From: Shinisaurus crocodilurus
Taxonomy: Eukaryota > Chordata > Lepidosauria > Squamata > Shinisauridae
Direction: 5' to 3'
Assembly: GCA_021292165.1 (NCBI GenBank)
Contig: CM037888.1
Span: 27,951,140-28,015,139 of the forward strand
DNA length: 64,000 nt
Below, piece after piece: positions 1 through 64,000 of the stretch (the first letter of the stretch is position 1; each line of letters opens with the position of its first letter). The translations under genes and the position numbers were made by a program. A model generated the notes under the pieces. The model ran no database searches. It was given only the letters and a program-made list of their open reading frames with translations, and was not told the origin of the DNA.

Positions 1-321
1 GATCTGCCACGGACGGCCTTCTCCTTGTCCCTTCAGCCAGAGCAGCTAGACTGGTGGGGACAAGGAAGAGGGCCTTTTCTGTGGTGGCCCCCATACTGTG
101 GAACTCTCTCCCAAGTGACCTCCGCCATGCCCCCTCTCTGCTGAGCTTCCGCCGCTCATTAAAAACCTGGCTGTTCAGGCGGGAATACGGGGTGGGTTAA
201 GATTTTAAAATTTTTATACTGTTTTAAATGTATTTTATTGTTATTCTATGTACATCGCCCAGGGTGGCCGGTTGCCGGCCAGATGGGCGATTAATAAATG
301 TAAATAATAAATAAATAAATA
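1..321 (+). mobile_element. L2-like LINE, 3' end (cut by window edge)
   Basis: The first 200 bases read as the C-terminus of a non-LTR retrotransposon ORF2: a motif like RAFSV-APxLWNSLPSDLRHAPS, then SFRRSLKTWLF and a stop at 198-200. A short 3' UTR contains a hairpin-like segment around CCGGTTGCCGGCC, followed by an ATAA-rich tail. The same family recurs at 1371, 10035 and (reversed) 57226. The C-terminal motif is known from the L2/CR1 group; the exact family is inferred. This is a dead 5'-truncated copy. Confidence 0.85.
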
Positions 322-444
322 ACTGAAAGTACTGAATCCAAAGGCAAAGCATCTGAGGAGAATCAAGAGAAGCCAAAAGAATTACAGGGAGACTAGTACA
401 ATGCCTCCAGAGGGTTTCATGCACCCTTAAGTGTGTATCATTAG

Positions 445-511
445 GGGAGAGGGAGTGTAAATCAGTGGTAGAACACTTGCTTCGCATGCAGAAAGTCACC
501 ATTTAATTCCT
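445..511 (+). mobile_element. tRNA-Ala-like SINE head fragment
   Basis: The segment contains CAGTGGTAGAACACTTGCTT and GCATGCAGAAAGT, matching the A-box and anticodon region of the tRNA-Ala-like SINE seen more completely at 36013-36213. The B box is degraded, and only the head remains. Confidence 0.5.
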
Positions 512-598
512 AACACCTCCTCCTAAAGCATAGGTGAAGGAATTCTGGCCCATGTGCCAAATGAGGAGCTCCAGGCTGCACAAACCAAACCTCTGGAC

Positions 599-728
599 CA
601 GTGTTCTCCAACCCTGGGTCCCCAGATGTTTTTGGCCTACAACTCCCAGCATGCCCCAGCCAGCTGGCTCAGGCAGGCTGGGAGTTGTAGGCCAAAAACA
701 TCCGGAGACCCAAGGTTGGAGGACACTA
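599..728. mobile_element. Hairpin hAT-type MITE with 8-bp TSD
   Basis: The two halves are inverted copies of each other: CAGTGTTCTCCAACC at the left, its complement at the right, with CTACAACTCCCAGCAT facing its complement in the middle. An exact 8-bp duplication CTCTGGAC sits at 591-598 and 729-736, the hallmark of hAT transposition. There is no coding capacity. A second copy is at 24702-24836. Confidence 0.9.
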
Positions 729-1093
729 CTCTGGACTCTCTCCAGGCCACAGAGCTTCACTGGTCTCACTCTTTGTAACTGACAATATTCATGTCCTCCA
801 GCTACAAAGTTCAGGGAGGGAACCTTGCGCAAGTTGAGGAAGGAGAATGTCAGGGTACAGATGTCTTGCTACTTATTACGATTGCATACTGAACAAAGGT
901 AAGAGTCACATCTGCAATTCCGCCCACTTTTTGGCTCACTGGAGCAATGCCGGTTTTGACCGATGCAATGCAGACTTTGGCAGGAAAAAGGTTCCCTGAA
1001 CTAAAGGATCACAGGTAACAAGCAGGAGAGGTGAGCGACTCCTGCCTGAGAAGTTGGAGAGCCTCTGCCAGTCATGTAGGGATGCGTGAGTGT

Positions 1094-1215
1094 TTAATTT
1101 CAGTTTGTTTGTTTTATTTTTAAAAAAATCACAAATTCCTTCATATTTGAGCAGGGAAGAACTTGAGATTAAATTAAAAAAAAAAAAAGAATGTGGTAGA
1201 AGCGGGAAGTGATAG
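1094..1215 (+). repeat. Repeat unit copy 1 (CACAAATTCCTTCATAT type)
   Basis: First of three related direct copies (1094, 1665, 1843). Shared order: T-rich start, CACAAATT-CTTCATAT, AGAACTTGAGATT, A-rich stretch, then AATGTGG-AGAA. The class is unknown. Confidence 0.6.
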
Positions 1216-1370
1216 ATTTGTCAATTCAGAGTAAGGGCTTAGAGCACATAGCTCTTCACTGTCTGAGTTTGGATCCCTGTGTATTCAACCATGTTTGTGG
1301 TGCTGAATTAGGGGGCTTCCACATCTTTATTTTTTTCTGACAGGATCCTCATCCTTAACAGCTAACCGTT

Positions 1371-1578
1371 AAGCTTCTGCCGCTCATTAAAAACTTGGCT
1401 ATTCAGGCCGGGATATGGGGTGGGCTAAGATTTTAAAATTTTATACTGTTTTAATGTATTTTAATGGAGAAAAATGTTTTAAAGTATTTTATTCTGTTTT
1501 ATCTTCTGTACATCGCCCACGGTGGCCGGTTTGCCGGCCAGATGGGCGATAAATAAATGCAAATAATAATAATAATAA
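1371..1578 (+). mobile_element. L2-like LINE 3' end
   Basis: Starts inside the last codons (CCGCTCATTAAAAACTTGGC) and runs through the same 3' UTR as the element at position 1, including the CCGG-rich hairpin near 1530, into an AATAATAAT tail. It separates two copies of the unclassified repeat unit. Confidence 0.85.
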
Positions 1579-1664
1579 CTGGAAGGCGGGTGCAACTTGG
1601 TCCTATCCATGCTGGGAATAGCTCTGTGCCTATTGAATTTGTCATCGCAGATTAGTGAGGATTT

Positions 1665-1832
1665 TGTTTCAGTTCACTTTTTAAGAATTTAAGAAAATTT
1701 GCTAATTTCTTCATATAGAGGACAGAAAGAACTTGAGATTTAAAACACACGCAAAGGCAGTGGCACACACACACAATGTAATTCGAATGTGGGAGAAAGT
1801 GAAACTGACATATCCATCCATCTCTAGATGCA
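1665..1832 (+). repeat. Repeat unit copy 2
   Basis: Same order of motifs as 1094-1215: a CTAATTTCTTCATATAGAGG stretch, AGAACTTGAGATTTAAAA, a short CA run, GTGGGAGAAAGTGAAA, then TCCATCCATCTCTA. Confidence 0.6.
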
Positions 1833-1842
1833 GCACCTCACT

Positions 1843-2003
1843 TTGGTTCATTTGTTTTATAAGAATGTACAAATGTATAATGTATAAATTTGTTTTATAA
1901 GAAATTCACAAATTTCTTCATATTCAGGATGCGTAGAACTTGAGATTTATTTATTTTTAAAAAAATGGATGTGGGAAAAGTGAAAGTTTCATTCATCCCT
2001 ACC
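1843..2003 (+). repeat. Repeat unit copy 3
   Basis: Third copy, directly after copy 2: TTTATAAGAAATTCACAAAT, CTTCATATTCAGGA, AGAACTTGAGATTTA, GTGGGAAAAGTGAAAG, TTCATCCCTACC. A weaker relative occurs at 5978-6066. Confidence 0.6.
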
Positions 2004-2009
2004 AGTCAG

Positions 2010-3000
2010 AGAGTGTAAAAAATACTTTGCTAGATAGACAAATGAAACCAAAGTCAGTAAAACATCATATGCCCTTATCCAATGTGAATATTGAAGTGGG
2101 TTTGAGGATTTTTCATGGGAAACAAAAAAGTATTTTGATGAACTCTAGGGGGAGAAGTCCCAACCCAATTGGTGTATTCCCATTCCCAGCCTAAGGCCAA
2201 TTGCTGTGCCCAAGTGTCTCTGGATTAAGCCCAAAGCATGTTATCAAAGGTATTTTCTTTTCTCCTCCAGTTCTTTTCTTTTCCTTTTTACCTCTCAAGA
2301 TCTGGGTGCATTTTATTTTTTCCCCTTTACATTCCCCCCCCCCCATTTCAACATTTGTGTGGCGGCTCATGTTGATAAAAGCACATTTTGTTCAAGAGTT
2401 AAGAGGTCAGCTTCAGGTTGATCACGGAAGCTTTTAAACTGTTTTTACTGTCCTGAAATTATTAGATTCATGCAACTTTCCAGCATAGCCAGTACACCAT
2501 AAAATAAGTGTTTTACGCTACATTGATATTGCTGGCAATGCACAAAACGAGACTGCAGGTTTGCAAAAAGACATGGCTTGAATCGGAGATTGCATCCTAA
2601 TATGCACATTTTCTTTCCATAGGAGAAAGGGTGTGTGTTCTTTAATATGAATTTATACCCAGATTTTAGATTTGTGAATATAACTGCTACTGTTTCTAAA
2701 ATGACACTGACATACATTAGGAATCTTGCATTGTTCTCAGTTCATTTAAATCTCCCCCAAACGTACGCGCAAGCTACACGTTATGCTTCATGTGAAATGT
2801 GCAACTATGCCTTCTGATATTTGTTTTTTAAAGTAATGACAGAGACATTGGGGATGAGTTTGGAGGTGGTTGGTCACAGCACATGGAGAGGAGGTTTATC
2901 TCCAGCTGCCCCCACATACCCAATCCCCTCCTTGCATGCCTAGGAATGTTTGCTAGTGAGATCCCATCCCATAAACACGGCTTAGGACCGCAATACTTGA
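2010..3000. other. No recognisable gene or repeat
   Basis: AT-rich sequence with a short C run near 2333-2344. Open frames on both strands are under 105 codons and show no domain, Kozak context or splice structure that I trust. Confidence 0.5.
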
Positions 3001-3009
3001 TGGAGCACC

Positions 3010-3450
3010 TCTGCCAACTGCAATCTACCTGGACACTATGACATCTGAGGCCTTCCTCCGAGTGCCACCTCCAAGGGAGGCTCAGAGTGGGGCAACATTG
3101 GGGAGGGCCTTCTCCGTGGCAGCCCCCCAATTGTGGAATGAGCTCCCTGCTGAGGCCTGCCTAGCACCAACTCTGCCATCCTTTCTGCACCAGGTTAAGA
3201 CAGGACAGCCCTCTGTGCTGAAGACATCTAAGGATATTTAACGGCTGTTTGGGGGCACTCATGCCAGTCATTTTAATGGGTCTACTCTGTATTAAATATT
3301 GTTTTAGCTGTTAAATTGTTTTTAAATTTTGTATTGGGGGGGGGGATTGGTTGTTCTACGGTATTATGGTCCTGTTTTAGGAACTGTTGTAAACCAGCCA
3401 GAGAGCTTTGGCCATAGGGTGGCATAGAAGCGAAATCAGTCAATCAATCT
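3010..3450 (+). mobile_element. Diverged L2-like LINE 3' end
   Basis: A frame at 3038-3241 carries the family C-terminal signature (GRAFSVAAPQLWNELPAEA). A T-rich 3' UTR with a G run near 3339 follows, ending near TCAGTCAATCAATC. It differs from the copy at position 1, so it is an older or different subfamily. Confidence 0.75.
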
Positions 3451-3587
3451 CCCATGCCCATTGCCCATGTACTGTGACACCCTAGAAGTGCCCCCCTGCT
3501 CCTCGAATTGCTTAAAGAAAAGGTGAAGGTGCACATTACACACTAAGGGAAAGGTGTAACTTCACCTACACAGCCCACTTAGAGTGC

Positions 3588-3690
3588 ATTCCTATGCATA
3601 TTTAGTCAGCTGTGCTGGGTGGGGTACGCTGGGAGTTGTAGGACTTTTTTTTCCCCATCTCAACATGCATAGGACTGCACCTCTAAACAC
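3588..3690. mobile_element. Fold-back MITE (GCATAGGA...TGCACC family)
   Basis: Ends are inverted: TGCATTCCTATGCATATTTA at the left, ATGCATAGGACTGCACC at the right. GGGAGTTGTAGGAC lies inside. Relatives are at 58228-58360, 63095-63207 and a half copy at 29965-30024. Confidence 0.65.
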
Positions 3691-3939
3691 TTTATTGATG
3701 CACAAATGATTATTGATAAAACACTGCAAGAAAGCATTCTTCATGTAACCATATATATATATATATGACAGCATGAATATTGTTTTACCCATATGCATGT
3801 GTATTTATGTGATGTGTATGATTCCATCAAAATGGCTTTTACTTCTGAGCTTTATCAATGTATTATTGTAATTATCATTGTTGTTATTTGTTTCATGAGC
3901 CTGGTACAAAGATAGTTCATGTTTGGGGAAAACCCAAGG

Positions 3940-4480
3940 AAAACATGTGTTTTCAATAAATGCCTAAAACACGGCAGCATTGAGATCTGATGTCCTTCAG
4001 AGGGGAGATTATTCCACTGGGCGGGCACCACCACAAAGAAGGCCCATCTCTGTGTTGCCACCAAAGAGAAATCTGAAGGCTGTGGCATGGACAACAGGGC
4101 CTCCCCTGAAGATTGTAGTGGCCTGGGAGGTTTGGAATAGGGGAAGACATTCCTTCCTTGAGATATCCTAGTCCGGAGTGGTAGGGGGCTTTGTATACTA
4201 ATGCCAACACCTTAAACCTAGCTTGGTAGCAGACTGGCAGTCATTGTAGATCCTTTAGCACAGGCATAATATGTGTGCAGCAAGGGACCCCAGTAAATAA
4301 CCTCGCAGCTGCATTGTGCACTACCTGAAGCTTCTGAACCAGACTTAAGGGCCGCCCCACATATAGTACATTACAGTAATCCACTGCAACCTTCTGCATG
4401 CAAAACATGTGCTCTGCCACTGAGGTACAGCCCCTCCAGATAAGCACATTACATGATAGCTGCAGCAAACTGGGCAATAA
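3940..4480 (-). mobile_element. L2-like LINE RT C-terminus, decayed
   Basis: Minus-strand frames give the order DYCNVLYVG, HNAAARLFTGV, HIMPVLKDL, then a frameshifted part with QRWAFFVVVPAQWNNLPSEG and HLLKTHVF. These are the usual C-terminal blocks of L2-group ORF2. The element is broken by frameshifts and by a SINE fragment at 4388-4441. Confidence 0.75.
4388..4441 (-). mobile_element. tRNA-derived SINE head inserted in the LINE
   Basis: On the minus strand, a tRNA-like head with AGTGGCAGAGCACATGTTTT and GCATGCAGAAGG interrupts the LINE reading frame. Only the head is present. Confidence 0.55.
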
Positions 4481-4507
4481 TAATAGTTATTATCATTATT
4501 TACAGTA

Positions 4508-4757
4508 CAGTCATGCCTTGGATTGAGAGCATAGTTCGTTCTGGAAACGTGCTTGTAATCCAAAACACTCTTATATCAAAACGAAATCCCCCCAAAAAAA
4601 TTTGTACAGAGATTTTTAATTTAAGCCGTACTACAGTACTTGTATTGCAAGATGTCGCTTGTATATCAAGTAAAAAATAAATAAATAAATATTTAAAAAT
4701 TTGCTTGTCTTGCAAAACGCTCTCAAACCAAGTTACTTGCAATCCAAGGTATTACTG
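4508..4757 (+). mobile_element. Tigger-like (Tc/mariner) MITE, TA-flanked
   Basis: Inverted ends: CAGTCATGCCTTGGATTG at the left and CAATCCAAGGTATTACTG at the right, with TA at 4506-4507 and 4758-4759. The CAGTNATNCCT ends resemble pogo/Tigger elements. It is non-autonomous. A closely related copy in the opposite orientation is at 40976-41215. Confidence 0.85.
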
Positions 4758-4980
4758 TATTTGTATACCACTCCATATCTAAGATTCCAACTGACAGCTC
4801 CCTGGGACGGCAGACTCTGGCCTCATCCATCGGCCAGAGAACCAAGGGCCACTGGGAGGCTGCACCCCATGCGTCCCAGGATTAACATCATGGCAAGGGG
4901 GAGACCAGCCTGGCCCCATACCTCGGCCAAAGAAGGAACAGATGCAGGGAGCTTGTTTTGCCCTTCCCTGCCAGGAAAAA

Positions 4981-5062
4981 GAAAAGAAGAAAAACCTATA
5001 AAGAAAAGAAAAAAACCTATAAAGAAAAGAAAAAAACCTATAAAGAAAAGAAAAAACCCTAT
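4981..5062 (+). repeat. 21-bp tandem repeat (CCTATAAAGAAAAG)
   Basis: CCTATA recurs at 4995, 5016, 5037 and 5058, a regular 21-bp period. Because 21 is a multiple of three, all frames stay open, which creates a spurious lysine-rich frame through 4701-5159. Confidence 0.85.
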
Positions 5063-5144
5063 AAGAACCTTTTTAACTAAGAACTGGTGCCTGAGTTTTG
5101 CATTCTTCCTCCTCCCTCCCAATCCCTTTTCCTTTTGTGTCATG

Positions 5145-5267
5145 TCTTTTAGATTGTGAGTCTGAGGGCAGGGTCTGTCTTATTATTAATCTTTGTAAGC
5201 CACTCTGAGAGCCTTTTCTGGCTGAAGAGCAGGGTATAAATGCAATAAATAAATAAATAAATAAATA
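5145..5267 (+). mobile_element. LINE 3' UTR-like fragment
   Basis: Contains TAGATTGTGAGTCTGAGGGC, GTAAGCCACTCTGAGAGCC, GGGTATAAATGC and an AATAAATA tail. A second, more diverged copy is at 54085-54212. The arrangement suits an L2- or CR1-group 3' UTR. Confidence 0.6.
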
Positions 5268-5612
5268 GTAAAAAGACAAAAACAGATAAAAGAAACAAAA
5301 ACAATACATTGAAAGAAAAGTAACAGTTACAGTGGTGGCTAGAGAGCAGAGAAGGCTTCCTGGAACAAAGAGGTCTTCAGCAGGCGCTAAAAGCAGCACA
5401 AAGTTGGGGCCTGCCTGACCTCCAGAGGCAGGGAGTTCCACAGAAATAGAGCCACCATACTGAAGGCTCTTCCCCGGGTGGACTCCAATTGGGCCAAAGG
5501 TCCATGAGGAACCACCAGGAGCATGCCATCTGATGACCTCAGTGACCAGGTAGGTTGGTATGGGAGGAGGCGTTCTCTCAGGTAACCTGGTCCCAAATTG
5601 TTTTGGGCTTTG
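5268..5612 (-). mobile_element. L2-like LINE C-terminus, minus strand
   Basis: The minus-strand frame at 5387-5596 contains GPGYLRERLLPY, SLRSSDGMLLVVP, RGRAFSMVALFLWNSLPLEV and QAPTLCCF, the canonical order of the L2-group C-terminus. It lies tail to tail with the preceding fragment. Confidence 0.75.
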
Positions 5613-5955
5613 TACCCCCTGGATCCCTTTTTTAAAAATTGGTTTTACATTGGCCATTCTCCAGTCCTCTAGTACAGAGGCTGATCTTAGGGACATGTTA
5701 CATACTTTCGTTAGAAGATCAGCAATTTCATATTTGAGTTCTTTAAGAACTCAAGGGTGGATACCATCTGGGCCCAGTGAATTATTAACTTTCAATTTGT
5801 CAATGAAGACAAAACTTCATCTTTTGTCACCACTATGTCTCTCAGTTCTTCAGACTCCCTTCCTGAAAACATGCATTCAGGCACAGGTATCTGTTCTAAA
5901 GTGAAGACAGATGAAAAGAATTCATTCAGCTTCTCTACAATCTCCTTATCCTCCT
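5613..5955 (-). mobile_element. CR1 LINE reverse transcriptase fragment
   Basis: The minus strand reads LNEFFSSVF, then after a frame break NNSLGPDGIHP, a stop, and LEDWRMANVKPIFKKG. These match the CR1 ORF2 region ahead of the RT palm (the S-GPDG and DW-AN--PIFKKG blocks). The copy is inactivated by a stop and frameshifts. Confidence 0.75.
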
Positions 5956-6148
5956 TTAGTACTCCTTTAAGTTGCAAAGTGATGTGGGAACAGGACAGAA
6001 TGAATTTAATGGGGAAAATATGAAACTGAGAGAAACTGAAATGGGCAGATTCATCCATCTCTATGATATGACTACTGTGCAAACTCAAATTTCTCCTTTG
6101 TGTTACACTTCCATGTCAGAAAATGTTGATCTTTAGCTAAAGCCAGTA

Positions 6149-6392
6149 TTTATTTATTTATTTATTTATTATATTTATACCCCGCCTTTTTTCCTGCAAG
6201 GAACACAAGGCGGTTTACATAATCCTCCTCCTCCTCTCCATTTTATCCTCAGAACAACCCTGTGAGGTAGGTTAGGTTGAGAGTCAGAGAATGGCCCAAA
6301 GTCACCCAGTGAGCTTCTTGGCCGAGTGGGGACTTGAACCTAGATCTCCCAAGTCCCAGTCCAACACTCTCACCATTACGCCACACTGGCTG
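6149..6392 (-). mobile_element. MIR-like (CORE-type) tRNA SINE
   Basis: On the minus strand: a tRNA-derived head (GCGTAATGGTGAGAGTG, then a B box ending in the GGTTCAAGTCC type), a core block containing CTCACTGGGTGACTTTGG and CACAGGGTTGTT, and a tail through CGGGGTATAAATA into TAAATAAATA. MIR is the closest known architecture. Near-identical structure recurs at 24390, 30517, 36576, 43508, 46101 and 62243. Confidence 0.85.
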
Positions 6393-6929
6393 TATGTTTC
6401 CCTGTTTTTACTGTGCTTTTGCAGTGGGTCCAGATGGAAGAGGTTGGGAATAGAATACTGGTGTGTGGACAATGCTGGAGAGTTGGTGTGTATGTTTAGA
6501 TGTGTGCCCGGGGGGTAGGCATAACTGCTGTCAGGAAAATTGCGATGGTTGTCAGTGAAATTATGTGGGGGAATTCTGTAGTTGTTTGCAAAGTCTGAGG
6601 TTTCACAGCTGTGAAGAAGTATGAAGAACAGCAACAAATTTCCTGTACAGCTCAGAAAAAGCCCCTGAACGAACCAGCCCATAAACACTTCCTATAACCC
6701 AGGCATTACTGGAACAGGAAGATCTCATGGGCCAATATTGAGAAAAGATGAAGACTTTTGTCCTCTTTTAATGTCTTGATTGAGCACAGTTAATTTTTAT
6801 TTTTTCCCCCGACAAGAGGATATTTGGTTAAGGAACTAGCATTTCAAACAAGAGAGAGAGAGAAACATTTATGAATAATGGAACATTTCAAATCCATCTG
6901 GTTTCTGAGACATTTTCTTTTTTTAAAAA

Positions 6930-7110
6930 AAATAAAAATCCGCTGCAGCCAATTATATAGCACGCTTGAGTGATAAGTGGTTCTATCCGCAGGCTTATTC
7001 CTCAGGCTTAATTTCTACAGCGATAGTTGCTACCAACCTGAGAGGTTAGCGGCCATATGGAAGCCCAATATGGCACTTAATATTACACTTGTTATACAGT
7101 AGGATGTCGA
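6930..7110. promoter_or_regulatory. Candidate conserved non-coding element
   Basis: Repeat-free AT-rich segment containing CCAATTATATAGCACG, CAGGCTTAATTTC and the near-palindromic pair GCCATATGGAAG / CCAATATGGC. This is inference from composition only, and no alignment was possible. Confidence 0.2.
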
Positions 7111-7147
7111 ATCCAGAAGCCATACATTCATAATGTACTAGACACTG

Positions 7148-7152
<5 letters not shown>

Positions 7153-7185
<33 letters not shown>
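7153..7185 (+). repeat. (GT)n microsatellite
   Basis: About 16 uninterrupted GT units. Confidence 0.95.
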
Positions 7186-7186
<1 letters not shown>

Positions 7187-7189
7187 GGG

Positions 7190-8560
7190 GGAGAAGGGTG
7201 GAAATTATCCTCTCAAATTTGGCAGCAGTGGCTATTTTTTTTTTTAATGTAGTTTCAAGGATATTATAGAATTGTGCAATGTTTATTTTTTGTTTAACTG
7301 AGATAATGAAATTTGGGGCTGTTAGGCACATGACCATTTTTAAGATGGGGAGAGTGAGGTCGCTCCCAATTCTTCCTTTTTGGTCCCTTTTTGGAAGAAT
7401 ATGAGATTTGCCTCAGGTGAAGGTACTGAACCATCTCTTGCATGCCCTGCCCTCACATCAGCCTATTTTCACCAGCCAATTGGTAGGGGCAGGTGAACTG
7501 GCAAACACCTGTGTGGTTGCTTGGCAACCACAAATATGTCCAGCTCTCCAACAACAGTGTGAAGTGATGAGGACAATTCATATCTTCCTTTAAGAAGTTC
7601 CATAATCATCACGACATGCTTGTTTTCTGATGTAAGACAAATGTTCACCAGCTTGTTTTTGTTTGTTTTTTTCCACTGACAAGTAATAATTTGGCCTGGG
7701 GGTGGGCGAACCACCCAAACCCTTCAGTCTTAGTTTTTGCTGTGTTGTTCACTAATGTTTCTGGCCATTCACCCCTTTTATTGTTTCTTCAGCAGCTCCC
7801 ACAGCTCCCATTTCATCCTTCTCAAAGATCCCAATGAAGTAAGCACTTGAAAGGTTTTACCAGGTAGCCAATCAGATTTGGCTGTTTGCTGACATCACTA
7901 AAGGCAAATGAAACGTATTTAATGAGAGGACAGTGCTTCCTGAACAGGTCACATGGACAACTTTGGCCAATCAGGGATCACAAAGGACCAGGGATCACAA
8001 ACTGGACGCTTCTGCAGCCCTTCTGAAACAACTCCCTCTGCCCCGCCCCCCAAAAAACAGCCAAAAGAGGAGGAGGAGGGCTATTTGGAGTCTAATTAAG
8101 ATTATCGTGAAATGGGGGAGTGGCTTTCAGTTCGGCCCTATAGTTTTCTATGTGAAGGAATTTATTTATTTATTATTACTATGGGGACGTTACATCCTGC
8201 AATCCCCCATAGTGGCAGAATCTAGCAAGAGCTGCACCATATAAAGCTACTTATTATGTTGTTTTCCTGGGCTCCCTGATGCCTCATCCAAGACACACGG
8301 AGGTCAGCTGGGGTTACCTTTGTGAGAATTGCTGGGTTCTATCCATCCTAATCTCTCCTACAAGCTGTGAGGTCAAACTCGTGTCCATTGGAAGCTGGGT
8401 CTTCTCTAGCCATGTTCAGGCATGTGCAAATGAGATAGGCACTATGCGCGCAAGGAAGGGGAGCGGGAATGAGCATGCTAGCTCCATCTCTTCCATTTCA
8501 GTGTCCTCCATTTGGACATTTGGTGTTTGTGTGCCATGGAGAGCCTTCTCTATCTATCAA
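7190..8560. other. No recognisable gene
   Basis: Mixed unique-looking sequence. Short frames on both strands lack any recognisable domain. TGTTTGCTGACATCACT and CCAATCAGGGATCAC near 7890-7980 resemble loose motifs near 16400-16560 and 27640-27700, possibly an old dispersed repeat. Confidence 0.4.
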
Positions 8561-9079
8561 GGCTTTCCCTGAGATTTAGAGCCAAACTAAACATTCCTTT
8601 AATCGTGCACAACTGGGCTATGTGTGATTGTCTCCCCATGTCTCCTCCTGCAAGTGCACACAGCCCCAATTTGGATTGGGACCATGGCACTTTGGGGGAG
8701 GAGGGTTCAAGCTTCCACACACACACACACACCATTTTTGTCCTGAAATTCCATGCACACACACACACACACACACACACCCTATGGGGGAGGGGGGAGA
8801 TAAAAAAAGAAAAGAAAAAGTCTTCATTGGAATTAATTGTGACTGTTTTTTTTTAAAAAAAAAAAAAACCATGGGTGTGTGCAGAATTTTGGGATGAAAA
8901 TGAGGGCAGGGAGGAAGCTTAAACCCTCCTCTTCTGAAGTGCCATGGTCCCAATCCGAATCAGGGCTGTGCACACTTTCAAGAGAGTTAGGGAGACAATC
9001 ATTCATAGCTCAGCTATGCATGATTGAAGAAACATTTAGTTTGGCCAGTAGAACCCTGATTTTGCAGGGTTCTAAATCA
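8561..9079. mobile_element. Long fold-back element with CA-repeat loop
   Basis: The left arm (about 8561-8719) and right arm (about 8908-9079) are inverted copies. Left GAGCCAAACTAAACATTCC faces right AACATTTAGTTTGGCC; left GATTGTCTCC faces right GGAGACAATC; left GGGACCATGGCACTT faces right AAGTGCCATGGTCCC. The loop holds two CA repeats and an A-rich run. There is no coding capacity and the superfamily is not assigned. Confidence 0.75.
8755..8781 (+). repeat. (CA)n microsatellite in fold-back loop
   Basis: About 13 CA units; a shorter run is at 8718-8733. Confidence 0.9.
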
Positions 9080-9362
9080 CACACAGAACCCCCAGAGATA
9101 GAGGTGGCACTGCATTCTAAATCATTACCCTTGACACATGGTAGACAATGAGACTGGTGATTTGGAGGAATGAGCATGGTTGTCACTACTCCCCCTCCTT
9201 GTGTGTGGAGCCTCTGCTTAGCTAATGCCTAAGCAGGGCCTTGGTATTCCTTGAAAAACATCCTCCCAAGAGATGCCTGCCAGGTACAAAACACTGGAGG
9301 CTTCAGGAATCAGTAAAACATTTATTTGCCGGCAGAAGACTGGATGCTTATGTTGGGTCCTG

Positions 9363-9366
<4 letters not shown>

Positions 9367-9432
<66 letters not shown>

Positions 9433-9433
9433 C
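9367..9433 (+). repeat. Compound (GAT)n-(TC)n microsatellite
   Basis: About 12 GAT units are followed directly by about 14 TC units. A poly-Asp and a poly-Met frame across it are artefacts. A short GGAA run lies at 9541-9560. Confidence 0.95.
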
Positions 9434-10034
9434 TGTTTTGTATCAGTTTTCTTAATGTTTTATGTTCACCATTTTATGGAGATTTTTTCTCTATTTTATG
9501 TTGTAAACTGCTTGAATGCCCTTGGAACCAAATGGTGAGCAAGGAAGGAAGGAAGGAAGGTGGGAGGAAAGGAGGAAGAAACTGAGGGATACCCTAAAGT
9601 CTTGACACTGAAGTATTTTGCCTCAGGTGCAAAGCAAATTTGGCACTTCCTTCTCAGGCAAAAGCTCTGAGGGATTCTGAACAAAACCGGAAGGATTCCG
9701 ATAAGGGTGTAGAAATTTCCCCAGCGGCTTTTGTACACCCCAAAGCTGTCACTAAATGTTATTCTATGTTGATATTCCTACCAGGTGAAGCTAGAAGTTC
9801 TTCATGTAAGGAATGTTCAGGGAAAGCAAATATGTTTCAGTTAGACTAGGAATATTTCTTAGGGAAACATGGCACATCTCTACCTCCTGGTGTAATAATT
9901 CCCACGTATAGGAGAGGACACTTAATCCAGCTTCACACAGATTAATGTACACAACTCAGGCCACAGTGAGCCAAAAGGAGAGAGCAGCTGCACCACCAAA
10001 ACAGTAAACAGGTGGAGATCAAGTAAGACATAAC

Positions 10035-10655
10035 ACATAGACTATTCACCTAGACTACTGTAATGCGCTCTACGTGGGGTTACCCTTGAAGACGGTTCGG
10101 AAGCTGCAGCTGGTACAGAACGCGGCGGCTCGCCTGGTTAAAGGCAGCCGCCGGCGGGATCACATCACGCCAGTGATGAAGGATTTGCACTGGCTACCAG
10201 TTGCTTGCCGAGCCGAATTCAAGGTGTTGGTTTTGACCTTTAAAACCCTATACGGCTCTGGTCCAGTTTATCTCAAGGAGCGTCTCCAGCAACACCAAGT
10301 GGGCCGCTCAACAAGATCTGCCACGGATGGCCTTCTCCTTGTCCCTTCAGCCAGAGCAGCTAGACTGGTGGGGACGAGGAAGAGGGCCTTTTCTGTGGCG
10401 GCCCCCGTACTGTGGAACTCTCTCCCGAGTGACCTCCGCCATGCCCCCTCTCTGATGAGCTTCCGTCGCTCATTAAAAACCTGGTTGTTCAGGCGGGAAT
10501 ATGGGGTGGGTTAAGATTTTAAAATTTTTATATTGTTTTAATGTATTTTATTGTATTTATATATTTTATTGTGTGTACATCGCCCAGGGTGGCCGGTTGC
10601 CGGCCAGATGGGCGATAAATAAATATTAATAATAAATAATAATAAATAAATAACA
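10035..10655 (+). mobile_element. L2-like LINE 3' part, best-preserved copy
   Basis: An open frame at 10074-10514 (146 codons) carries, in order, LQLVQNAAARLV, RRRDHITPVMKDLHWLPV, FKVLVLTFKTLYG, RSATDGLLLVPSARAARL, RAFSVAAPVLWNSLPSDL and SLKTWLFRREYGVG, then a stop. DYCNALYVG is encoded just upstream. The 3' UTR and ATAAATA tail match position 1. The copy is 5'-truncated: this region lies downstream of the RT catalytic core, so it cannot be active. Confidence 0.9.
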
Positions 10656-10659
10656 TACT

Positions 10660-11744
10660 GCAAGAGAAGAAGCAGCAGCAGCAGCTCTCTGACCACCAGA
10701 GAGAAAATGCCATCTTGAAAATCAGATGAGGAATATAAGCAACCACCCAAATGTCTGTCCCAAAGATAAATGGAGTCAAGCACATCTTGAAGCCATTGAG
10801 TCTCTCATCCCTGGCTGTGACAATTCCTCATACCTCAGAGGTAGTGGTAGGAAGGGGAAAAAAATCTCCACCTTTCCAGAAACATCATCATTTCCATCCA
10901 GAAAGCAACTGATACAAAGGACCATGCACAGTCAAAAGGAAGACATTTAAACCCTGAGGAAGTTATTAATAGAAGATTGTTTTCAGTGAGTAGCCCAGCT
11001 CTGCTGTTCACTTCTGCCCACATCCTTGGACGAGGTCCAACTGGGACCCGCCTCCTATACAAAACTCTTGACAGATGGGGTGTATGGCTCACCTTTCCCT
11101 GCCATCTAGTTTGTGTTCTGACAATCTGGCATCTAAACCTGAGCAAATGTATGCAGAGCCTGGCGATTCCCTGGCTCCCGTTCTCCCCTCCTTCTCCTCC
11201 TCCTCCTCCTCCTGAGGAAGCTAGTGAGGCATCACTGAAATGTGATGCGTGAACAACGCCGAGTCTAAGGAGAAAATGAGTATGTTTTAAACAAGTCCAC
11301 TGGAAAAGAATTAGCAATGAAACTGAAAAGAGCCATATGCCAATAAGGGGGAAAGTGACTCAAAGTGACACACTGTAATAATAATATAATTGAGTTAGGA
11401 TGAAATTGCGCTAGGATGAAAGCAAAGCAAAGACCGAATGGGAGAAGGTAGAGATGGTGATGACATGCCAACAGGACCGGGATTCTTTCAATTTTCACTT
11501 GCATTTAGATAGTAAAAGTCTCAAGCCATTGCAGGGTTTCAACACAACAGGACTTCCATGAACTGTGAGGAACGACATTAAAATCTTCCATTCCCATGCT
11601 CATCCTTAGATTAGCAGGTGTGGCCATCATTCTGTTGTTTTGTAGGGAAATATCCCCTTTAGAGACACTTATTGACAGGGACTCAGTGGAAGTTGAACCA
11701 GTAACCTGGGTGGATTCCTCCCATGATGGCTACCAGGCTCTCTG

Positions 11745-11775
<31 letters not shown>

Positions 11776-12110
11776 TTTAAAGTTTGAAGGGTTTTTTTTT
11801 AATTTAAAAGAAAAATTAACTGGGAGGTCAGCATGCATACCACAAGAATGGTTGTGTGTTTTGGAAGACAGAACCCAGCTCAGCCTTGTACTTAGGTCCT
11901 TGGGCAAATAAGTTATCTTTTAGCCTCACCCACCAGTTTGACTTCTGGAAAATGGATGTTTTGTGACTGGCCATGGTAGCCATTTTGGTAATGGGAAGCC
12001 AGCCTCTTGGCAGACATTTTGTGAGAGTACCCATGACACTTTCAAGATTCCAGATGTACCTACACACATTCAGATGTACCTACACACTCAGGTCCTCTGG
12101 GAAGAATTTA
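10660..12110. other. No recognisable gene
   Basis: Mostly unique-looking. It contains short CAG-, CTC- and GT-rich patches. The longest minus-strand frame (10835-11317) spans a CTC-rich patch and shows no domain. Confidence 0.45.
11752..11774 (+). repeat. (GT)n microsatellite
   Basis: About 11 GT units. Confidence 0.9.
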
Positions 12111-12119
12111 CTGCAGCCA

Positions 12120-12443
12120 GCCAAAACTAGGCTGACGAGTATTACCCAGAGAGGACCTTTTCTTCTGCTGCTCCCAGATTATGGAATGGCCTGCCGGAGG
12201 AGATTCGTCAACTTAACAGTATCTTAGAATTTAAAAAAGCCATAAAGACTGATCTCTTCCGGCAGGCCTATCCAGCAGAATTTTAGGATGCTTTTAAGAT
12301 GTTTTTAAGATGTTTTAAGATGTTTTATAATGTTTTTAAGTAGTTTTAAGATGTTTTAATAGTACATGTTGTGTTTTGATTAGTTTATGTATTTTATATT
12401 TTTGTTGTTCCCCGCCTCGATCTAGACAGAGAGGCGGGTAAGA

Positions 12444-12491
<48 letters not shown>
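12120..12491 (+). mobile_element. L2-like LINE 3' end with (TTA)n tail
   Basis: Encodes the family end (REDLFFCCSQIMEWPAGGD-like in shifting frames; GGAATGGCCTGCCGGAGG in DNA). A UTR built from repeated TTTTAAGATG follows, then CCGCCTCGATCTAGACAG and a TTA repeat at 12444-12491 that probably grew from the LINE tail. Confidence 0.7.
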
Positions 12492-12780
12492 GGCCCAAAA
12501 AGGTTGTGGACTCCTGAATTTGGTGAGTCTGGGACCTGGCCTTATGATCTACTATAGATTGTGTGTGCCCAGGGAATATATATGGGCATGCAACATTGGC
12601 ACCTGCAATTGTCCAGCAGTATGTAATCTTTGAATTGGCCAGGTCTGGTGCAAGTGTTAGAAGTCTGGCCTTCTATAGATTAATAATCAACACATTATTT
12701 TCTGCCCTTTGTTGACATTGGATTCCAGCCCTAATCAATAAATGGCCCTAACCTCCAGCTACAATTCAAGCCCCAGTTTA

Positions 12781-12869
12781 TTATTTATTCATTTGATTAT
12801 TTATTCATAATATTTTTATACTGCTTAATATACTAAAATCCATAAATGCTTCATATCAGAAATGCAATA
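12781..12869 (-). mobile_element. L2-like LINE 3' UTR, part 1 (split by Helitron)
   Basis: TTTATTCATAATATTTTTAT with an AT-rich tail reads as the reversed 3' end of a LINE; it continues at 13824 after the Helitron. Confidence 0.55.
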
Positions 12870-13276
12870 TCTACTATATAAATGTGAATGTTCGTACATG
12901 TGTACGTGTGTACGTACGTACGTATGTCCGAACGGCTCGCGTGCGTCACATTGGCTCCTACCCGGTTGGACGGATCCGCCCCAAACTTGGCACGCATACT
13001 CCGCATCACCCAAGGACAAAGACTAGCGGGTTCATTTCTCCAAAAAACCCTCGCCGCGCCTCGTACGGCCCAAAATAGATGAGAGCCAATGGCGTCACTT
13101 GGAATGTATGCAGGGGCCATTCAGGAGTGGCTATGCAAATCGCTCCACCGGCATATAGAATGTTGGTATGAACTGCCAGCACAGGGGCCCAATCAGAGGC
13201 GGATATGCAAATCTCTCCTATGTCCAAACAGAATGTTCATATGAACTGCAGCCGGGGCCTACACGGGGGGGGGGGG

Positions 13277-13322
13277 TTCGAACAAACAGTGCCTATAGGA
13301 AAATGACGACTCGGGCAACGCC
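13277..13322 (+). repeat. Internal duplicate of the Helitron 3' end
   Basis: TTCGAACAAACAGTGCCTAT, AGGAAAATGACGAC and GGGCAACGCC closely match 13762-13808, the true subterminal region, but lack the final CTAG. The minisatellite lies between the two. Confidence 0.85.
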
Positions 13323-13740
13323 ATTGTGTAGTCCGGGGGGGGGGAGTAGGGATTCTGTAGCTGGGGCCTACATGTGGGGGGGGGCAGCAGGGAATTCATT
13401 GTTGTGCGGTCCCGGGGGGGGGAGCAAGGATTTCACTGTGTAGTACCGGGAGGGGGGGAAGCAGGGATTTGATTGTGTAGTCCCGGGGAGGGGGGAAGCA
13501 GGGATTTGATTGCATAGTCCCGGGGGTGGGGGGGGAAGCAGGGATTACATTGTGTGGTCGGGGGGGGACAGGGAAAATATTGTTGCATAGTCCCAGGAGG
13601 GAGGGAAGCAGAGAGTTCATTGTGTAGTACCGGGGGGGACACACAGGGAATTCTTCATTGTGTAGTCCCGGGGGAGCTGGGATGTCATTGTGCAGTCCCG
13701 GGGGAGCTGGTAGACCTGGGGGAGCTGGGATCCCAAACAG
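13323..13740 (+). repeat. G-rich minisatellite inside the Helitron
   Basis: About ten units of roughly 38 bp, each like ATTGTGTAGTCCCGGGGG, then a G run and AAGCAGGGATT. Unit starts are near 13323, 13391, 13433, 13471, 13509, 13548, 13580, 13618, 13655 and 13687. It has G4-forming potential. Confidence 0.85.
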
Positions 13741-13823
13741 GGGACAGCTACCTTAAGGAATTTCGAACAAATAGTGCCTATAGGAAAATGATGACCCATG
13801 CAACGCCGGGTAAAAAAAGCTAG

Positions 13824-14310
13824 TAACAATATAAAAACAAGATAAAATAATAAATACTGAAAAACTATACAACAAATTAATATTAAAACAGGGCACTGGC
13901 ATAATCCATTACAGGTCAAGGAAAGCCTGTGTGAACAAATATGCTTTCATGAGGCGTTTACAATGTTTCTCCCTCTTGACCCACATGTGGGAGAGTGTTC
14001 CAAAGGGTGGGTGCCACCCCTGAGAAGGCCCACTTTCATGCCATTACCTGGTGGCATTCCATTGGTTGCAGAATGGCTGGTAAGGCCTCTGTAGAAGATC
14101 TCAAGGGTAGATTGGGGATATATAGTGGAAAGCCATCTGGTCCCAAGTTGTTTAGGGCTTTGTATGCCAAAACTAAAACCTTGAACATGGCTCAGTAGCT
14201 AATAGGCAGCCAGTGTAGTTCTTTTGCCATAGGTGGAATATGTGTATATCCACTGAGCATCCTAGCTACTGCATGAACAACAGAGATCAGGGAAACTGGG
14301 TTGGAGAAAC
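13824..14310 (-). mobile_element. L2-like LINE, part 2 (split by Helitron)
   Basis: Continues the AT-rich 3' UTR, then on the minus strand shows decayed coding blocks equivalent to KALNNLGPDG, LRSSTEALPAI and GVAPTLWNTLPHVG, typical of the L2-group C-terminus in reverse. Confidence 0.65.
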
Positions 14311-14754
14311 AACCCTTCCTATATCTGGATTCAGATATTTTATGTATTTACTTATTTTGATTTGTTTATACTACTTATATACCACTTGATATCATAAGAA
14401 CTCTCCGGGGTTTACATAAGGAATATATAAAATACAATACAAAAACAATAAATGCAACCCCTACATCCAGAATGTAGAACAATCTAAGAGGTCTTCATAT
14501 GAACCCAACTCATGCATTCAATGATCATGTTCGGGGCAGGGAGAAAAATCATATCTGCAGTCCTCAGTGGCCGCACTTGGGAGTTAGTGAGAAATGAGCA
14601 GTATGTGCACACACATCTGTACAAATTTGGCACCCCATTCTCACTAACTGCAAATGTGCAGCTAGATGTGTGATCAGAAAGTGCGCGGGGGGATGTTGCC
14701 ATTAGGAGCCATGCCTTTCCCCACCCCCACACTGTCACCAAATGTATAAGAAGT

Positions 14755-15362
14755 AGGGATGTGTGAGTAATCTGATAGGGGGGTGAAGAATATGGCAGAT
14801 TTTCACAGTTCATTTGGCCCCCAGATTCCGGTTCACCAGCCCTGCACTGGCACCAACTTGCTATGATGCGGGTCGAGCCAGCTCGTGGACTTCTGTCTCT
14901 AACATGGCTGCAGTTTGCGCATTTTTAAAGAAAATGCTAAGGAATTTTGCCCAAATTTGCATACTATTTGCGCAATTTGCGTACCTTTATGCAATTTACG
15001 TAAGTCATTTGCATGTTTTGCGCAAATCAGCACCCAATAAGCACGTGGATCTAGCACCATTTACACAAATCAGCCAATTTTATGCAAATCACAGTAGATC
15101 CATGTGCTTTTCAGGTGCTGATTTGCGCAAAGCATGCAAAATACCGCTATTTATGCAATTTGCATAAAGTTACATAAATCACGTAACATTACTGCAAATT
15201 ATGCAAATAGCGGCATTTGCACACATTTCCTTAGCGTTTTTTTGTTGTTTGTTTGTTTTTTAAAGCACAACTAGCGACCTATCTTAGAGATGGAAGTCTA
15301 CAGAAAAAAGCATGACTTGACCCACTTCTGATCATCATCGAGCTCAAATGAGCCAGACTTCC
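14755..15362. mobile_element. Fold-back element with TTTGCGCAAAT centre
   Basis: Begins GGGATGTGTGAGTAATC. Left arm GACTTCTGTCTCTAACATGG...AATGCTAAGGAA faces right arm TTCCTTAGCG...CTTAGAGATGGAAGTC. The centre is a dense set of ATTTGCGCAAAT/ATTTGCATAA half palindromes. Relatives are at 34813, 48770 and 61500. Confidence 0.7.
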
Positions 15363-15365
15363 CAG

Positions 15366-15508
15366 GATTGATTGATTTATTTGTTGTTTCTTTGATTTAT
15401 AACCTGTCTTTCTTCTTAGGAGCTCAAGGCAACATATATTATTCTCCCCCGCTGCCCATTTTATCCCTACAACAACCCTGTGAGATAGGCCAGGCTGAGA
15501 GAGAGCAG

Positions 15509-15547
<39 letters not shown>

Positions 15548-15646
15548 TGGCCCCAGGAGACCCACCCAGTGAATTTCATGGCTCACTGTGGAATGAAATC
15601 TGGATCTCCCCATTCCTAATCTAACCACCACACCATACTGTCTCTC
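15366..15646 (-). mobile_element. MIR-like SINE with internal (GA)n
   Basis: Reversed SINE: ACAACAACCCTGTGAGATAG core, CACCCAGTGAATTTCATGGC, and a tRNA head near 15600-15646. A GA repeat at 15511-15544 expanded inside the core. Confidence 0.8.
15511..15544 (+). repeat. (GA)n microsatellite
   Basis: About 16 GA units inside the SINE core. Confidence 0.9.
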
Positions 15647-15659
15647 AATGAACTCCTTA

Positions 15660-17650
15660 TAGAATTGTCGCTTTGTCGTTAGCCATACAGTATACTGTTT
15701 CTTACATGGAGGTAGCCCCATTTGCAGAAATATCTGGTAGCCACCAACACACTTATCCTTTTCAGGAGCTGTTTCCCTTTATTTTTAAATTCAGCTTTTC
15801 TCCCTATGCATTCCAATGAATGCCCAGTGCTAATGCATGAATTATATGGTACGCATTGAGGCCTCTTCATATCAGCTATGACTTATGTTGAAACAATGAA
15901 GATAAGAAGAAATATAGCTTTTCAGTTCTGCACATCTTTCATGCTTCCCAGTATAGACTAGTTTTTATTTTATTTTTAGTACTGATACTTTAAAACAACA
16001 ACATCCTTAAAAGTGATAAAGAAGCTGTTTGTCTTTTGCCATTTAATAAAGATTTCTGATTTATTCATTTATTTTGTTTCTTTCTTTATTAAATAATCTC
16101 TGAGTTGTTTTGGCCCAGAAATAGCTCCTAAGGCAAATTACTAGAACAATTACAAAGATTTCTCTCTGCCCTTTTTTTCCAACAAAGCCAATAATTCATG
16201 CTGAGTCCATGATGGTGGGGAGGAGATGTATCTTTTCATTCATTCCTTTTATGGATTTTTACCTCACCTTTCAGTGTTTCAAAAACAGCTTACCTATATG
16301 AAAAGCACCATCAAAATGGGCACACACCCCTCCAGGCACACACAATTCAGTACTGTTTCGTGATCATTGTGAGAGGGCTGAGAAACAATTTAATTCTTAG
16401 AGTGATCCCTGATTGGCTAGGAGATCACACACAGATGACACATCACCCAAACTTAGTGTTATCAGCACATAGTTAATTCTGATTGCCCACACAGCATTGT
16501 GGCTGGGTTATAGTCAGTACATTAGTCCTGACTGGCTGGGATTACTCAGTGAATGAAACAAAGTAAAATGACTTGCAAAGCAGTCTGGAACTGCATTAAA
16601 TAATAAAATACACAGCAATAAGAAAGAGGAGGTGGAAAACAGTGGTTTTGAACACTTGTTAACAGCTATGAAACAAAAAGCAAAATTTCACTCCTTCTGA
16701 GGCAAAATTCAAACCTGGAGAATATTCAGTTCAACTCTACCAATAATTTAATAATCACAGTATAAGAGGGAAACAAACACCACTGAAAAATTAGGGTTGC
16801 AACATTTACTAAATGAACTGATTAGAATAATTGATTAATCCTCCTCCTTAATTGTGAAAAGATGCCCCTAATTAATCGGGGTTAATAAATGTTAAGTACT
16901 TTAGTACAAGAACTTACAAAAGCTGTGGGTGGATGGCAGAAGTATGTTACAAGAGGCATTCCTACTTCTCTCACACATAGGAGAGAATGCCATTACTAAG
17001 AAAACAGTGCTAACAAGAGAAGAAAGTTGATTTCCTTCAGAGCCATAGTTTTGTGCACATGCAAATTTATGCAGATTTAAAAATTTAATTAATCAATTAA
17101 AACTTGTATGGAAACTGAAAGTGCTACATTCCTAGATGAGAGGAGAAGGCCTGGAAGCTGGTTTAAGCCAGAGATATACTGCATGAGCCAGAGCTTGTCA
17201 AAGTTCATTTAGAATGCTTTGAATAAGCACATCCGCTTTGAATTATAAATAAAGGGGGCAGTAATTTGCATAGATTAGGATTGTTCACATTTATCAGTTG
17301 CTGGCATTTAAAGAACTCCCAAATTCTTGATAATAGTATCTCTTTGTAGTGAAGGATTGATGGTAGGAGTGAAAAAAATCCAATGCATTCAAAAGCCGCA
17401 GATGAGAGAAACCCAAGCCGTCCAGATCTAAACTGAGATACCATTAGTGACTCTCATAAATCAAATCATTTTTATAGCAAGGATGCCGTTGAATTACCAT
17501 CTGGACTTTTTAACCTCGGTATCTATTTCCGAACCCTCCTGTAATAGTGAAAGTAGACTTAACCCTTCCTTTCATCTCCATGACTCTGCCTGGATTCCAG
17601 TTCTCATTTGAGAGAAATTATCTAGGTGTTTTTGTTTTGGAAATAAATAA
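15660..17650. other. Unique-looking AT-rich stretch
   Basis: No gene found. 16780-17100 contains GGGTTGCAACATTTACTAAA and inverted TTGATTAATC / AATTAATCAATT motifs, perhaps an old MITE. 17200-17460 is repeat-free with an octamer-like AATTTGCATAG, a possible conserved element. Confidence 0.4.
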
Positions 17651-17653
17651 ATA

Positions 17654-17739
17654 AGGAAGGAAGGAAGGAAGGAAGGAAGGGACCTGATGTCACATATGGA
17701 ATAAGGGTGGGAAGGCCATGGGACTCCTGAGAGAGAGAA

Positions 17740-17780
<41 letters not shown>
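17654..17780 (+). repeat. (GGAA)n and (GA)n microsatellites
   Basis: A GGAA run is at 17654-17681 and GA/GAAA-rich tracts at 17728-17780. Confidence 0.9.
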
Positions 17781-17781
<1 letters not shown>

Positions 17782-18158
17782 CATCGTAAGAGAAATGAAT
17801 TATGTTCTGTCTTGCATAAAGACTATTGGAAGCAAAGATGTAAAATGAAGGAAGTGGGAGGGGGGCAAAAGGGATGGTTTTAATTAAAAAGAAGGGCACA
17901 GGGAAAATCCAAGGACAATATAAGAAACATAAAGCCTGAAGCAAAAGATTTCACTGGCTATTTCAAATCAGCTTCAGCTTTCCTCATCTCTCTTGTCTAC
18001 CCATTCTGTCTTCCAATTTTACTTTCACTCTCAGATTCCTCCTTCCGGTCTTCTTCTTTCATGTCCAGGAAAATTTCCTCTCTATTCTTTAGCTTCCACC
18101 CACCATTTCCCTTGGCCACTGCCTCTATAGCAAGGGTGCCAAAACTCAGGCCTAGGGG

Positions 18159-18858
18159 CAGGGATGGGGACTCAGACTCCAGGACTCGACTCGTGAGTCG
18201 GACTGAGTCCCCCCTCTGACTCGAGTCACACTCGAGTCCCAATATTTTTAATGGGACTCGAGACTCGACTCGGGACTCGAGACCAAGGACTCATGTTCCA
18301 AAATCGTGTTCCTCAAATGCAACATGGATAGGTTCTAGGAAGTACAGCAAGTTTATTTTTTAAAATCATTTTCCTAAAATGCAACCTTTCAGACATTTTG
18401 GGTTTGGCTGCCTCTGCCTGCCTGTTTGGGGTTCCCTGCCTCCTCTGTCTGCCTGGTCTCTTCTTAACCAGTTCCACAGTTTGAATTGTCCAAGACAAAG
18501 GCCTCTGCCTGCCTGCTTTGGGGTTCCCTGCCTCCTCTGCCTGCCTGGTTATTTTGGGTTTGTCTGCCTGGTGCCTGGTCTTCTTGTCAAAATCAGTGGC
18601 AGAGTTTTGAGATAAAAAGGCACACTTGTGCCTAGAATTTATTTAAGCCACACATCCATCTGAAGTAGCCTTATTTTGTTGGGAAAAAACCCATTGATTT
18701 TAATAGGGACTCGTGGAGTCAGCTTTGGGAGTGACTCGGGACTCAGGACTCATGAGTCACCATTTTGGACCAAGGACTTGGACTCGGACTCAAGACTCGG
18801 GTCCAAAGACTCATGACTCGACTTGTGACTCGAGACCAAGGACTCTTCAACATCCCTG
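18159..18858 (-). mobile_element. hAT element with GAGTC/GACTC arrays, copy 1
   Basis: Ends CAGGGATGGGG and CATCCCTG, with an exact 8-bp TSD CCTAGGGG at 18151-18158 and 18859-18866. Both ends are packed with GACTC/GAGTC pentamers, often CTCGAGTC. The middle holds CTGCCTGCCTG blocks. There is no transposase frame. The same element in the other orientation is at 42002-42671. Confidence 0.95.
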
Positions 18859-18874
18859 CCTAGGGGCCAAACCT

Positions 18875-19117
18875 TGGAGGAGAAGGCCATCGGTGGCTAC
18901 TAGTCCTGATTGGCTCTATGCTTACTCCAGTATCAGAGGCATTATGCCCAAGTACTCCAGTTGCTTGGGAACATGGGTGGGAGGGTGCTGTTGCATTCAT
19001 GTCTTGCTTGTGGGATCCTGTGGGCAGCTGGGCAGCCGCTGTGTGAACAGAATGTTGGACTAGATGGACCCTTGGTCTGATCCAGCATCAGGGCTCTTCT
19101 TGTGTTCTTATGTTCTT
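18875..19117 (+). mobile_element. CR1 LINE 3' end (TTCTTATG tail)
   Basis: Contains GGAGAAGGCCATCG, ACTAGTCCTGATTGGC, CTTGGGAACATGGGTGGGAG, GACTAGATGGACCCTTGGTC and ends TGTTCTTATGTTCTTA. The octamer tail is a CR1 hallmark. Copies are also at 34058, 45566 and 59803. Confidence 0.85.
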
Positions 19118-19589
19118 AAACCAAGTCCACCTAGGGTCCCAATCTGGCCCTCTGCTGTTCCCATGGCTTCCAATCATTGGGTGGTTTCCAAGCTTTTGCA
19201 TTTCCCCCCCTCCTTTCTAAAAAGTCAAAATGCCTCTCCTAAGGCTTAGTTACTGGCAGTAAGAGCTTTAAGCTAAAATATGCATGCATTTTTAGGAGTT
19301 TGGGCCCCGTCCCTTCCCCCCCCCGCCATTGGAATGCAGCCTCCAAGTGCTTCTTGTAAATGGAATTCAGCCGAAAGGGGTTCAACACGCCTTCTCTCTA
19401 GGATTAGAGGAGTAGCTCAGCCAATGGCAGTGAAAGGTCCTTTTTTCCTAGCCCTCTGTGACTTGGGGGCAGTTCAGCCAGTCACGGTGAGAAGCTTCTC
19501 CCACACATAGCATGAAAGGGTAGCATCAATAAACATGGCAACAAGGGGAGGGAATGTCCCAAAATGGTGCAAGTGAAAGGATTCCAGTT

Positions 19590-19795
19590 AGGGACACAGG
19601 AAGCTGCCTTACTGTGAGTCAGACCATTGGTCCATCTAGCCCAGTGTTGTCGGCGCCAAGTGGCAGCAATGGCTCTCCAGGGTTTCAGGCAGAAGATTTT
19701 CTAGCCCTTCCTGGAGGTACCGGGGATCAAGTCTGGGACCTTCTGCCTGCAAAGCAGGGGTTCTACTACTGAGCTACAGCTCCTCCCTTGATTGT
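19590..19795 (-). mobile_element. tRNA-Ala-like SINE with CR1-type end
   Basis: On the minus strand: GCTCAGTAGTAGAACCCC head, GCAGGCAGAAGGTCCCAGAC with a degraded B box, middle block, then CTGACTCACAGTAAGGCAGC and CTTCCTGTGTCC. This is a nearly full-length reversed copy of the family at 36013. Confidence 0.8.
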
Positions 19796-19844
19796 ACTGT
19801 CTCCCGCACAAACCTTTCTTCAGGGAAATGACTTAAAAGATTGA

Positions 19845-20155
19845 CACGGCCCGCAAGGTCACATCTACCCGGGGCCCATTAAAATATGGACCTTCCTCCC
19901 AAGTGAGGTCAGGTTGGATGGATCCATCCCTATAAAAATTTTAAACGATCAGTAAAGACTGCACTGTTTCGCTGGGATGTTGATGGATTTTAATATTGTT
20001 CTGGCTTATTTTAAAGAATGCTTTGTTTCTGCTTGTATTCTGTTGTGATTTTACTGTATTATCGTACTGTTGTTTTCAATTGTACGTCATTTTGAGGGTC
20101 CTGGTGGTCAGCAAAGTGATTTATAAAGGCTTTTAAAGAAATAAACCCTATGAGG
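19845..20155 (+). mobile_element. L2-like LINE 3' end, diverged
   Basis: Residual C-terminal codons around ACGATCAGTAAAGACTGC are followed by a T-rich UTR, ATTTTGAGGGTCCTGGTGG and an AAATAAA tail. Confidence 0.55.
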
Positions 20156-20201
20156 GTAGCCCTGTGTCAGACTTCACCCATGACTGCTACGTACCATAGC
20201 A

Positions 20202-20338
20202 CAGGGGTGGGCAACTCGTGGCCCTCCAGATGCTTTGCTCTAGCACTCCCGTTGTTTATCACCAGCTAACTCTGCTGGCTAGGCCTGATGGGATTTGTAA
20301 GCCAAAACATCTGGAGGACCACAAGTTGCCCACCCCTG
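20202..20338. mobile_element. hAT MITE (CAGGGGTGGGCAACT family)
   Basis: Left CAGGGGTGGGCAACTCGTGG and right CCACAAGTTGCCCACCCCTG are inverted. A degraded 8-bp duplication may be present (CCATAGCA / CAGCAGCA). Another copy is at 39192-39330. Confidence 0.85.
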
Positions 20339-20734
20339 CAGCAGCAGTTTGCATTCTAAATATCTGGCCAGTTCATCCATTCCAGACAGCAGAGCTGCTG
20401 ACAGTCACTGTGGACAATACTGGGTGGGAAGGGCCAGTGGTCTGACATGGTAAGAGACACTTTTCAAGATTGTTTAGCAAGCCTCCTGGGACACCTAGAT
20501 AGGCTTTGTATCTGCTGTCCAAGGCCTTCACATGAAAAGGTTGCTGGTTGAAATCTCCAGGAAATCCTTGTCTGGTTTTCCATTGCTGCCTGCCCCACTA
20601 GAACCTGCCTCTTTGCCCCCATTCTTGGATAGTTGGAATCATCACCATTGGTACGCTATCTGAAGTTCAAGTCCTTGCTTGGTTGATGTCTTGGTTTCTT
20701 GGGGTGTTATCCTTCAAACATTGCTGGAGTTACC

Positions 20735-20938
20735 TCAGCATATGGAGTTGTCTCATACCAAGTCAGACTGGATCCATCTAGCCTTGTCTGACTGGCAGCA
20801 GCTTGCCAAAATGCAAATTCTCAGGCTCAAGTATTCCCCAACCCTGTTCACCTGAATCCTTTAAGTGGAGATGCAAGGGTTGAACCCAGGACCTTCTCTA
20901 TGCAAAGAATGTGCTCTAACACTGAGCGCCAGCCCTTC
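20735..20938 (-). mobile_element. tRNA-Ala-like SINE, diverged
   Basis: On the minus strand: a CAGTGTTAGAGCACATTCTT head, GAAGGTCCTGGGTTCAACCC (a good B box) and a 3' end with CTGACTTGGTATGAGACA. Full-length, with a diverged centre. Confidence 0.75.
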
Positions 20939-20979
20939 TTTGCTTGGAAACTCTGAGATGTGTGTTGCTCTTGGGAACT

Positions 20980-21106
20980 TTTTTTATTACCCTTTTTTTG
21001 TACTATGTACTATGACCCTGGGAACAATGATACATCTTATTTATTTATTAGATTTATTAGGTGCCTTATAAAACAGATTCTCTTGCCGTTGCAGAAATTA
21101 TAAAAT
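20980..21106 (+). repeat. Near-identical local duplicate, copy A
   Basis: Matches 22886-23011 almost base for base. Shared blocks include CCTGGGAACAATGATACATC and ACAGATTCTCTTGCCGTTGC. Differences: an extra TACTATG in copy A and one extra TTTA in copy B. Confidence 0.9.
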
Positions 21107-21176
21107 CGGCTTATGTATCGGCTTATGCTGGGATTCCTGTGGTCAACTCTGGGGACAGGGTCCTAACGGCAGCTGT

Positions 21177-21270
21177 CCACAACCTGGCGCTCTCCAGATG
21201 TGTTGGACTACAACTCCCATCATTGGGTTGGGAGTAGCCATTCAACACAACTGGAGGGCACCAGGTCGGG
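21177..21270. mobile_element. MITE (GGACTACAACTCCCATCAT type)
   Basis: ACAACCTGGCGCTCTCCAGA at the left faces CTGGAGGGCACCAGGTCGGG at the right. A short hairpin element related to the half copies at 26512-26572 and 62140-62203. Confidence 0.65.
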
Positions 21271-21279
21271 GGAGGCTGT

Positions 21280-22880
21280 CTAATAGCATGCCCCTGACAT
21301 TTTCTCCTGACTTTGAGGAGGAGAAAAGGGAAGTGTTTTTGTGCATGTGAGGCATTGGATCATACCCCTTATATGGCACTTGATGCTCAAGCACAGCTGT
21401 TGACTTCCCTGAAGAAAAAATGCTTTTAATTGCTGAATGGTTGCCTAGATAAGTGCTTTTGTGTCTTATCTTCCAATGTATGCTGAAGGTGTGTGTGGTT
21501 TTGGGTCTTGCTTCCCCCACCCCTCTCTCTTTATTCAGCCTTCTTATTCACCTAACATTTTCACACCCACTTTGGTGCCAAAATCCTCCCTCTTTAGCCC
21601 ATTGGCGACATGACAGTCATTTCCTATGTGTCCCTTTCCGGAATGCAGGCACGCCAGCACTCCGAGCTTTTGTTGAAATGGATTTCAGTCTTCCGTTCCT
21701 GCTTGCCGTGTGTCAGATTATCTGCAAAGAAGGTCACAACCCACTTCCTGTAACTCTGGACACAGGATGAGGAAATGAAGAGGAACAAAGTTACTGACTC
21801 GATTTTGGAGGTCATGGAGGGTGAGGGGCAAGTGCTCAAAAGAAGAAGAAGAAAACACCCTACAATCCGCAACCCCTCAAGCTGTAGGGAGAGGCCTTTC
21901 TGTGGGATTTTCTTTCCTCTTTAAACAAGCAAACAAAACAGACCAACAGAAGATTGTACCTCCCCCCCCCCTCCCAGCAATGTCTTACACTGTGGAATGG
22001 GAAACACTTTTCAAAACAGCTGACAAAACAAATAGGACAGCCTTAGGTCAATGCTGAGGGCTTTTCAAACATATATCATTATTGTCAGAGACTAACTGAA
22101 GCTGTCGGGAAGATTCCGGCCCTGCCTCCTGGCTGGCCCCAAAGGGCAGTGTGGCTATTTTGTCCACTCAGGTTTCCTCTTGTGTGCTTCCAACAAGTTC
22201 TATCTCCCATGCAAAAATGGGAGGTGTTAAAGGTTAAGCATCTGACATGGTGCCAGGCGTATGTCTTCTAACCTGAGGGGGGGGGTCTTCAGTTTTCCTT
22301 ATTGCAGGGTGGGGCACTTGGGAATCTAGCCAGGAGCTGGAGGAGATTACTTTTTGTGCATTTGGCAGAACTTGTTACAGCTGTAGCCACTTTAGAGTTT
22401 CAGCCTGCCGAGAATCCGTACTCAAAGCATATAATGTTCCAGCACCCAAGCTTTTCTGACTACTTCAGATGATGGAACACTTTGCTGATCTTCATATTCA
22501 GAATGTTCTCATGGATGGTACCCCCTGTGCTGGGGCTGGAGCTGGCCCACCCACATTCAGAGTGGGGCAAAGCCCCTCCTGAAAATCAGGATGGGACAGA
22601 TATTCAGGGGAGAGGGGATATTTGGTGGTGGTGGTGGTGGTGGATCCAAACGTACAATATTGCCAAGGTAAGATAGTTTTGTCCTTCCTTGCACAGTTTA
22701 ACAAGCAAGCTGTGACTTCGCTGTGTACACAGCAGCAGCTTGACTGCTGCCCATGTTGAAACCGGATCCTCAGATACTCCTGAGAAACGATGCTATGCAA
22801 TTACATACCACCATTTCCAGGGATGGCATGTCATTATAAGGCAGGAGGGATGGTTGTCCAGCTTGGACCCATAAGGGCAA
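21280..22880. other. Unique-looking stretch
   Basis: No recognised gene or full repeat. A GGT run is at 22622-22643 and a C run at 21961-21971. Short frames lack domains. Confidence 0.45.
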
Positions 22881-22885
22881 CCATC

Positions 22886-23011
22886 TTTTTTTTATTACCC
22901 TTTTTTTGTACTATGACCCTGGGAACAATGATACATCTTATTTATTTATTTATTAGATTTATTAAGTGCCTTATAAAACAGATTCTCTTGCCGTTGCAGA
23001 AATTATAAAAT
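22886..23011 (+). repeat. Near-identical local duplicate, copy B
   Basis: Second copy of 20980-21106, 1.9 kb away in the same orientation. Flanks differ on both sides. Confidence 0.9.
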
Positions 23012-23047
23012 CAAATGAAACGTAGTACAATGAAAATCCAACATACA

Positions 23048-23050
<3 letters not shown>

Positions 23051-23093
<43 letters not shown>
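23051..23093 (+). repeat. (CT)n microsatellite
   Basis: About 20 CT units ending in a C run and then a G run. Confidence 0.95.
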
Positions 23094-23096
<3 letters not shown>

Positions 23097-23569
23097 CCCC
23101 TCCCCCCGGGGGGGCTTTTGTAGCTCCAGTTTCAAAATGTGAGAGAGTTGAGCGGCTGCTATGCACACAGTGAAGCTTAGGCTTGCCTTTTAAACTGTAA
23201 AGAGAAGGCTAACATTATTTTTAAAAGCTGTCAGACTGCCTTGTCAATAGAGTGAGTGGGGGAAAAATATTCGGAAAGTCTTGTATTTTTTCTCTCTCAC
23301 TCCCCCAAAGTCTGAGAAGTATCCCCCAGTACTTTTGCAGAGGATCAAGTCCCCAGTGAAGATGGAAGGAGGAACATTTGTCCCAGTCCTAGTTGGGAGA
23401 GGTCCACTTTGCATTGAGTTGCATGTTTAAATTAGCATGTATGACAGATTTGTGTCCATTTGTTTTTGACCAGAACTGACTTGGTCCACGGAATGAACGT
23501 GGACCTGAATGCAATCTGTGGTTGAAGTCCATACCTTTCCGAGCTTACCATGCAATTTGCTGAATGGAA

Positions 23570-23850
23570 AAGAAAATGTGTCAGCAAAATGTATATTTGA
23601 AAAATGTGCGTGAAAAAAATATGTTATTTTGAAAAATGCACACAAACATGCTTTGACTGATGGGAGAAAAATGTGTAGATTTAAAAAATGTTAACGACTG
23701 TACATTTGAAAAAAAATGTGCTCAAAAATGTGTGTGTGGGGGGGAAGTTCGCAAACTGATATGGACATGAATTGGAGTGAGCTTTGAGGTGGAATTCGGA
23801 GAACCACAACAAGCTTGAGTTTTGCTGATATGCACATCCCAAGTTTAAAT
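23570..23850. repeat. AT-rich AAAATGTG-type dispersed repeat
   Basis: Repeated AAAATGTG, AAAATGCACA and TTTGAAAAATGT motifs, as at 46645-46960, 54600-54905 and 56700-56960. Confidence 0.5.
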
Positions 23851-23907
23851 GCACCCCAAAGGTTGGGAGGTTTAACCTAAAAATTCCTTGCATGTAGAAA
23901 ACTAGTA

Positions 23908-24345
23908 CAGTAATACCTTGGATTACGAGCATAATTGGTTCCAGAACCATGCTCATAATCCAAAGCACTCTTATATCAAATCAAATTTCCCCATAAGAAA
24001 TTATGGGAAATCAAATTATTCGTTCCGCCTCGCCTCCACGGGGCTTCCGGGCAGGGAGCCCCGTGGAGGCAAGGCGCAGCCACTCGCTCTGCCAGTGCCT
24101 CGCGCTGCTGCGCCACCTCCCTGCATGAGGCGCCGGCTGAGCGAGCGGCCGCACCTCGCCTCCACAGGGGCTCGGCAAAGCAGTGGGATGCGCCAGCCCA
24201 GCTTCTAGCATAAATTTAAATTTAAAAGCGGCAGCGGCTCATGTTGCGAGACTTGCTGGTCTTTCAAATTTAAATTTATGCTAAAAATTTCCTCGTCTTA
24301 CGAGTAGCTCGCAAACCGGGTTACTCGTAATCCGAGGTATTACTG
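23908..24345 (+). mobile_element. Tigger-like element with GC-rich core
   Basis: Ends CAGTAATACCTTGGATTACG and CGTAATCCGAGGTATTACTG are inverted, flanked by TA at 23906-23907 and 24346-24347. The core (about 24025-24200) is CpG-rich with an internal hairpin around CTCCACGGGGCTTCC / GGAGCCCCGTGGAGG. A second hairpin uses ATAAATTTAAATTT arms near 24210 and 24270. No transposase frame. Confidence 0.85.
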
Positions 24346-24389
24346 TATAGGCTAGTACCTGGATGAGCTTATACTAGGCTAGTATACTG

Positions 24390-24624
24390 GAGAGCCAGAG
24401 TTATGTAGTGGTTAGGGTTTTGGAACTGGGACTCGGGAGATCCGGGTTCTAGTCCCCGCTCAGCCATGAAACTCACTGGGTGACTTTGGGCCAGTCACTG
24501 ACTCTCAGCCTAACCTACCTCACAGGGTTGTTGTGAGGGTAAAATGGAGAGGAGGAAGATTATGTAAGCTGCCTTGGGTTCCTGGCAGGAAAAAAGGCGG
24601 GGTATAAATATAATACATAAATAA
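24390..24624 (+). mobile_element. MIR-like SINE, full length
   Basis: Head GAGAGCCAGAGTTATGTAGT with an A-box-like GTAGTGGTTAGGG and B box GGGTTCTAGTCC; core ACTCACTGGGTGACTTTGGG and CACAGGGTTGTTGTGAGGG; end CTTGGGTTCCTGGC, GGCGGGGTATAAATATAATA. This is the best forward copy for defining the family. Confidence 0.9.
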
Positions 24625-24701
24625 ACCTGTCTGCCTGATACTCTATATGCAGAGATTTTAAGAATTATGGAGTTGGAAGGATGCCCGGTGTTCCTCTACT
24701 C

Positions 24702-24836
24702 CAGTGTTCTCCAACCTTGGGTCCCCAGATGTTTTTGGCCTACAACTCCCAGTATGCCCCAGCCAGCATGGCTGGCTGGGGCATGCTGGGAGTTGTAGGC
24801 CAAAAACATCTGGGGACCCAAGGTTGGAGAACACTG
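24702..24836. mobile_element. Hairpin hAT-type MITE, near-perfect
   Basis: Same family as 599-728. The arms are almost perfectly complementary from CAGTGTTCTCCAACCTTGGG inward. The flanks CTCTACTC (24694-24701) and CTCTAGTC (24837-24844) match at 7 of 8 bases. Confidence 0.9.
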
Positions 24837-24959
24837 CTCTAGTCCAACCCTCTGCTCCATGCAGGCTGTGCGATGCAGGATGCAGGTACAGCATCTCTAA
24901 GGCAATCCAGTGAGCTCTGCTGAAATACGTCCAGTGTGAAGGAGAGCCCTCCACCTCAC

Positions 24960-25735
24960 AAAGCCCTCCATTCCATTCCCTAACAGCAAATACCGCTAGG
25001 ACATTTCTCCTAATGTTTAGCCAAAATTTGCTTCCCTGCAGTTTTCACCCATGGGTTCTAATCCTGCCCTCTGTAACAATAGAGGACAACTCTGCACCAC
25101 CTTCTCTATCACAGCCTTTCATATTTTAAAATACTGCTACCCTGCCTCCTATTAATCTTCTTTTAAGATCTGTGGTCAAGATGATATAAATATGTTTTAA
25201 ATATATTTGAAATGCATGGGGGTTGTGTGTTTGTTTTAAACACAGGGTAGCAGATTTAAACATCATCTCATGTGGCGTATTGAGCAATAATTTATTTAAA
25301 TAATGTCATGGAAAGGAAGATACTAAGATAAAATATTCTTAGTACTCCAGGCTCTATCACTAGAAATCACGCATCATGCTGAAATATTCCTTATTTGCCA
25401 CCAACAAGATTTGCGCAGAGCGATTCCTTTTCCTCCTTAAAACAAAATGGAAATAGTGACTTTTCTCTGTCTTTTTATTTTCCACTTATTTTGAGGTTTA
25501 AATTAGAGGATTTCACAGTCTCTGGTAGTGGCCCCTGGACACTAAGATTTCATATAAAATAGAAGTGTTCAGTGCTTTCATCCAGTTTGAAATAAGATAA
25601 AGGAGGGTCAATAAAGATGAAATTTCAGAACACACACTTAAAAGTATCTCCTAGCCAGACATTTTCCATTGAAACACTGTATTGAGTGTTACAGCAGTGG
25701 GGGTAATATTTAACTTCCAAGCACTTCAATTTGTC
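24960..25735. other. AT-rich unique-looking stretch
   Basis: No gene recognised. Motifs such as GAGCAATAATTTATTTAAAT occur, but nothing diagnostic. Confidence 0.4.
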
Positions 25736-25737
25736 CA

Positions 25738-26193
25738 TTAGAGCTGAGCTAAAATTTCTCAAAAGCCATTTTTCTGAGAAAATTCCAGAGATCTCCCCCC
25801 CACGCCTGCTAGAAAAAGAAGGCAATTTTGCCAAATTTTCACCAAATATGCTCCAACATGTTCTTTTGAGGCGGCCTACATTTATCGTCCTGTCCACACA
25901 CATATACACAATGCCCCGGAACGAAACTAGGTCTAGAGCATTGTGAAGGATGCAAAATGGTGGCCAGGCCACTAATACCATCGTTACTGCCTTTTGCAGA
26001 AGCAACTCAAAACAAACAAACAAAAAAAATCTTTGGGGAAAATGAAAGAAGCTACTGCAATTGCTAATGGCAAGCGCCAGCCCTGACAAAACTGTCAGAG
26101 AATTGCGCTCCCCCCGCTGAAGAAATTTGGTAAAATGGTTCCCCAACTTCTCTGCCCACAAATAGGGTGGATAATTTCAAGCACAGCTCTAGG
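25738..26193. mobile_element. Possible MITE (TAGAGCTG ends)
   Basis: The left end TTAGAGCTGAGCTAAAATTT is loosely inverted to the right end AATTTCAAGCACAGCTCTAG. A minus-strand frame of 178 codons crosses it but has no domain. Boundaries and superfamily are uncertain. Confidence 0.4.
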
Positions 26194-26511
26194 ATTCATC
26201 TAGGAACCAAAGGAAAAGGAGACCCTACTCACTAGGTGTCATGGACTGTTTGTTTGTTTTATTTTATCATACTTGCTTTTGATTTATAACCACTCTATTA
26301 AGTAAATACCCAAATATAATAAGTAAAGTGCTGTTGTTTACCCTGAGAGTTTGGAGTGACTTATTCACCACGTCTACAGCCTACACCCATGCTATTGGAA
26401 GCTGTAAAAGGACTTGATCTCCTGGAACGGGAGGGGCTTTGAGGAGAGGCAGAGATCTCCCAAAGGCAGGTTAAGGGGTCCCTGCAGTAGCGGAACCTTG
26501 ACACTAGGGTT

Positions 26512-26572
26512 GGAGAGATGTAATGAGTTGTAGTCTAACACATCCGGGGGTACCAGGCTGGGGAAGGCTGAT
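26512..26572. mobile_element. Half MITE
   Basis: GAGTTGTAGTCTAACACATC and GGTACCAGGCTGGGGAAGGC match the right half of the family at 21177. Confidence 0.5.
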
Positions 26573-26780
26573 CTGGTCCAACTGCCTGCTCAAGGCCCCC
26601 TCGACCCCCAGACCCAGCCCATAAAAGACTTTGACCTGGGATAAAATTATTTCTCAATCCAAAATATGGAGATTTCTCAGACACTAAGAAAGCATCAGCT
26701 GACTCATGCCCCGGTACATCTCCATGCCACTCAATAACCTCTATCAAGAAGTATGGCAAGAAGTATGAAACTTCTGGATC

Positions 26781-27092
26781 TGGGGCCGGCCCTACCATTG
26801 GGCAGAGTGAGCGGGTGATCTCAGCAAGCAGATGCTGGGTGATGTGGAGGGGGCAGCAATGGCAGTGCCCTGGCTCTTCCCCACCATTAGAGGACAGGGC
26901 TGTGTGTTCCAAGCAAACTCCCATTCACTCTCCGAGATAGCCTGCGACCCTCAGGTGAGATGGAAGATGCTGTCCTGTCCCATCACCAATGTTGAGAAGT
27001 AAAATCCAATTGCCAGTCCAGCTGGCTTCTGTAGATAAAAGGAAGGCAAAATCTGGCCCTTCACCTCATGCAGCTGTCTTGGGCTGGCCCTG
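26781..27092. mobile_element. hAT MITE (GGGCCGGCCCTACCATT), copy 1
   Basis: Left TGGGGCCGGCCCTACCATTG and right CTTGGGCTGGCCCTG are inverted ends. Flanks TCTGGATC (26773-26780) and TCTGGATA (27093-27100) match at 7 of 8. A related copy is at 50642-50941. Confidence 0.8.
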
Positions 27093-27926
27093 TCTGGATA
27101 GGCCAGGTCTTGTAGAGGTACCAGGAATATAGCCTTCTGCAGTTCTATGGTCAACAGAGAAGTATCTTCTGCCTGCTCAATTTCAGTTCCACTAATGCAC
27201 AGCAGGAAAACACCACCTATAGGAGGTCTGGATTCAGACATGGCCACCTGCAGCCCTGTCTTTTCCTAATACTCTCTTTGTAGTTGCGGTAGTCCCTGTG
27301 GGGCTGGTGATTCGTTGCTATTTATTTTTTCAAATGGGAAACTGAGACTGAGAGAAATTGGCAAACCAGTTGAATGGGCTCAACCTGAACAAGCTTGGGA
27401 TGGAAATGAGTAGTGGTCCAAGAGGCAGGGCACAATGTTTTCTTGAAATTGGCCCTTTAGATGTTTGGCTTGGAAATAGTGAGGGGAGGGGAGAAAAATA
27501 TTTACCAAAATATGTCTTAATGATAAGAATGTTCACCTTTCTTTCTTTCTTTCATCTTGGTAGTGGTACCATATTTTGCCTTATGATTGATTACTGGGGT
27601 TTCCTTCATCCTGACAATAGCCACATTGGCAATCCCAGGCAATCAGGGATCATATAGTGAATATGATGACATCATTATGATATATAGCCAATCAGAAAGC
27701 ATTGCCCTCACTGTCAATAAATGAACACTTGTTTTAATGTTCAAATAATCACCCCAAAATGGAGAGCCAAAAATGTCAGGGGGAAAAAATACATCCATCT
27801 TTCAGCTCCATGCTAAAATTTAATTTGATAGCAGGGAAGGGAAGTCTTGGAAATTGTCCTGGATCATTTTTTTGGCAGGAGCCCAGCTTCTCTGCCATCC
27901 CATGTCTGATTGATTGCAGTGTGAGT

Positions 27927-27931
<5 letters not shown>

Positions 27932-27992
<61 letters not shown>
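27932..27992 (+). repeat. Compound (GT)n-(GA)n microsatellite
   Basis: About 14 GT units run directly into about 16 GA units. Confidence 0.95.
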
Positions 27993-27995
<3 letters not shown>

Positions 27996-28499
27996 ACAAA
28001 GCAATCCAGATCACACTGTGGTCTAATGACAGCTCTGAGAGGTGATCTACGAAATACACAGAAGGAGGTGGTTACAGCAAGGTGTTAGAAAGAATGCTGG
28101 GCTGTATCACTACATTCAGACAGATTCAGGCTTGAAGATTGTGGGGAGAGTCATATTTTTGAATGCTCACCTACCAAACCAAACTAAGCAAAACTTATTA
28201 CAGATGACCTAACATTTCTACATCCAGCTTGGTGTTAAATCCCCCCTCTCTGGTAGATTAGGGGGGGGGGGAAGGTTTAGAATTCTTCCTGATTTGCTGG
28301 TTTATTTCATGCCAGGTGATGCAGGTCTGTAGTGGTGCAGTCCAGAATTCTAACACCACATTCGGTGTAATGTGTGCAAGAGTGCACAGAGTTTTTACAG
28401 GAACACAGAATCCATGGGGAATGGTTTCCCTTCTGTAGTCTTTGACATTCTCCATTTGGAATATTTTCCCTCCTGTTTTAACCCCAGTCCTAATTGCCC

Positions 28500-28860
28500 T
28501 TCAGTATCAAAATTAATTGTGTTTTCTGCTAAAAGGCCAACGTAGCTTAAGGTTGCTCCAGGGTCCTGGCAGCCAATGCATCTTCCGTAAATGGCTTGAT
28601 TGCCGTCTGTGGAGAGGAGTGCTAGGAGAGATTTGCTTGACCGAGGCTATACATTACAGTCCAATTAGGGTGAAGATCGCTACATGAATCTTTAACTTTA
28701 TCTAGTAACTGTCGGCATTGCTAATGGCAACTCGCAGAGTGAGGGAAAAGGCAGAACCCACCTCATCCTGCATCAAAGTTAAAGCTGAGGGCTTCTTGAG
28801 CTTTCTGCAAATAACACTCCAACCCTAAAACACCTACCATATTCTCATGGACATTTGCCT
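28500..28860. promoter_or_regulatory. Candidate conserved non-coding element
   Basis: Repeat-free, mixed composition with homeodomain-like CAATTAGG, CCAATGCATC, TTAACTTTATC and GCTAATGGCAACT. No open frame of interest. Possible enhancer, inferred from composition only. Confidence 0.25.
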
Positions 28861-29034
28861 GACACAGCACAAATCAGCTCCCGGCCCCCAACCCAGTAGA
28901 TCTGCTTCTGTGAAATTGATTTTGTGGATGGATCAATCAATATCCGGATGGTTCACCCATGGAGGAACCTCCAAATGTAAAATTTAGATAAAATTTAGGT
29001 GTCACCTTTATACCATGGCACTTTTGCTCTCCCT

Positions 29035-29180
29035 CTGAACTATAGGCTCCAGTTGCTACCAGAGACAGCCATCTGCTGCCAGGGTACCTTTGTTTCCTCT
29101 GCCCAGTCATGTTCACTTCTGTGAGTCAAGTGGAGGGGCGGGGAAAGGTACCATGGTGCCTCGGCTCTGTGGCTGCAGCA
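29035..29180 (+). repeat. Unclassified dispersed repeat, copy 1
   Basis: Shares TTTGTTTCCT-TGCCCAGTCA, TTCACTTCTGTGAGTCAAGT and GGAGGGG-GGGGAAAGGTACC with 45955-46105. No tail or TIR recognised. Confidence 0.75.
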
Positions 29181-29189
29181 GGACTCCAG

Positions 29190-29960
29190 CCAGTCTGTCA
29201 ACTAATGGTCTAGACAAGAAGTTGCGACCAGGGAAAGTTCGAGATGTTGCAGTGCTTTAGAGGCAGAGAATGCAAAATGCACCTCCATCCCTAGGGGACA
29301 GAAGTATAAAAATAAACTAGATAATGGATCATCCGTTGCCCTTGCATGACACCTCAAAATCTGTCACCTGATGAGGGCCACCTCACATTGCCTAACAGAA
29401 GGGCTGGTTGCAACTCGACCCTAGCAAAGAGAAAGCGGTGCGGCGCTCTCGTGATCAGTTTGGCTCCCTCTCTGTGAGCTGAAATAACTGCACTTTCCAG
29501 CAATGCAGGGAATGCTGACCAAGTCTGACATGGGCAGGTGCTGCTCACTGTCACCATTCTCCACAATCTCTCGCTTACCCCGTGTCGCTGATAGCGGCAG
29601 GACCAGGTCCCTTGTTCCCTGGCTCTGAGAATCCACCATCTGCTCTTAGTCCAGACTTCATGGCACCCAACCAAATTTAGATTTATGACTCCTGCATGCA
29701 GCTAGGAGGAGTGCAGAGTTTCCCCCCAGTTTTCTTTTCTGGCAACTATTAATTAATTCAGGAGAAGGGGGAAGGGAAGGAGAGAAGGAGTATGGAGTGG
29801 AGAAGGAGAAAAAGAAGAAGGAAAGTATCTGAATCAATCAGGGACATAGAACTGGACCTTTTCCACAACCACGCCTTTTGATAATTAGAAAAAGATTTTG
29901 ACACAATGAAGCTCAGTGGGCTTTCCAAGCCCTCAGCCAGGGGTGGCCCTGCCATGGCTG
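29190..29960. other. Unique-looking stretch
   Basis: No gene recognised. A minus-strand frame of 106 codons (29354-29674) is open but lacks any domain, and I see no splice context. Confidence 0.4.
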
Positions 29961-29964
29961 GCTG

Positions 29965-30024
29965 GGGAATGCTGGGAGTTGTAGGACGTTTGTTCTGTCT
30001 AAGCATGCATAGGCTTGCACCCGA
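29965..30024. mobile_element. Half fold-back MITE
   Basis: GCTGGGAGTTGTAGGAC followed by CTAAGCATGCATAGGCTTGC matches the right arm of the 58228-58360 family. Confidence 0.6.
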
Positions 30025-30513
30025 AAAAACTAAATTTTCTGCCCTTTCATGACAACCAACGTCAGCTGCCTGAGACAGCTGCCACACTCTGACTTATATG
30101 GGCAGGGCCAGATCTGCAGTGTGTGTGCATGTACGGGGCTGACAGATGAAGGCAGGAACTGATGTCCAAATGATGCTGCAAGACTTACACGATCATCATC
30201 CCCGTATTTTGCTTCTCTGCCAGGAAGCGAAGAAAGACGTGCCTGAGAGTAGTGCCTTAACTTGAATAAAGTTTCTGTTTTTACTATAGGTTTCAGAAGA
30301 TGCTTTGAGCAATTGTGACAGGAGCCAGGAGGAGGCCATCAAATGTAAACACGACCAGGGCAAATGTGGGTACAGTGGCCACTTACATATTGCCCAAAAA
30401 AGAGAGAAGAGGAAATGCACCACTGAAAAAGAGGACAAAAGAGGACACCAATTTGGATAACATTTGCGTATGATAATGTATACGCATTGCTGCAAACGTA
30501 GAAATATTAACTA

Positions 30514-30516
<3 letters not shown>

Positions 30517-30569
<53 letters not shown>

Positions 30570-30792
30570 ACCCCACCTTTTTGCCTGCAAGGAACCCAAG
30601 GCAGCTTACATAATCCTCCTCCTCCTCCTCTCCATTTTATCCTCATAACAACCCTGTGAGGTAGGATAGGCTGATGAGAGTCCGTGACTGACCCAAAGTC
30701 ACCCAGGGAGCTTCATGGCCGAGTGGGGAGTAGAACCCGGATCTCCCGAGTCCCAGTCCAACACTCTCACCATTGCGTCACGCTGGCTCTCC
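30517..30792 (-). mobile_element. MIR-like SINE with (TTA)n tail
   Basis: Reversed SINE: tail expanded to TTA repeats (30517-30567), AATACCCCACCTTTTTGCC, CTCATAACAACCCTGTGAGG core, CACCCAGGGAGCTTCATGGC, and a tRNA head ending GCGTCACGCTGGCTCTC. Confidence 0.88.
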
Positions 30793-31085
30793 TATAATTT
30801 AAATAGAAATACAATAGTGGAGAAAACTAACCAGGTGACTTCTGTGCCTGCTCTGTCCAGTCTGCTGTCCAGGTGCTACCGTTGGTGGAGCAAGTTCAAG
30901 ACCCTGCTCTCCTGCCTTCAAAGAAAGGACTTTCTTCTGGCAGCTCTTAAAAAGAGAGGACTGCCTTCTGACAAGTAGGACACCTGGCCACCCTAAATGT
31001 AGGACCAGCAGCAATGGCATTCCAACATCCTGTTACAGCCCCAGAGCTGCCTTACATCTCAGCAGTGGCTGGAATGGGGGTTGTG

Positions 31086-31872
31086 CATGGCCGGATTAAG
31101 ATAGGGGCTGTGGGAGCGGCCGCTCCAGGCCCTTAACAGATAATCGGCCCGCAATTATAGGGACACGCGGCGATTTTTCCCCCTTTGGAGTTAGCTCTGA
31201 TCGTTATCATTCAGCATAATTAATGATTTTTTCAAGATTAGAAAGGTGTTCTAAGCACATCTGCATTACAGGCTTGAGGCAAGACCTAGCAAGAACTGTT
31301 GTTCTCAAATTAGCATTTCAGTATCTTTGCATTTCAATCACTGTTACTACATTTCTTTGTGAGAACGTCTAGCACATGGGGGGCTTGCTAGGGTCTGTAA
31401 TATTCAGATTTAGAAGGGACCTCTCTCTCCAGCCTCGAGCAAAAGATCTTTCTGATTCGCAGCTCAATTGTCCAAATGCTAGTTTAACAAAAAAAAAAAA
31501 AAAAAAAGCAACAAGAACAACACAATTATTCTTGGCCCAGCAAAGCTCCCTGCATTTTTGTTGTGGCTGCTTTTTTTTTTTTTTAATAAATAATTTGGGG
31601 GAAATTGGGAAGACCCTTACTGATGAGCTGCAGGAGTTTTTGAGTTTTTGCTCCGGCTGGTCCTGATGGCCCTCCTCTGCACAGGTAAGGTTCAAAAGTT
31701 TGACTCTTTTGATCTGCAAGTTCTCCTTCTCCTTCTCCTTCTTTTCTGTAAAAGGGCTTTCCCTCTTTTGTGAGCCAAACTGAACGTAAGGGCTGTGTGT
31801 TTGTGGGTGTGGGTGTCTGCCTTTTGGGGGTGTTGATCCTCCTGCCGCCTGCAAAATGTCACCTGCTTGGCT

Positions 31873-31912
<40 letters not shown>

Positions 31913-32349
31913 ACGTGCGCTTTCATGGGGAATTGTGTGGCATTTTTTTAAGTTTTATTTTGAAAAACCCCAGAGAACAGAGTTCACCAAATATCCCTCT
32001 TGGATATTTTGGACTACAGTTCTCATTTGCCTCAGGCAGCATGGCCAGTGGCTGGGGAAGATGGGAGCTGGGCCCCCAAACATTTGGAAGGGGAAGACTG
32101 CCCTAGAGGTTAAAAAACGTGGAGGTACTTATCATCAACGATATGTGATGAATGGTTTTATTGAGTTAACAAGCTTATTGTTTACAAAAAAAGAAATATT
32201 TTCAATATGTTTCTGTTTTGGCACTTTAATGGTAATTAAAATATTTAATTTGTTTTAATATAAAATTGCGTCTTCATTTTATTTATTTCCATAAAAAGGC
32301 CCACCAAAATCCTCAGCACCAGGCCCATAATGCTCTTAATCCGGCCCTG
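31086..32349. mobile_element. hAT element, 1264 bp, exact TSD
   Basis: Ends CATGGCCGGATTAAGA and CTCTTAATCCGGCCCTG are inverted, bracketed by an exact 8-bp duplication GGGTTGTG at 31078-31085 and 32350-32357. The interior has an A run (31489-31507), a T run, a GT repeat and a hairpin MITE-like stretch near 31990-32105. No recognisable transposase, so it is non-autonomous or a decayed deletion derivative. Confidence 0.88.
31878..31911 (+). repeat. (GT)n microsatellite
   Basis: About 17 GT units inside the hAT. Confidence 0.95.
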
Positions 32350-32683
32350 GGGTTGTGAAAGGAGCTGAAAAACAGTAGACCCAGGCCAGGAGTGGGGGGA
32401 GGACACCAGGAGAGAGGCACCACCACCAGGGATGGTGGCAGATAGAGAACCTAATGGCTCAGTGTTGAGGACAACCTCTCTGTCTACACAACCATCATCA
32501 GTGGGGCAGAGACAGGAGTCAGCAAGCTTACATGATAGGGCTATTGCCTCCTCTACCTGCACCCCCATTTTCAGGCTACCTACAACTCCACTTGCAAGAG
32601 GTGCAACTACATAGACAATGCTGTGGAGTGGGGGGGCAGTCAGCTTAGGGTGAGGTGAGTGCTTTATGCCCTAACCTGTGTGA

Positions 32684-32758
32684 ACCAGTGTGGTGTAGTG
32701 GTTGGACTGGGACTCAGGAGATCCAGGTTCTAGTCCCCCACTTAGCCATGAAGTGATG
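32684..32758 (+). mobile_element. MIR-like SINE head fragment
   Basis: CCAGTGTGGTGTAGTGGTTG, GACTCAGGAGATCCAGGTTC and TAGTCCCCCACTTAGCCATG are the tRNA head (A and B boxes); truncated in the core. Confidence 0.8.
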
Positions 32759-32779
32759 GTTGCTGTGACATCTCACAAT

Positions 32780-33190
32780 TTTCAAACACTGGTAGGTACA
32801 TCAACATCTGAAATTTCTGGTGAACCATGCCCATGATGCCTGAAACTGAGCCATGAGGAGTGGATGAATCAGGCATTTTTCCCTCAACAGATCCATGAAA
32901 CATAGAGTCATCATAACCCGAGGAAGGAATCGTTAGTCACTAAAAGAAGGGACAGCAAGCGTGCCCTGAGAAATCAATAGAAGGCTATTGCCTTGTAATG
33001 CAAAGATAGCATCGCTGATGTTTATGTCTTTGCCCTTCAGGTGCTTCATGCCTCCTTCCCTTCCAGCTTCCTTCTTTTTCACTTCACTTAGGTTTTTATT
33101 TGCCTCAATTCTGGCTTCTCTTACATTCAGATGAAAAAGGAGACCTCTTCTGCAGTGCAGGGGGGGACCCTGGCTCAGGAGAAATGCCTC
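32780..33190. other. No recognised feature
   Basis: Unique-looking; short frames only. Confidence 0.35.
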
Positions 33191-33194
33191 TTCA

Positions 33195-33345
33195 TTTTCA
33201 AGATATTTGCTGAGCATCACACACCTGATGAAGTGGGTGCTACAAAAAAAAATATAAATGGATTAGTCTTTAAAGTGCCGCAAGACCTTTGACTGTTTTT
33301 TTGCTGGAACAGATTAACAAGGTTGCTGTCTCTCTGAAAATTGTT
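33195..33345 (+). mobile_element. Retroelement 3'-end repeat
   Basis: CACCTGATGAAGTGGGTGCT, TTAGTCTTTAAAGTGCCGCA and CTGGAACAGATTAACAAGGT resemble a 3' sequence common in reptile genomes. A reversed fragment is at 47127-47222. Class not assigned. Confidence 0.55.
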
Positions 33346-33379
33346 TTTTTTAATATATGGGGATGGGGGAGGGTCAACA

Positions 33380-34040
33380 TCAAGGGTAGGCATGATCAGG
33401 CACTTGTTGAGGGCCCACACCCCAGCAGGAGCCCACTGATGAGAACACCCTGGAACTGCTGCACTTCTTCGCCATTGCAACCCAGTTGCTCACCTGGCTC
33501 TCGCTCTGGCCCAGACAACAGTGACGGTGAGAAGGAGGAGGAGGAGATGCCACGGCCTACTTGCTCGTTGGCTCTCTGCCTGTCAAGCAAGCAAGTGGTA
33601 GCAGTGATGAGAAAGAGGAGGAGGAGCAACAGCAGCTGGTGCCCATGGCGGTGAGAAGGTAAACTCACTGAGGGAGGGGGGGCAAAGAGGGTGTCTTGAC
33701 CAAGGACCTTCAGAAACCTGGAGCCAGCACGGGGGGAGGTGAATGAAAATGTGCATGTCCGAGAACTGTGGAGCACCCGGGACACACACACCCTCTCCCC
33801 ACATACATCACTGATGGCCTCAAAATGGTCTGTGTGGATATATGGACATTGTTCTGTCTTCAACCCAGCTCAGATACATCTTGGGCACCAGTGTGCCGGT
33901 AGGCTCATGACGACTCAGCTGGGATCACATCAACATACTGAATGAACTGGTGCTTCCAGGTGTGTCGAGCAAGGTGTGGGATGCTTCGCCACTATGATTT
34001 CCGCAATTGTGGAAGCCCTTTTATTAGCTGCCATGACTGC
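33380..34040. other. Mixed sequence with GAGGAG-rich patches
   Basis: No gene supported. Frames on both strands here are driven by GAG/CTC-rich low complexity near 33530-33640. Confidence 0.4.
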
Positions 34041-34057
34041 ACATTATGGAGAAGTCT

Positions 34058-34237
34058 TCCAATGGCTATTAGTCATCATGACTATAATAGATCATCTCTA
34101 GTATCAGAGGCAACATTCAGTTGCTGGGGAATATGAGTGGGAGGGTGGTGTTGCACTCATCTCCTGCTTGTGGGTTTTCCATGGGCAGAATGCTGGACTA
34201 GATGGACCTTGGTCTGATCTAGCATGGCTCTTCTAAT
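34058..34237 (+). mobile_element. CR1 LINE 3' fragment
   Basis: GTTGCTGGGGAATATGAGTG, TGCTGGACTAGATGGACC and TGGTCTGATCTAGCATGGCT match the CR1 3' end seen at 45566. Confidence 0.75.
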
Positions 34238-34361
34238 TTAGGGATGGAAGAATCTGTTTGTTTCTGGTCCAGGTCACTTCCACACGTTCTTCCTGCTGAT
34301 TCTGTTCTTCCAATTAAAAACAAAAATAAAAAACCCCCAATCCTCTGAAAATGCATATGCA

Positions 34362-34475
34362 TTTTTATATTTTATTTACTATTTCATTTCATTTGGTTTT
34401 TTCCCCCATACTGCCCAATAGCCAATGCTCTCTGGGCAGTTCACAAAAATTACAAAACATAACATTTAAAACTTT
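34362..34475 (-). mobile_element. LINE 3' UTR-like fragment
   Basis: ATACTGCCCAATAGCCAATG and CTCTCTGGGCAGTTCAC are typical of a reversed L2-group 3' UTR. Confidence 0.5.
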
Positions 34476-34812
34476 AACTTGGTGTTTGATCTTGTATTTC
34501 AATGTGTCCCTTCTCCCAAAATACTATTTAAATTAGTATATATATTTTTAAATCTCTCAGAATATGTATTTATTAAAGGCATTTTTCAATATATAAACTG
34601 CTGAGAACTGCCTGCATCCGAAGATTTGGGGAACTGTGAAATCTGGTGGATAGCTACATTCCGGTGTGCCAATTAATCTGAGAGACGCAGATCAGGACAT
34701 TTCATAGAGGGATTTTCAAAGATCGCATAACTCTAGCATTCCACAAGGAGGTGCCAGTTCATATGACCAGCTCCTCTATATGAAACTAGGTGGGCCAAAA
34801 GCCACATAACTA

Positions 34813-35105
34813 TGGATGTGTGAGGATTTTGTTCCGGTGGTGATGGAAATCTGGCGGATTAGCCGGGCTCGGCCCCCCCGAACTCCGCCCTGCTTACCTC
34901 TTCCCCAGCTTGACTCGCGTTCCCCTGAGCCGAGCCGGGAAAGCCACTTCTGGGTTCCTGGTGGGCTGCTGTTTATGCAGAAAATGCCTTAAGATACGCC
35001 TAAAGCAGCCGCAATTCACATGATTTGCGCAAATTGCGAGCAACCACTTTTGATGTCTTTTAAGGCATTTTCTTAGTAAATAGCAGCCCACTGGGAACCC
35101 AAAAG
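34813..35105. mobile_element. Fold-back element (GGATGTGTGAGGATTT)
   Basis: GGGTTCCTGGTGGGCTGCTG...AAAATGCCTTAAGATA is inverted against the right arm AAGGCATTTTCTTAG...AGCAGCCCACTGGGAACCC. The centre contains GATTTGCGCAAATTGC. Related to 48770-49187. Confidence 0.75.
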
Positions 35106-35235
35106 TCTGGCCAGTGGCGTAGTGTGCCAGGTTTCAGCCAGGCTTGGCAGGTGCAGCAGCACCCAGAGGTGGGTAAGCGGGTCCTGGCGGAACGCCCACC
35201 CCTAATTCATGACCATCCTCCTCATTCCATGAGCC

Positions 35236-35305
35236 ATGGGTTGGGAAGGTGTGGGCCTCCAGATGTTGTTCTACTGCAACTCCCATTATCCCTAGCCAGA
35301 ATAAC
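35236..35305 (+). mobile_element. hAT-type MITE, left half (split by LTR)
   Basis: GGTGTGGGCCTCCAGATGTT and ACTGCAACTCCCATTATCCC. The matching right half lies at 35870-35932 after the LTR. Confidence 0.7.
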
Positions 35306-35864
35306 TGTTGGGGCCATACTTCCCCTCCTCCTTCCAAGAAGATCCAAGCAATGGCTTCTAGCCAGAAAGCTTTATTAGAAAAATGCAAGCCTAGTGGCGT
35401 AGAACTTTGCAGAAATCAACCACAAAAGTAACTTAGTTAGAATACTAGCCATTAAGGAAGATTGCCCTATTGGTGATAAGTTGATTCCAAACTGGGAACC
35501 TCTCCTCCCTCCCAGACTCAAATTACCCACACCCCAAAGGCGGTTCCTTATTCTTGAGGGCCAGTCTCTTGGAGCGCCTGACACTGCTCAGCTGGTCCAT
35601 CCTCCTTAGCTGATGTCTGACCTGGGGGTTAGTGATGCTTGATTCACCCCTCCTCCCAATCAGAGATCTCAGATTGCTTTCCCATGGAATCTGATACCGA
35701 TTGATCATCATTGACTGTTGGTTGGGCTTATCTCTAAGTCTGCTGGCCTTGGGGAACCAGCTGCAGGTTCCCTCCCGCCCATCTCCTCCTCCTCCTCCTC
35801 CCCATTAGACTCAGAATCTGTTCCCAGATCCTCCTCTGTAGGAAGAGTGGGCCCAATCCCTACA
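35306..35864 (-). mobile_element. Solo LTR (TG...CA), minus strand
   Basis: On the minus strand it starts TGTAGGGATTGGGCCC and ends GGCCCCAACA, with AATAAAG (polyadenylation signal) about 65 bases before one end on that strand. The flanks ATAAC (35301-35305) and ATGAC (35865-35869) match at 4 of 5. Two minus-strand frames cross it: one is acidic (TDSESNGEEEEEE), the other carries RRSKRLALKNKEPP. Length and ends suit a Ty3/gypsy-type LTR; the family is inferred. Confidence 0.75.
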
Positions 35865-35869
35865 ATGAC

Positions 35870-35932
35870 CAATGGTGAGGGATGATGGGAGTTGCAGTTG
35901 AACAATATCTGGAGGGCCTCACATTCCCCATT
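35870..35932 (+). mobile_element. hAT-type MITE, right half
   Basis: GATGGGAGTTGCAGTTGAAC and CTGGAGGGCCTCACATTCCC complete the hairpin begun at 35236. Confidence 0.7.
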
Positions 35933-36012
35933 CTTGCCTTAGCCAATTATGTAGCCAAGGGTCTCTTGAAGTGGACTCTAGTCCTGAAGGATTGCCTATT
36001 CCCACAGCAACC

Positions 36013-36213
36013 TGCACACCCTTTAAGATACGTGGTAGAGAGCATATACTTTGCATGCAGAAGGTCCCAGGTTCAATCCCTGGCAGCATCTCTTGGTAGG
36101 GCTGGGAAAGAAACCACAGAGGGCTGGTGCCAGCCAGTGTACATAATACTGAGCTAGAGAGACCAAGGGACTGACTCTGTGTAAGGCAGCTTCCTGGGTT
36201 CCTACGGCCCTTC
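36013..36213 (+). mobile_element. tRNA-Ala-like SINE, near full length
   Basis: Head GTGGTAGAGAGCATATACTT, TGCATGCAGAAGGTCCC, B box GGTTCAATCCC, then GGGCTGGGAAAGA, GTACATAATACTGAGCTAGA and the CR1-like end AAGGCAGCTTCCTGGGTTCC. Pol III transcription with CR1-driven retrotransposition is inferred from the 3' end. Confidence 0.88.
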
Positions 36214-36575
36214 CTTCTCCATGTACATATTCCATCAGAAGTCCAAAGATCATCTACAAGAGGAAGGCTTTTGCAGCAGTCATGGTCCAGAATGCCCCCT
36301 GGAAGGAGGTTTGCCTGGCACCAATATTGCTAGGCACCAGGCCGGAAAGAAAAAGAAAAAAAATCATTTACCCAGGTGGTTTGCTTGATTTTGTTGGTTT
36401 AATTAAGCCAGTTTTAGTCCATTTAGGGTGCAATCCTATAGCAATCATTGTAATAACTCAAACCTGGAGGCTTAGGGTCATCCTATGCAGGGGCCGGGCA
36501 GGAGGAGTGGTGGATACAATCTTTGCCTCCTCATCCTCTCACCCGGCATTTTCGCTGGACAGGCCTTTTTGCCCA

Positions 36576-36817
36576 TTTATTTATTTATTTTATTATATTT
36601 ATACCCCGCCTTTTTCCCCGCAAGGAACCCAAGGCGGCTTACATAATCCTCCTCCTCCTCTCCATTTGATCCTCACAACAACCCTGTGAGGTAGGTTAGG
36701 CTGAGAGGCAGTGCCTGGCCCAAAGTCACCCAGTGAGTTTCGTGGCCGAGCGGGGACTAGAACCCGGATCTCCCAGAGTCCCAGTCCAACACTCTCACCA
36801 CTACGCCACGCTGGCTT
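36576..36817 (-). mobile_element. MIR-like SINE
   Basis: Reversed full copy: TTTATTTATTT tail, ATACCCCGCCTTTTTCCCC, CTCACAACAACCCTGTGAGG, TCACCCAGTGAGTTTCGTGG, and a head ending ACTACGCCACGCTGGCTT. Confidence 0.9.
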
Positions 36818-36819
36818 TA

Positions 36820-37299
36820 CAGTAACACACAACATCATTCATCGTGCTAGTGCTGTGACAACATTGTATACTACTGCCCAAGGTAAAAACAGAAATTTGT
36901 ACAGGGGTCTCTGGAAGATACAGGTTCAAACCAGACAATACTTATGAATACGCAATGCAAAGGCTGCTAAATGCTTTCAAGCACAGTGACAGCATTTCAG
37001 AGGGAGAAGGAAAGTGGCTGGGGAGGCCTCAGGATAACCTTTCCCCCCTCTCGGAGGTTGCTTTCCCGACTGTGGAGAGCAGCCGGCATGGTTCTTTCCA
37101 CGTTGGCTGGGAGGGGTCAGAGCTCTGATTCCCAGCTCTGAGGTCGGAGTGCTATGTCCAAACTCATATCTGGGAATCTGAAATATCCAATGGCCTCTCA
37201 GACACAGTCATAGGCCATAGGATTGCTCCCTCCAAAGTTTTACCTTTGGTTTTAGTGGTGTGTGTGTGTGTGTGTTTTGTATTTGTTTTATGTGGTACA
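36820..37299. other. No recognised gene
   Basis: Unique-looking; a short GT run is at 37258-37275. Confidence 0.4.
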
Positions 37300-37565
37300 C
37301 CAACATGAAATCTGATATAGAGGAGGTGCAGGGCATGCATATCAAATGTGAGGATGGCACAAAATTGAGTGGAATAGCAAATACCCTGGTAGGCAAAAAA
37401 ATAAAAAAAAATAAAAAATTCAAAGTGGTCTCAATAGGCTGGAGCGCTGGGGCGAAAACAACAGAATGAAATTTAATAGGGATAAATGCCAAGTTCTGTG
37501 CCCAGGAAGAACAAAACCAAATGCACAGCTACATGATGAGGGATACTTGGCTCAACAGTACTACA
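37300..37565 (+). mobile_element. CR1 LINE RT, part 1
   Basis: Reads EEVQGMHIKCEDGTKLSG, GWSAGAKTTE / NRMKFNRDKC blocks in shifting frames, and ends with GATACTTGGCTCAACAGTAC. It parallels 49726-49950 closely. Interrupted at 37566. Confidence 0.85.
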
Positions 37566-37695
37566 TGTATATATCCATTTTAATAGTGTGTTTTGAATGT
37601 TCTTTTTAATGGTCACTTTTAAACTATGTGTGTAGTCTGTTTTATCTATGTGTGCAACAGCCTGGTCGGCTAATGCAGAAATAAACTTGAACTTG
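37566..37695 (+). mobile_element. 130-bp retro-insertion with 12-bp TSD
   Basis: Flanked by the exact 12-mer AACAGTACTACA at 37554-37565 and 37696-37707. It ends AATAAACTTGAACTTG, a short tandem tail typical of target-primed reverse transcription, and contains CAACAGCCTGGTCGGC. Parent LINE not identified. Confidence 0.85.
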
Positions 37696-38177
37696 AACAG
37701 TACTACAAGTGAGAAGGATCTTGGAGTTGTTGTAGATCACAAGCGGAATATGAGCCAGCAATGTGATGTGGCTGCAAAAAAGGCAAATGCTATTTTGGGC
37801 TGCATTAATAGAAGTATAGCTTCCAAATCGCATGAAGTACTAGTTCCCCTCTACTCAGCAGCACTGGTTAGGCCTCATCTTGAGTACTGCATCCAGTTCT
37901 GGGCACCACACTTTAAGAAGGATGTAGACAAACTGGAGAGGGTTCAGAGGAGGGCAACAAGGAAGATAAAGGGACTGGAAACAAAGCCCTATGAGGAGAG
38001 ACTGAAGGTACTGGGCATGTTTAGCCTTCAGAAGAGAAGACTGAGGGGAGATATGACAGTGCTCTTCAAGCACTTGAAAGGTTGTCACACAGAGGAGGGT
38101 CAGGATCTCTTCCCGACCATCCCAGAGTGCAGGACATGGAATAATGGGCTCAAGTTACAGGAAGCCAGATTCTAGCT
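37696..38177 (+). mobile_element. CR1 LINE RT, part 2
   Basis: Encodes [84 protein letters not shown] and GQDLFP, the CR1 ORF2 C-terminal blocks, in one open frame. Cut by the hAT at 38178 and resumes at 39754. Confidence 0.92.
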
Positions 38178-38249
38178 CAGGGGTCCTCAAACTACGGCCC
38201 GCGGGCCACATCCGGCCCACCTTGTCTTTTTATCCGGCCCGGCAGCCGA

Positions 38250-39060
38250 TCGTTGGTGGCATAGTGGTTGCTCGCACGAGAAGGAGAATCTCCTTCTCGC
38301 GTGGCTCTTCCGCAGCCGTCGGAGGAGGAAAGCTCCTGGGATTATAACGCTGACGTCATCCCGCGCGCTTTCCTCCTCCGACGGCTGCGATGGCCAGGGC
38401 TCCATTTTCCTGCTTGCTGTTAGCGCGCTTGTTCTTCTTGCCCTTGTTACTCTTCTGGTTCAGCATTGCCAAGGGAGGAGGAGGAGGTGGAGGTGGAGGT
38501 GGTGACGGCGAAGGCGAAGGCGAAGGCGCTTGATGCTGCTGCTGCTGATGCTGCTGCTGCCACCGCCGCTGCCGCCTCTTGCTTGATGCTGCCACCGCCG
38601 CTGCTACCACCACCACCAACCCCGGCTTATTGCAGCTCCATTGTCAGGCAGAGGAGCCAGCTCGCCCTCCCCCTCACGCACAACGGGCTCGTTGCGCACG
38701 TGCACACACCACAGCCGCCTGGCCACGGGAAGAAGTGCAAGCCAGGGGAAAGGCGTGTCTCGCTTGTTTTGATTCTGCTTCTTCTCCCTCGGCTGCGCTC
38801 CCCTCCCTCCTCCTCCTCCTCCTCCTCCTCCTCTCTTGCCCTGCCAGGCCCTGGTGACAGTGGAAAGCAAAGAGCAAGTGAAAGGAAGGGAGGAGGAAGG
38901 CGCAGCTCAGAGGCTGGACTAGTAGTGGCAGCGGCGGCAGCAGCAGGGAGGTGCTTGGGAGCTGCTAAGGTACTTTCAAAGCATCACGATGGTGATTGTG
39001 AAAGGGGTTCCTCCAGATACGTATGTCGGGATTCATCGCCCAAGCAGGAATAAATATGGG
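38250..39060 (+). promoter_or_regulatory. CpG-island-like promoter/exon segment inside the hAT
   Basis: CpG-dense, unlike the surrounding window. A perfect 23-bp inverted repeat (38311-38333 and 38367-38389) brackets a 33-bp spacer containing TGACGTCA (38351-38358), a consensus CRE. Downstream are CAG/CTG, CCG and CCT tracts, GGCGGCAGCAGCAG, and a donor-like CTAAG|GTACTT at about 38966-38977. Interpreted as a captured promoter plus first exon. Confidence 0.6.
38390..38533 (+). CDS. Small ORF with signal-peptide-like start (captured exon?)
   Basis: 47 codons from an ATG in strong context (G at -3 and +4) directly after the inverted repeat. Residues 1-13 are a short basic start (MARAPFSC...AR); residues 14-27 are a hydrophobic core rich in Leu and Phe ending SIA, as in a cleavable signal peptide. 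A run of ten Gly and Asp/Glu-Gly repeats to the stop TGA follows. A second Leu/Pro-rich mini-frame starts at 38533, overlapping the stop. No homologue recognised. Translation is unproven, and frame loss after the Gly tract is likely. Confidence 0.35.
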   Translation: MARAPFSCLLLARLFFLPLLLFWFSIAKGGGGGGGGGGDGEGEGEGA

Positions 39061-39191
39061 AATAGTGCATAGGCAAAATCTCTTAAACCCCGTGATCGCT
39101 TGACACGCTCCTCATTCTCGCCATGTGGACTTTTCTCTGTCTCCCCCCACCCTTGCCTGCATACTTTTGCATGCACGGCTTGCGTTATGCT

Positions 39192-39330
39192 CAGGGGTGG
39201 GCAACTTGTGGCCTCCTTGGTGTTGTTGGACTGCAACTCCCAGCATTCTTCACCATTGACTAGGCTGGCAGGGCTGATGAGAGTTGCAGTTCAACACTCG
39301 GAGGGCCAAAAGTTCCCGAACCCAACCCTG
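39192..39330. mobile_element. hAT MITE nested in the hAT
   Basis: Left CAGGGGTGGGCAACTTGTGG and right GGGCCAAAAGTTCCCGAACC are inverted; same family as 20202-20338. Flanking duplication is not clear. Confidence 0.8.
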
Positions 39331-39753
39331 CGCTAAAGCTTGAGAGTTTAGGACCCGAAGATGTTTGTCCAGATTAGTATGGAATTCAAAAGGGCAACCT
39401 TGTGTATGTGAGATAGACGTTTTTCTCTGCACATGTGCACGCTAGAAGATACCTCTGGAATTGTATCCACGTCCAGTTGCAATGCAGAATGGGCCAGTAG
39501 GCGGGTGCAAGCCCGTAGTCAGCCTAAAATTCCATCCTCCATTTAATCACTTATTAACATTATAATCATTAATATATAACTTTCCATTTAAGAAAAAAAA
39601 TAATTCACCCCATCAAGTAAAAAAAAAGGACCCGGGTCCTTTTTTTTTACTTGATCCATTCGTTCATATATTTTTTTCAAACTATAGTCCGTCCCCCCAA
39701 CAGTCTGAGGGACAATGAACTGCCCCCCTGTTTAAAAAGTTTGAGGACCCCTG

Positions 39754-39975
39754 TTCTAGCTGAACATCAGGAAAAACTTCCTGACTGTTAGAGCAATATG
39801 GCAATGGAACCAATTACCTAGGGAGCTCTCCCATACTGGATGCATTCAAGATGCCGCTAGACAGCAATCTGCTTTAACTTGGATTCCTGCATTGAGCAGG
39901 GAGTTGGACTCGATGGCCTTATAGGCCCCTTCCAACTCTACTACTCTATGATTCTATGATTCTGTGATATGATGA
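39754..39975 (+). mobile_element. CR1 LINE 3' end, part 3 (ATTCTATG tail)
   Basis: GAACATCAGGAAAAACTTCC, GGGAGTTGGACTCGATGGCC, CCCCTTCCAACTCTACTACT, then ATGATTCTATGATTCTGTG. Closes the CR1 begun at 37300. Confidence 0.92.
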
Positions 39976-39979
39976 TGGG

Positions 39980-40825
39980 TAGTTAATAAAAGTGTGTGTA
40001 GTCTTCAGAACTTGGATAACCTGAATTACAGGAGGGGGCAGCCTGCATGGAATTTACTCATCCTTGACTTATCTTTGTTTGAGTCACAGCATCCTTTGCA
40101 AACATCCCCATCTAAATGCATCACTACTGATGCCAACAGCAGCTACATTGCTGCAGCAGAGTGGGTAGTAGTAACACTAATTCTCATCAATTTACACACT
40201 CGGTTGAAGCCTTTCTGGTTGGTTTTTTCCAACTGGTGTGACCCTTTCTTCCCCTCGCCCGAAGCAATACCCTGGGATTATGTACAAATGGCAGGTCTGT
40301 TTGTTTTTTCATCCGCAAGTTCTTGTAGGTCCCACACTTTCACTCCACGTCCTCCCCGCTTCTTCCTCCTCTGCTGGGAGGTATTGTGGGCAAGTCTTTT
40401 TTCAGGCAGCGTGATGGGTAGAAACTGCATTCATAAGGAAGGACACCCAGCCAATTTAGTTAGAAATCCAATAGTTTTTCCACACGAACACTCAATTCTG
40501 CCACGAATGTGCAAGTTTGCAAAGCTGGTAAGGTGAGAGAAGCATCTGCAGAGCTGAGTGATTACCTGTGGCCTGGCTTCCTATGGTCAGACTGATATCT
40601 GTAATATCCCATAGAAATCCATGGAGGACACTTTTGAGAGTGCAATATCCTTTAAATGTAATCTTGGTAATGAAAGAAAAGGGCTCCGGTTTCATATATA
40701 TACGTTGCAACAGGTTGGGGTTGATGCCCAGCAAAGCTTGACCTGGGAAGAGCAATCTCTACTTTTTAGCTATGGGGTTATCGTCTATCCAATATCAATG
40801 GGGATCACCTGGAGACTGGCATAAA
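39980..40825. other. Unique-looking stretch
   Basis: A plus frame of 180 codons (39994-40536) is open but shows no domain, has no convincing start context and is Ser/Pro/Phe-rich. I do not call it a gene. Confidence 0.45.
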
Positions 40826-40829
40826 GAAA

Positions 40830-41306
40830 GACAGATACGTGATACAATGTTCCCAATGCATTTGGATTATGTCTTTATCAAGGGAAACTAGTAGAAGTAC
40901 AAAATACGTCGTAATAGGTATAATGCAAAAATAAATATACAGTTAAAAAATAAGTGAATTTTTAATTAATTAATACAGTAATACCTTGGATTGCAAGTAA
41001 CTTGGTTTGAGACCGTTTTGCAAGACAAGCAAATTTTTAAATATTTATTTTAATATACAAGCGACGTCTTGCAATACAAGTACTGTAGTATGGCTTAAAT
41101 TAAAAATCTCTGTACAATTTTTTTTTTGGGGGGGGATTCCGTTTTCATATAAGAGTGTTTTGGATTACAAGCACGTTTCCGGAACGAATTATGCTCTCAA
41201 TCCAAGGCATGACTGTACCTGTTATGCATTTCGTACTTCTAATTTCCCTTGATAAAGACATAGTTGAAACACATTGGGAACATTATATCGTGTTATTGTC
41301 TATCCG
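40830..41306. mobile_element. Fold-back element split by a Tigger MITE
   Basis: The left arm (40830-40920) and right arm (41218-41306) are inverted: GATACAATGTTCCCAATGCA faces CATTGGGAACATTATATCG, and TGTCTTTATCAAGGGAAA faces TTTCCCTTGATAAAGACA. The loop is occupied by the TA-flanked element at 40976-41215. Confidence 0.75.
40976..41215 (-). mobile_element. Tigger-like MITE, TA-flanked
   Basis: CAGTAATACCTTGGATTGC to CCAAGGCATGACTG, TA at 40974-40975 and 41216-41217. Reverse orientation of the same subfamily as 4508-4757. Confidence 0.88.
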
Positions 41307-41639
41307 CCTTTGAAGATGGGAGAGTTTGAGCAGAGACAAAGAACATTCTCCCCACCCTACCCCTTTTTTTAATGGATTTTTCATATTTTTGAAGTTTTTT
41401 CCATGGCAAGTAGAAAGTGTCATGCTACACACTGAGTTTCTCTTGAGGGGGGGGGGAGGCAGAACTGTCTTTGTGAGCAAATGTTGATCTGTTCCGGCTC
41501 ACAAATGAGCATCTGAGGGCTTCTGTAAGCAGCAAATAGTCATGTTAAGCAGCAGGACAGGTGTCAGCAGCACGAGACATCTTTGGGCAGCTTCCAAGGC
41601 CCACACACCACTCTGCAGGGGCCCCTGCTGATGCTGGCC

Positions 41640-41770
41640 CTCGGCCACTTGCAGCAGGCCCGGTTATTACTTGGATGGGAGACCCCTCCTCTAGTTCCCT
41701 GCATTGAGTAGGGGGTTGGACTCGATAACCTTGTAGGCTCCTTTCAACTCTATGATCTATGAAATCTATA
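41640..41770 (+). mobile_element. 5S-rRNA-derived SINE with CR1 end, copy A
   Basis: GGCCCGGTTATTACTTGGAT followed by GGGAGACC is the 3' internal-promoter part of 5S rRNA. After CCTCTAGTTCCCTGCA it becomes a CR1 3' end (TTGGACTCGATAACCTTGTA, then CTATGATCTATGAAATCTAT). The 5S 5' half is eroded. Same junction as copy B at 53613. Confidence 0.8.
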
Positions 41771-42001
41771 AGATGGCTGGATCTGGGAGCTGCCTTCACT
41801 TTTAAATTTCCCACAATCCCCCAGATCTCATGCATCTGTCGGGAACGGCCAGGGGCCGACTGATATAGTAGGAGGACCACATTGCTAAGACTCCTCCTCA
41901 GACCTAGAATTGTCTATGTTAAGTATGATTCCAAAATCCCTCCTCCCAATAAATACTGAACCAAGAGGCTTCTTGCTGTTGTTGTTGTTGTGTAGAAATA
42001 C

Positions 42002-42671
42002 CAGGGATGTTGAAGAGTCCTTGGTCTCGAGTCACGAGTCGAGTCACGAGTCTTGAGTCCGAGTCCAAAATGGTGACTCACGAGTCCCGAGTCCCGAGTC
42101 ACTCCCAAAGCTGACTCCACGAGTCCCTATTAAAATCAATGGGGTTCTTCCCCAACAAAATAAGGCTACTTCAGATGTGTGGCTTAAATAAATTCTAGGC
42201 ACAAGTGTGCCCTTTTATCTCAAAACTCTGCCACTGATTTTGACAAGAACAGACCAGGCAGACAAACCCAAAATAACCAGGCAGGCAGAGGAGGCAGGGA
42301 ACCCCAAAGCAGGCAGGCAGAGGCATTTGTCTTGGACAATTCAAACTGTGGAACTGGTTAAGAAGAGACCAGGCAGGCAGAGGAGGCTGGGAACCCCAAA
42401 CAGGCAGGCAGAGGCAGCCAAACCCAAAATGTCTGAAAGGTTGCATTAGGAAAATGATTTTAAAAAATAAACTTGGATTGTTACTGCAACTGGGTCCAGA
42501 CAGCACCTGCAGCTGGCATCAAGCAGGGATGTTGACGAGTCCTTGGTCTCGAGTCCCGAGTCGAGTCTCGAGTCCCATTAAAAACATTGGGACTCGAGTC
42601 CGAGTCGAGTCAGAGGGGGGGACTCAGTCCGACTCACGAGTCGAGTCCTCGAGTCCGAGTCCCCATCCCTG
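42002..42671 (+). mobile_element. hAT element with GAGTC arrays, copy 2
   Basis: Ends CAGGGATGTTGAAGAG and GTCCCCATCCCTG, exact 8-bp TSD AGAAATAC at 41994-42001 and 42672-42679. More than ten GAGTC/GACTC pentamers lie in the first 130 bases, and a second dense block is at 42524-42665. The second block itself begins with another CAGGGATGTTGACGAGTCC at 42524. The middle has two GGCAGGCAGAGG-rich repeats. Confidence 0.95.
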
Positions 42672-42679
42672 AGAAATAC

Positions 42680-43170
42680 AAACTAAGTACTGACTGATGA
42701 GCTGACATTTATGGGCTAAAATGTATCAAAGAGAATTCCCCAGCCTTATCAGGCTCTAGACAGGGCCCACAAAGTTCCTCCTGTCCTCAGGGCCTGTGCG
42801 TGATTTCAACTGCAGCCAAATTGACAATTTTGCTTCCCTCACAGAATCTGGACTGCAAATATCCTGACAGCTTTGTTCCCAGAGCAGCTGAATCGGCTGC
42901 GTCGATTCTGTGCCTTCACACCAGCTCAGCCACGTGCTGTCAGGGGGCCCACTGCTGTCAGCACTATATAGCATAGAAACCAGAAAAATAAAGATCTGGT
43001 ACTGGTACCCACTCTCTGAGAGCTAAAACGGGCATTTATCGACCATTAGGCATGTGTAGTGAACTGTTTTCCTCCTCCATATTTTAATAACTAAAATCAT
43101 GTGCCCAGACACCCAGGATTACAATGTGATAGCCAAAAGTTTCTTGCTGCGCCCTCCTCTTCTTGCCACA
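42680..43170. other. Unique-looking stretch
   Basis: No gene or repeat recognised. Confidence 0.4.
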
Positions 43171-43175
43171 TTAAC

Positions 43176-43245
43176 AGGGTCATCCTATGCATGCTTACAC
43201 AGAAGTAAGTCTGACTGAGTCCAATGGGGCTTACTCCCAGGTAAG
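43176..43245 (+). mobile_element. Short dispersed repeat (CCTATGCATGCTTACACAGA)
   Basis: CCTATGCATGCTTACACAGA, AGTAAGTCTGACTGAGTCCA and TGGGGCTTACTCCCAGGTAA. A shorter copy is at 52457-52512. Confidence 0.6.
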
Positions 43246-43507
43246 TGGGTGAGAACCAGCCACATCACAGGGACTTCTTGGTAGCAACACCAAGGCAATA
43301 GAAGCCCTTTGGACTTCAGGTGAGCAGTGTAGACATTCCTGTTGCACCAGGCCTTTACTTCATTTTAATTATTCCCCTACTGCTGCTGTTGTTTGTTTGT
43401 TTGTTTTATTGTTGCTCCTGTTTCTTTTAGCTCTCTGAGATTAATTGAGCTTCTATCATGTTTTCATTATATATCCTTTAAAAAAAATGTGGTAAGCGAC
43501 TTTTATG

Positions 43508-43738
43508 AATTAATTAATTTATTGTATTTATATCCCACCTTTTTTTCCTGAAAGAAACTTAAGGTGGCTTACATAATCTTCCTCCTCCTTTTATCCTCAC
43601 AACAACCCTGTGAGGTAGGTTAGGTTGAGAATCAGTGACTGTCCCAAAGTCACCCAGTGAGCTTCATGGCCAATGGAGATTAGAACCCAGGTCTCCGGAG
43701 TCCCAGCCCAACGCTCTAACCACTACACCACACTGGAT
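43508..43738 (-). mobile_element. MIR-like SINE
   Basis: ATATCCCACCTTTTTTTCC, CAACAACCCTGTGAGGTAGG, CACCCAGTGAGCTTCATGGC, CTACACCACACTGGATCTC: a reversed full copy. Confidence 0.88.
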
Positions 43739-43749
43739 CTCAGGATATT

Positions 43750-43966
43750 ATGTTTGTATCCCACCTTTCTATCCCCAATCAAGGCAGCATGCCTGGTTCT
43801 CCCCTCCCTTTTATCCCTCCAACAACCCTGTGAGGTAGGTTAGGCAGCTGAGAGCCAGTGACTGGCCCAAAGTCACCCAGTGAGCTTCATGGCTAAGTGG
43901 GGACTAGAACCAGGGTCTCCCAAGTACCAGAACAACACTCTGACCATTACATCACACTGGCTCTCC
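43750..43966 (-). mobile_element. MIR-like SINE, second adjacent copy
   Basis: Directly next to the previous one in the same orientation: CCAACAACCCTGTGAGGTAG, GAGCTTCATGGCTAAGTGGG, TTACATCACACTGGCTCTCC. The two copies differ, so they are separate insertions rather than a tandem duplication. Confidence 0.85.
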
Positions 43967-43969
43967 AGT

Positions 43970-45060
43970 GTGACCTTGAGGGCCTTATTCTTGAAAGCCA
44001 GGCATAATTTAAAAAAAAAAAATACAAGTAAATAAGTGCATGCATGTTGAAGTCTGAGATTCAGTTTGGAGAGAGAATGTCTTCAAAAGCCCTCAAGTGA
44101 GGTCTGTTTTTATAGAGAGAGCACTACATTGAGTGACAAAATGGTAGCTGTCATAATGTGCCAGTTAACATGTCCAATATGAGGCGATCGTTTAGTATCT
44201 CATGGGATTAGAAGACAGAAACATGACAAAGAACAAAGAACCGGGATCAATAATGCTTGAGGGAAATAAGACAGAGAAGGTTATTTACTCTGCATTGATC
44301 TGTAGCTGAGCCACATAAACTTGGTCTGTTTTTCTTTTTTGTTAACCTTTAAGCTGGAGTACACTCACAAGCAACTGGGGAGCCAACTAACAGGTGCAGA
44401 TTAAGGATCGAAGGAGGTCACCGTACCTCTGTCACCGCCAGGCACCCATGTAGCAAGATCCCTGAAGAAATTTAAACATCGATAGCTATAATAAGGGCAA
44501 ATTTATCAAGCTTGGCCTACTTTTTGCTGGGAGCCTCGCAGTGTCCAGTCAGTTTGCCCTCGCTAAAGCTCAATTGATTTGGACATTCTTTTACTCGAGT
44601 TGATTATCAATTGTGACACAGCAAATTTGTTAGCTTCCAAGCACCGGACTGGTGGTTGCCGTTGGAGTCTGTGAAGTGAAAGCACCTGCGCTGGCTTAGC
44701 GTTTACTCCGGCTGGTAAAAGGGAGCCAAGGGGAGGTGGCCAAGTGATGTCTCATTGATATCTGATGGGCATTTCCCTAGGAAGAAGGTGTGTAAGGCAG
44801 GGAGATTATTTTGCTTGAGCTTTGGAATTAGGGACATGCTTTCCTGTCAAGGGGCATATCTTGGAAAGAGAGATTTGATTCAGCTTGAATTGGTTTAAAA
44901 TGACAAGTGACATAGTTGAATGAATGCATTGAACAAAAATCTCCCCCCCCCTTTTCTTTTTGGAGTTCTAAACTGATATAGTAGTATAGATGAACCTTTT
45001 CATAATTCAAGTTATATATTGAAGTTCAGGGGTGGGGTGGGGTGCATTTCGTAGACCAAA
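43970..45060. other. Repeat-free stretch
   Basis: No gene recognised; includes the candidate conserved segment at 44270-44760. Confidence 0.45.
44270..44760. promoter_or_regulatory. Candidate conserved non-coding element
   Basis: Repeat-free with ACATCGATAGCTATAATAAG, CTCAATTGATTTGG, GAGTTGATTATCAATTGTGA and AGCAAATTTGTTAGC. These are TA/homeodomain-like sites in a mixed-composition block with no ORF. Inference only. Confidence 0.25.
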
Positions 45061-45401
45061 GCTAGGACAAAGCAAGAGTGACAATTATACCAGTGGAGTG
45101 TGGCCATTGGATCGTCCTCAACAGGAAGGAGTATAAGAGAGCTTCCTGTACCAATCAAGCCTCATCAGAGCAAAAAGGTCTTCTTGAGTTCCGGTATCCT
45201 TGGGTCATCCTTCGGTCCTGACTTGCTGTCTAGTTTCATCCCTCAACTCCAACTGGTGCAACTTCTGGCTCCTGGCTTTCTGTTTCTGGCTCATATCGTC
45301 CTGTTGCCTATGCCCCAGCCCTGACAGGCTGGCAGTAACCCTCCAAAGTCTCTCAGGCAGAGGTCTTTCTTTCCCAGCTTTTCTATCTGAGTTCCTTTTA
45401 G

Positions 45402-45450
45402 GTGGTGATACACCAAGGATTGAACCTGGGACCTTCTACAGTCTGCCCAT
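45402..45450 (-). mobile_element. tRNA-Ala-like SINE fragment
   Basis: AAGGATTGAACCTGGGACCT is a reversed B box with anticodon-side sequence; truncated. Confidence 0.5.
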
Positions 45451-45451
45451 G

Positions 45452-45535
45452 TACCCCAGTTGCTGGGGGGAACATGGGCAGGAAGGTGCTGTTGCACTCA
45501 TGTCCTGCTTGTGGTGTCCTGTGGGCATCTGGTTT
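45452..45535 (+). mobile_element. CR1 3' fragment
   Basis: CCCCAGTTGCTGGGGGGAAC, GGTGCTGTTGCACTCATGTC and CTGCTTGTGG match the CR1 3' end. Confidence 0.7.
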
Positions 45536-45565
45536 TGAAGAAGAAGGAGAAGGAGGGGGAGGGGG

Positions 45566-45926
45566 AGGGGGAGGAAGTCCTTCTTCACACTGTACATAGT
45601 TAAACTATGGAATTCACTTCCACAAGATGTAGTGATAGCCACCAATTTGGAAGGCATTAAGAGGGGATTGGATAAATTCATGGAGGAGAAGGCTATCAAT
45701 GGGTACTAGTCCTGATGGCTATATCCTACCCCCAGTATCAGAGGCAGTATGCCTATGTACATCAGTTGCTGGGGAACATGGGCGGGATGGTGCCGTTGCT
45801 CTCATGTCCTGCTTGGGGGGGATCCCGGGGGCAGCTGGTTGGCCACTGTGTGAACAGAATGCTGGACTGGATGGACCCTTGGTCTGGTGCAGCATCAGGG
45901 CTCTTCTTATGTTCTTATGTTCTTGT
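45566..45926 (+). mobile_element. CR1 LINE 3' end (TTCTTATG tail)
   Basis: GTCCTTCTTCACACTGTACA, TAAACTATGGAATTCACTTC, ATTGGATAAATTCATGGAGG, CTAGTCCTGATGGCTATATC, TGCTGGACTGGATGGACCC, ending CTTCTTATGTTCTTATGTTC. The longest copy of this subfamily here. Confidence 0.9.
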
Positions 45927-45954
45927 ATGCAAAACATGTGCTCTGCCTCTGAGC

Positions 45955-46105
45955 TCTGGGTTCTGGTTGCTGCTAGCAGAGACAGGATGAGCACGGTATC
46001 CACTGTCCTCTGCTGCCAGTGCTTCTTTGTTTCCTTTGCCCAGTCATGCTCACTTCTGTGAGTCAAGTGGAGGGGTGGGGAAAGGTACCACAGAGCCAAA
46101 TCATT
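45955..46105 (+). repeat. Unclassified dispersed repeat, copy 2
   Basis: TTTGTTTCCTTTGCCCAGTC, ACTTCTGTGAGTCAAGTGGA and GGGGAAAGGTACCAC match 29035-29180. Confidence 0.75.
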
Positions 46106-46333
46106 ATCACATTTATATCCCACCTTTTTTTTCCCGCATGCAAGGAGCTCAAGGCAGCTTACATAGTTCTCCAATCCATTCTATCCTCACAACAACCCTG
46201 TGAGGTAGGTTAGGTTGAGAGTCAGTGACTGGCCCAATGTCACCCAGTGAGCTTCCTGGCCGAGTGGGGACTAGAACCTGGATCGCCCAAAGGCCCAGTC
46301 CAACACTCTCACCACTACGCCACACTGGCTCCG
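46101..46333 (-). mobile_element. MIR-like SINE
   Basis: TTATATCCCACCTTTTTTTT, CAACAACCCTGTGAGGTAGG, ACCCAGTGAGCTTCCTGGCC, CTACGCCACACTGGCTCCG. Confidence 0.88.
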
Positions 46334-46644
46334 TTAACTAATGTTCCAGAAAAAACATGGTGCTATCAGGGCAAAGTTAGAGGCAAAGCAAGAGTGACTA
46401 TCATCCCAGTGGAGGATGGCTACATGACAAATAGGAGAATTACTCTGTCCTGGGTCAGACAGTGCCTCTGTCACATATGCATGGAGGTGAGCATGGGAGC
46501 GCCTGCCCCTCTGCCCCTCTGGTGAGTCTGTCCTGACTCCAACATCCCTGAGGATCCACACAAGGCTTGGGATGTTGAAGAAATCTGCAAGGGATTCAAA
46601 TGTGTTCAAATTTCTATGGATCCAACCCATGGAATCCTCAGCAG

Positions 46645-46960
46645 ACCGGCTTTTCCTGAGTCACACAGATTCCAGAGTTGCAGACTTTTTTTTTTTTTTT
46701 AACTTTCCATAATTTTACACATAGAAAAATACGAAAAATTAAAAATAAAACACCAACCAAAAATGTGCATTTCTCCCCATAGACTAAAGCATGAAAAGGT
46801 GGATTTTGGGAAGGGGGAATTTGCATATTTTAGGGAGAATTGCACATTTTCAGAAGTGTGAATTTGCACAAATGTGTGTGAATGCATTTGTGCAAAATCC
46901 GATTCCATCAATGAGTGGACAACGGAACGAAAGGTGCCTGACAATCTGCAAAACGCAGAC
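46645..46960. repeat. AT-rich AATGTGCATTT dispersed repeat
   Basis: AAAATGTGCATTTCTCCCCA, GAATTTGCATATTTTAGGGA and AATTGCACATTTTC: same type as 54600-54905. Confidence 0.5.
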
Positions 46961-47126
46961 AGAATGGATTTAAGAAAGTCCATACATACATACACACACA
47001 AGGTCATAATGTCCCCATGTAGCCTACATGCATAAAATTCAGTGCACGTAAGCTGATTTCACACACTCAGTTTTTCAGATAAAATCTGATAGCTGATCTC
47101 ATGATCTGGGCATATGAACATTAACA

Positions 47127-47222
47127 TTTATAGAAAGTCCTGTGGCATCTTAAAGCCTAACACATGTACCCTGGCATAAGCTTTCATGGACACTGCCCAC
47201 TTCATTAGATGCATGAGGTGTT
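47127..47222 (-). mobile_element. Retroelement 3'-end repeat fragment
   Basis: GCATAAGCTTTCATGGACAC and CCCACTTCATTAGATGCATG: reversed relative of 33195-33345. Confidence 0.55.
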
Positions 47223-47229
47223 ATTCTCA

Positions 47230-47560
47230 AATTAAGAGATTTACATGCACATGTGGGTGGGGTGTAGGGGGATTGAGGTGTAAATGGTGCTGACAGAGGG
47301 AATTGGAAGTGCAGAAAGTACAGACAATGATTATTACTTTAATAGTTACCATTCACAAAATGGTGTTTGTGGGTGATAACAGAGACATAATTGTAATGGT
47401 GAGCCAATTAACATATGCAGTGTGATAATATTTTTTTTAAAAAATGTCCTTATTCGAAACGCAGGAAATACAGTTGAATCTCTTCATGAATTATACTTCA
47501 GTAATTTTGTGTTGATATCTGCCTTTGAAATTCAAGGCACCTTAAGGTCATGGACAAAGT
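47230..47560. other. No recognised feature
   Basis: AT-rich, unique-looking. Confidence 0.35.
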
Positions 47561-47820
47561 GTAGTATCCAGTTGTGCCCCAGAGCTAGCCTAGTGATGTT
47601 GCACTGGTGTAAATCACTGCTTGTGCAACATAACTAGCGCTTCCTGGAACAACTGGTCAAAGTGGTGCATTGCTGACGAAATGTGGGGCAGCACTGAAAT
47701 TTGGTGGCAAATCACTGCTTTTCCCCACTCCCCTAGCAAGCGCTAGTTACATTGCACAAACACTGTTTTACGCTAGTGCAACATCATTAGCACTAATGCT
47801 GGGGCACAATTGGATACTAC
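47561..47820. mobile_element. Fold-back MITE (GTAGTATCCA ends)
   Basis: Left GTAGTATCCAGTTGTGCCCC faces right GGGGCACAATTGGATACTAC. Arms of about 90 bases continue through AACTAGCGCTTC / AGCGCTAGTTAC. No clear TSD; superfamily unassigned. Confidence 0.75.
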
Positions 47821-47935
47821 CTAGAGTTTCTTGTGACTACCCCTCTGGAAATTAGATTCTACATAGGCCATATTCAAACATTTTGGCCTCATGTGAACGT
47901 CCACAGATTTGAAGGCAGAGCAGGTATGGCATGGT

Positions 47936-48540
47936 GTCATGAGACTCATGACTCCAAGGTCCGATTCTCCAACTTTGGGGGATAAGGCCATGGATTTGGG
48001 GGAAGGATCAGAGTGGGAGTAGGATTTGCCCTTAGAACTGCCCCCAGGTGTCCCCTTTGCCCCAGAAGCTTCAGCCCAAGAGGAGCATAGCACTTCTCCA
48101 GCCTGAGGAGTTCATGATACCATCCCCAGACTCTGAAGACCCCAGCCCGGGTGCCACAGCAGGACAACAGTCTCTCCAGCATGATCATGGTCAACAGCTA
48201 CTGAAGCAGGCTAGGCCCCTTTAACCCATGGGGTTAACCCTTTAACTCATGGTGTGTGTGAGGGAGGGTGCACCTTGATGGAGCTGCAGCCCTATTTAAG
48301 CCTTAGTCTGGGTTTGCTTGTGGCTGAAGCAACGTTTGAGCATGCTCCTATGACTCTCCAGTCTAAGCATCACAGGGAGCTAACCAGGGTACTACCTCCT
48401 CTGCTTGGACTTTACCTGAACTTGGAGTTGCTTGACTTTGCCTTACCAGTTCCTGACCTCCGTTTTGCTTGACTGTGCCTTACTAGAACTCTTATTTGGA
48501 CTTGCTTGACTTGGCCTCACTCCCTTGCTGGAAGGTAAAC
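47936..48540 (+). mobile_element. Possible LTR-like fragment
   Basis: Begins TGTCATGAGACTCATGACTC, contains a TATA-like CCCTATTTAAGCC near 48290, then pyrimidine-rich CTTGCTTGAC repeats resembling an R/U5 region. No partner LTR, TSD or pol found; the right boundary is not defined. Confidence 0.3.
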
Positions 48541-48769
48541 TTGTGTTTCGCTCCACTAGAGCTGGAGCTTCATCAGGCTGAGACCACCACCTGGGACAGA
48601 ACAGATGGGGAAAGGCATACATGCTCTCACCAGCCTCCACACATATGGGCCGTATCAGGGAGCGGTATCTCCAGATCCTGTTCACTGGATGAGTAGGAAT
48701 GAAGGATAAGTAACTTAAGTAGAAAGCCCATTCCTGGAATGGCAGAAGATACAGCATGCAATATTAGGG

Positions 48770-49187
48770 TGGCTCACACAAATCCTCGTAGGGGTGGGGA
48801 TCCGCCAGGACCCAACCCACCTCCACCCTCTGCTGCACCCACTGAGCCAGGCTGAAAGCTGGTGCACTGCCGTGCCCCTTGCCGGAGTTCTGAGTTCCCG
48901 GTGGGCCACTGTTTACGCAGAAAATGCCTTAAGATACTGTCAGAAGCAGCCACAATTTGCACAAGTTACGAAAATTGCGTCTGCTTTGGGCATATCTTAA
49001 GTCATTTTCTGCATACACAGCAGCCCGCCAGGAACCCGGAAGTTGCTTCCTCCCCAGTTCACCTCGGGAGAACGTGAGTTGATGCCAGGGAAGAAGTAAG
49101 TAAGCGAGATGGAGTTCGGGTGGTCGAGCCCAGCTATTCTGCTGGATTTCCACCACCACCCCAAATGAAATCCTCACACATCCCTAA
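48770..49187. mobile_element. Fold-back element (AAATCCTCACACATCCCT end)
   Basis: GAGTTCCCGGTGGGCCACTG...AAAATGCCTTAAGATA is inverted to AAGTCATTTTCTGC...CAGCAGCCCGCCAGGAACCC. The centre is CAATTTGCACAAGTTACG. Both ends carry AAATCCTC. Related to 34813-35105. Confidence 0.75.
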
Positions 49188-49189
49188 TT

Positions 49190-49545
49190 GGAAGAACGCA
49201 GAAGGGGCTCAGAGGGTCATGCAGGTGAGCACTACCCCTTCAGCCATTTCCAATGGTGGAAATGCTTCCTCGTTGGTGTCTGCATGATGTTCGGTCACCA
49301 TCTGGCCCAACCCAGGGTCCTTCCTTTCATGGAGGAGGTCTACCTTCAAACAGCAGTATGCATGGGGAGCCCTTTCCCATGCCATGCAAAATGTGCAGAC
49401 AGAAGAGAGGCATTTCTTCTGCCAGCTGTGGGTGGGGGGCATGACAGAAGAGGGGTTCTGGGCTAGCTCACTCAGCTGCACAACACCCCCCCAGTCATTC
49501 TTTCAATGCATTCAGGGATTGTTTGAACCACCCCATATTGTGTCT
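49190..49545. other. No recognised gene
   Basis: Frames on both strands are open over about 60-90 codons but show no domain. Confidence 0.4.
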
Positions 49546-49549
49546 CCAA

Positions 49550-50425
49550 AGGGTCTTGTAAGGTTTCCCAGCAGGTGGATCCACAACTGGCTACAGAATC
49601 GGACCCAAAGAGTGCTTATCAATGGTTCCTTCTCAAACTGGGGAGAGGTAACGAGCGGGGTACCACTAGGGCTCGGTCCTCCTGGGCCCGGTGCTCTTCA
49701 ACATTTTTATTAATGACTTGGATGAGGAGGTGCAGGGAATGCTTATCAAATTTGCAGATGACACAAAGTTGGGTGGAACAGCTAATACTCTGGAAGACAG
49801 AAACAAAATTCAAAGCGACCTCGATAGGCTGGAGCGCTGGGCCGAAAACAACAGAATGAAATTTAACAGGGATAAATGCCAAGTGCTGCACCTAGGGAAA
49901 GGAAACCAAATGCAGAGTTACAGAATGGGGGACACTTGGCTCAACAATACTACAAGTGAACAAACTGGAAAGGGTTCAGAGGAGGGCAATAAAGATGACC
50001 AGGGGACTGGGAACAAAGCCCTATGAGGAGAGACTGAAGGAACTGGGCATGTTTAGCCTTCAGAAGAGGAGACTGAGAGGAGGTATGATAGCACTCTTCA
50101 GGTACTTGAAAGGTTGTCACACAGAGGAGGGCCACGATCTCTTCTGACCATCCCAGAGTGCAGGATGGAATAATGGGCTCAAGTTACAGGAACCCAGATT
50201 CCACCTAAACATCAGGAAAATTTTCCTGACTGTCAGAGCAATAAGACAATGGAATCAACTACCTGGGGAGGTGGTGGGCTCTCCCACTCTGGAGGCATTC
50301 AAGGTGCAGCTGGACAGCCATCTGTCAGGGATGCTTTGACCTGGATTCCTGCATTGAGTAGGGGGTTGGACTCGATGGCCTTGTAGGCCCCTTCCAAGTC
50401 TACTTTTCTATGATTCTATGTGACC
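49550..50425 (+). mobile_element. CR1 LINE, RT palm to tail
   Basis: Encodes WIHNWLQNRTQRVLINGSF, NWGEVTSGVPLG, a frameshift, FNIFINDLDEEVQGMLIKFA then DDTKLGGTAN (the catalytic FADD box), LERWAENNRMKFNRDKC, a deletion after WLNNTTSE, then [28 protein letters not shown] and a tail CTATGATTCTATGTG. Inactive through the frameshift and the deletion of about 200 bases relative to 37696-38177. Confidence 0.93.
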
Positions 50426-50641
50426 TTTAGAAGTTTTGCTATTCATATGCATTTAAAATGCCTTCCAAAAAACCTCTCAGCTGTTATGCCAGATGCATCT
50501 TGGATTTCATGTGAGATGAAATGTGGCGGCAACCCACAAGAAGGTGCAAAAGCCCTGTGAGAAAGTTTGCTCATCTTCTAGGAATACTTTGGGCTTCTCT
50601 CAAAATCCCTCAGGTACTTTGCCCAAAAGAAACCTCCACGT

Positions 50642-50941
50642 TAGGTCTGGCTCTACCATTAGGCAAAGTGTGACCACCACTGCCTTAGGCAGTGGATTCT
50701 GGGGTGTGGGGAACAGCGGTGAGGTACCAGGAGGTGCTACATTGCCTGCCCTGCACCCCCTAAGCTAGCCTTCTGTCATCAGGTGCAGTGGAGGATGCTG
50801 TCCCGTCCCCAGTGTTAAGTAAGATTCAACTGCCAGTCCGGTCAGATTCTGTATGTGAAATGCAGGCGGTGGGGGGGGGACACACACACACACCACATTT
50901 GTCCTTCATTCCAGGCAAGAAAACATCTTGGGCCAGCCCTG
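50642..50941. mobile_element. hAT MITE, copy 2 of the 26781 family
   Basis: Left AGGTCTGGCTCTACCATTAG and right CTTGGGCCAGCCCTG. Flanks CTCCACGT and TTCCAAGT match at 6 of 8. A G run and CA repeat lie near 50870-50892. Confidence 0.75.
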
Positions 50942-50949
50942 TTCCAAGT

Positions 50950-52345
50950 GGACTTCAGTTTCCCAAACAGAATGCAATCAGAAAACGTGTTCTCAAGATT
51001 TCCTGCTCCCAACTGGCTGATTTTTTTTAAAACAAACAAACAAAACAAATCAAAAGCAAACCAAAATAAATATGAAACCTTGACACAAGAATGTCGAACT
51101 GGCAAACCTCCATGTCACTTTCTAAAGCCCTCCAGTGCAAGCTGAGCAAACCTTTTTTCAAGCCTAGTTTTGCAGCCAGATATGCAAATGGCAAAGTATT
51201 TGATTGTCTGTTAGGAAAGCACATTTCCTGGTTGCACACTCAAGCTCATACGCCGATCTCTCACCCAGAGGCCTTGTCCATACTGACCCTATTTACTTGT
51301 ATTGTCCAGTTGGCCGCTTGGCTCCTTTCCCAGAAGTCAACCCTCTCCAAGCATGACATTGATCATTGCTGTAGTCAGGAAGATGGCACTTACCTGATGG
51401 GGTAGGCGGAAGCGCTCTCTCTTGCCATATGCTGGGAATTGTCAGTGGCTGCTTGTAGCCAAGGCTGAGGCCTCCTCATGCCAAGAAACAGGCCTTTCTC
51501 TAAATGTGCCAAAGCAAGGGAAGAGCCCATTTCTCCTCTGCATAATTACTTTCACAGTGAGCACTTATGAAGCACCAGTGATCTTGGGTCAGCATTCCCA
51601 CTGGCTTCTTCCAATGGACGTTGGAGATCCATCTAAAGCGGAGGGTCAGAGCTAATCTGGCCTGCCAGACTCCCCAGTCCAGCCCATGGAGCTTCCTAGA
51701 GTTCCTCCAGGGGACGAGGCCGGAGAAATCCCCCCTGGAAGGAATCCCCACTGTTATCTCTGATCTGAGATTAGAGATAAATCCCCACGGAGGCTGGTGC
51801 CGCCTATTTCGGTGGGGCTCCTAATCCATTGCAGGTTTTATTTGGAGCTGTATAGGAGCTATCTATGGTGCTTCCTGGTGGTGAACCTATTTCTGGGATG
51901 GAGTTCAACACCCTGAATTCATGGGGTTCAGCACCTTTAAAAATAGTTCTATTCTGCATTATTCAGCTTTCTTGCTCTCAAATGTTCTCCCCCCCCACCC
52001 TCCAAACACACCACACACAAATTTCTTGCTCACATTTCTTAAACATACATATATGCAATCTGCATGAAATATGGGAAATCAGACTGAACTCCTCCTTTCC
52101 CTCCCCTCCCAAGGGGTAAACAAAATATCTTGCTAAAAAATGGAAAAGGGGCGGGGGGGGGAGCTGAGGACCTATTTTGGGGTTTCTTGGATTTTTACAT
52201 TCAACCCAAGTGCATTTCACATCTCCACTTTGCTTGCTCAACTTACTAGAAACTTGGGCACATTTTTTGCTGGTGTTGGCACTTTTAAGGTGCAGATTCA
52301 TGCAGGCTATTTACAAAATGCCAAGGGATGTCAAATCCTCAATGT

Positions 52346-52379
<34 letters not shown>

Positions 52380-53605
52380 CTGCAGACATTCTCTGACAGC
52401 AAAAATAGCTGGCTGGCACCTTATCAGTCCCACTTGCTCATATTTAACATTTTCACAGTGCAATCCCACGGAGTTCAACGGGGCTTTCGCCCAGGTAAGT
52501 GAGTATAGGATTTAAACCTCAGTGTTTCCCCTCCCCCTCTTTTGAGAAAGGGTGGAGAGAAGACAAATTTAAATGTTTCTTTGTGCTGACTTAAAGAGAA
52601 AATGGAGATATACAACTGAGTATAATGAAGGACAATTCTGTTTTATTTCCACTGCTTTCACTTTCCCAGGAATGATGCTGTTTGCTTTTAAATCCTCTCA
52701 TTATAGATGTACAACTATACGCTACAAAGCACTCTCACTCAGCGCCTCTGGTCATATTTGTCCCTCGTCTTGGGTGAAGACTCAAGCCAGGTCCACCCTT
52801 GCATTAGAATGAATTGGTAGACTGCTGAGATGTTAGAATGGATAGCACCAGTTCAGACTGCAGGTGGAGGATACCCCATATCACCTTCCCTGCAAGTAGA
52901 AATGTAGCAGAATGGATTTAGCCAAGCCCTCTCTGCCTGCTTGTTTTCTACTTCTCTGCAGGTGTGTTTTTAATGTGGGGAATATTGAACATTGGCAGGT
53001 CAGCTGCTTTCGAAACTGCAACAGTCTACTAGCAAAACCCAGCCCTCATTTCCCCCTGTCCTTTCGATCTTATCCCACTGAGGTGGGGGGAAAGATTGAA
53101 TAATTAATGGGGATTGTCCATCAGAAGGAAAAGGGTAGGAATTATGCAGCAGAAACCTATTGGGGACAATGCACATGATGTCCATTCAGTATTAGTTATA
53201 TGATGTACCAGTAAATACACTTTGCATTGTGAAGCTACATTAATAAATCCACCATCCTCTCTTCTAAGCATGATTCAATTTTATGAAAGTCCAGAAGGCT
53301 CTGTGTCTGCCTTGGCATGCTCCAGGCTGGACTACTGGCCTCTGTTACGATGTAAGCTTCATGCCCCATGTTTTAACCAATACAGAACATTCCTTATGCC
53401 TGTCTACTCAGAAGGAGCTCCCACATGTGTTAACACTTTTCATCAGATGTGGAAGTACATTAATTGGGTGGTATATTTCCGGTCCCAAAGTACATATCTA
53501 AATCTAAGCAATATTTTAACTGGGGCACATGGATCCCTGATAGCCCTTGCCTCCATGTCTAATTAATTTGCAGATATAAATTAGTTTGGGGGAAGAGAGT
53601 CAAAG
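50950..53605. other. Long mostly unique stretch
   Basis: No gene recognised. Contains a CT microsatellite (52347-52376), a C run near 51990 and a short dispersed repeat at 52457-52512. Plus frames at 51091-51405, 52140-52515 and 53222-53566 are open over 100-120 codons but lack domains. Confidence 0.45.
52347..52376 (+). repeat. (CT)n microsatellite
   Basis: About 15 CT units. Confidence 0.95.
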
Positions 53606-53612
53606 AAGAACA

Positions 53613-53793
53613 GGCCTGTGGCTTACGCTGGCTCAGCTTGTCTGAGTGTGGAAAGCTAAGCAGGGTCAGGCCTGGTTATTACTTGGATGGGAGACCCCGC
53701 CTCCTCTAGTTTCCTGCACTGAGCAGCAGGTTGGACTTGATGGCCTTGTAGGCCCCTTCCAAAGACCAACTCTATGATCTATGAAATCTATGA
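53613..53793 (+). mobile_element. 5S-rRNA-derived SINE with CR1 end, copy B
   Basis: The head aligns with 5S rRNA: GCTTACGCTGGCTC-like start, GAAAGCTAAGCAGGGTC (A-box region), CCTGGTTATTACTTGGATGG and GAGACC (C-box region). After CCTCCTCTAGTTTCCTGCAC it switches to a CR1 3' end with GTTGGACTTGATGGCCTTGT, CCCCTTCC and an ATCTATGAAATCTATGA tail. Internal pol III promoter elements are visible. Confidence 0.88.
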
Positions 53794-54084
53794 AAGGAGG
53801 GACCCGCACACTTCTACTTCTACCATTCCAGATGCAATGCACAAGTGTTTTGTTTGTAGTGTTTATTTATTCGGGCTGTTTATATCATGTCTACTAACCA
53901 ATGTTTTTGAGTTTAGTAAAACAGATGAGATTTAAGTTTTCCTGAAGGCTCCTCCTTCCTAAACTGTCACCACCATCACCACCAGCCATTTCAGCAGGTT
54001 ATAACAGAGGGAGATGAGAGGGGAAGCCGGGCCCTTCCACCAGCCTTGCTAAAAGACAACTTTATTTATGCCTCATCCCTGCCC

Positions 54085-54212
54085 ATCCCTTTTTCCTTGT
54101 ATGTCTTGCCTTTTGAGATTGTAAGCCTGCAAGACTGATTGGTTGTGAGCTGCTGCTATGGGAGCCCTTTTTGACTGAGGAGCAGGATAAAAATACTTTA
54201 AATAATAAATGA
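54085..54212 (+). mobile_element. LINE 3' UTR-like fragment
   Basis: TTGAGATTGTAAGCCTGCAA, GAGCCCTTTTTGACTGAGGA and AGGATAAAAATACTTTAAAT: diverged relative of 5145-5267. Confidence 0.55.
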
Positions 54213-54439
54213 AAAGTTGTCACCCCTAGTCCACAGATGTTCCAGCTGCTACTCTGCTGCTGAATCCTTGTGCCATGCAGAAGCAATAACTCTGGCCTGC
54301 AAAGAGCTGCTGGAGCAGCCCAATATTAATCCCTCACAGGGCCAGGCTGTTTCTCGTAGGGATGTTTTTTTGTTCGGGCTGCATTTTTAAGCGAAACTAA
54401 TTTGCACTCCTCTGACTAACATGCAACTCAGAATGCAAT

Positions 54440-54591
54440 TTATTTATATATTTATTTATTATATTTATACCCTGCCTTTTTTCCTGCAAGGAACCCAAGG
54501 CAGCTTACATAATCCTCCTCCTCCTCCTCCTCTCCATTTTATCCTCACAACAACCCTGTGAGGTAGGTTATGCTGAGAGTCGGTGACTGGC
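54440..54591 (-). mobile_element. MIR-like SINE, head deleted
   Basis: TTATACCCTGCCTTTTTTCC, CTCACAACAACCCTGTGAGG and TGAGAGTCGGTGACTGGC; ends before the tRNA head. Confidence 0.82.
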
Positions 54592-54599
54592 TGTAACTT

Positions 54600-54905
54600 T
54601 CTCTGAATTTTGTGATGCATTTCCCACCTCTAAGAATGCATATAGAAATGTATTTGTTAGGGGAAGATATGAATACAATGTATATTTTAGGGGTAATGCA
54701 TAGAAAATGTGTATTTGAGGGGGGAATACATGCAAAAAATGTGTATCAGGGAGAAATGCATGCAAAAATGTATATTTTAGGGGGGAATGCAGCAAAAATA
54801 TGTCCTTTAGGGGGAATTGCATACAATTTAAATGTGAATTTTCATGCATTAAAAATGCAGAAAATGGGATGGAATGGAGTTACAATTGAACACATACAGA
54901 ACTGA
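54600..54905 (+). repeat. AT-rich minisatellite (AGGGGGAATGCATGCAAAAA)
   Basis: About six imperfect units of roughly 35-40 bases: GGGGGAAT, GCATGCAAAAATGTG, TATTTTAG. The repeat forces a spurious 97-codon frame with a recurring MHAK-YILGG pattern. Confidence 0.75.
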
Positions 54906-54909
54906 CATG

Positions 54910-56300
54910 GACCAGAAACAGACTGATCTATCCCTAGTCTCTCACACCCAGGGGGCAGGGGGACTGGGAGGCACTGGGTTAGGAAGCCTGGCAGATGATG
55001 TGATGCGCGCTGAATGAAAGCTCTATATATCTGCGATGTGCCATTCACACATGCAAGTCATAACATGAAGTTCCAGTTATCAAGTGATAAACATGCATGT
55101 AAGAACAGGCTTTAAAGAAAGGACTCCCATCATCCCCACAGCACAACAATAGAAAACCTAGTTCCCCCCCCCCTTTGATTTATTTCTAGGGAGACCAGTC
55201 CAACAATCCCAACTCTTGTTATCTAATTATGCCCTTCCTTTTGTAAAAAAAAAGGATTCATATTCTGATAATTTTTTGTTCTTTTTTTTTATAAAAAAAA
55301 ATAATTCCTGGAAGCAAAGGGCTGTGAATGGTGTGCTGTGAAAGGAAGGGCAAACAATGTAGCCCAACCCAAACATCTTCAGAACATTAATGCTTGGGGA
55401 ATTTGGACGCACAAGCCTTCCTTGCCCGTATATCACGAGATGAAAGAATAAAATATCACTTAGCCTGGAGCATTTGCCGTGCGTTTGTGCGCCGCCGGCC
55501 GGCAACAATAATTTAATCAGTTAATGATCCTCCGTTTGATGACTGTTTTCTTGTGAATTGTTCCTCATGGCAGGGGAAATTAAACATAAAAGTGACAAGG
55601 GGGCAGCCTTAACTATGAACACAGTCATCGTTTGTTTTCTGTTTTTTTTTTAAAGCTGGCTTTATACAGTAGTTGGGATTCTCTTTCTCATCTTGCCCAC
55701 CCTCTGGCTGGGTCAAATATCAACCTGAGGTTCTGTTAGCTAAAAAAAGAAAGGTTGGTTGGTGGAGGGAGGGGGGGGAGGAAAGAACTTAATATAATCG
55801 TACCCTTTGCCCAGTGGCAACCTGGCCCCCCGCCCATGACATGGTACAGAGAAAGCCCCCTTAGGCTGCAAAAAGCCACAGGTATACATGTCGTCTCCCT
55901 TTGCCCTTTGATTTTGCTGAACCCCCCCCCAGCTTTCAATATAAAGAATCTTTCCCTTTCATGGAGTAAATTCTAGTTCCCAAATATATGATAGCGGCTG
56001 CATTTGGTTGGTGTTTGCTCCCTCAGGCAAACCAAAGGAACTGTAAGTGGTACTATTTTTCCTATCAGCCCCTGAGAGGACTGTGGCAGCCCTATGTGTT
56101 ATTAATGGATAAAATCTGAGCAGAAGCCAACCCCAAGGTGAACCCTATGCATTTAAAACATTTCATCAGACAGCTAAGTATATATATATATATTGCCTCC
56201 CTGCCCCCACCTGGCAACTACAGTAGATGGCTTTGTTGCACTCAACAGAACCCAGCCAAAGAGTTGGGTAGCAGGTCTCCCTTTAGGGGGAGCTCTCTTC
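54910..56300. other. Mostly unique stretch
   Basis: No gene recognised. Poly-T/poly-A near 55270-55305, C runs near 55166 and 55923, an AT run near 56178-56192, and the segment 55430-55620 flagged separately. Confidence 0.45.
55430..55620. promoter_or_regulatory. Candidate conserved non-coding element
   Basis: GCGCCGCCGGCCGGCAACAA adjoins AATAATTTAATCAGTTAATG (clustered homeodomain-like sites) and CTGTTTTCTTGTGAATTGTT. A GC-rich patch next to AT-rich sites without repeats. Inference only. Confidence 0.25.
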
Positions 56301-56309
56301 TGAAATATG

Positions 56310-56635
56310 TAGACATTTATTTACAGTCATTATTAATAAAGCGCTTTTCAACTGCCCAAAGCAACTTATCCCAAAGCAATTTATTGAACAAAAGTGAAAA
56401 GTAAACCAATCTAAAACCTTCCATACAGAAAACACAATCAACTTAATTAAAAAGAAGAAGTAGAAACAGCAGCTGGAGAAACACATCCTTCAAAACATCT
56501 CTCCCCCACGGCCTGGTATCTTCACCTAACTCTGAAAGGAGGCAAGAGAAGGAGATAGGTGGACTTCTTGGGGAAGGGCTGGGCATTCCAAAGTTCCAGG
56601 GCCACTACAGAAAAGGCCCTGTTCAAACAGGGATG
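56310..56635 (-). mobile_element. LINE-like fragment, reversed
   Basis: AATAAAGCGCTTTTCAACTG start and GGGCATTCCAAAGTTCCAGG, CCACTACAGAAAAGGCCCTG end follow the order of a reversed L2-group C-terminus with 3' UTR; heavily decayed. Confidence 0.5.
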
Positions 56636-56699
56636 TTCAAGTTCAACAACATTCTCTGAACTTCACTTGACAGATCAATTTGGCTCACTCCCATTGTCA

Positions 56700-56960
56700 T
56701 TTTGACATTTATTTGTTTGTTTGTTTGTTTGAAAGGGGAAAGTGTGCATTTTGATTGGAGAAAGTGCACATTCTTCAAAAGTGCACTTTCCCTCAGTGAC
56801 TAAAGTGTGTAAGTGTGTGTGTGTGTATTTTAATGAGCGTTTCAGAGTATGTGTTTCCCCCTAAAATACCATTTTTCAAACACAATAACAAGTTTCGGAA
56901 TATGTAAACATTTAAAAAGAAAAATACCCTCCCATTTGCATTTAGGATTGTGAACGGAGC
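56700..56960. repeat. AT-rich GTGCATTTT dispersed repeat
   Basis: AAAGTGTGCATTTTGATTGG, AGTGCACATTCTTCAAAAGT; similar in type to 46645-46960. Confidence 0.45.
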
Positions 56961-57225
56961 AAATCCAGATGGTTTATGAACTGAAATGGAATTTCTCATA
57001 CATACCCAATTGTTGCCCTTACATCCAAAAACAATGGAACCCAAAGTAGGGATGGCCAAATCTGTCAATATTGGTTTCATTCACTTTCTCACTTTTCCAA
57101 TATTAAGTTTGGTTCAGCTCAAACTTTGAGAATGTGTCCAGTCTTAACTCTGGTTTGTCCTGAACTTTGAGTTTTGTTTGTTTGTTTCTTTACAATTTCA
57201 TGAGAATGCATAAGCATTTTTGTGC

Positions 57226-57655
57226 ACATTTATTTATTTATTTATTTATTATATTTATTAATCGCCCATCTGGCCAGCCACCCGGCCACCCTGGGCGATG
57301 TACAATTAAAACAATACAATAAAATATGATAATTAAAACAGTATAAAAATTCTTTTAAAATCCTAACCCACCCCATATTCCCGCCTGAAATACCATGTTT
57401 TTAATGCACGCTGGAAGCTCATCACGGAGGGGCCATGACGAAGGTCACTAGGGAGGGAGTTCCATAACTTGGGGGCCGCCACAGAGAAGGCCCTCTTCCT
57501 AGCCCCCACCAGCCTGGCTGTTCTGGCTGACGGGACAGGGAGAAGGCCGTTCGTGGCAGATCTTGTTGAGCAGCCTACTTGATGTTGCTGGAGGCGCTCC
57601 TTGAGATAAACTGTGCCGGAGCCGTGTAGGGTTTTAAAGGTCAAAATTATTCCTA
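57226..57655 (-). mobile_element. L2-like LINE 3' part, reversed
   Basis: TTTATTAATCGCCCATCTGG tail and UTR, then a minus-strand frame (57363-57677) with TFKTLHGSGTVYLKERLQQH, RSATNGLLPVPS, RAFSVAAPKLWNSLPSDL and YFRREYGVG. Same subfamily as 10035-10655, inserted in an AT-rich repeat (57055-57225, 57656-57890). Confidence 0.9.
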
Positions 57656-57899
57656 ATGTATACATGTTTATACACATTTTTGCAAGTGAGTTTTACTAAC
57701 ATAATGCATATTTGAACATTGTTTTCTCTAATATATGCATTTTGTACTCTTTTTAAAAATGGAGGACTCCATTGAAAATTCGGGAAAGCGCAAATTTCAA
57801 AGTATAACTGAGCTTTGGTTGGCATAGTGATTTGAAAGTGAGAAATCAGGTGCACAGAAAAATGTGAACTGACTGACTTTCTCCCCTTCCCCTATCCCT

Positions 57900-58225
57900 A
57901 AGCCAAAGTAGAGCTTTCTCAGCAGATCTCAACGTCTGAGGCAGGTGGGACTTACAGGAGAAGACGCTCCCTGAAGCAATCAGGATCCCAGACTGGTTAG
58001 AGCTTTAAACATCACAACCAGCACCTTGAATTGGGCCTCGAAATGAACCAGTAAACAATGCAGAGGGTTTAGGTGCAATATGCTATCTTATACATATCAG
58101 TAGTTGGGCTACTCTGTGGGTTTTTGAGTATCAAAACTGAGAAAAGGATGGAATGAGATGAGACAGTGGGTCATCACAGCAAAGTCAGCTAGGGAACAAG
58201 ATGTACATAAAACTGTCAGATATTG
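57900..58225. other. LINE-related or unique sequence
   Basis: AGAGCTTTAAACATCACAAC and CCAGCACCTTGAATTGGGCC resemble the reversed body of an L2-group LINE, but no frame survives. Confidence 0.35.
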
Positions 58226-58227
58226 AA

Positions 58228-58360
58228 TGCACAATCCTATGCATGTTCAGGCAGAAAAAAGTCCTACAACTCCCAGCATTCTTAGCCAGCTTGGCTAGCT
58301 GGGGAATGATGGGAGTTGTAGGACTTTTTTTCCTGTCTAAACATGCATAGGATTGTGCCT
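58228..58360. mobile_element. Fold-back MITE (CACAATCCTATGCATG)
   Basis: Left GCACAATCCTATGCATGTTC and right ACATGCATAGGATTGTGC are inverted; inner GTCCTACAACTCCCAGCATT faces AATGATGGGAGTTGTAGGAC. The clearest copy of the family at 3588 and 63095. Confidence 0.85.
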
Positions 58361-58629
58361 TTAGGCATTGTCTGCCATAAATTCCCTCCCAGCTGCTAAT
58401 ACCTGGATATCTAAGCTGCATGCCTGCGTCTATCCTACAAACATAACTGTTTTAAAAGTTTTTCTCCAAGGGAGCTGAGGTTTGTGGGGGATGGTTGTGG
58501 TGGTCATCTGGCCACTCTGAGCGATGTACAGTCTAATTAAATACAAAAAACAAAAAACAGAGCGTCAGTTAGCCCTGGGGGGGGGCAGTCCAACTGGAGC
58601 AGGCCCTGATGTTCCCTCTGCCTGCTCCT

Positions 58630-58666
58630 GCCGCCTCCTGATGTCTATATGCTACCTCCAGTTGAG
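58630..58666 (+). mobile_element. CR1 3' region, part 1 (split)
   Basis: CTGATGTCTATATGCTACCT then CCAGTTGAG; continues at 59803 after the RT insertion. Confidence 0.7.
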
Positions 58667-59802
58667 ATTAAAAGCTCAAAAGCAGGCTGAAAGCAAAAAG
58701 TAAGGTAATTACAACCTCCGTTGTGGAACTTCAGTATGCTGATGATAATGTGGTCTCCACACATTCAGAGGATGATCTCCAAACTATCCTAAATGCTTTT
58801 GCAGAAGCATACGGAAAACTTGGTCTCCCACTTAACATCAAAAAAACCAAAGTGCTTCATCAGCAAGTGCAAGCTAACCCTTTAGTGATGCCATCTATCC
58901 AGCTTGGCGGGACAATACTGGAAAATGTCGATCATTTTCTCTATCTTGGCAGCTATCTTTCTGTTACAGCTAACATCGACAGTGAAATCCAGCATCGTCT
59001 GAGCTCTGCAAGTGCCGCGTTTTCTCGAATGAAACATAGAGTGTTCGAGGATTGGGATATTTGTAAGAAGACCAAAACACTGGTTTATGAAGCCATTGTA
59101 TTACCAACTTTATTGTATGCCTGTGAAACATGGACTATCTATAAACGTCATTTCCACCTCCTTGAAAGATTTCATCAACGTTGCCTCCGGAAAATCCTGC
59201 GAATTACTTGGAAAGATAGGCGAACAAATGTCAGTGTACTGGAAGAAGCAAAGACTACTAGCGTTGAAAAAATGATCCTTCAACGCCAACTTCAGTGGAC
59301 CGGTCATGTTGTTCGAATGTCCTGACTGCCGTCTCCCAAAGCAGTTACTTTATTCCCAACTCAAGGATGGAAAGCGGAATATCGGTGGTCAATATAAGAG
59401 GTTTAAAGATGTTCTTAAGGCTAATCTAAAAAAATGCAATATAAACATCAAAAACTGGGAAGCTCTGGCCCATGAACGATCTAACTGGAGGTTGGCCTTT
59501 CACAAAGGTTCTATGGACTTTGAAGAAGCCCGAGTGCAAGGTGAAAGGGAGAAACGTGCTAAGCGAAAAGTACGTCAAATGAATCCTTTACAGGACCATC
59601 TTCTATCTGGTAACCTGTGTCCTCACTGTGGGAAGCTGTGTGGATCTAGAATTGGCCTCCACAGTCACTGACGGACCCATCGCTAGAGTCTACACAATCT
59701 TCTTTAGAATTTTCCTCTTTTTAAAATCTCCTTTTTGTAAATTTTCTTTTTTTTATCCTGGAAGACAATCTTACTTGGTCACGAGTGATCGCCTGACATG
59801 AC
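58667..59802 (+). mobile_element. 5'-truncated non-LTR retrotransposon, RT plus C-terminal zinc finger
   Basis: Flanked by the exact 13-mer ACCTCCAGTTGAG at 58654-58666 and 59803-59815. A frame open from 58672 to 59325 holds LQYADDNVV (catalytic YADD), then LGSYLSVTANIDSEI, LPTLLYACETWTIYKRH, LLERFHQRCLRKILRITWKD and QLQWTGHVVRM. A frameshift near 59306-59325 leads into CRLPKQLLYSQL, QYKRFKDVLKANLKKCNI and, near the end, CPHCGKLCGSRIGLHSH. The N-terminal endonuclease is missing. Distinct from CR1 and L2 here; clade not assigned. Confidence 0.9.
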
Positions 59803-59962
59803 ACCTCCAGTTGAGTATCAGAGGCTGGGGAACATGGACGAGAGGGTGCTGTTACACTCATGTCCTGCTTGTGGGCAGCTGGTTGGCCACTGTGTGAACA
59901 CAATGCTGGACTTTGGTCTGATCCAGCATGGCTCTTCTCATGTCCTCATGTTCTGGAGGATA
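59803..59962 (+). mobile_element. CR1 3' end, part 2
   Basis: GAGTATCAGAGGCTGGGGAA, GAGAGGGTGCTGTTACACTC, TTTGGTCTGATCCAGCATGG and CTTCTCATGTCCTCATG tail. Confidence 0.8.
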
Positions 59963-59964
59963 AC

Positions 59965-61500
59965 TGTTTTCCAGTCTACATATTAGTCTAGGCAAGAATT
60001 AGGTCAGCTCATTTAAAAATGGTGACCAAACAAAATGCTTGAGCATCCCTAGGCCCATATCACTCATGGTCATGGCTGGGTTGCACTCACTGCAATCTTA
60101 TCCTTAGGTCCAGAGCCTTAGTTTCCCCACAGCGATGAATGGCAACCCTGCACCTACATGGGAGAAGAGAAAAGGGTGCACTTGAGAGCACCATTGAGGT
60201 GGGTGTGTATGAATCTTTTCCTTCTCGCTAAGTGACCCCAGGCCTTGGGCATGAAGTCTATTCCTCTCTTCATAGACTTGCCTGTTCGTCTGCATGGCCC
60301 TATACTGAGTTCTGTTTTCTTGCTTGCACCAGAATATGACAGAGTGTTAGCCACTTTATTCATATATATAAAACATATATTAATGAAACTCACAATGTGC
60401 ATTCAAGAGACCAAATTCATTTGCAGCTGACAGTTCTGTGTGCGGAAGGATGGGTTAAGTCTGTTCCCAGACATTACTTCTTCCCTCCTCCTCCTCCTCC
60501 TCCTCCTCCTCCTCCTCCTCCTCCTCCTCTTTATCACCACCACCACCACCACCACCATCATGTTAACATACAAGGTGCTTTATAAGGTAACATAAAATTA
60601 CGAACAAGTTCATTTCCTCAGGAGTCCACCATCTAAATTTTAACAATATGTCAAAATGTGTAAGTGTGTAAATGCTTGTGTGTGTGGAGAGAGAGAGTCA
60701 GACATGGTTTTCAACATTGCATTACCAGAAGCACCCTCTGTTTACAAGTCCTTGTGACCAGTCTGAGATTCATCTTGGGAAGTGACATTTTCCTTCTGTT
60801 CTTCCAAAGGTGTGTGCTGCTGTTCTTACCAGTGAGACTAGGCTAAGGGTAGCAGTTTTACTGACAAACCACTAGGGGGAGCGGAGGGTAAATGCTGAAC
60901 ATCCAGTCCAGTATCTTTTATTTTCTCATTCAATATGTCAGAAACATGGATGAAAGCCGCACGAAAGACAAACCCAGTTTGGCACATTTTGCGAAGCGGC
61001 TGAATTCTCTGGTCAATTTTACACTATCCCTATTGCTAAAGGAGAATATTTGTCCAGGCTCTGAGGTAGCATCACTCATTCAAAGATGAGCAAGAAGACC
61101 ATCAATCACATCCATGTGTGGAACATTCTGGAGACTGGTCTTTCCCAACAAGTTGGAGAAAATGCTGATTTTTTAAAAAGCTTGTGAGATGCTCACTGGA
61201 GACTCATTTAAGTATGCTTGAAGTTCTAACACCCAGACTGCAAAATCTCAGTAAGCAGCTGGGTTCCTAATTAAAATGAACCGTTAGTAGATTTAGTAGG
61301 CCAAATTTATGGTTTTCAATTAAAAACACTCTTGCGCTTGATATCTGCTACCAACTTGGGTGGCTGGCTGTGGGTGCTTATGTGCAGAGGTATATACCCA
61401 AAGCATCCAATAAAAAAAAAAGCAGGCCAGCTTCCGAATGCTGCCATCCACAGGAACTGGATTACCCCCATTCCATTTCTAGGGACAGAGAAACAAATCT
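59965..61500. other. Mostly unique stretch
   Basis: No gene recognised. Holds the CTC/CAC microsatellites at 60484-60557. 61180-61370 is repeat-free with CCTAATTAAAATGAACCG and TTTCAATTAAAAACAC, a weak candidate conserved element. Confidence 0.4.
60484..60557 (+). repeat. Compound (CTC)n and (CAC)n microsatellite
   Basis: About 15 CTC units, a short gap, then about 8 CAC units; poly-Pro and poly-His frames are artefacts. Confidence 0.95.
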
Positions 61501-62015
61501 GTCTGTTCTGATCTCTAGTTCTCTACAACTTGCAAAATTTTTGAAGCACAACTTGTGGGAAATCCGACAGATTTTCATGATCCCCCCCCCCCGAATTCTA
61601 GTTCATTAACCCCGCATTGGCGCCGACTCACTGTTGTGTGAGTTGAGCCAGCTCCCCAATTCCTGTCTCTAATACAGGATGCGAGTTGAACAGTTTTTTA
61701 AAAAAAAAACACTACGGCAATTTGCACAAATAGGGCAATTTGTGCTATTTGCGCAACTTGGAAGCCAAAACTATGCCGTTCTAGTGCAATTTGCACTAGA
61801 ATTTATGCAAATTGCATAAATTTACACAGTTTGCACAAGTCACATGATTTGCACAAGTTTCCTCAGCATTTGTTTTTTTTTTAATGCACAAACCTTTGCC
61901 TGCCTTAGAGATGGAAGTCCGTGGAAACCCCCCTGGCTCAGCCCGCTTCCAATCAGCAGATCGGAAGCAGGCAGAAAGCCTGGCAAGTTCAAATGAGCCA
62001 GACTTCCCAGCATTA
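61500..62015. mobile_element. Fold-back element, AATTTGCACAAAT centre
   Basis: Parallel in order to 14755-15362: GGAAATCCGACAGATTTTCA, GCATTGGCGCCGACTCACTG, GTCTCTAATACAGG, then repeated GCAATTTGCACAAATAGG-type motifs, TTAGAGATGGAAGTCC and CAAATGAGCCAGACTTCCCA at the right end. Confidence 0.7.
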
Positions 62016-62139
62016 GTACATCTCTTTCCCCCAATTTGTGAATTGTTTGGGCAAAAAAGTGTGCACAAAAATCCATATGCATTTGTGTAGGCTCTTTTCC
62101 TAATATACTGTATGCATTTGTGTATACTGGCTGTATGTG

Positions 62140-62203
62140 TACTCTGGCTGGGGACAATGGCAGTTGTAGTCCAACACAGGTTGAAGGCACCAGGTTAGGG
62201 AAG
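62140..62203. mobile_element. Half MITE
   Basis: GCAGTTGTAGTCCAACACAG and GGCACCAGGTTAGGGAAGG match the right half of 21177-21270. Confidence 0.55.
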
Positions 62204-62242
62204 GTTGGGCTAGATCATGTTCCCATGAAGGCTTATCCAATA

Positions 62243-62457
62243 GTAGCTAGTAGTGAGAGTGCTGGACTGGGACTCGGGAGATCCGGGTCCTAGTCCCCGC
62301 TCGGCCATGAAGCTCACTGGGTGACTTTGGGCCAGTCACTGACTCTCAGCCTAACCTACCCCACAGGGTTGTTGTGAGGATAAAAGGGAGAGGAAGATGA
62401 TTATGTAAGCTGCCTTGGGTTCCTTGCAGGGAAAAAGGTGGGGTATAAATATAAATA

Positions 62458-62502
<45 letters not shown>

Positions 62503-62553
62503 AATAAAATAAAATAAAATAAAATAAAATAAAATAAAATAAAAATAATAAAA
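62243..62553 (+). mobile_element. MIR-like SINE with long ATAA/AAAAT tail
   Basis: GTGCTGGACTGGGACTCGGG, B box GGGTCCTAGTCC, AGCTCACTGGGTGACTTTGG, CCACAGGGTTGTTGTGAGGA, GGTGGGGTATAAATAT; the tail grew into (AAAT)n and (AAAAT)n up to 62553. The extreme 5' end of the head is missing. Confidence 0.9.
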
Positions 62554-62559
62554 GCATCT

Positions 62560-63090
62560 CCCCCACCTAGCAGCTTGGAATTTGACCACTGGGCTGGACA
62601 TCTTTGGGTTTATCCTATGGTCCATCTTTGAAATGCTCCATTTAGTAGGGACAGTATGCACCTTTGGAAACCTGTCTCTAGCCAAATGTTATCCCTATTT
62701 TCATCTGCATGTTAAGGGGGTTAGGCTGCTATCGAAAAACGTTACTGGACATGCACAGATACAATAGAGCAGCGGCAGGCAGGAGGGTGATCTCTCTGGG
62801 TGATGATGCGCAGTAGTTCTGTGGCAAGCGGAGGCTTTTGGTTGTCTTACAGTTGCCTAACAGTAGCAACAACTGAAAAGCTCCCACCACCGCCACCGCC
62901 ACCCCTAAATTTGGCTGCTGAAAGAAACAAAGGAAGGTTGAGGAGGAAACCAGGAGTGGATTCTCATCCTGGGTGGAGCATGTGTTCAGGGGAGGCCTGT
63001 CCCGCTTCATTCGCTGCTTATGCCCACCCTTCTGATCCACTGTTTTGCACCTGGCTCTGACTAGTGGACCTCAGAGTTTGAGTAAAACTA
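62560..63090. other. Unique-looking stretch
   Basis: No gene recognised; a short CCGCCACCGCCACC patch near 62890. Confidence 0.4.
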
Positions 63091-63094
63091 ACCA

Positions 63095-63207
63095 AGGGCA
63101 CCTTCCTATGCATATTTAGACAGAAACAAGTCCTACAGATCCCAACTTCCCCCATTCCTGGGAGTTGTAGGACTTTGCTCTGTCTAAACATGCATAGGAT
63201 TGCACCC
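63095..63207. mobile_element. Fold-back MITE (GCATAGGATTGCACC family)
   Basis: Left CACCTTCCTATGCATATTTA faces right AACATGCATAGGATTGCACC; inner GTCCTACAGATCCCA faces TGGGAGTTGTAGGAC. Confidence 0.8.
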
Positions 63208-63254
63208 TAAATGTATAAAGTAGACCCTGCAAGCCTAAAGATTGCTCATGCCTT

Positions 63255-63376
63255 CAAAAAGAGGTCCCCTGGCTGTGGAATGTCCTTCCCAGGGAGAGCT
63301 ACCTGGCATCTTCACTTTTACATTTAGACTCCAGGTTAAGACCTTCCTCTTCCAGCAGGCATTTAATCTTTAATCT
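63255..63376 (+). mobile_element. L2-like LINE, part 1 (split by SINE)
   Basis: CCCCTGGCTGTGGAATGTCC and TAAGACCTTCCTCTTCCAGC follow the LINE C-terminal pattern (LW-GMSFPGRAT-like, KTFLFQQAF). Continues at 63605. Confidence 0.65.
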
Positions 63377-63600
63377 GTTTTATTTATTTATTATTACACT
63401 TATATCCCACCTTTTTTCCTCTTCCAAGGAACCCAAGGCGGCTTACATGATCCTCCTCCTCTCCATTTTATCCTCACAACAACCCTGTGAGGTAGGTTAG
63501 GCTGAGAGTCAGTGACTGGCGGCCCAGAGTCACCCAGTGAGCTTCGTGGCCGAGCGGGGACTAGAACCCGGATCTCACGAGTCCCAGTCCCCAACACTCT
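63377..63600 (-). mobile_element. MIR-like SINE inside LINE
   Basis: TTTATTTATTATTACACTTA, ATATCCCACCTTTTTTCC, CTCACAACAACCCTGTGAGG, CACCCAGTGAGCTTCGTGG; the tRNA head is cut at about 63600. Confidence 0.85.
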
Positions 63601-63765
63601 CTACTGTTGGTTGTTTAATATTTTTAATGTTTTGATATTTTGATATTTTCATTGTTTTTATTTTATTGTTGTTTGGGTGGGTTTTATGACTGTAAACTGT
63701 GCTGAGGGCATCTGCCCATTGGCTGGCCTATAAATTTAATAACTAAATAGCTGAACAATTAAATA
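63601..63765 (+). mobile_element. L2-like LINE 3' UTR, part 2
   Basis: TTTAATGTTTTGATATTTTG, TGTAAACTGTGCTGAGGGCA and GGCCTATAAATTTAATAAC: a LINE 3' UTR and tail resuming after the SINE. Confidence 0.65.
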
Positions 63766-64000
63766 AATGAATACAGAGTTTTTTAGGTTTCATTCCTGCC
63801 CCAGGCTTCCAGCTAAATCTCTGAGTAGTGGGCTGTCACATCTTCATGCATATAAATGCACGCGCATGGAGACGCAATGCCAGCGCACCACTTTCCTTTC
63901 ATACTCTTGCCGTAACTCCCTATCCAGTCAATAAATACCACTTAATTCACTTGAATCACAGCGATTCTATAATAATAAGTAAGTAAGTACAACCTTTCTG

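Follow-up and report, generated by a model that had tools for sequence, protein, structure and literature searches.

HECA-derived upstream and exon 1 sequence carried by a high-copy non-autonomous hAT transposon family in the genome of Shinisaurus crocodilurus

The window analyzed here, a stretch of 64,000 nucleotides of Shinisaurus crocodilurus contig CM037888.1, contains a complete hAT element at positions 38178-39753, inserted in a LINE-like frame. An earlier reading of this DNA, made from the letters alone (hereafter, the sequence-only reading), described an exact 8-bp target site duplication (TSD) and 16-bp terminal inverted repeats (TIRs), and both were confirmed: TTCTAGCT is present as a perfect match on the left (38170-38177) and right (39754-39761) flanks of the element, and the TIRs, CAGGGGTCCTCAAACT (38178-38193 and 39738-39753), are 16 bp long with no mismatches. 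The TIRs of hAT transposons are typically short and begin with CAGGG, and the 16-bp TIRs of this element, which start with CAGGG, show this Buster-like feature. When the two flanks were joined with a single TSD copy, they yielded a continuous 184-aa match (86%) to a reverse-transcriptase-like frame from the neighborhood of HECA, the gene discussed below. Thus, the rejoined flanks restore the frame of the repeat, indicating that the window copy is an insertion into an older LINE-like repeat (named by eye).

A genome search with the element, in which the best 40 of 5867 candidates were scored, the window included, produced 31 matches that span the whole element (window included), the other copies being 85-91% identical to it. 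A consensus of 1621 bp containing 103 CpGs was built from these 31 full-length sequences (1501-1655 bp), including the window copy. The hAT sequence proper occupies the two ends of the element, namely, a 5' part on the plus strand (38178-38386; consensus 1-209), which consists of the 16-bp TIR and a subterminal region, and a 3' part, also on the plus strand (39530-39753; consensus 1397-1621), which consists of an AT-rich subterminal region and the TIR. Three palindromes belong to the element itself. P1 (38272-38304; consensus 95-127) is followed by P2 (38311-38389), which surrounds the CRE TGACGTCA (38351-38358) and is not part of HECA. The arms of P2 (38311-38342 and 38358-38389) are 91% identical over 32 nt, and their outer 23 nt match perfectly, in agreement with the perfect 23-bp inverted repeat around the CRE that had been noted before. 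The third palindrome, P3 (39612-39655), is 44 bp long and perfect in the window copy; its exact 44 nt are found in 5 of the 31 HECA copies, with the others varying, partly within A/T runs. Several tandem repeats of the P1 half-unit GTTGCTCGCGCGAGAAGGAAAATC were observed in one HECA copy (L049:1300-1420).

The sequence between the two hAT parts (38387-39529, minus strand) is a single collinear copy, about 1.19 kb in consensus length, of a locus on contig C4. A peptide search of the genome gave 95 matches (150 of 176 candidates scored), with the top match at C4:93044484-93044612, 95% identical over residues 1-43. Furthermore, consensus positions 210-1396 align collinearly to C4:93044506-93045703, with 1130 of the 1215 alignment columns identical and 45 gap columns. 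The reverse strand of this donor locus opens with MPNQKSNKGKKNKRANSSGDEQENG..., the exon 1 ATG is located at C4:93044593, and the next exon, joined by an in-frame splice (DSKN|EAPCATP), lies about 19 kb away. A Pfam search with exon 2 identified HECA_N (1.8e-36) and Headcase (3.5e-34). The donor gene is HECA (headcase), and the search for a parent gene that had been recommended for the interior of the element was thereby answered. Taken together, the donor alignment and the identity of the gene indicate that the captured block comprises approximately 28 HECA codons together with the 5' leader and upstream DNA, up to a distance of about 1.1 kb from the start codon, and that its other end lies inside exon 1.

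The left boundary of the block lies at consensus position 210, where the two sides of the junction have GCG in common, and the right junction is placed, from the alignment, near position 1397. The junction base is A in all 35 aligned copies, as opposed to G in the donor, which fits one founding event. Within the block, a MITE-like insertion (named by eye; 39192-39330) is present at the HECA locus as well and was captured along with it; over consensus 1001-1200, the gap fraction in the 31 copies does not exceed 0.002. A 75% relative of this insertion was observed about 19 kb away on C4. In the 60-kb donor region, alignment to the element was confined to consensus 210-1396, apart from this MITE relative and short low-complexity matches, and no hAT ends were found around the donor block within these 60 kb.

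HECA runs leftwards (minus strand) in the window, with the start codon appearing as CAT at 38464-38466. The ORF that begins at this codon (38356-38466, minus strand) encodes 36 aa (MLNQKSNKGKKNKRANS...) and stops inside P2. The sequence-only reading was built on the opposite strand, and the window copy does contain the ORF, the CRE, and the donor-like splice site that it combined into a CRE-driven capture of a promoter, a signal-peptide exon, and the start of an intron. Such a sense capture is extremely improbable, given that HECA is antisense to it. The ATG at 38390 indeed opens 47 codons (38390-38533, plus strand), but this ORF is antisense to HECA exon 1 and we do not take it for a gene. 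Its signal-peptide-like start is the reverse strand of the first codons of HECA, its ATG was created at the capture junction, and its length is unstable, differing greatly among the 31 copies. The CRE palindrome, which had been assigned to the captured promoter, is the transposon's own and is present in relatives that lack HECA. The donor-like AAG|GTACTT is found in 1 of the 35 aligned copies; 27 copies read AAGGTTCTT at this position, as against AAAGGTTCTT at the HECA locus. The HECA part stops inside exon 1 and therefore includes neither an intron nor a splice donor of the gene. Thus, capture of a host gene was correctly recognized in that the upstream region and the start of the first exon of HECA were taken and amplified, yet the intron start and the orientation did not hold, and a false gene had been constructed from the antisense strand.

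In a protein search with the ORF, we obtained P0001 (E 6.8e-10), in which the hydrophobic stretch stands behind different upstream sequence; this first search gave two matches from the lgn source, with upstream sequence unlike the element, and pointed to the donor together with a second search. The latter yielded P0003 (3.8e-15) and P0004 (1.7e-4), where the antisense reading of the exon is again combined with other upstream sequence. Three weak lookalike proteins had E values of 0.37-0.84, the value of 0.84 belonging to a protein of Papio anubis. No Pfam families were identified for the product of the ORF, including that of the consensus, for P0001-P0004, or for the antisense peptide, and Rfam returned no family at gathering score. 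Matches in PDB (5 for the ORF, 30 for P0003, and none for P0004 or the antisense peptide) were dismissed as low-complexity noise; the best of these, with E 7.5e-4 for P0003, fell on the Gly-rich part and on linker-bearing chimeras.

The 1.19 kb and the MITE-like insertion common to the element and the HECA locus could also have arisen by transfer in the reverse direction, if an element inserted at HECA had given the block to the gene. This scenario is very improbable considering that the 60-kb donor region lacks hAT ends, that the block runs continuously into HECA exon 1, and that the antisense reading of the exon start occurs in P0003 and P0004, which come from other sources and have other upstream sequence. 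We also rejected a processed pseudogene or retrocopy, because the block includes upstream DNA and the MITE-like insertion and stops inside exon 1. Helitrons have neither TIRs nor TSDs, and capture by a Helitron was likewise rejected, the element having perfect TIRs and a perfect TSD.

The union of the matches from three genome searches amounts to 108 loci spread over 19 contigs, the donor among them. A search for other hATs with the same interior had been suggested and was productive: 107 further loci match the interior of the element, 60 of these were read in sequence, and in all 60, HECA sequence adjoins hAT sequence on at least one side. The loci that were read include all 29 non-donor loci from the peptide search, 9 of which repeat loci of the element search, and 47 of the 107 loci are known from a peptide or 27-mer match alone. 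The number of independent insertions is lower than 107, since some loci in unplaced contigs duplicate others. Matches to the HECA element recur near the end of C7 (94.01-94.17 Mb) and on the small contigs C228 and C229.

Both ends are visible in 41 of the 60 loci examined, and 35 of these 41 copies have perfect TSDs, all 35 distinct; 34 of the 35 have the form nnnTAnnn. Among the other two-ended copies, the TSDs of L031, L071, and L072 are one base off, and L015, L028, and L040 have unmatched flanks. The same imperfect TSD and end structure in L071 and L072 suggest duplicated segments or haplotigs. Before counting, we set aside the donor and the nine loci within L049-L077 already recovered by the element search. 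Internal chance matches to the 3' TIR, recognized by a following AAGATGTT or by a distance of under 1 kb from the 5' end, were set aside as well. TcBuster has been reported to have target sites of the form nnnTAnnn (PMC3499496). Judging from its sequence, the element is a member of the hAT superfamily with Buster-like target sites.

Relatives of the element that lack HECA were identified with both P2 and the 5' end. A CpG-tolerant 34-base pattern of P2 has 64 sites in the genome (none in the control), of which six (L092-L097) lie away from HECA loci. All six were read (511 bases each), and they keep the CRE and show no HECA sequence in up to about 250 bases beyond P2, where the sequence becomes GAGTGTC-like, with GCGTGTC in the case of L092. 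L094 and L097 appear to be a single site that was duplicated, and L096 carries P1 too. The first 23 bases of the element have 526 exact sites in the genome (none in the control), and among 100 listed sites, six correspond to known HECA copies (compared by eye). We read five non-HECA 5'-end regions (L087-L091), of which two were selected for the inverted order of their ends, along with three others from C1. These have the same 5' end as the element and other GC-rich interiors that are partly interrelated, with L089 and L090 being 98% alike. The first 71-76 nt of the element are common to L087-L091 and most of the 5' part to L093-L097, and the last 68-140 nt are found at 94-99% in L087 and L088. 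L087 and L088 each contain two elements in inverted order, and a P3-like palindrome near the 3' end recurs in L088 and L091.

The GC-rich interiors of L087-L091 may represent additional captures or belong to the 5' region of the element itself. Their occurrence in relatives without HECA, along with the abundance of hAT transposases in the genome, would also be compatible with the entire interior of the HECA element being the transposon's own 5' region and the element being an ordinary derivative formed by internal deletion. This reading is nevertheless exceedingly unlikely: all five 5'-end regions and all six P2 sites, as far as they were read, are without the block, bar short triplet-repeat matches, and HECA exon 1 contributes its start codon and coding frame to the block. 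The existence of relatives with the same 5' end and the CRE palindrome but without HECA argues for a true capture (Pack-hAT) and implies an origin outside HECA for both the hAT skeleton and the CRE. The interior is thus not family-wide and it does match a host gene, and on both of these points of sequence, which had been put forward as tests of the capture, the claim withstood the analysis.

The ratio of observed to expected CpGs is 0.66 at 38251-39060, compared to 0.28 for the window. The suggestion that the CpGs are largely undecayed was not borne out, because the window copy keeps 67 of the 103 consensus CpGs, which is ordinary for the family. Across the 31 copies, mismatches amount to 16.7% at CpG sites, compared to 2.2% at other sites, and about 0.9 of the CpG losses are TG or CA. 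CpG retention is 0.64 in the captured CpG-rich part, 0.70 in the rest of the block, and 0.66 in the element's own 5' part. Hypomethylation, which had been raised as an explanation, is therefore unsupported, given that CpGs decay faster than other sites and that captured sequence retains them to much the same extent as the element's own (0.64-0.70); the pattern looks like ordinary decay of methylated CpGs. The donor itself keeps 21 of the 37 consensus CpGs in the CpG-rich part, so that the captured stretch appears to be poorly protected at HECA, which argues against its being a strong island. At non-CpG sites of the captured part, the divergence from the consensus is 1.74% for the copies (35 sequences) and 2.26% for the donor (23 of 1017 sites, some of them in repeat tracts). 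Under a simple clock with an uncalibrated rate, this difference would place the capture slightly before the amplification, and capture probably occurred shortly before the burst.

Altogether, it is very likely that a hAT transposon with a CRE palindrome took about 1.19 kb of the HECA locus and then spread to about 100 loci, a history anchored in the donor locus, the identity of the gene, the left boundary of the block, the HECA-less relatives, and the multicopy transposition documented above. In the proposed sequence of events, a non-autonomous hAT with P1, P2, and the CRE already in place would have lost its interior, and an internal break or stalled fork, possibly favored by the palindromes, would have been filled from HECA by template switching during repair or replication. 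The GCG at the left junction would fit such template switching. One end of the copied stretch would lie at about codon 28 of HECA; from there, it would take in the start codon and the leader and reach into the upstream region, where the older MITE-like insertion is located. The composite was probably then spread by a trans-acting hAT transposase in a single burst, the window copy, inserted in a LINE-like repeat, being one of some hundred loci. Capture by end bypass, whereby a hAT located beside HECA used the wrong end, is highly unlikely compared to internal template switching: the HECA block lies inside the element, flanked on either side by subterminal hAT sequence and palindromes, a position that agrees with the gap-filling and fork-switching models as presented in the available text on animal Pack-TIRs (PMC8277862).

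We further searched for the transposase. Among the matches to the hAT dimerization domain (150 scored of 7321 candidates), none was linked to the ends of the element. With regard to an autonomous partner, the TIR was absent from the roughly 1.5 kb read to either side of all three transposase loci that were fetched, and no listed exact 5' 23-mer lies within 10 kb of any of the 13 listed transposase matches on C1 (compared by eye). Stop-free frames of more than 700 aa contain a number of the hAT transposase matches, and hAT activity may be recent in this genome. As for the HECA block, it would be mostly a passenger, and transcription directed leftwards across the 5' TIR could begin within it, should it contain the HECA start site. 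It appears unlikely that some of the copies act as mobile promoters directed outward over the 5' TIR and that plus-strand transcripts of copies, antisense to the leader and start codon of HECA, give rise to small RNAs regulating HECA in trans.

No earlier description of the HECA-bearing hAT family was found in the literature searched, with subscription papers and repeat databases lying outside that search. In the sources available, most work on cut-and-paste transposons that capture the starts of host genes concerns plants; in animals, amplification of captured promoters on a large scale has been shown for bat Helitrons. For the HECA family, one genome preserves the donor and the junction of the founder, together with relatives that lack the capture and about 100 copies that can be dated, so that the steps of capture become testable, as does the fate of a mobilized promoter region.

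The closest parallels are the animal Pack-TIRs (Tan et al. 2021). The available text of this survey of 100 genomes reports 370 Pack-TIRs, of which 208 are with hAT and four of the 370 are multicopy, with a median captured size of 224 bp; multicopy Pack-TIRs tend toward GC-rich captures and are ascribed to fork switching followed by transposition (PMC8277862). As in these elements, hAT ends and TSDs surround a host segment in the HECA element, and the parental copy lies elsewhere, unflanked by the element; the multicopy feature is present as well, in the form of 35 distinct perfect TSDs. In the terms of that text, the HECA element is a multicopy Pack-TIR (Pack-hAT), and about 100 copies are unusual against four multicopy cases in 100 genomes (PMC8277862). 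A frog Pack-TIR described there, with 291 bp of CAPSL including the 5'UTR in three places (PMC8277862), resembles the HECA element in being multicopy by transposition and in having taken a 5'UTR, which here is part of 1.19 kb at about 100 loci. Plant Pack-TYPE elements, by their available description (PMC8903248), are likewise non-autonomous DNA transposons that shuffle host sequence, in plant systems. The OC1 hAT partners (PMC3621081), by description, are similar in constituting a high-copy, internally deleted, non-autonomous hAT family, with no host gene segment mentioned in the accessible part of the report. Finally, HelibatN3 of bats carries the NUBPL promoter, six codons, and a splice donor, with chimeric transcripts demonstrated, and captured promoters of 15 genes account for 4,690 copies in bats, according to the available text (PMC4778049). 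In both HelibatN3 and the HECA family, the promoter region and first codons of a host gene were amplified by a DNA transposon; unlike HelibatN3, the family described here is a hAT rather than a Helitron, contains no HECA splice donor, and has fewer copies.
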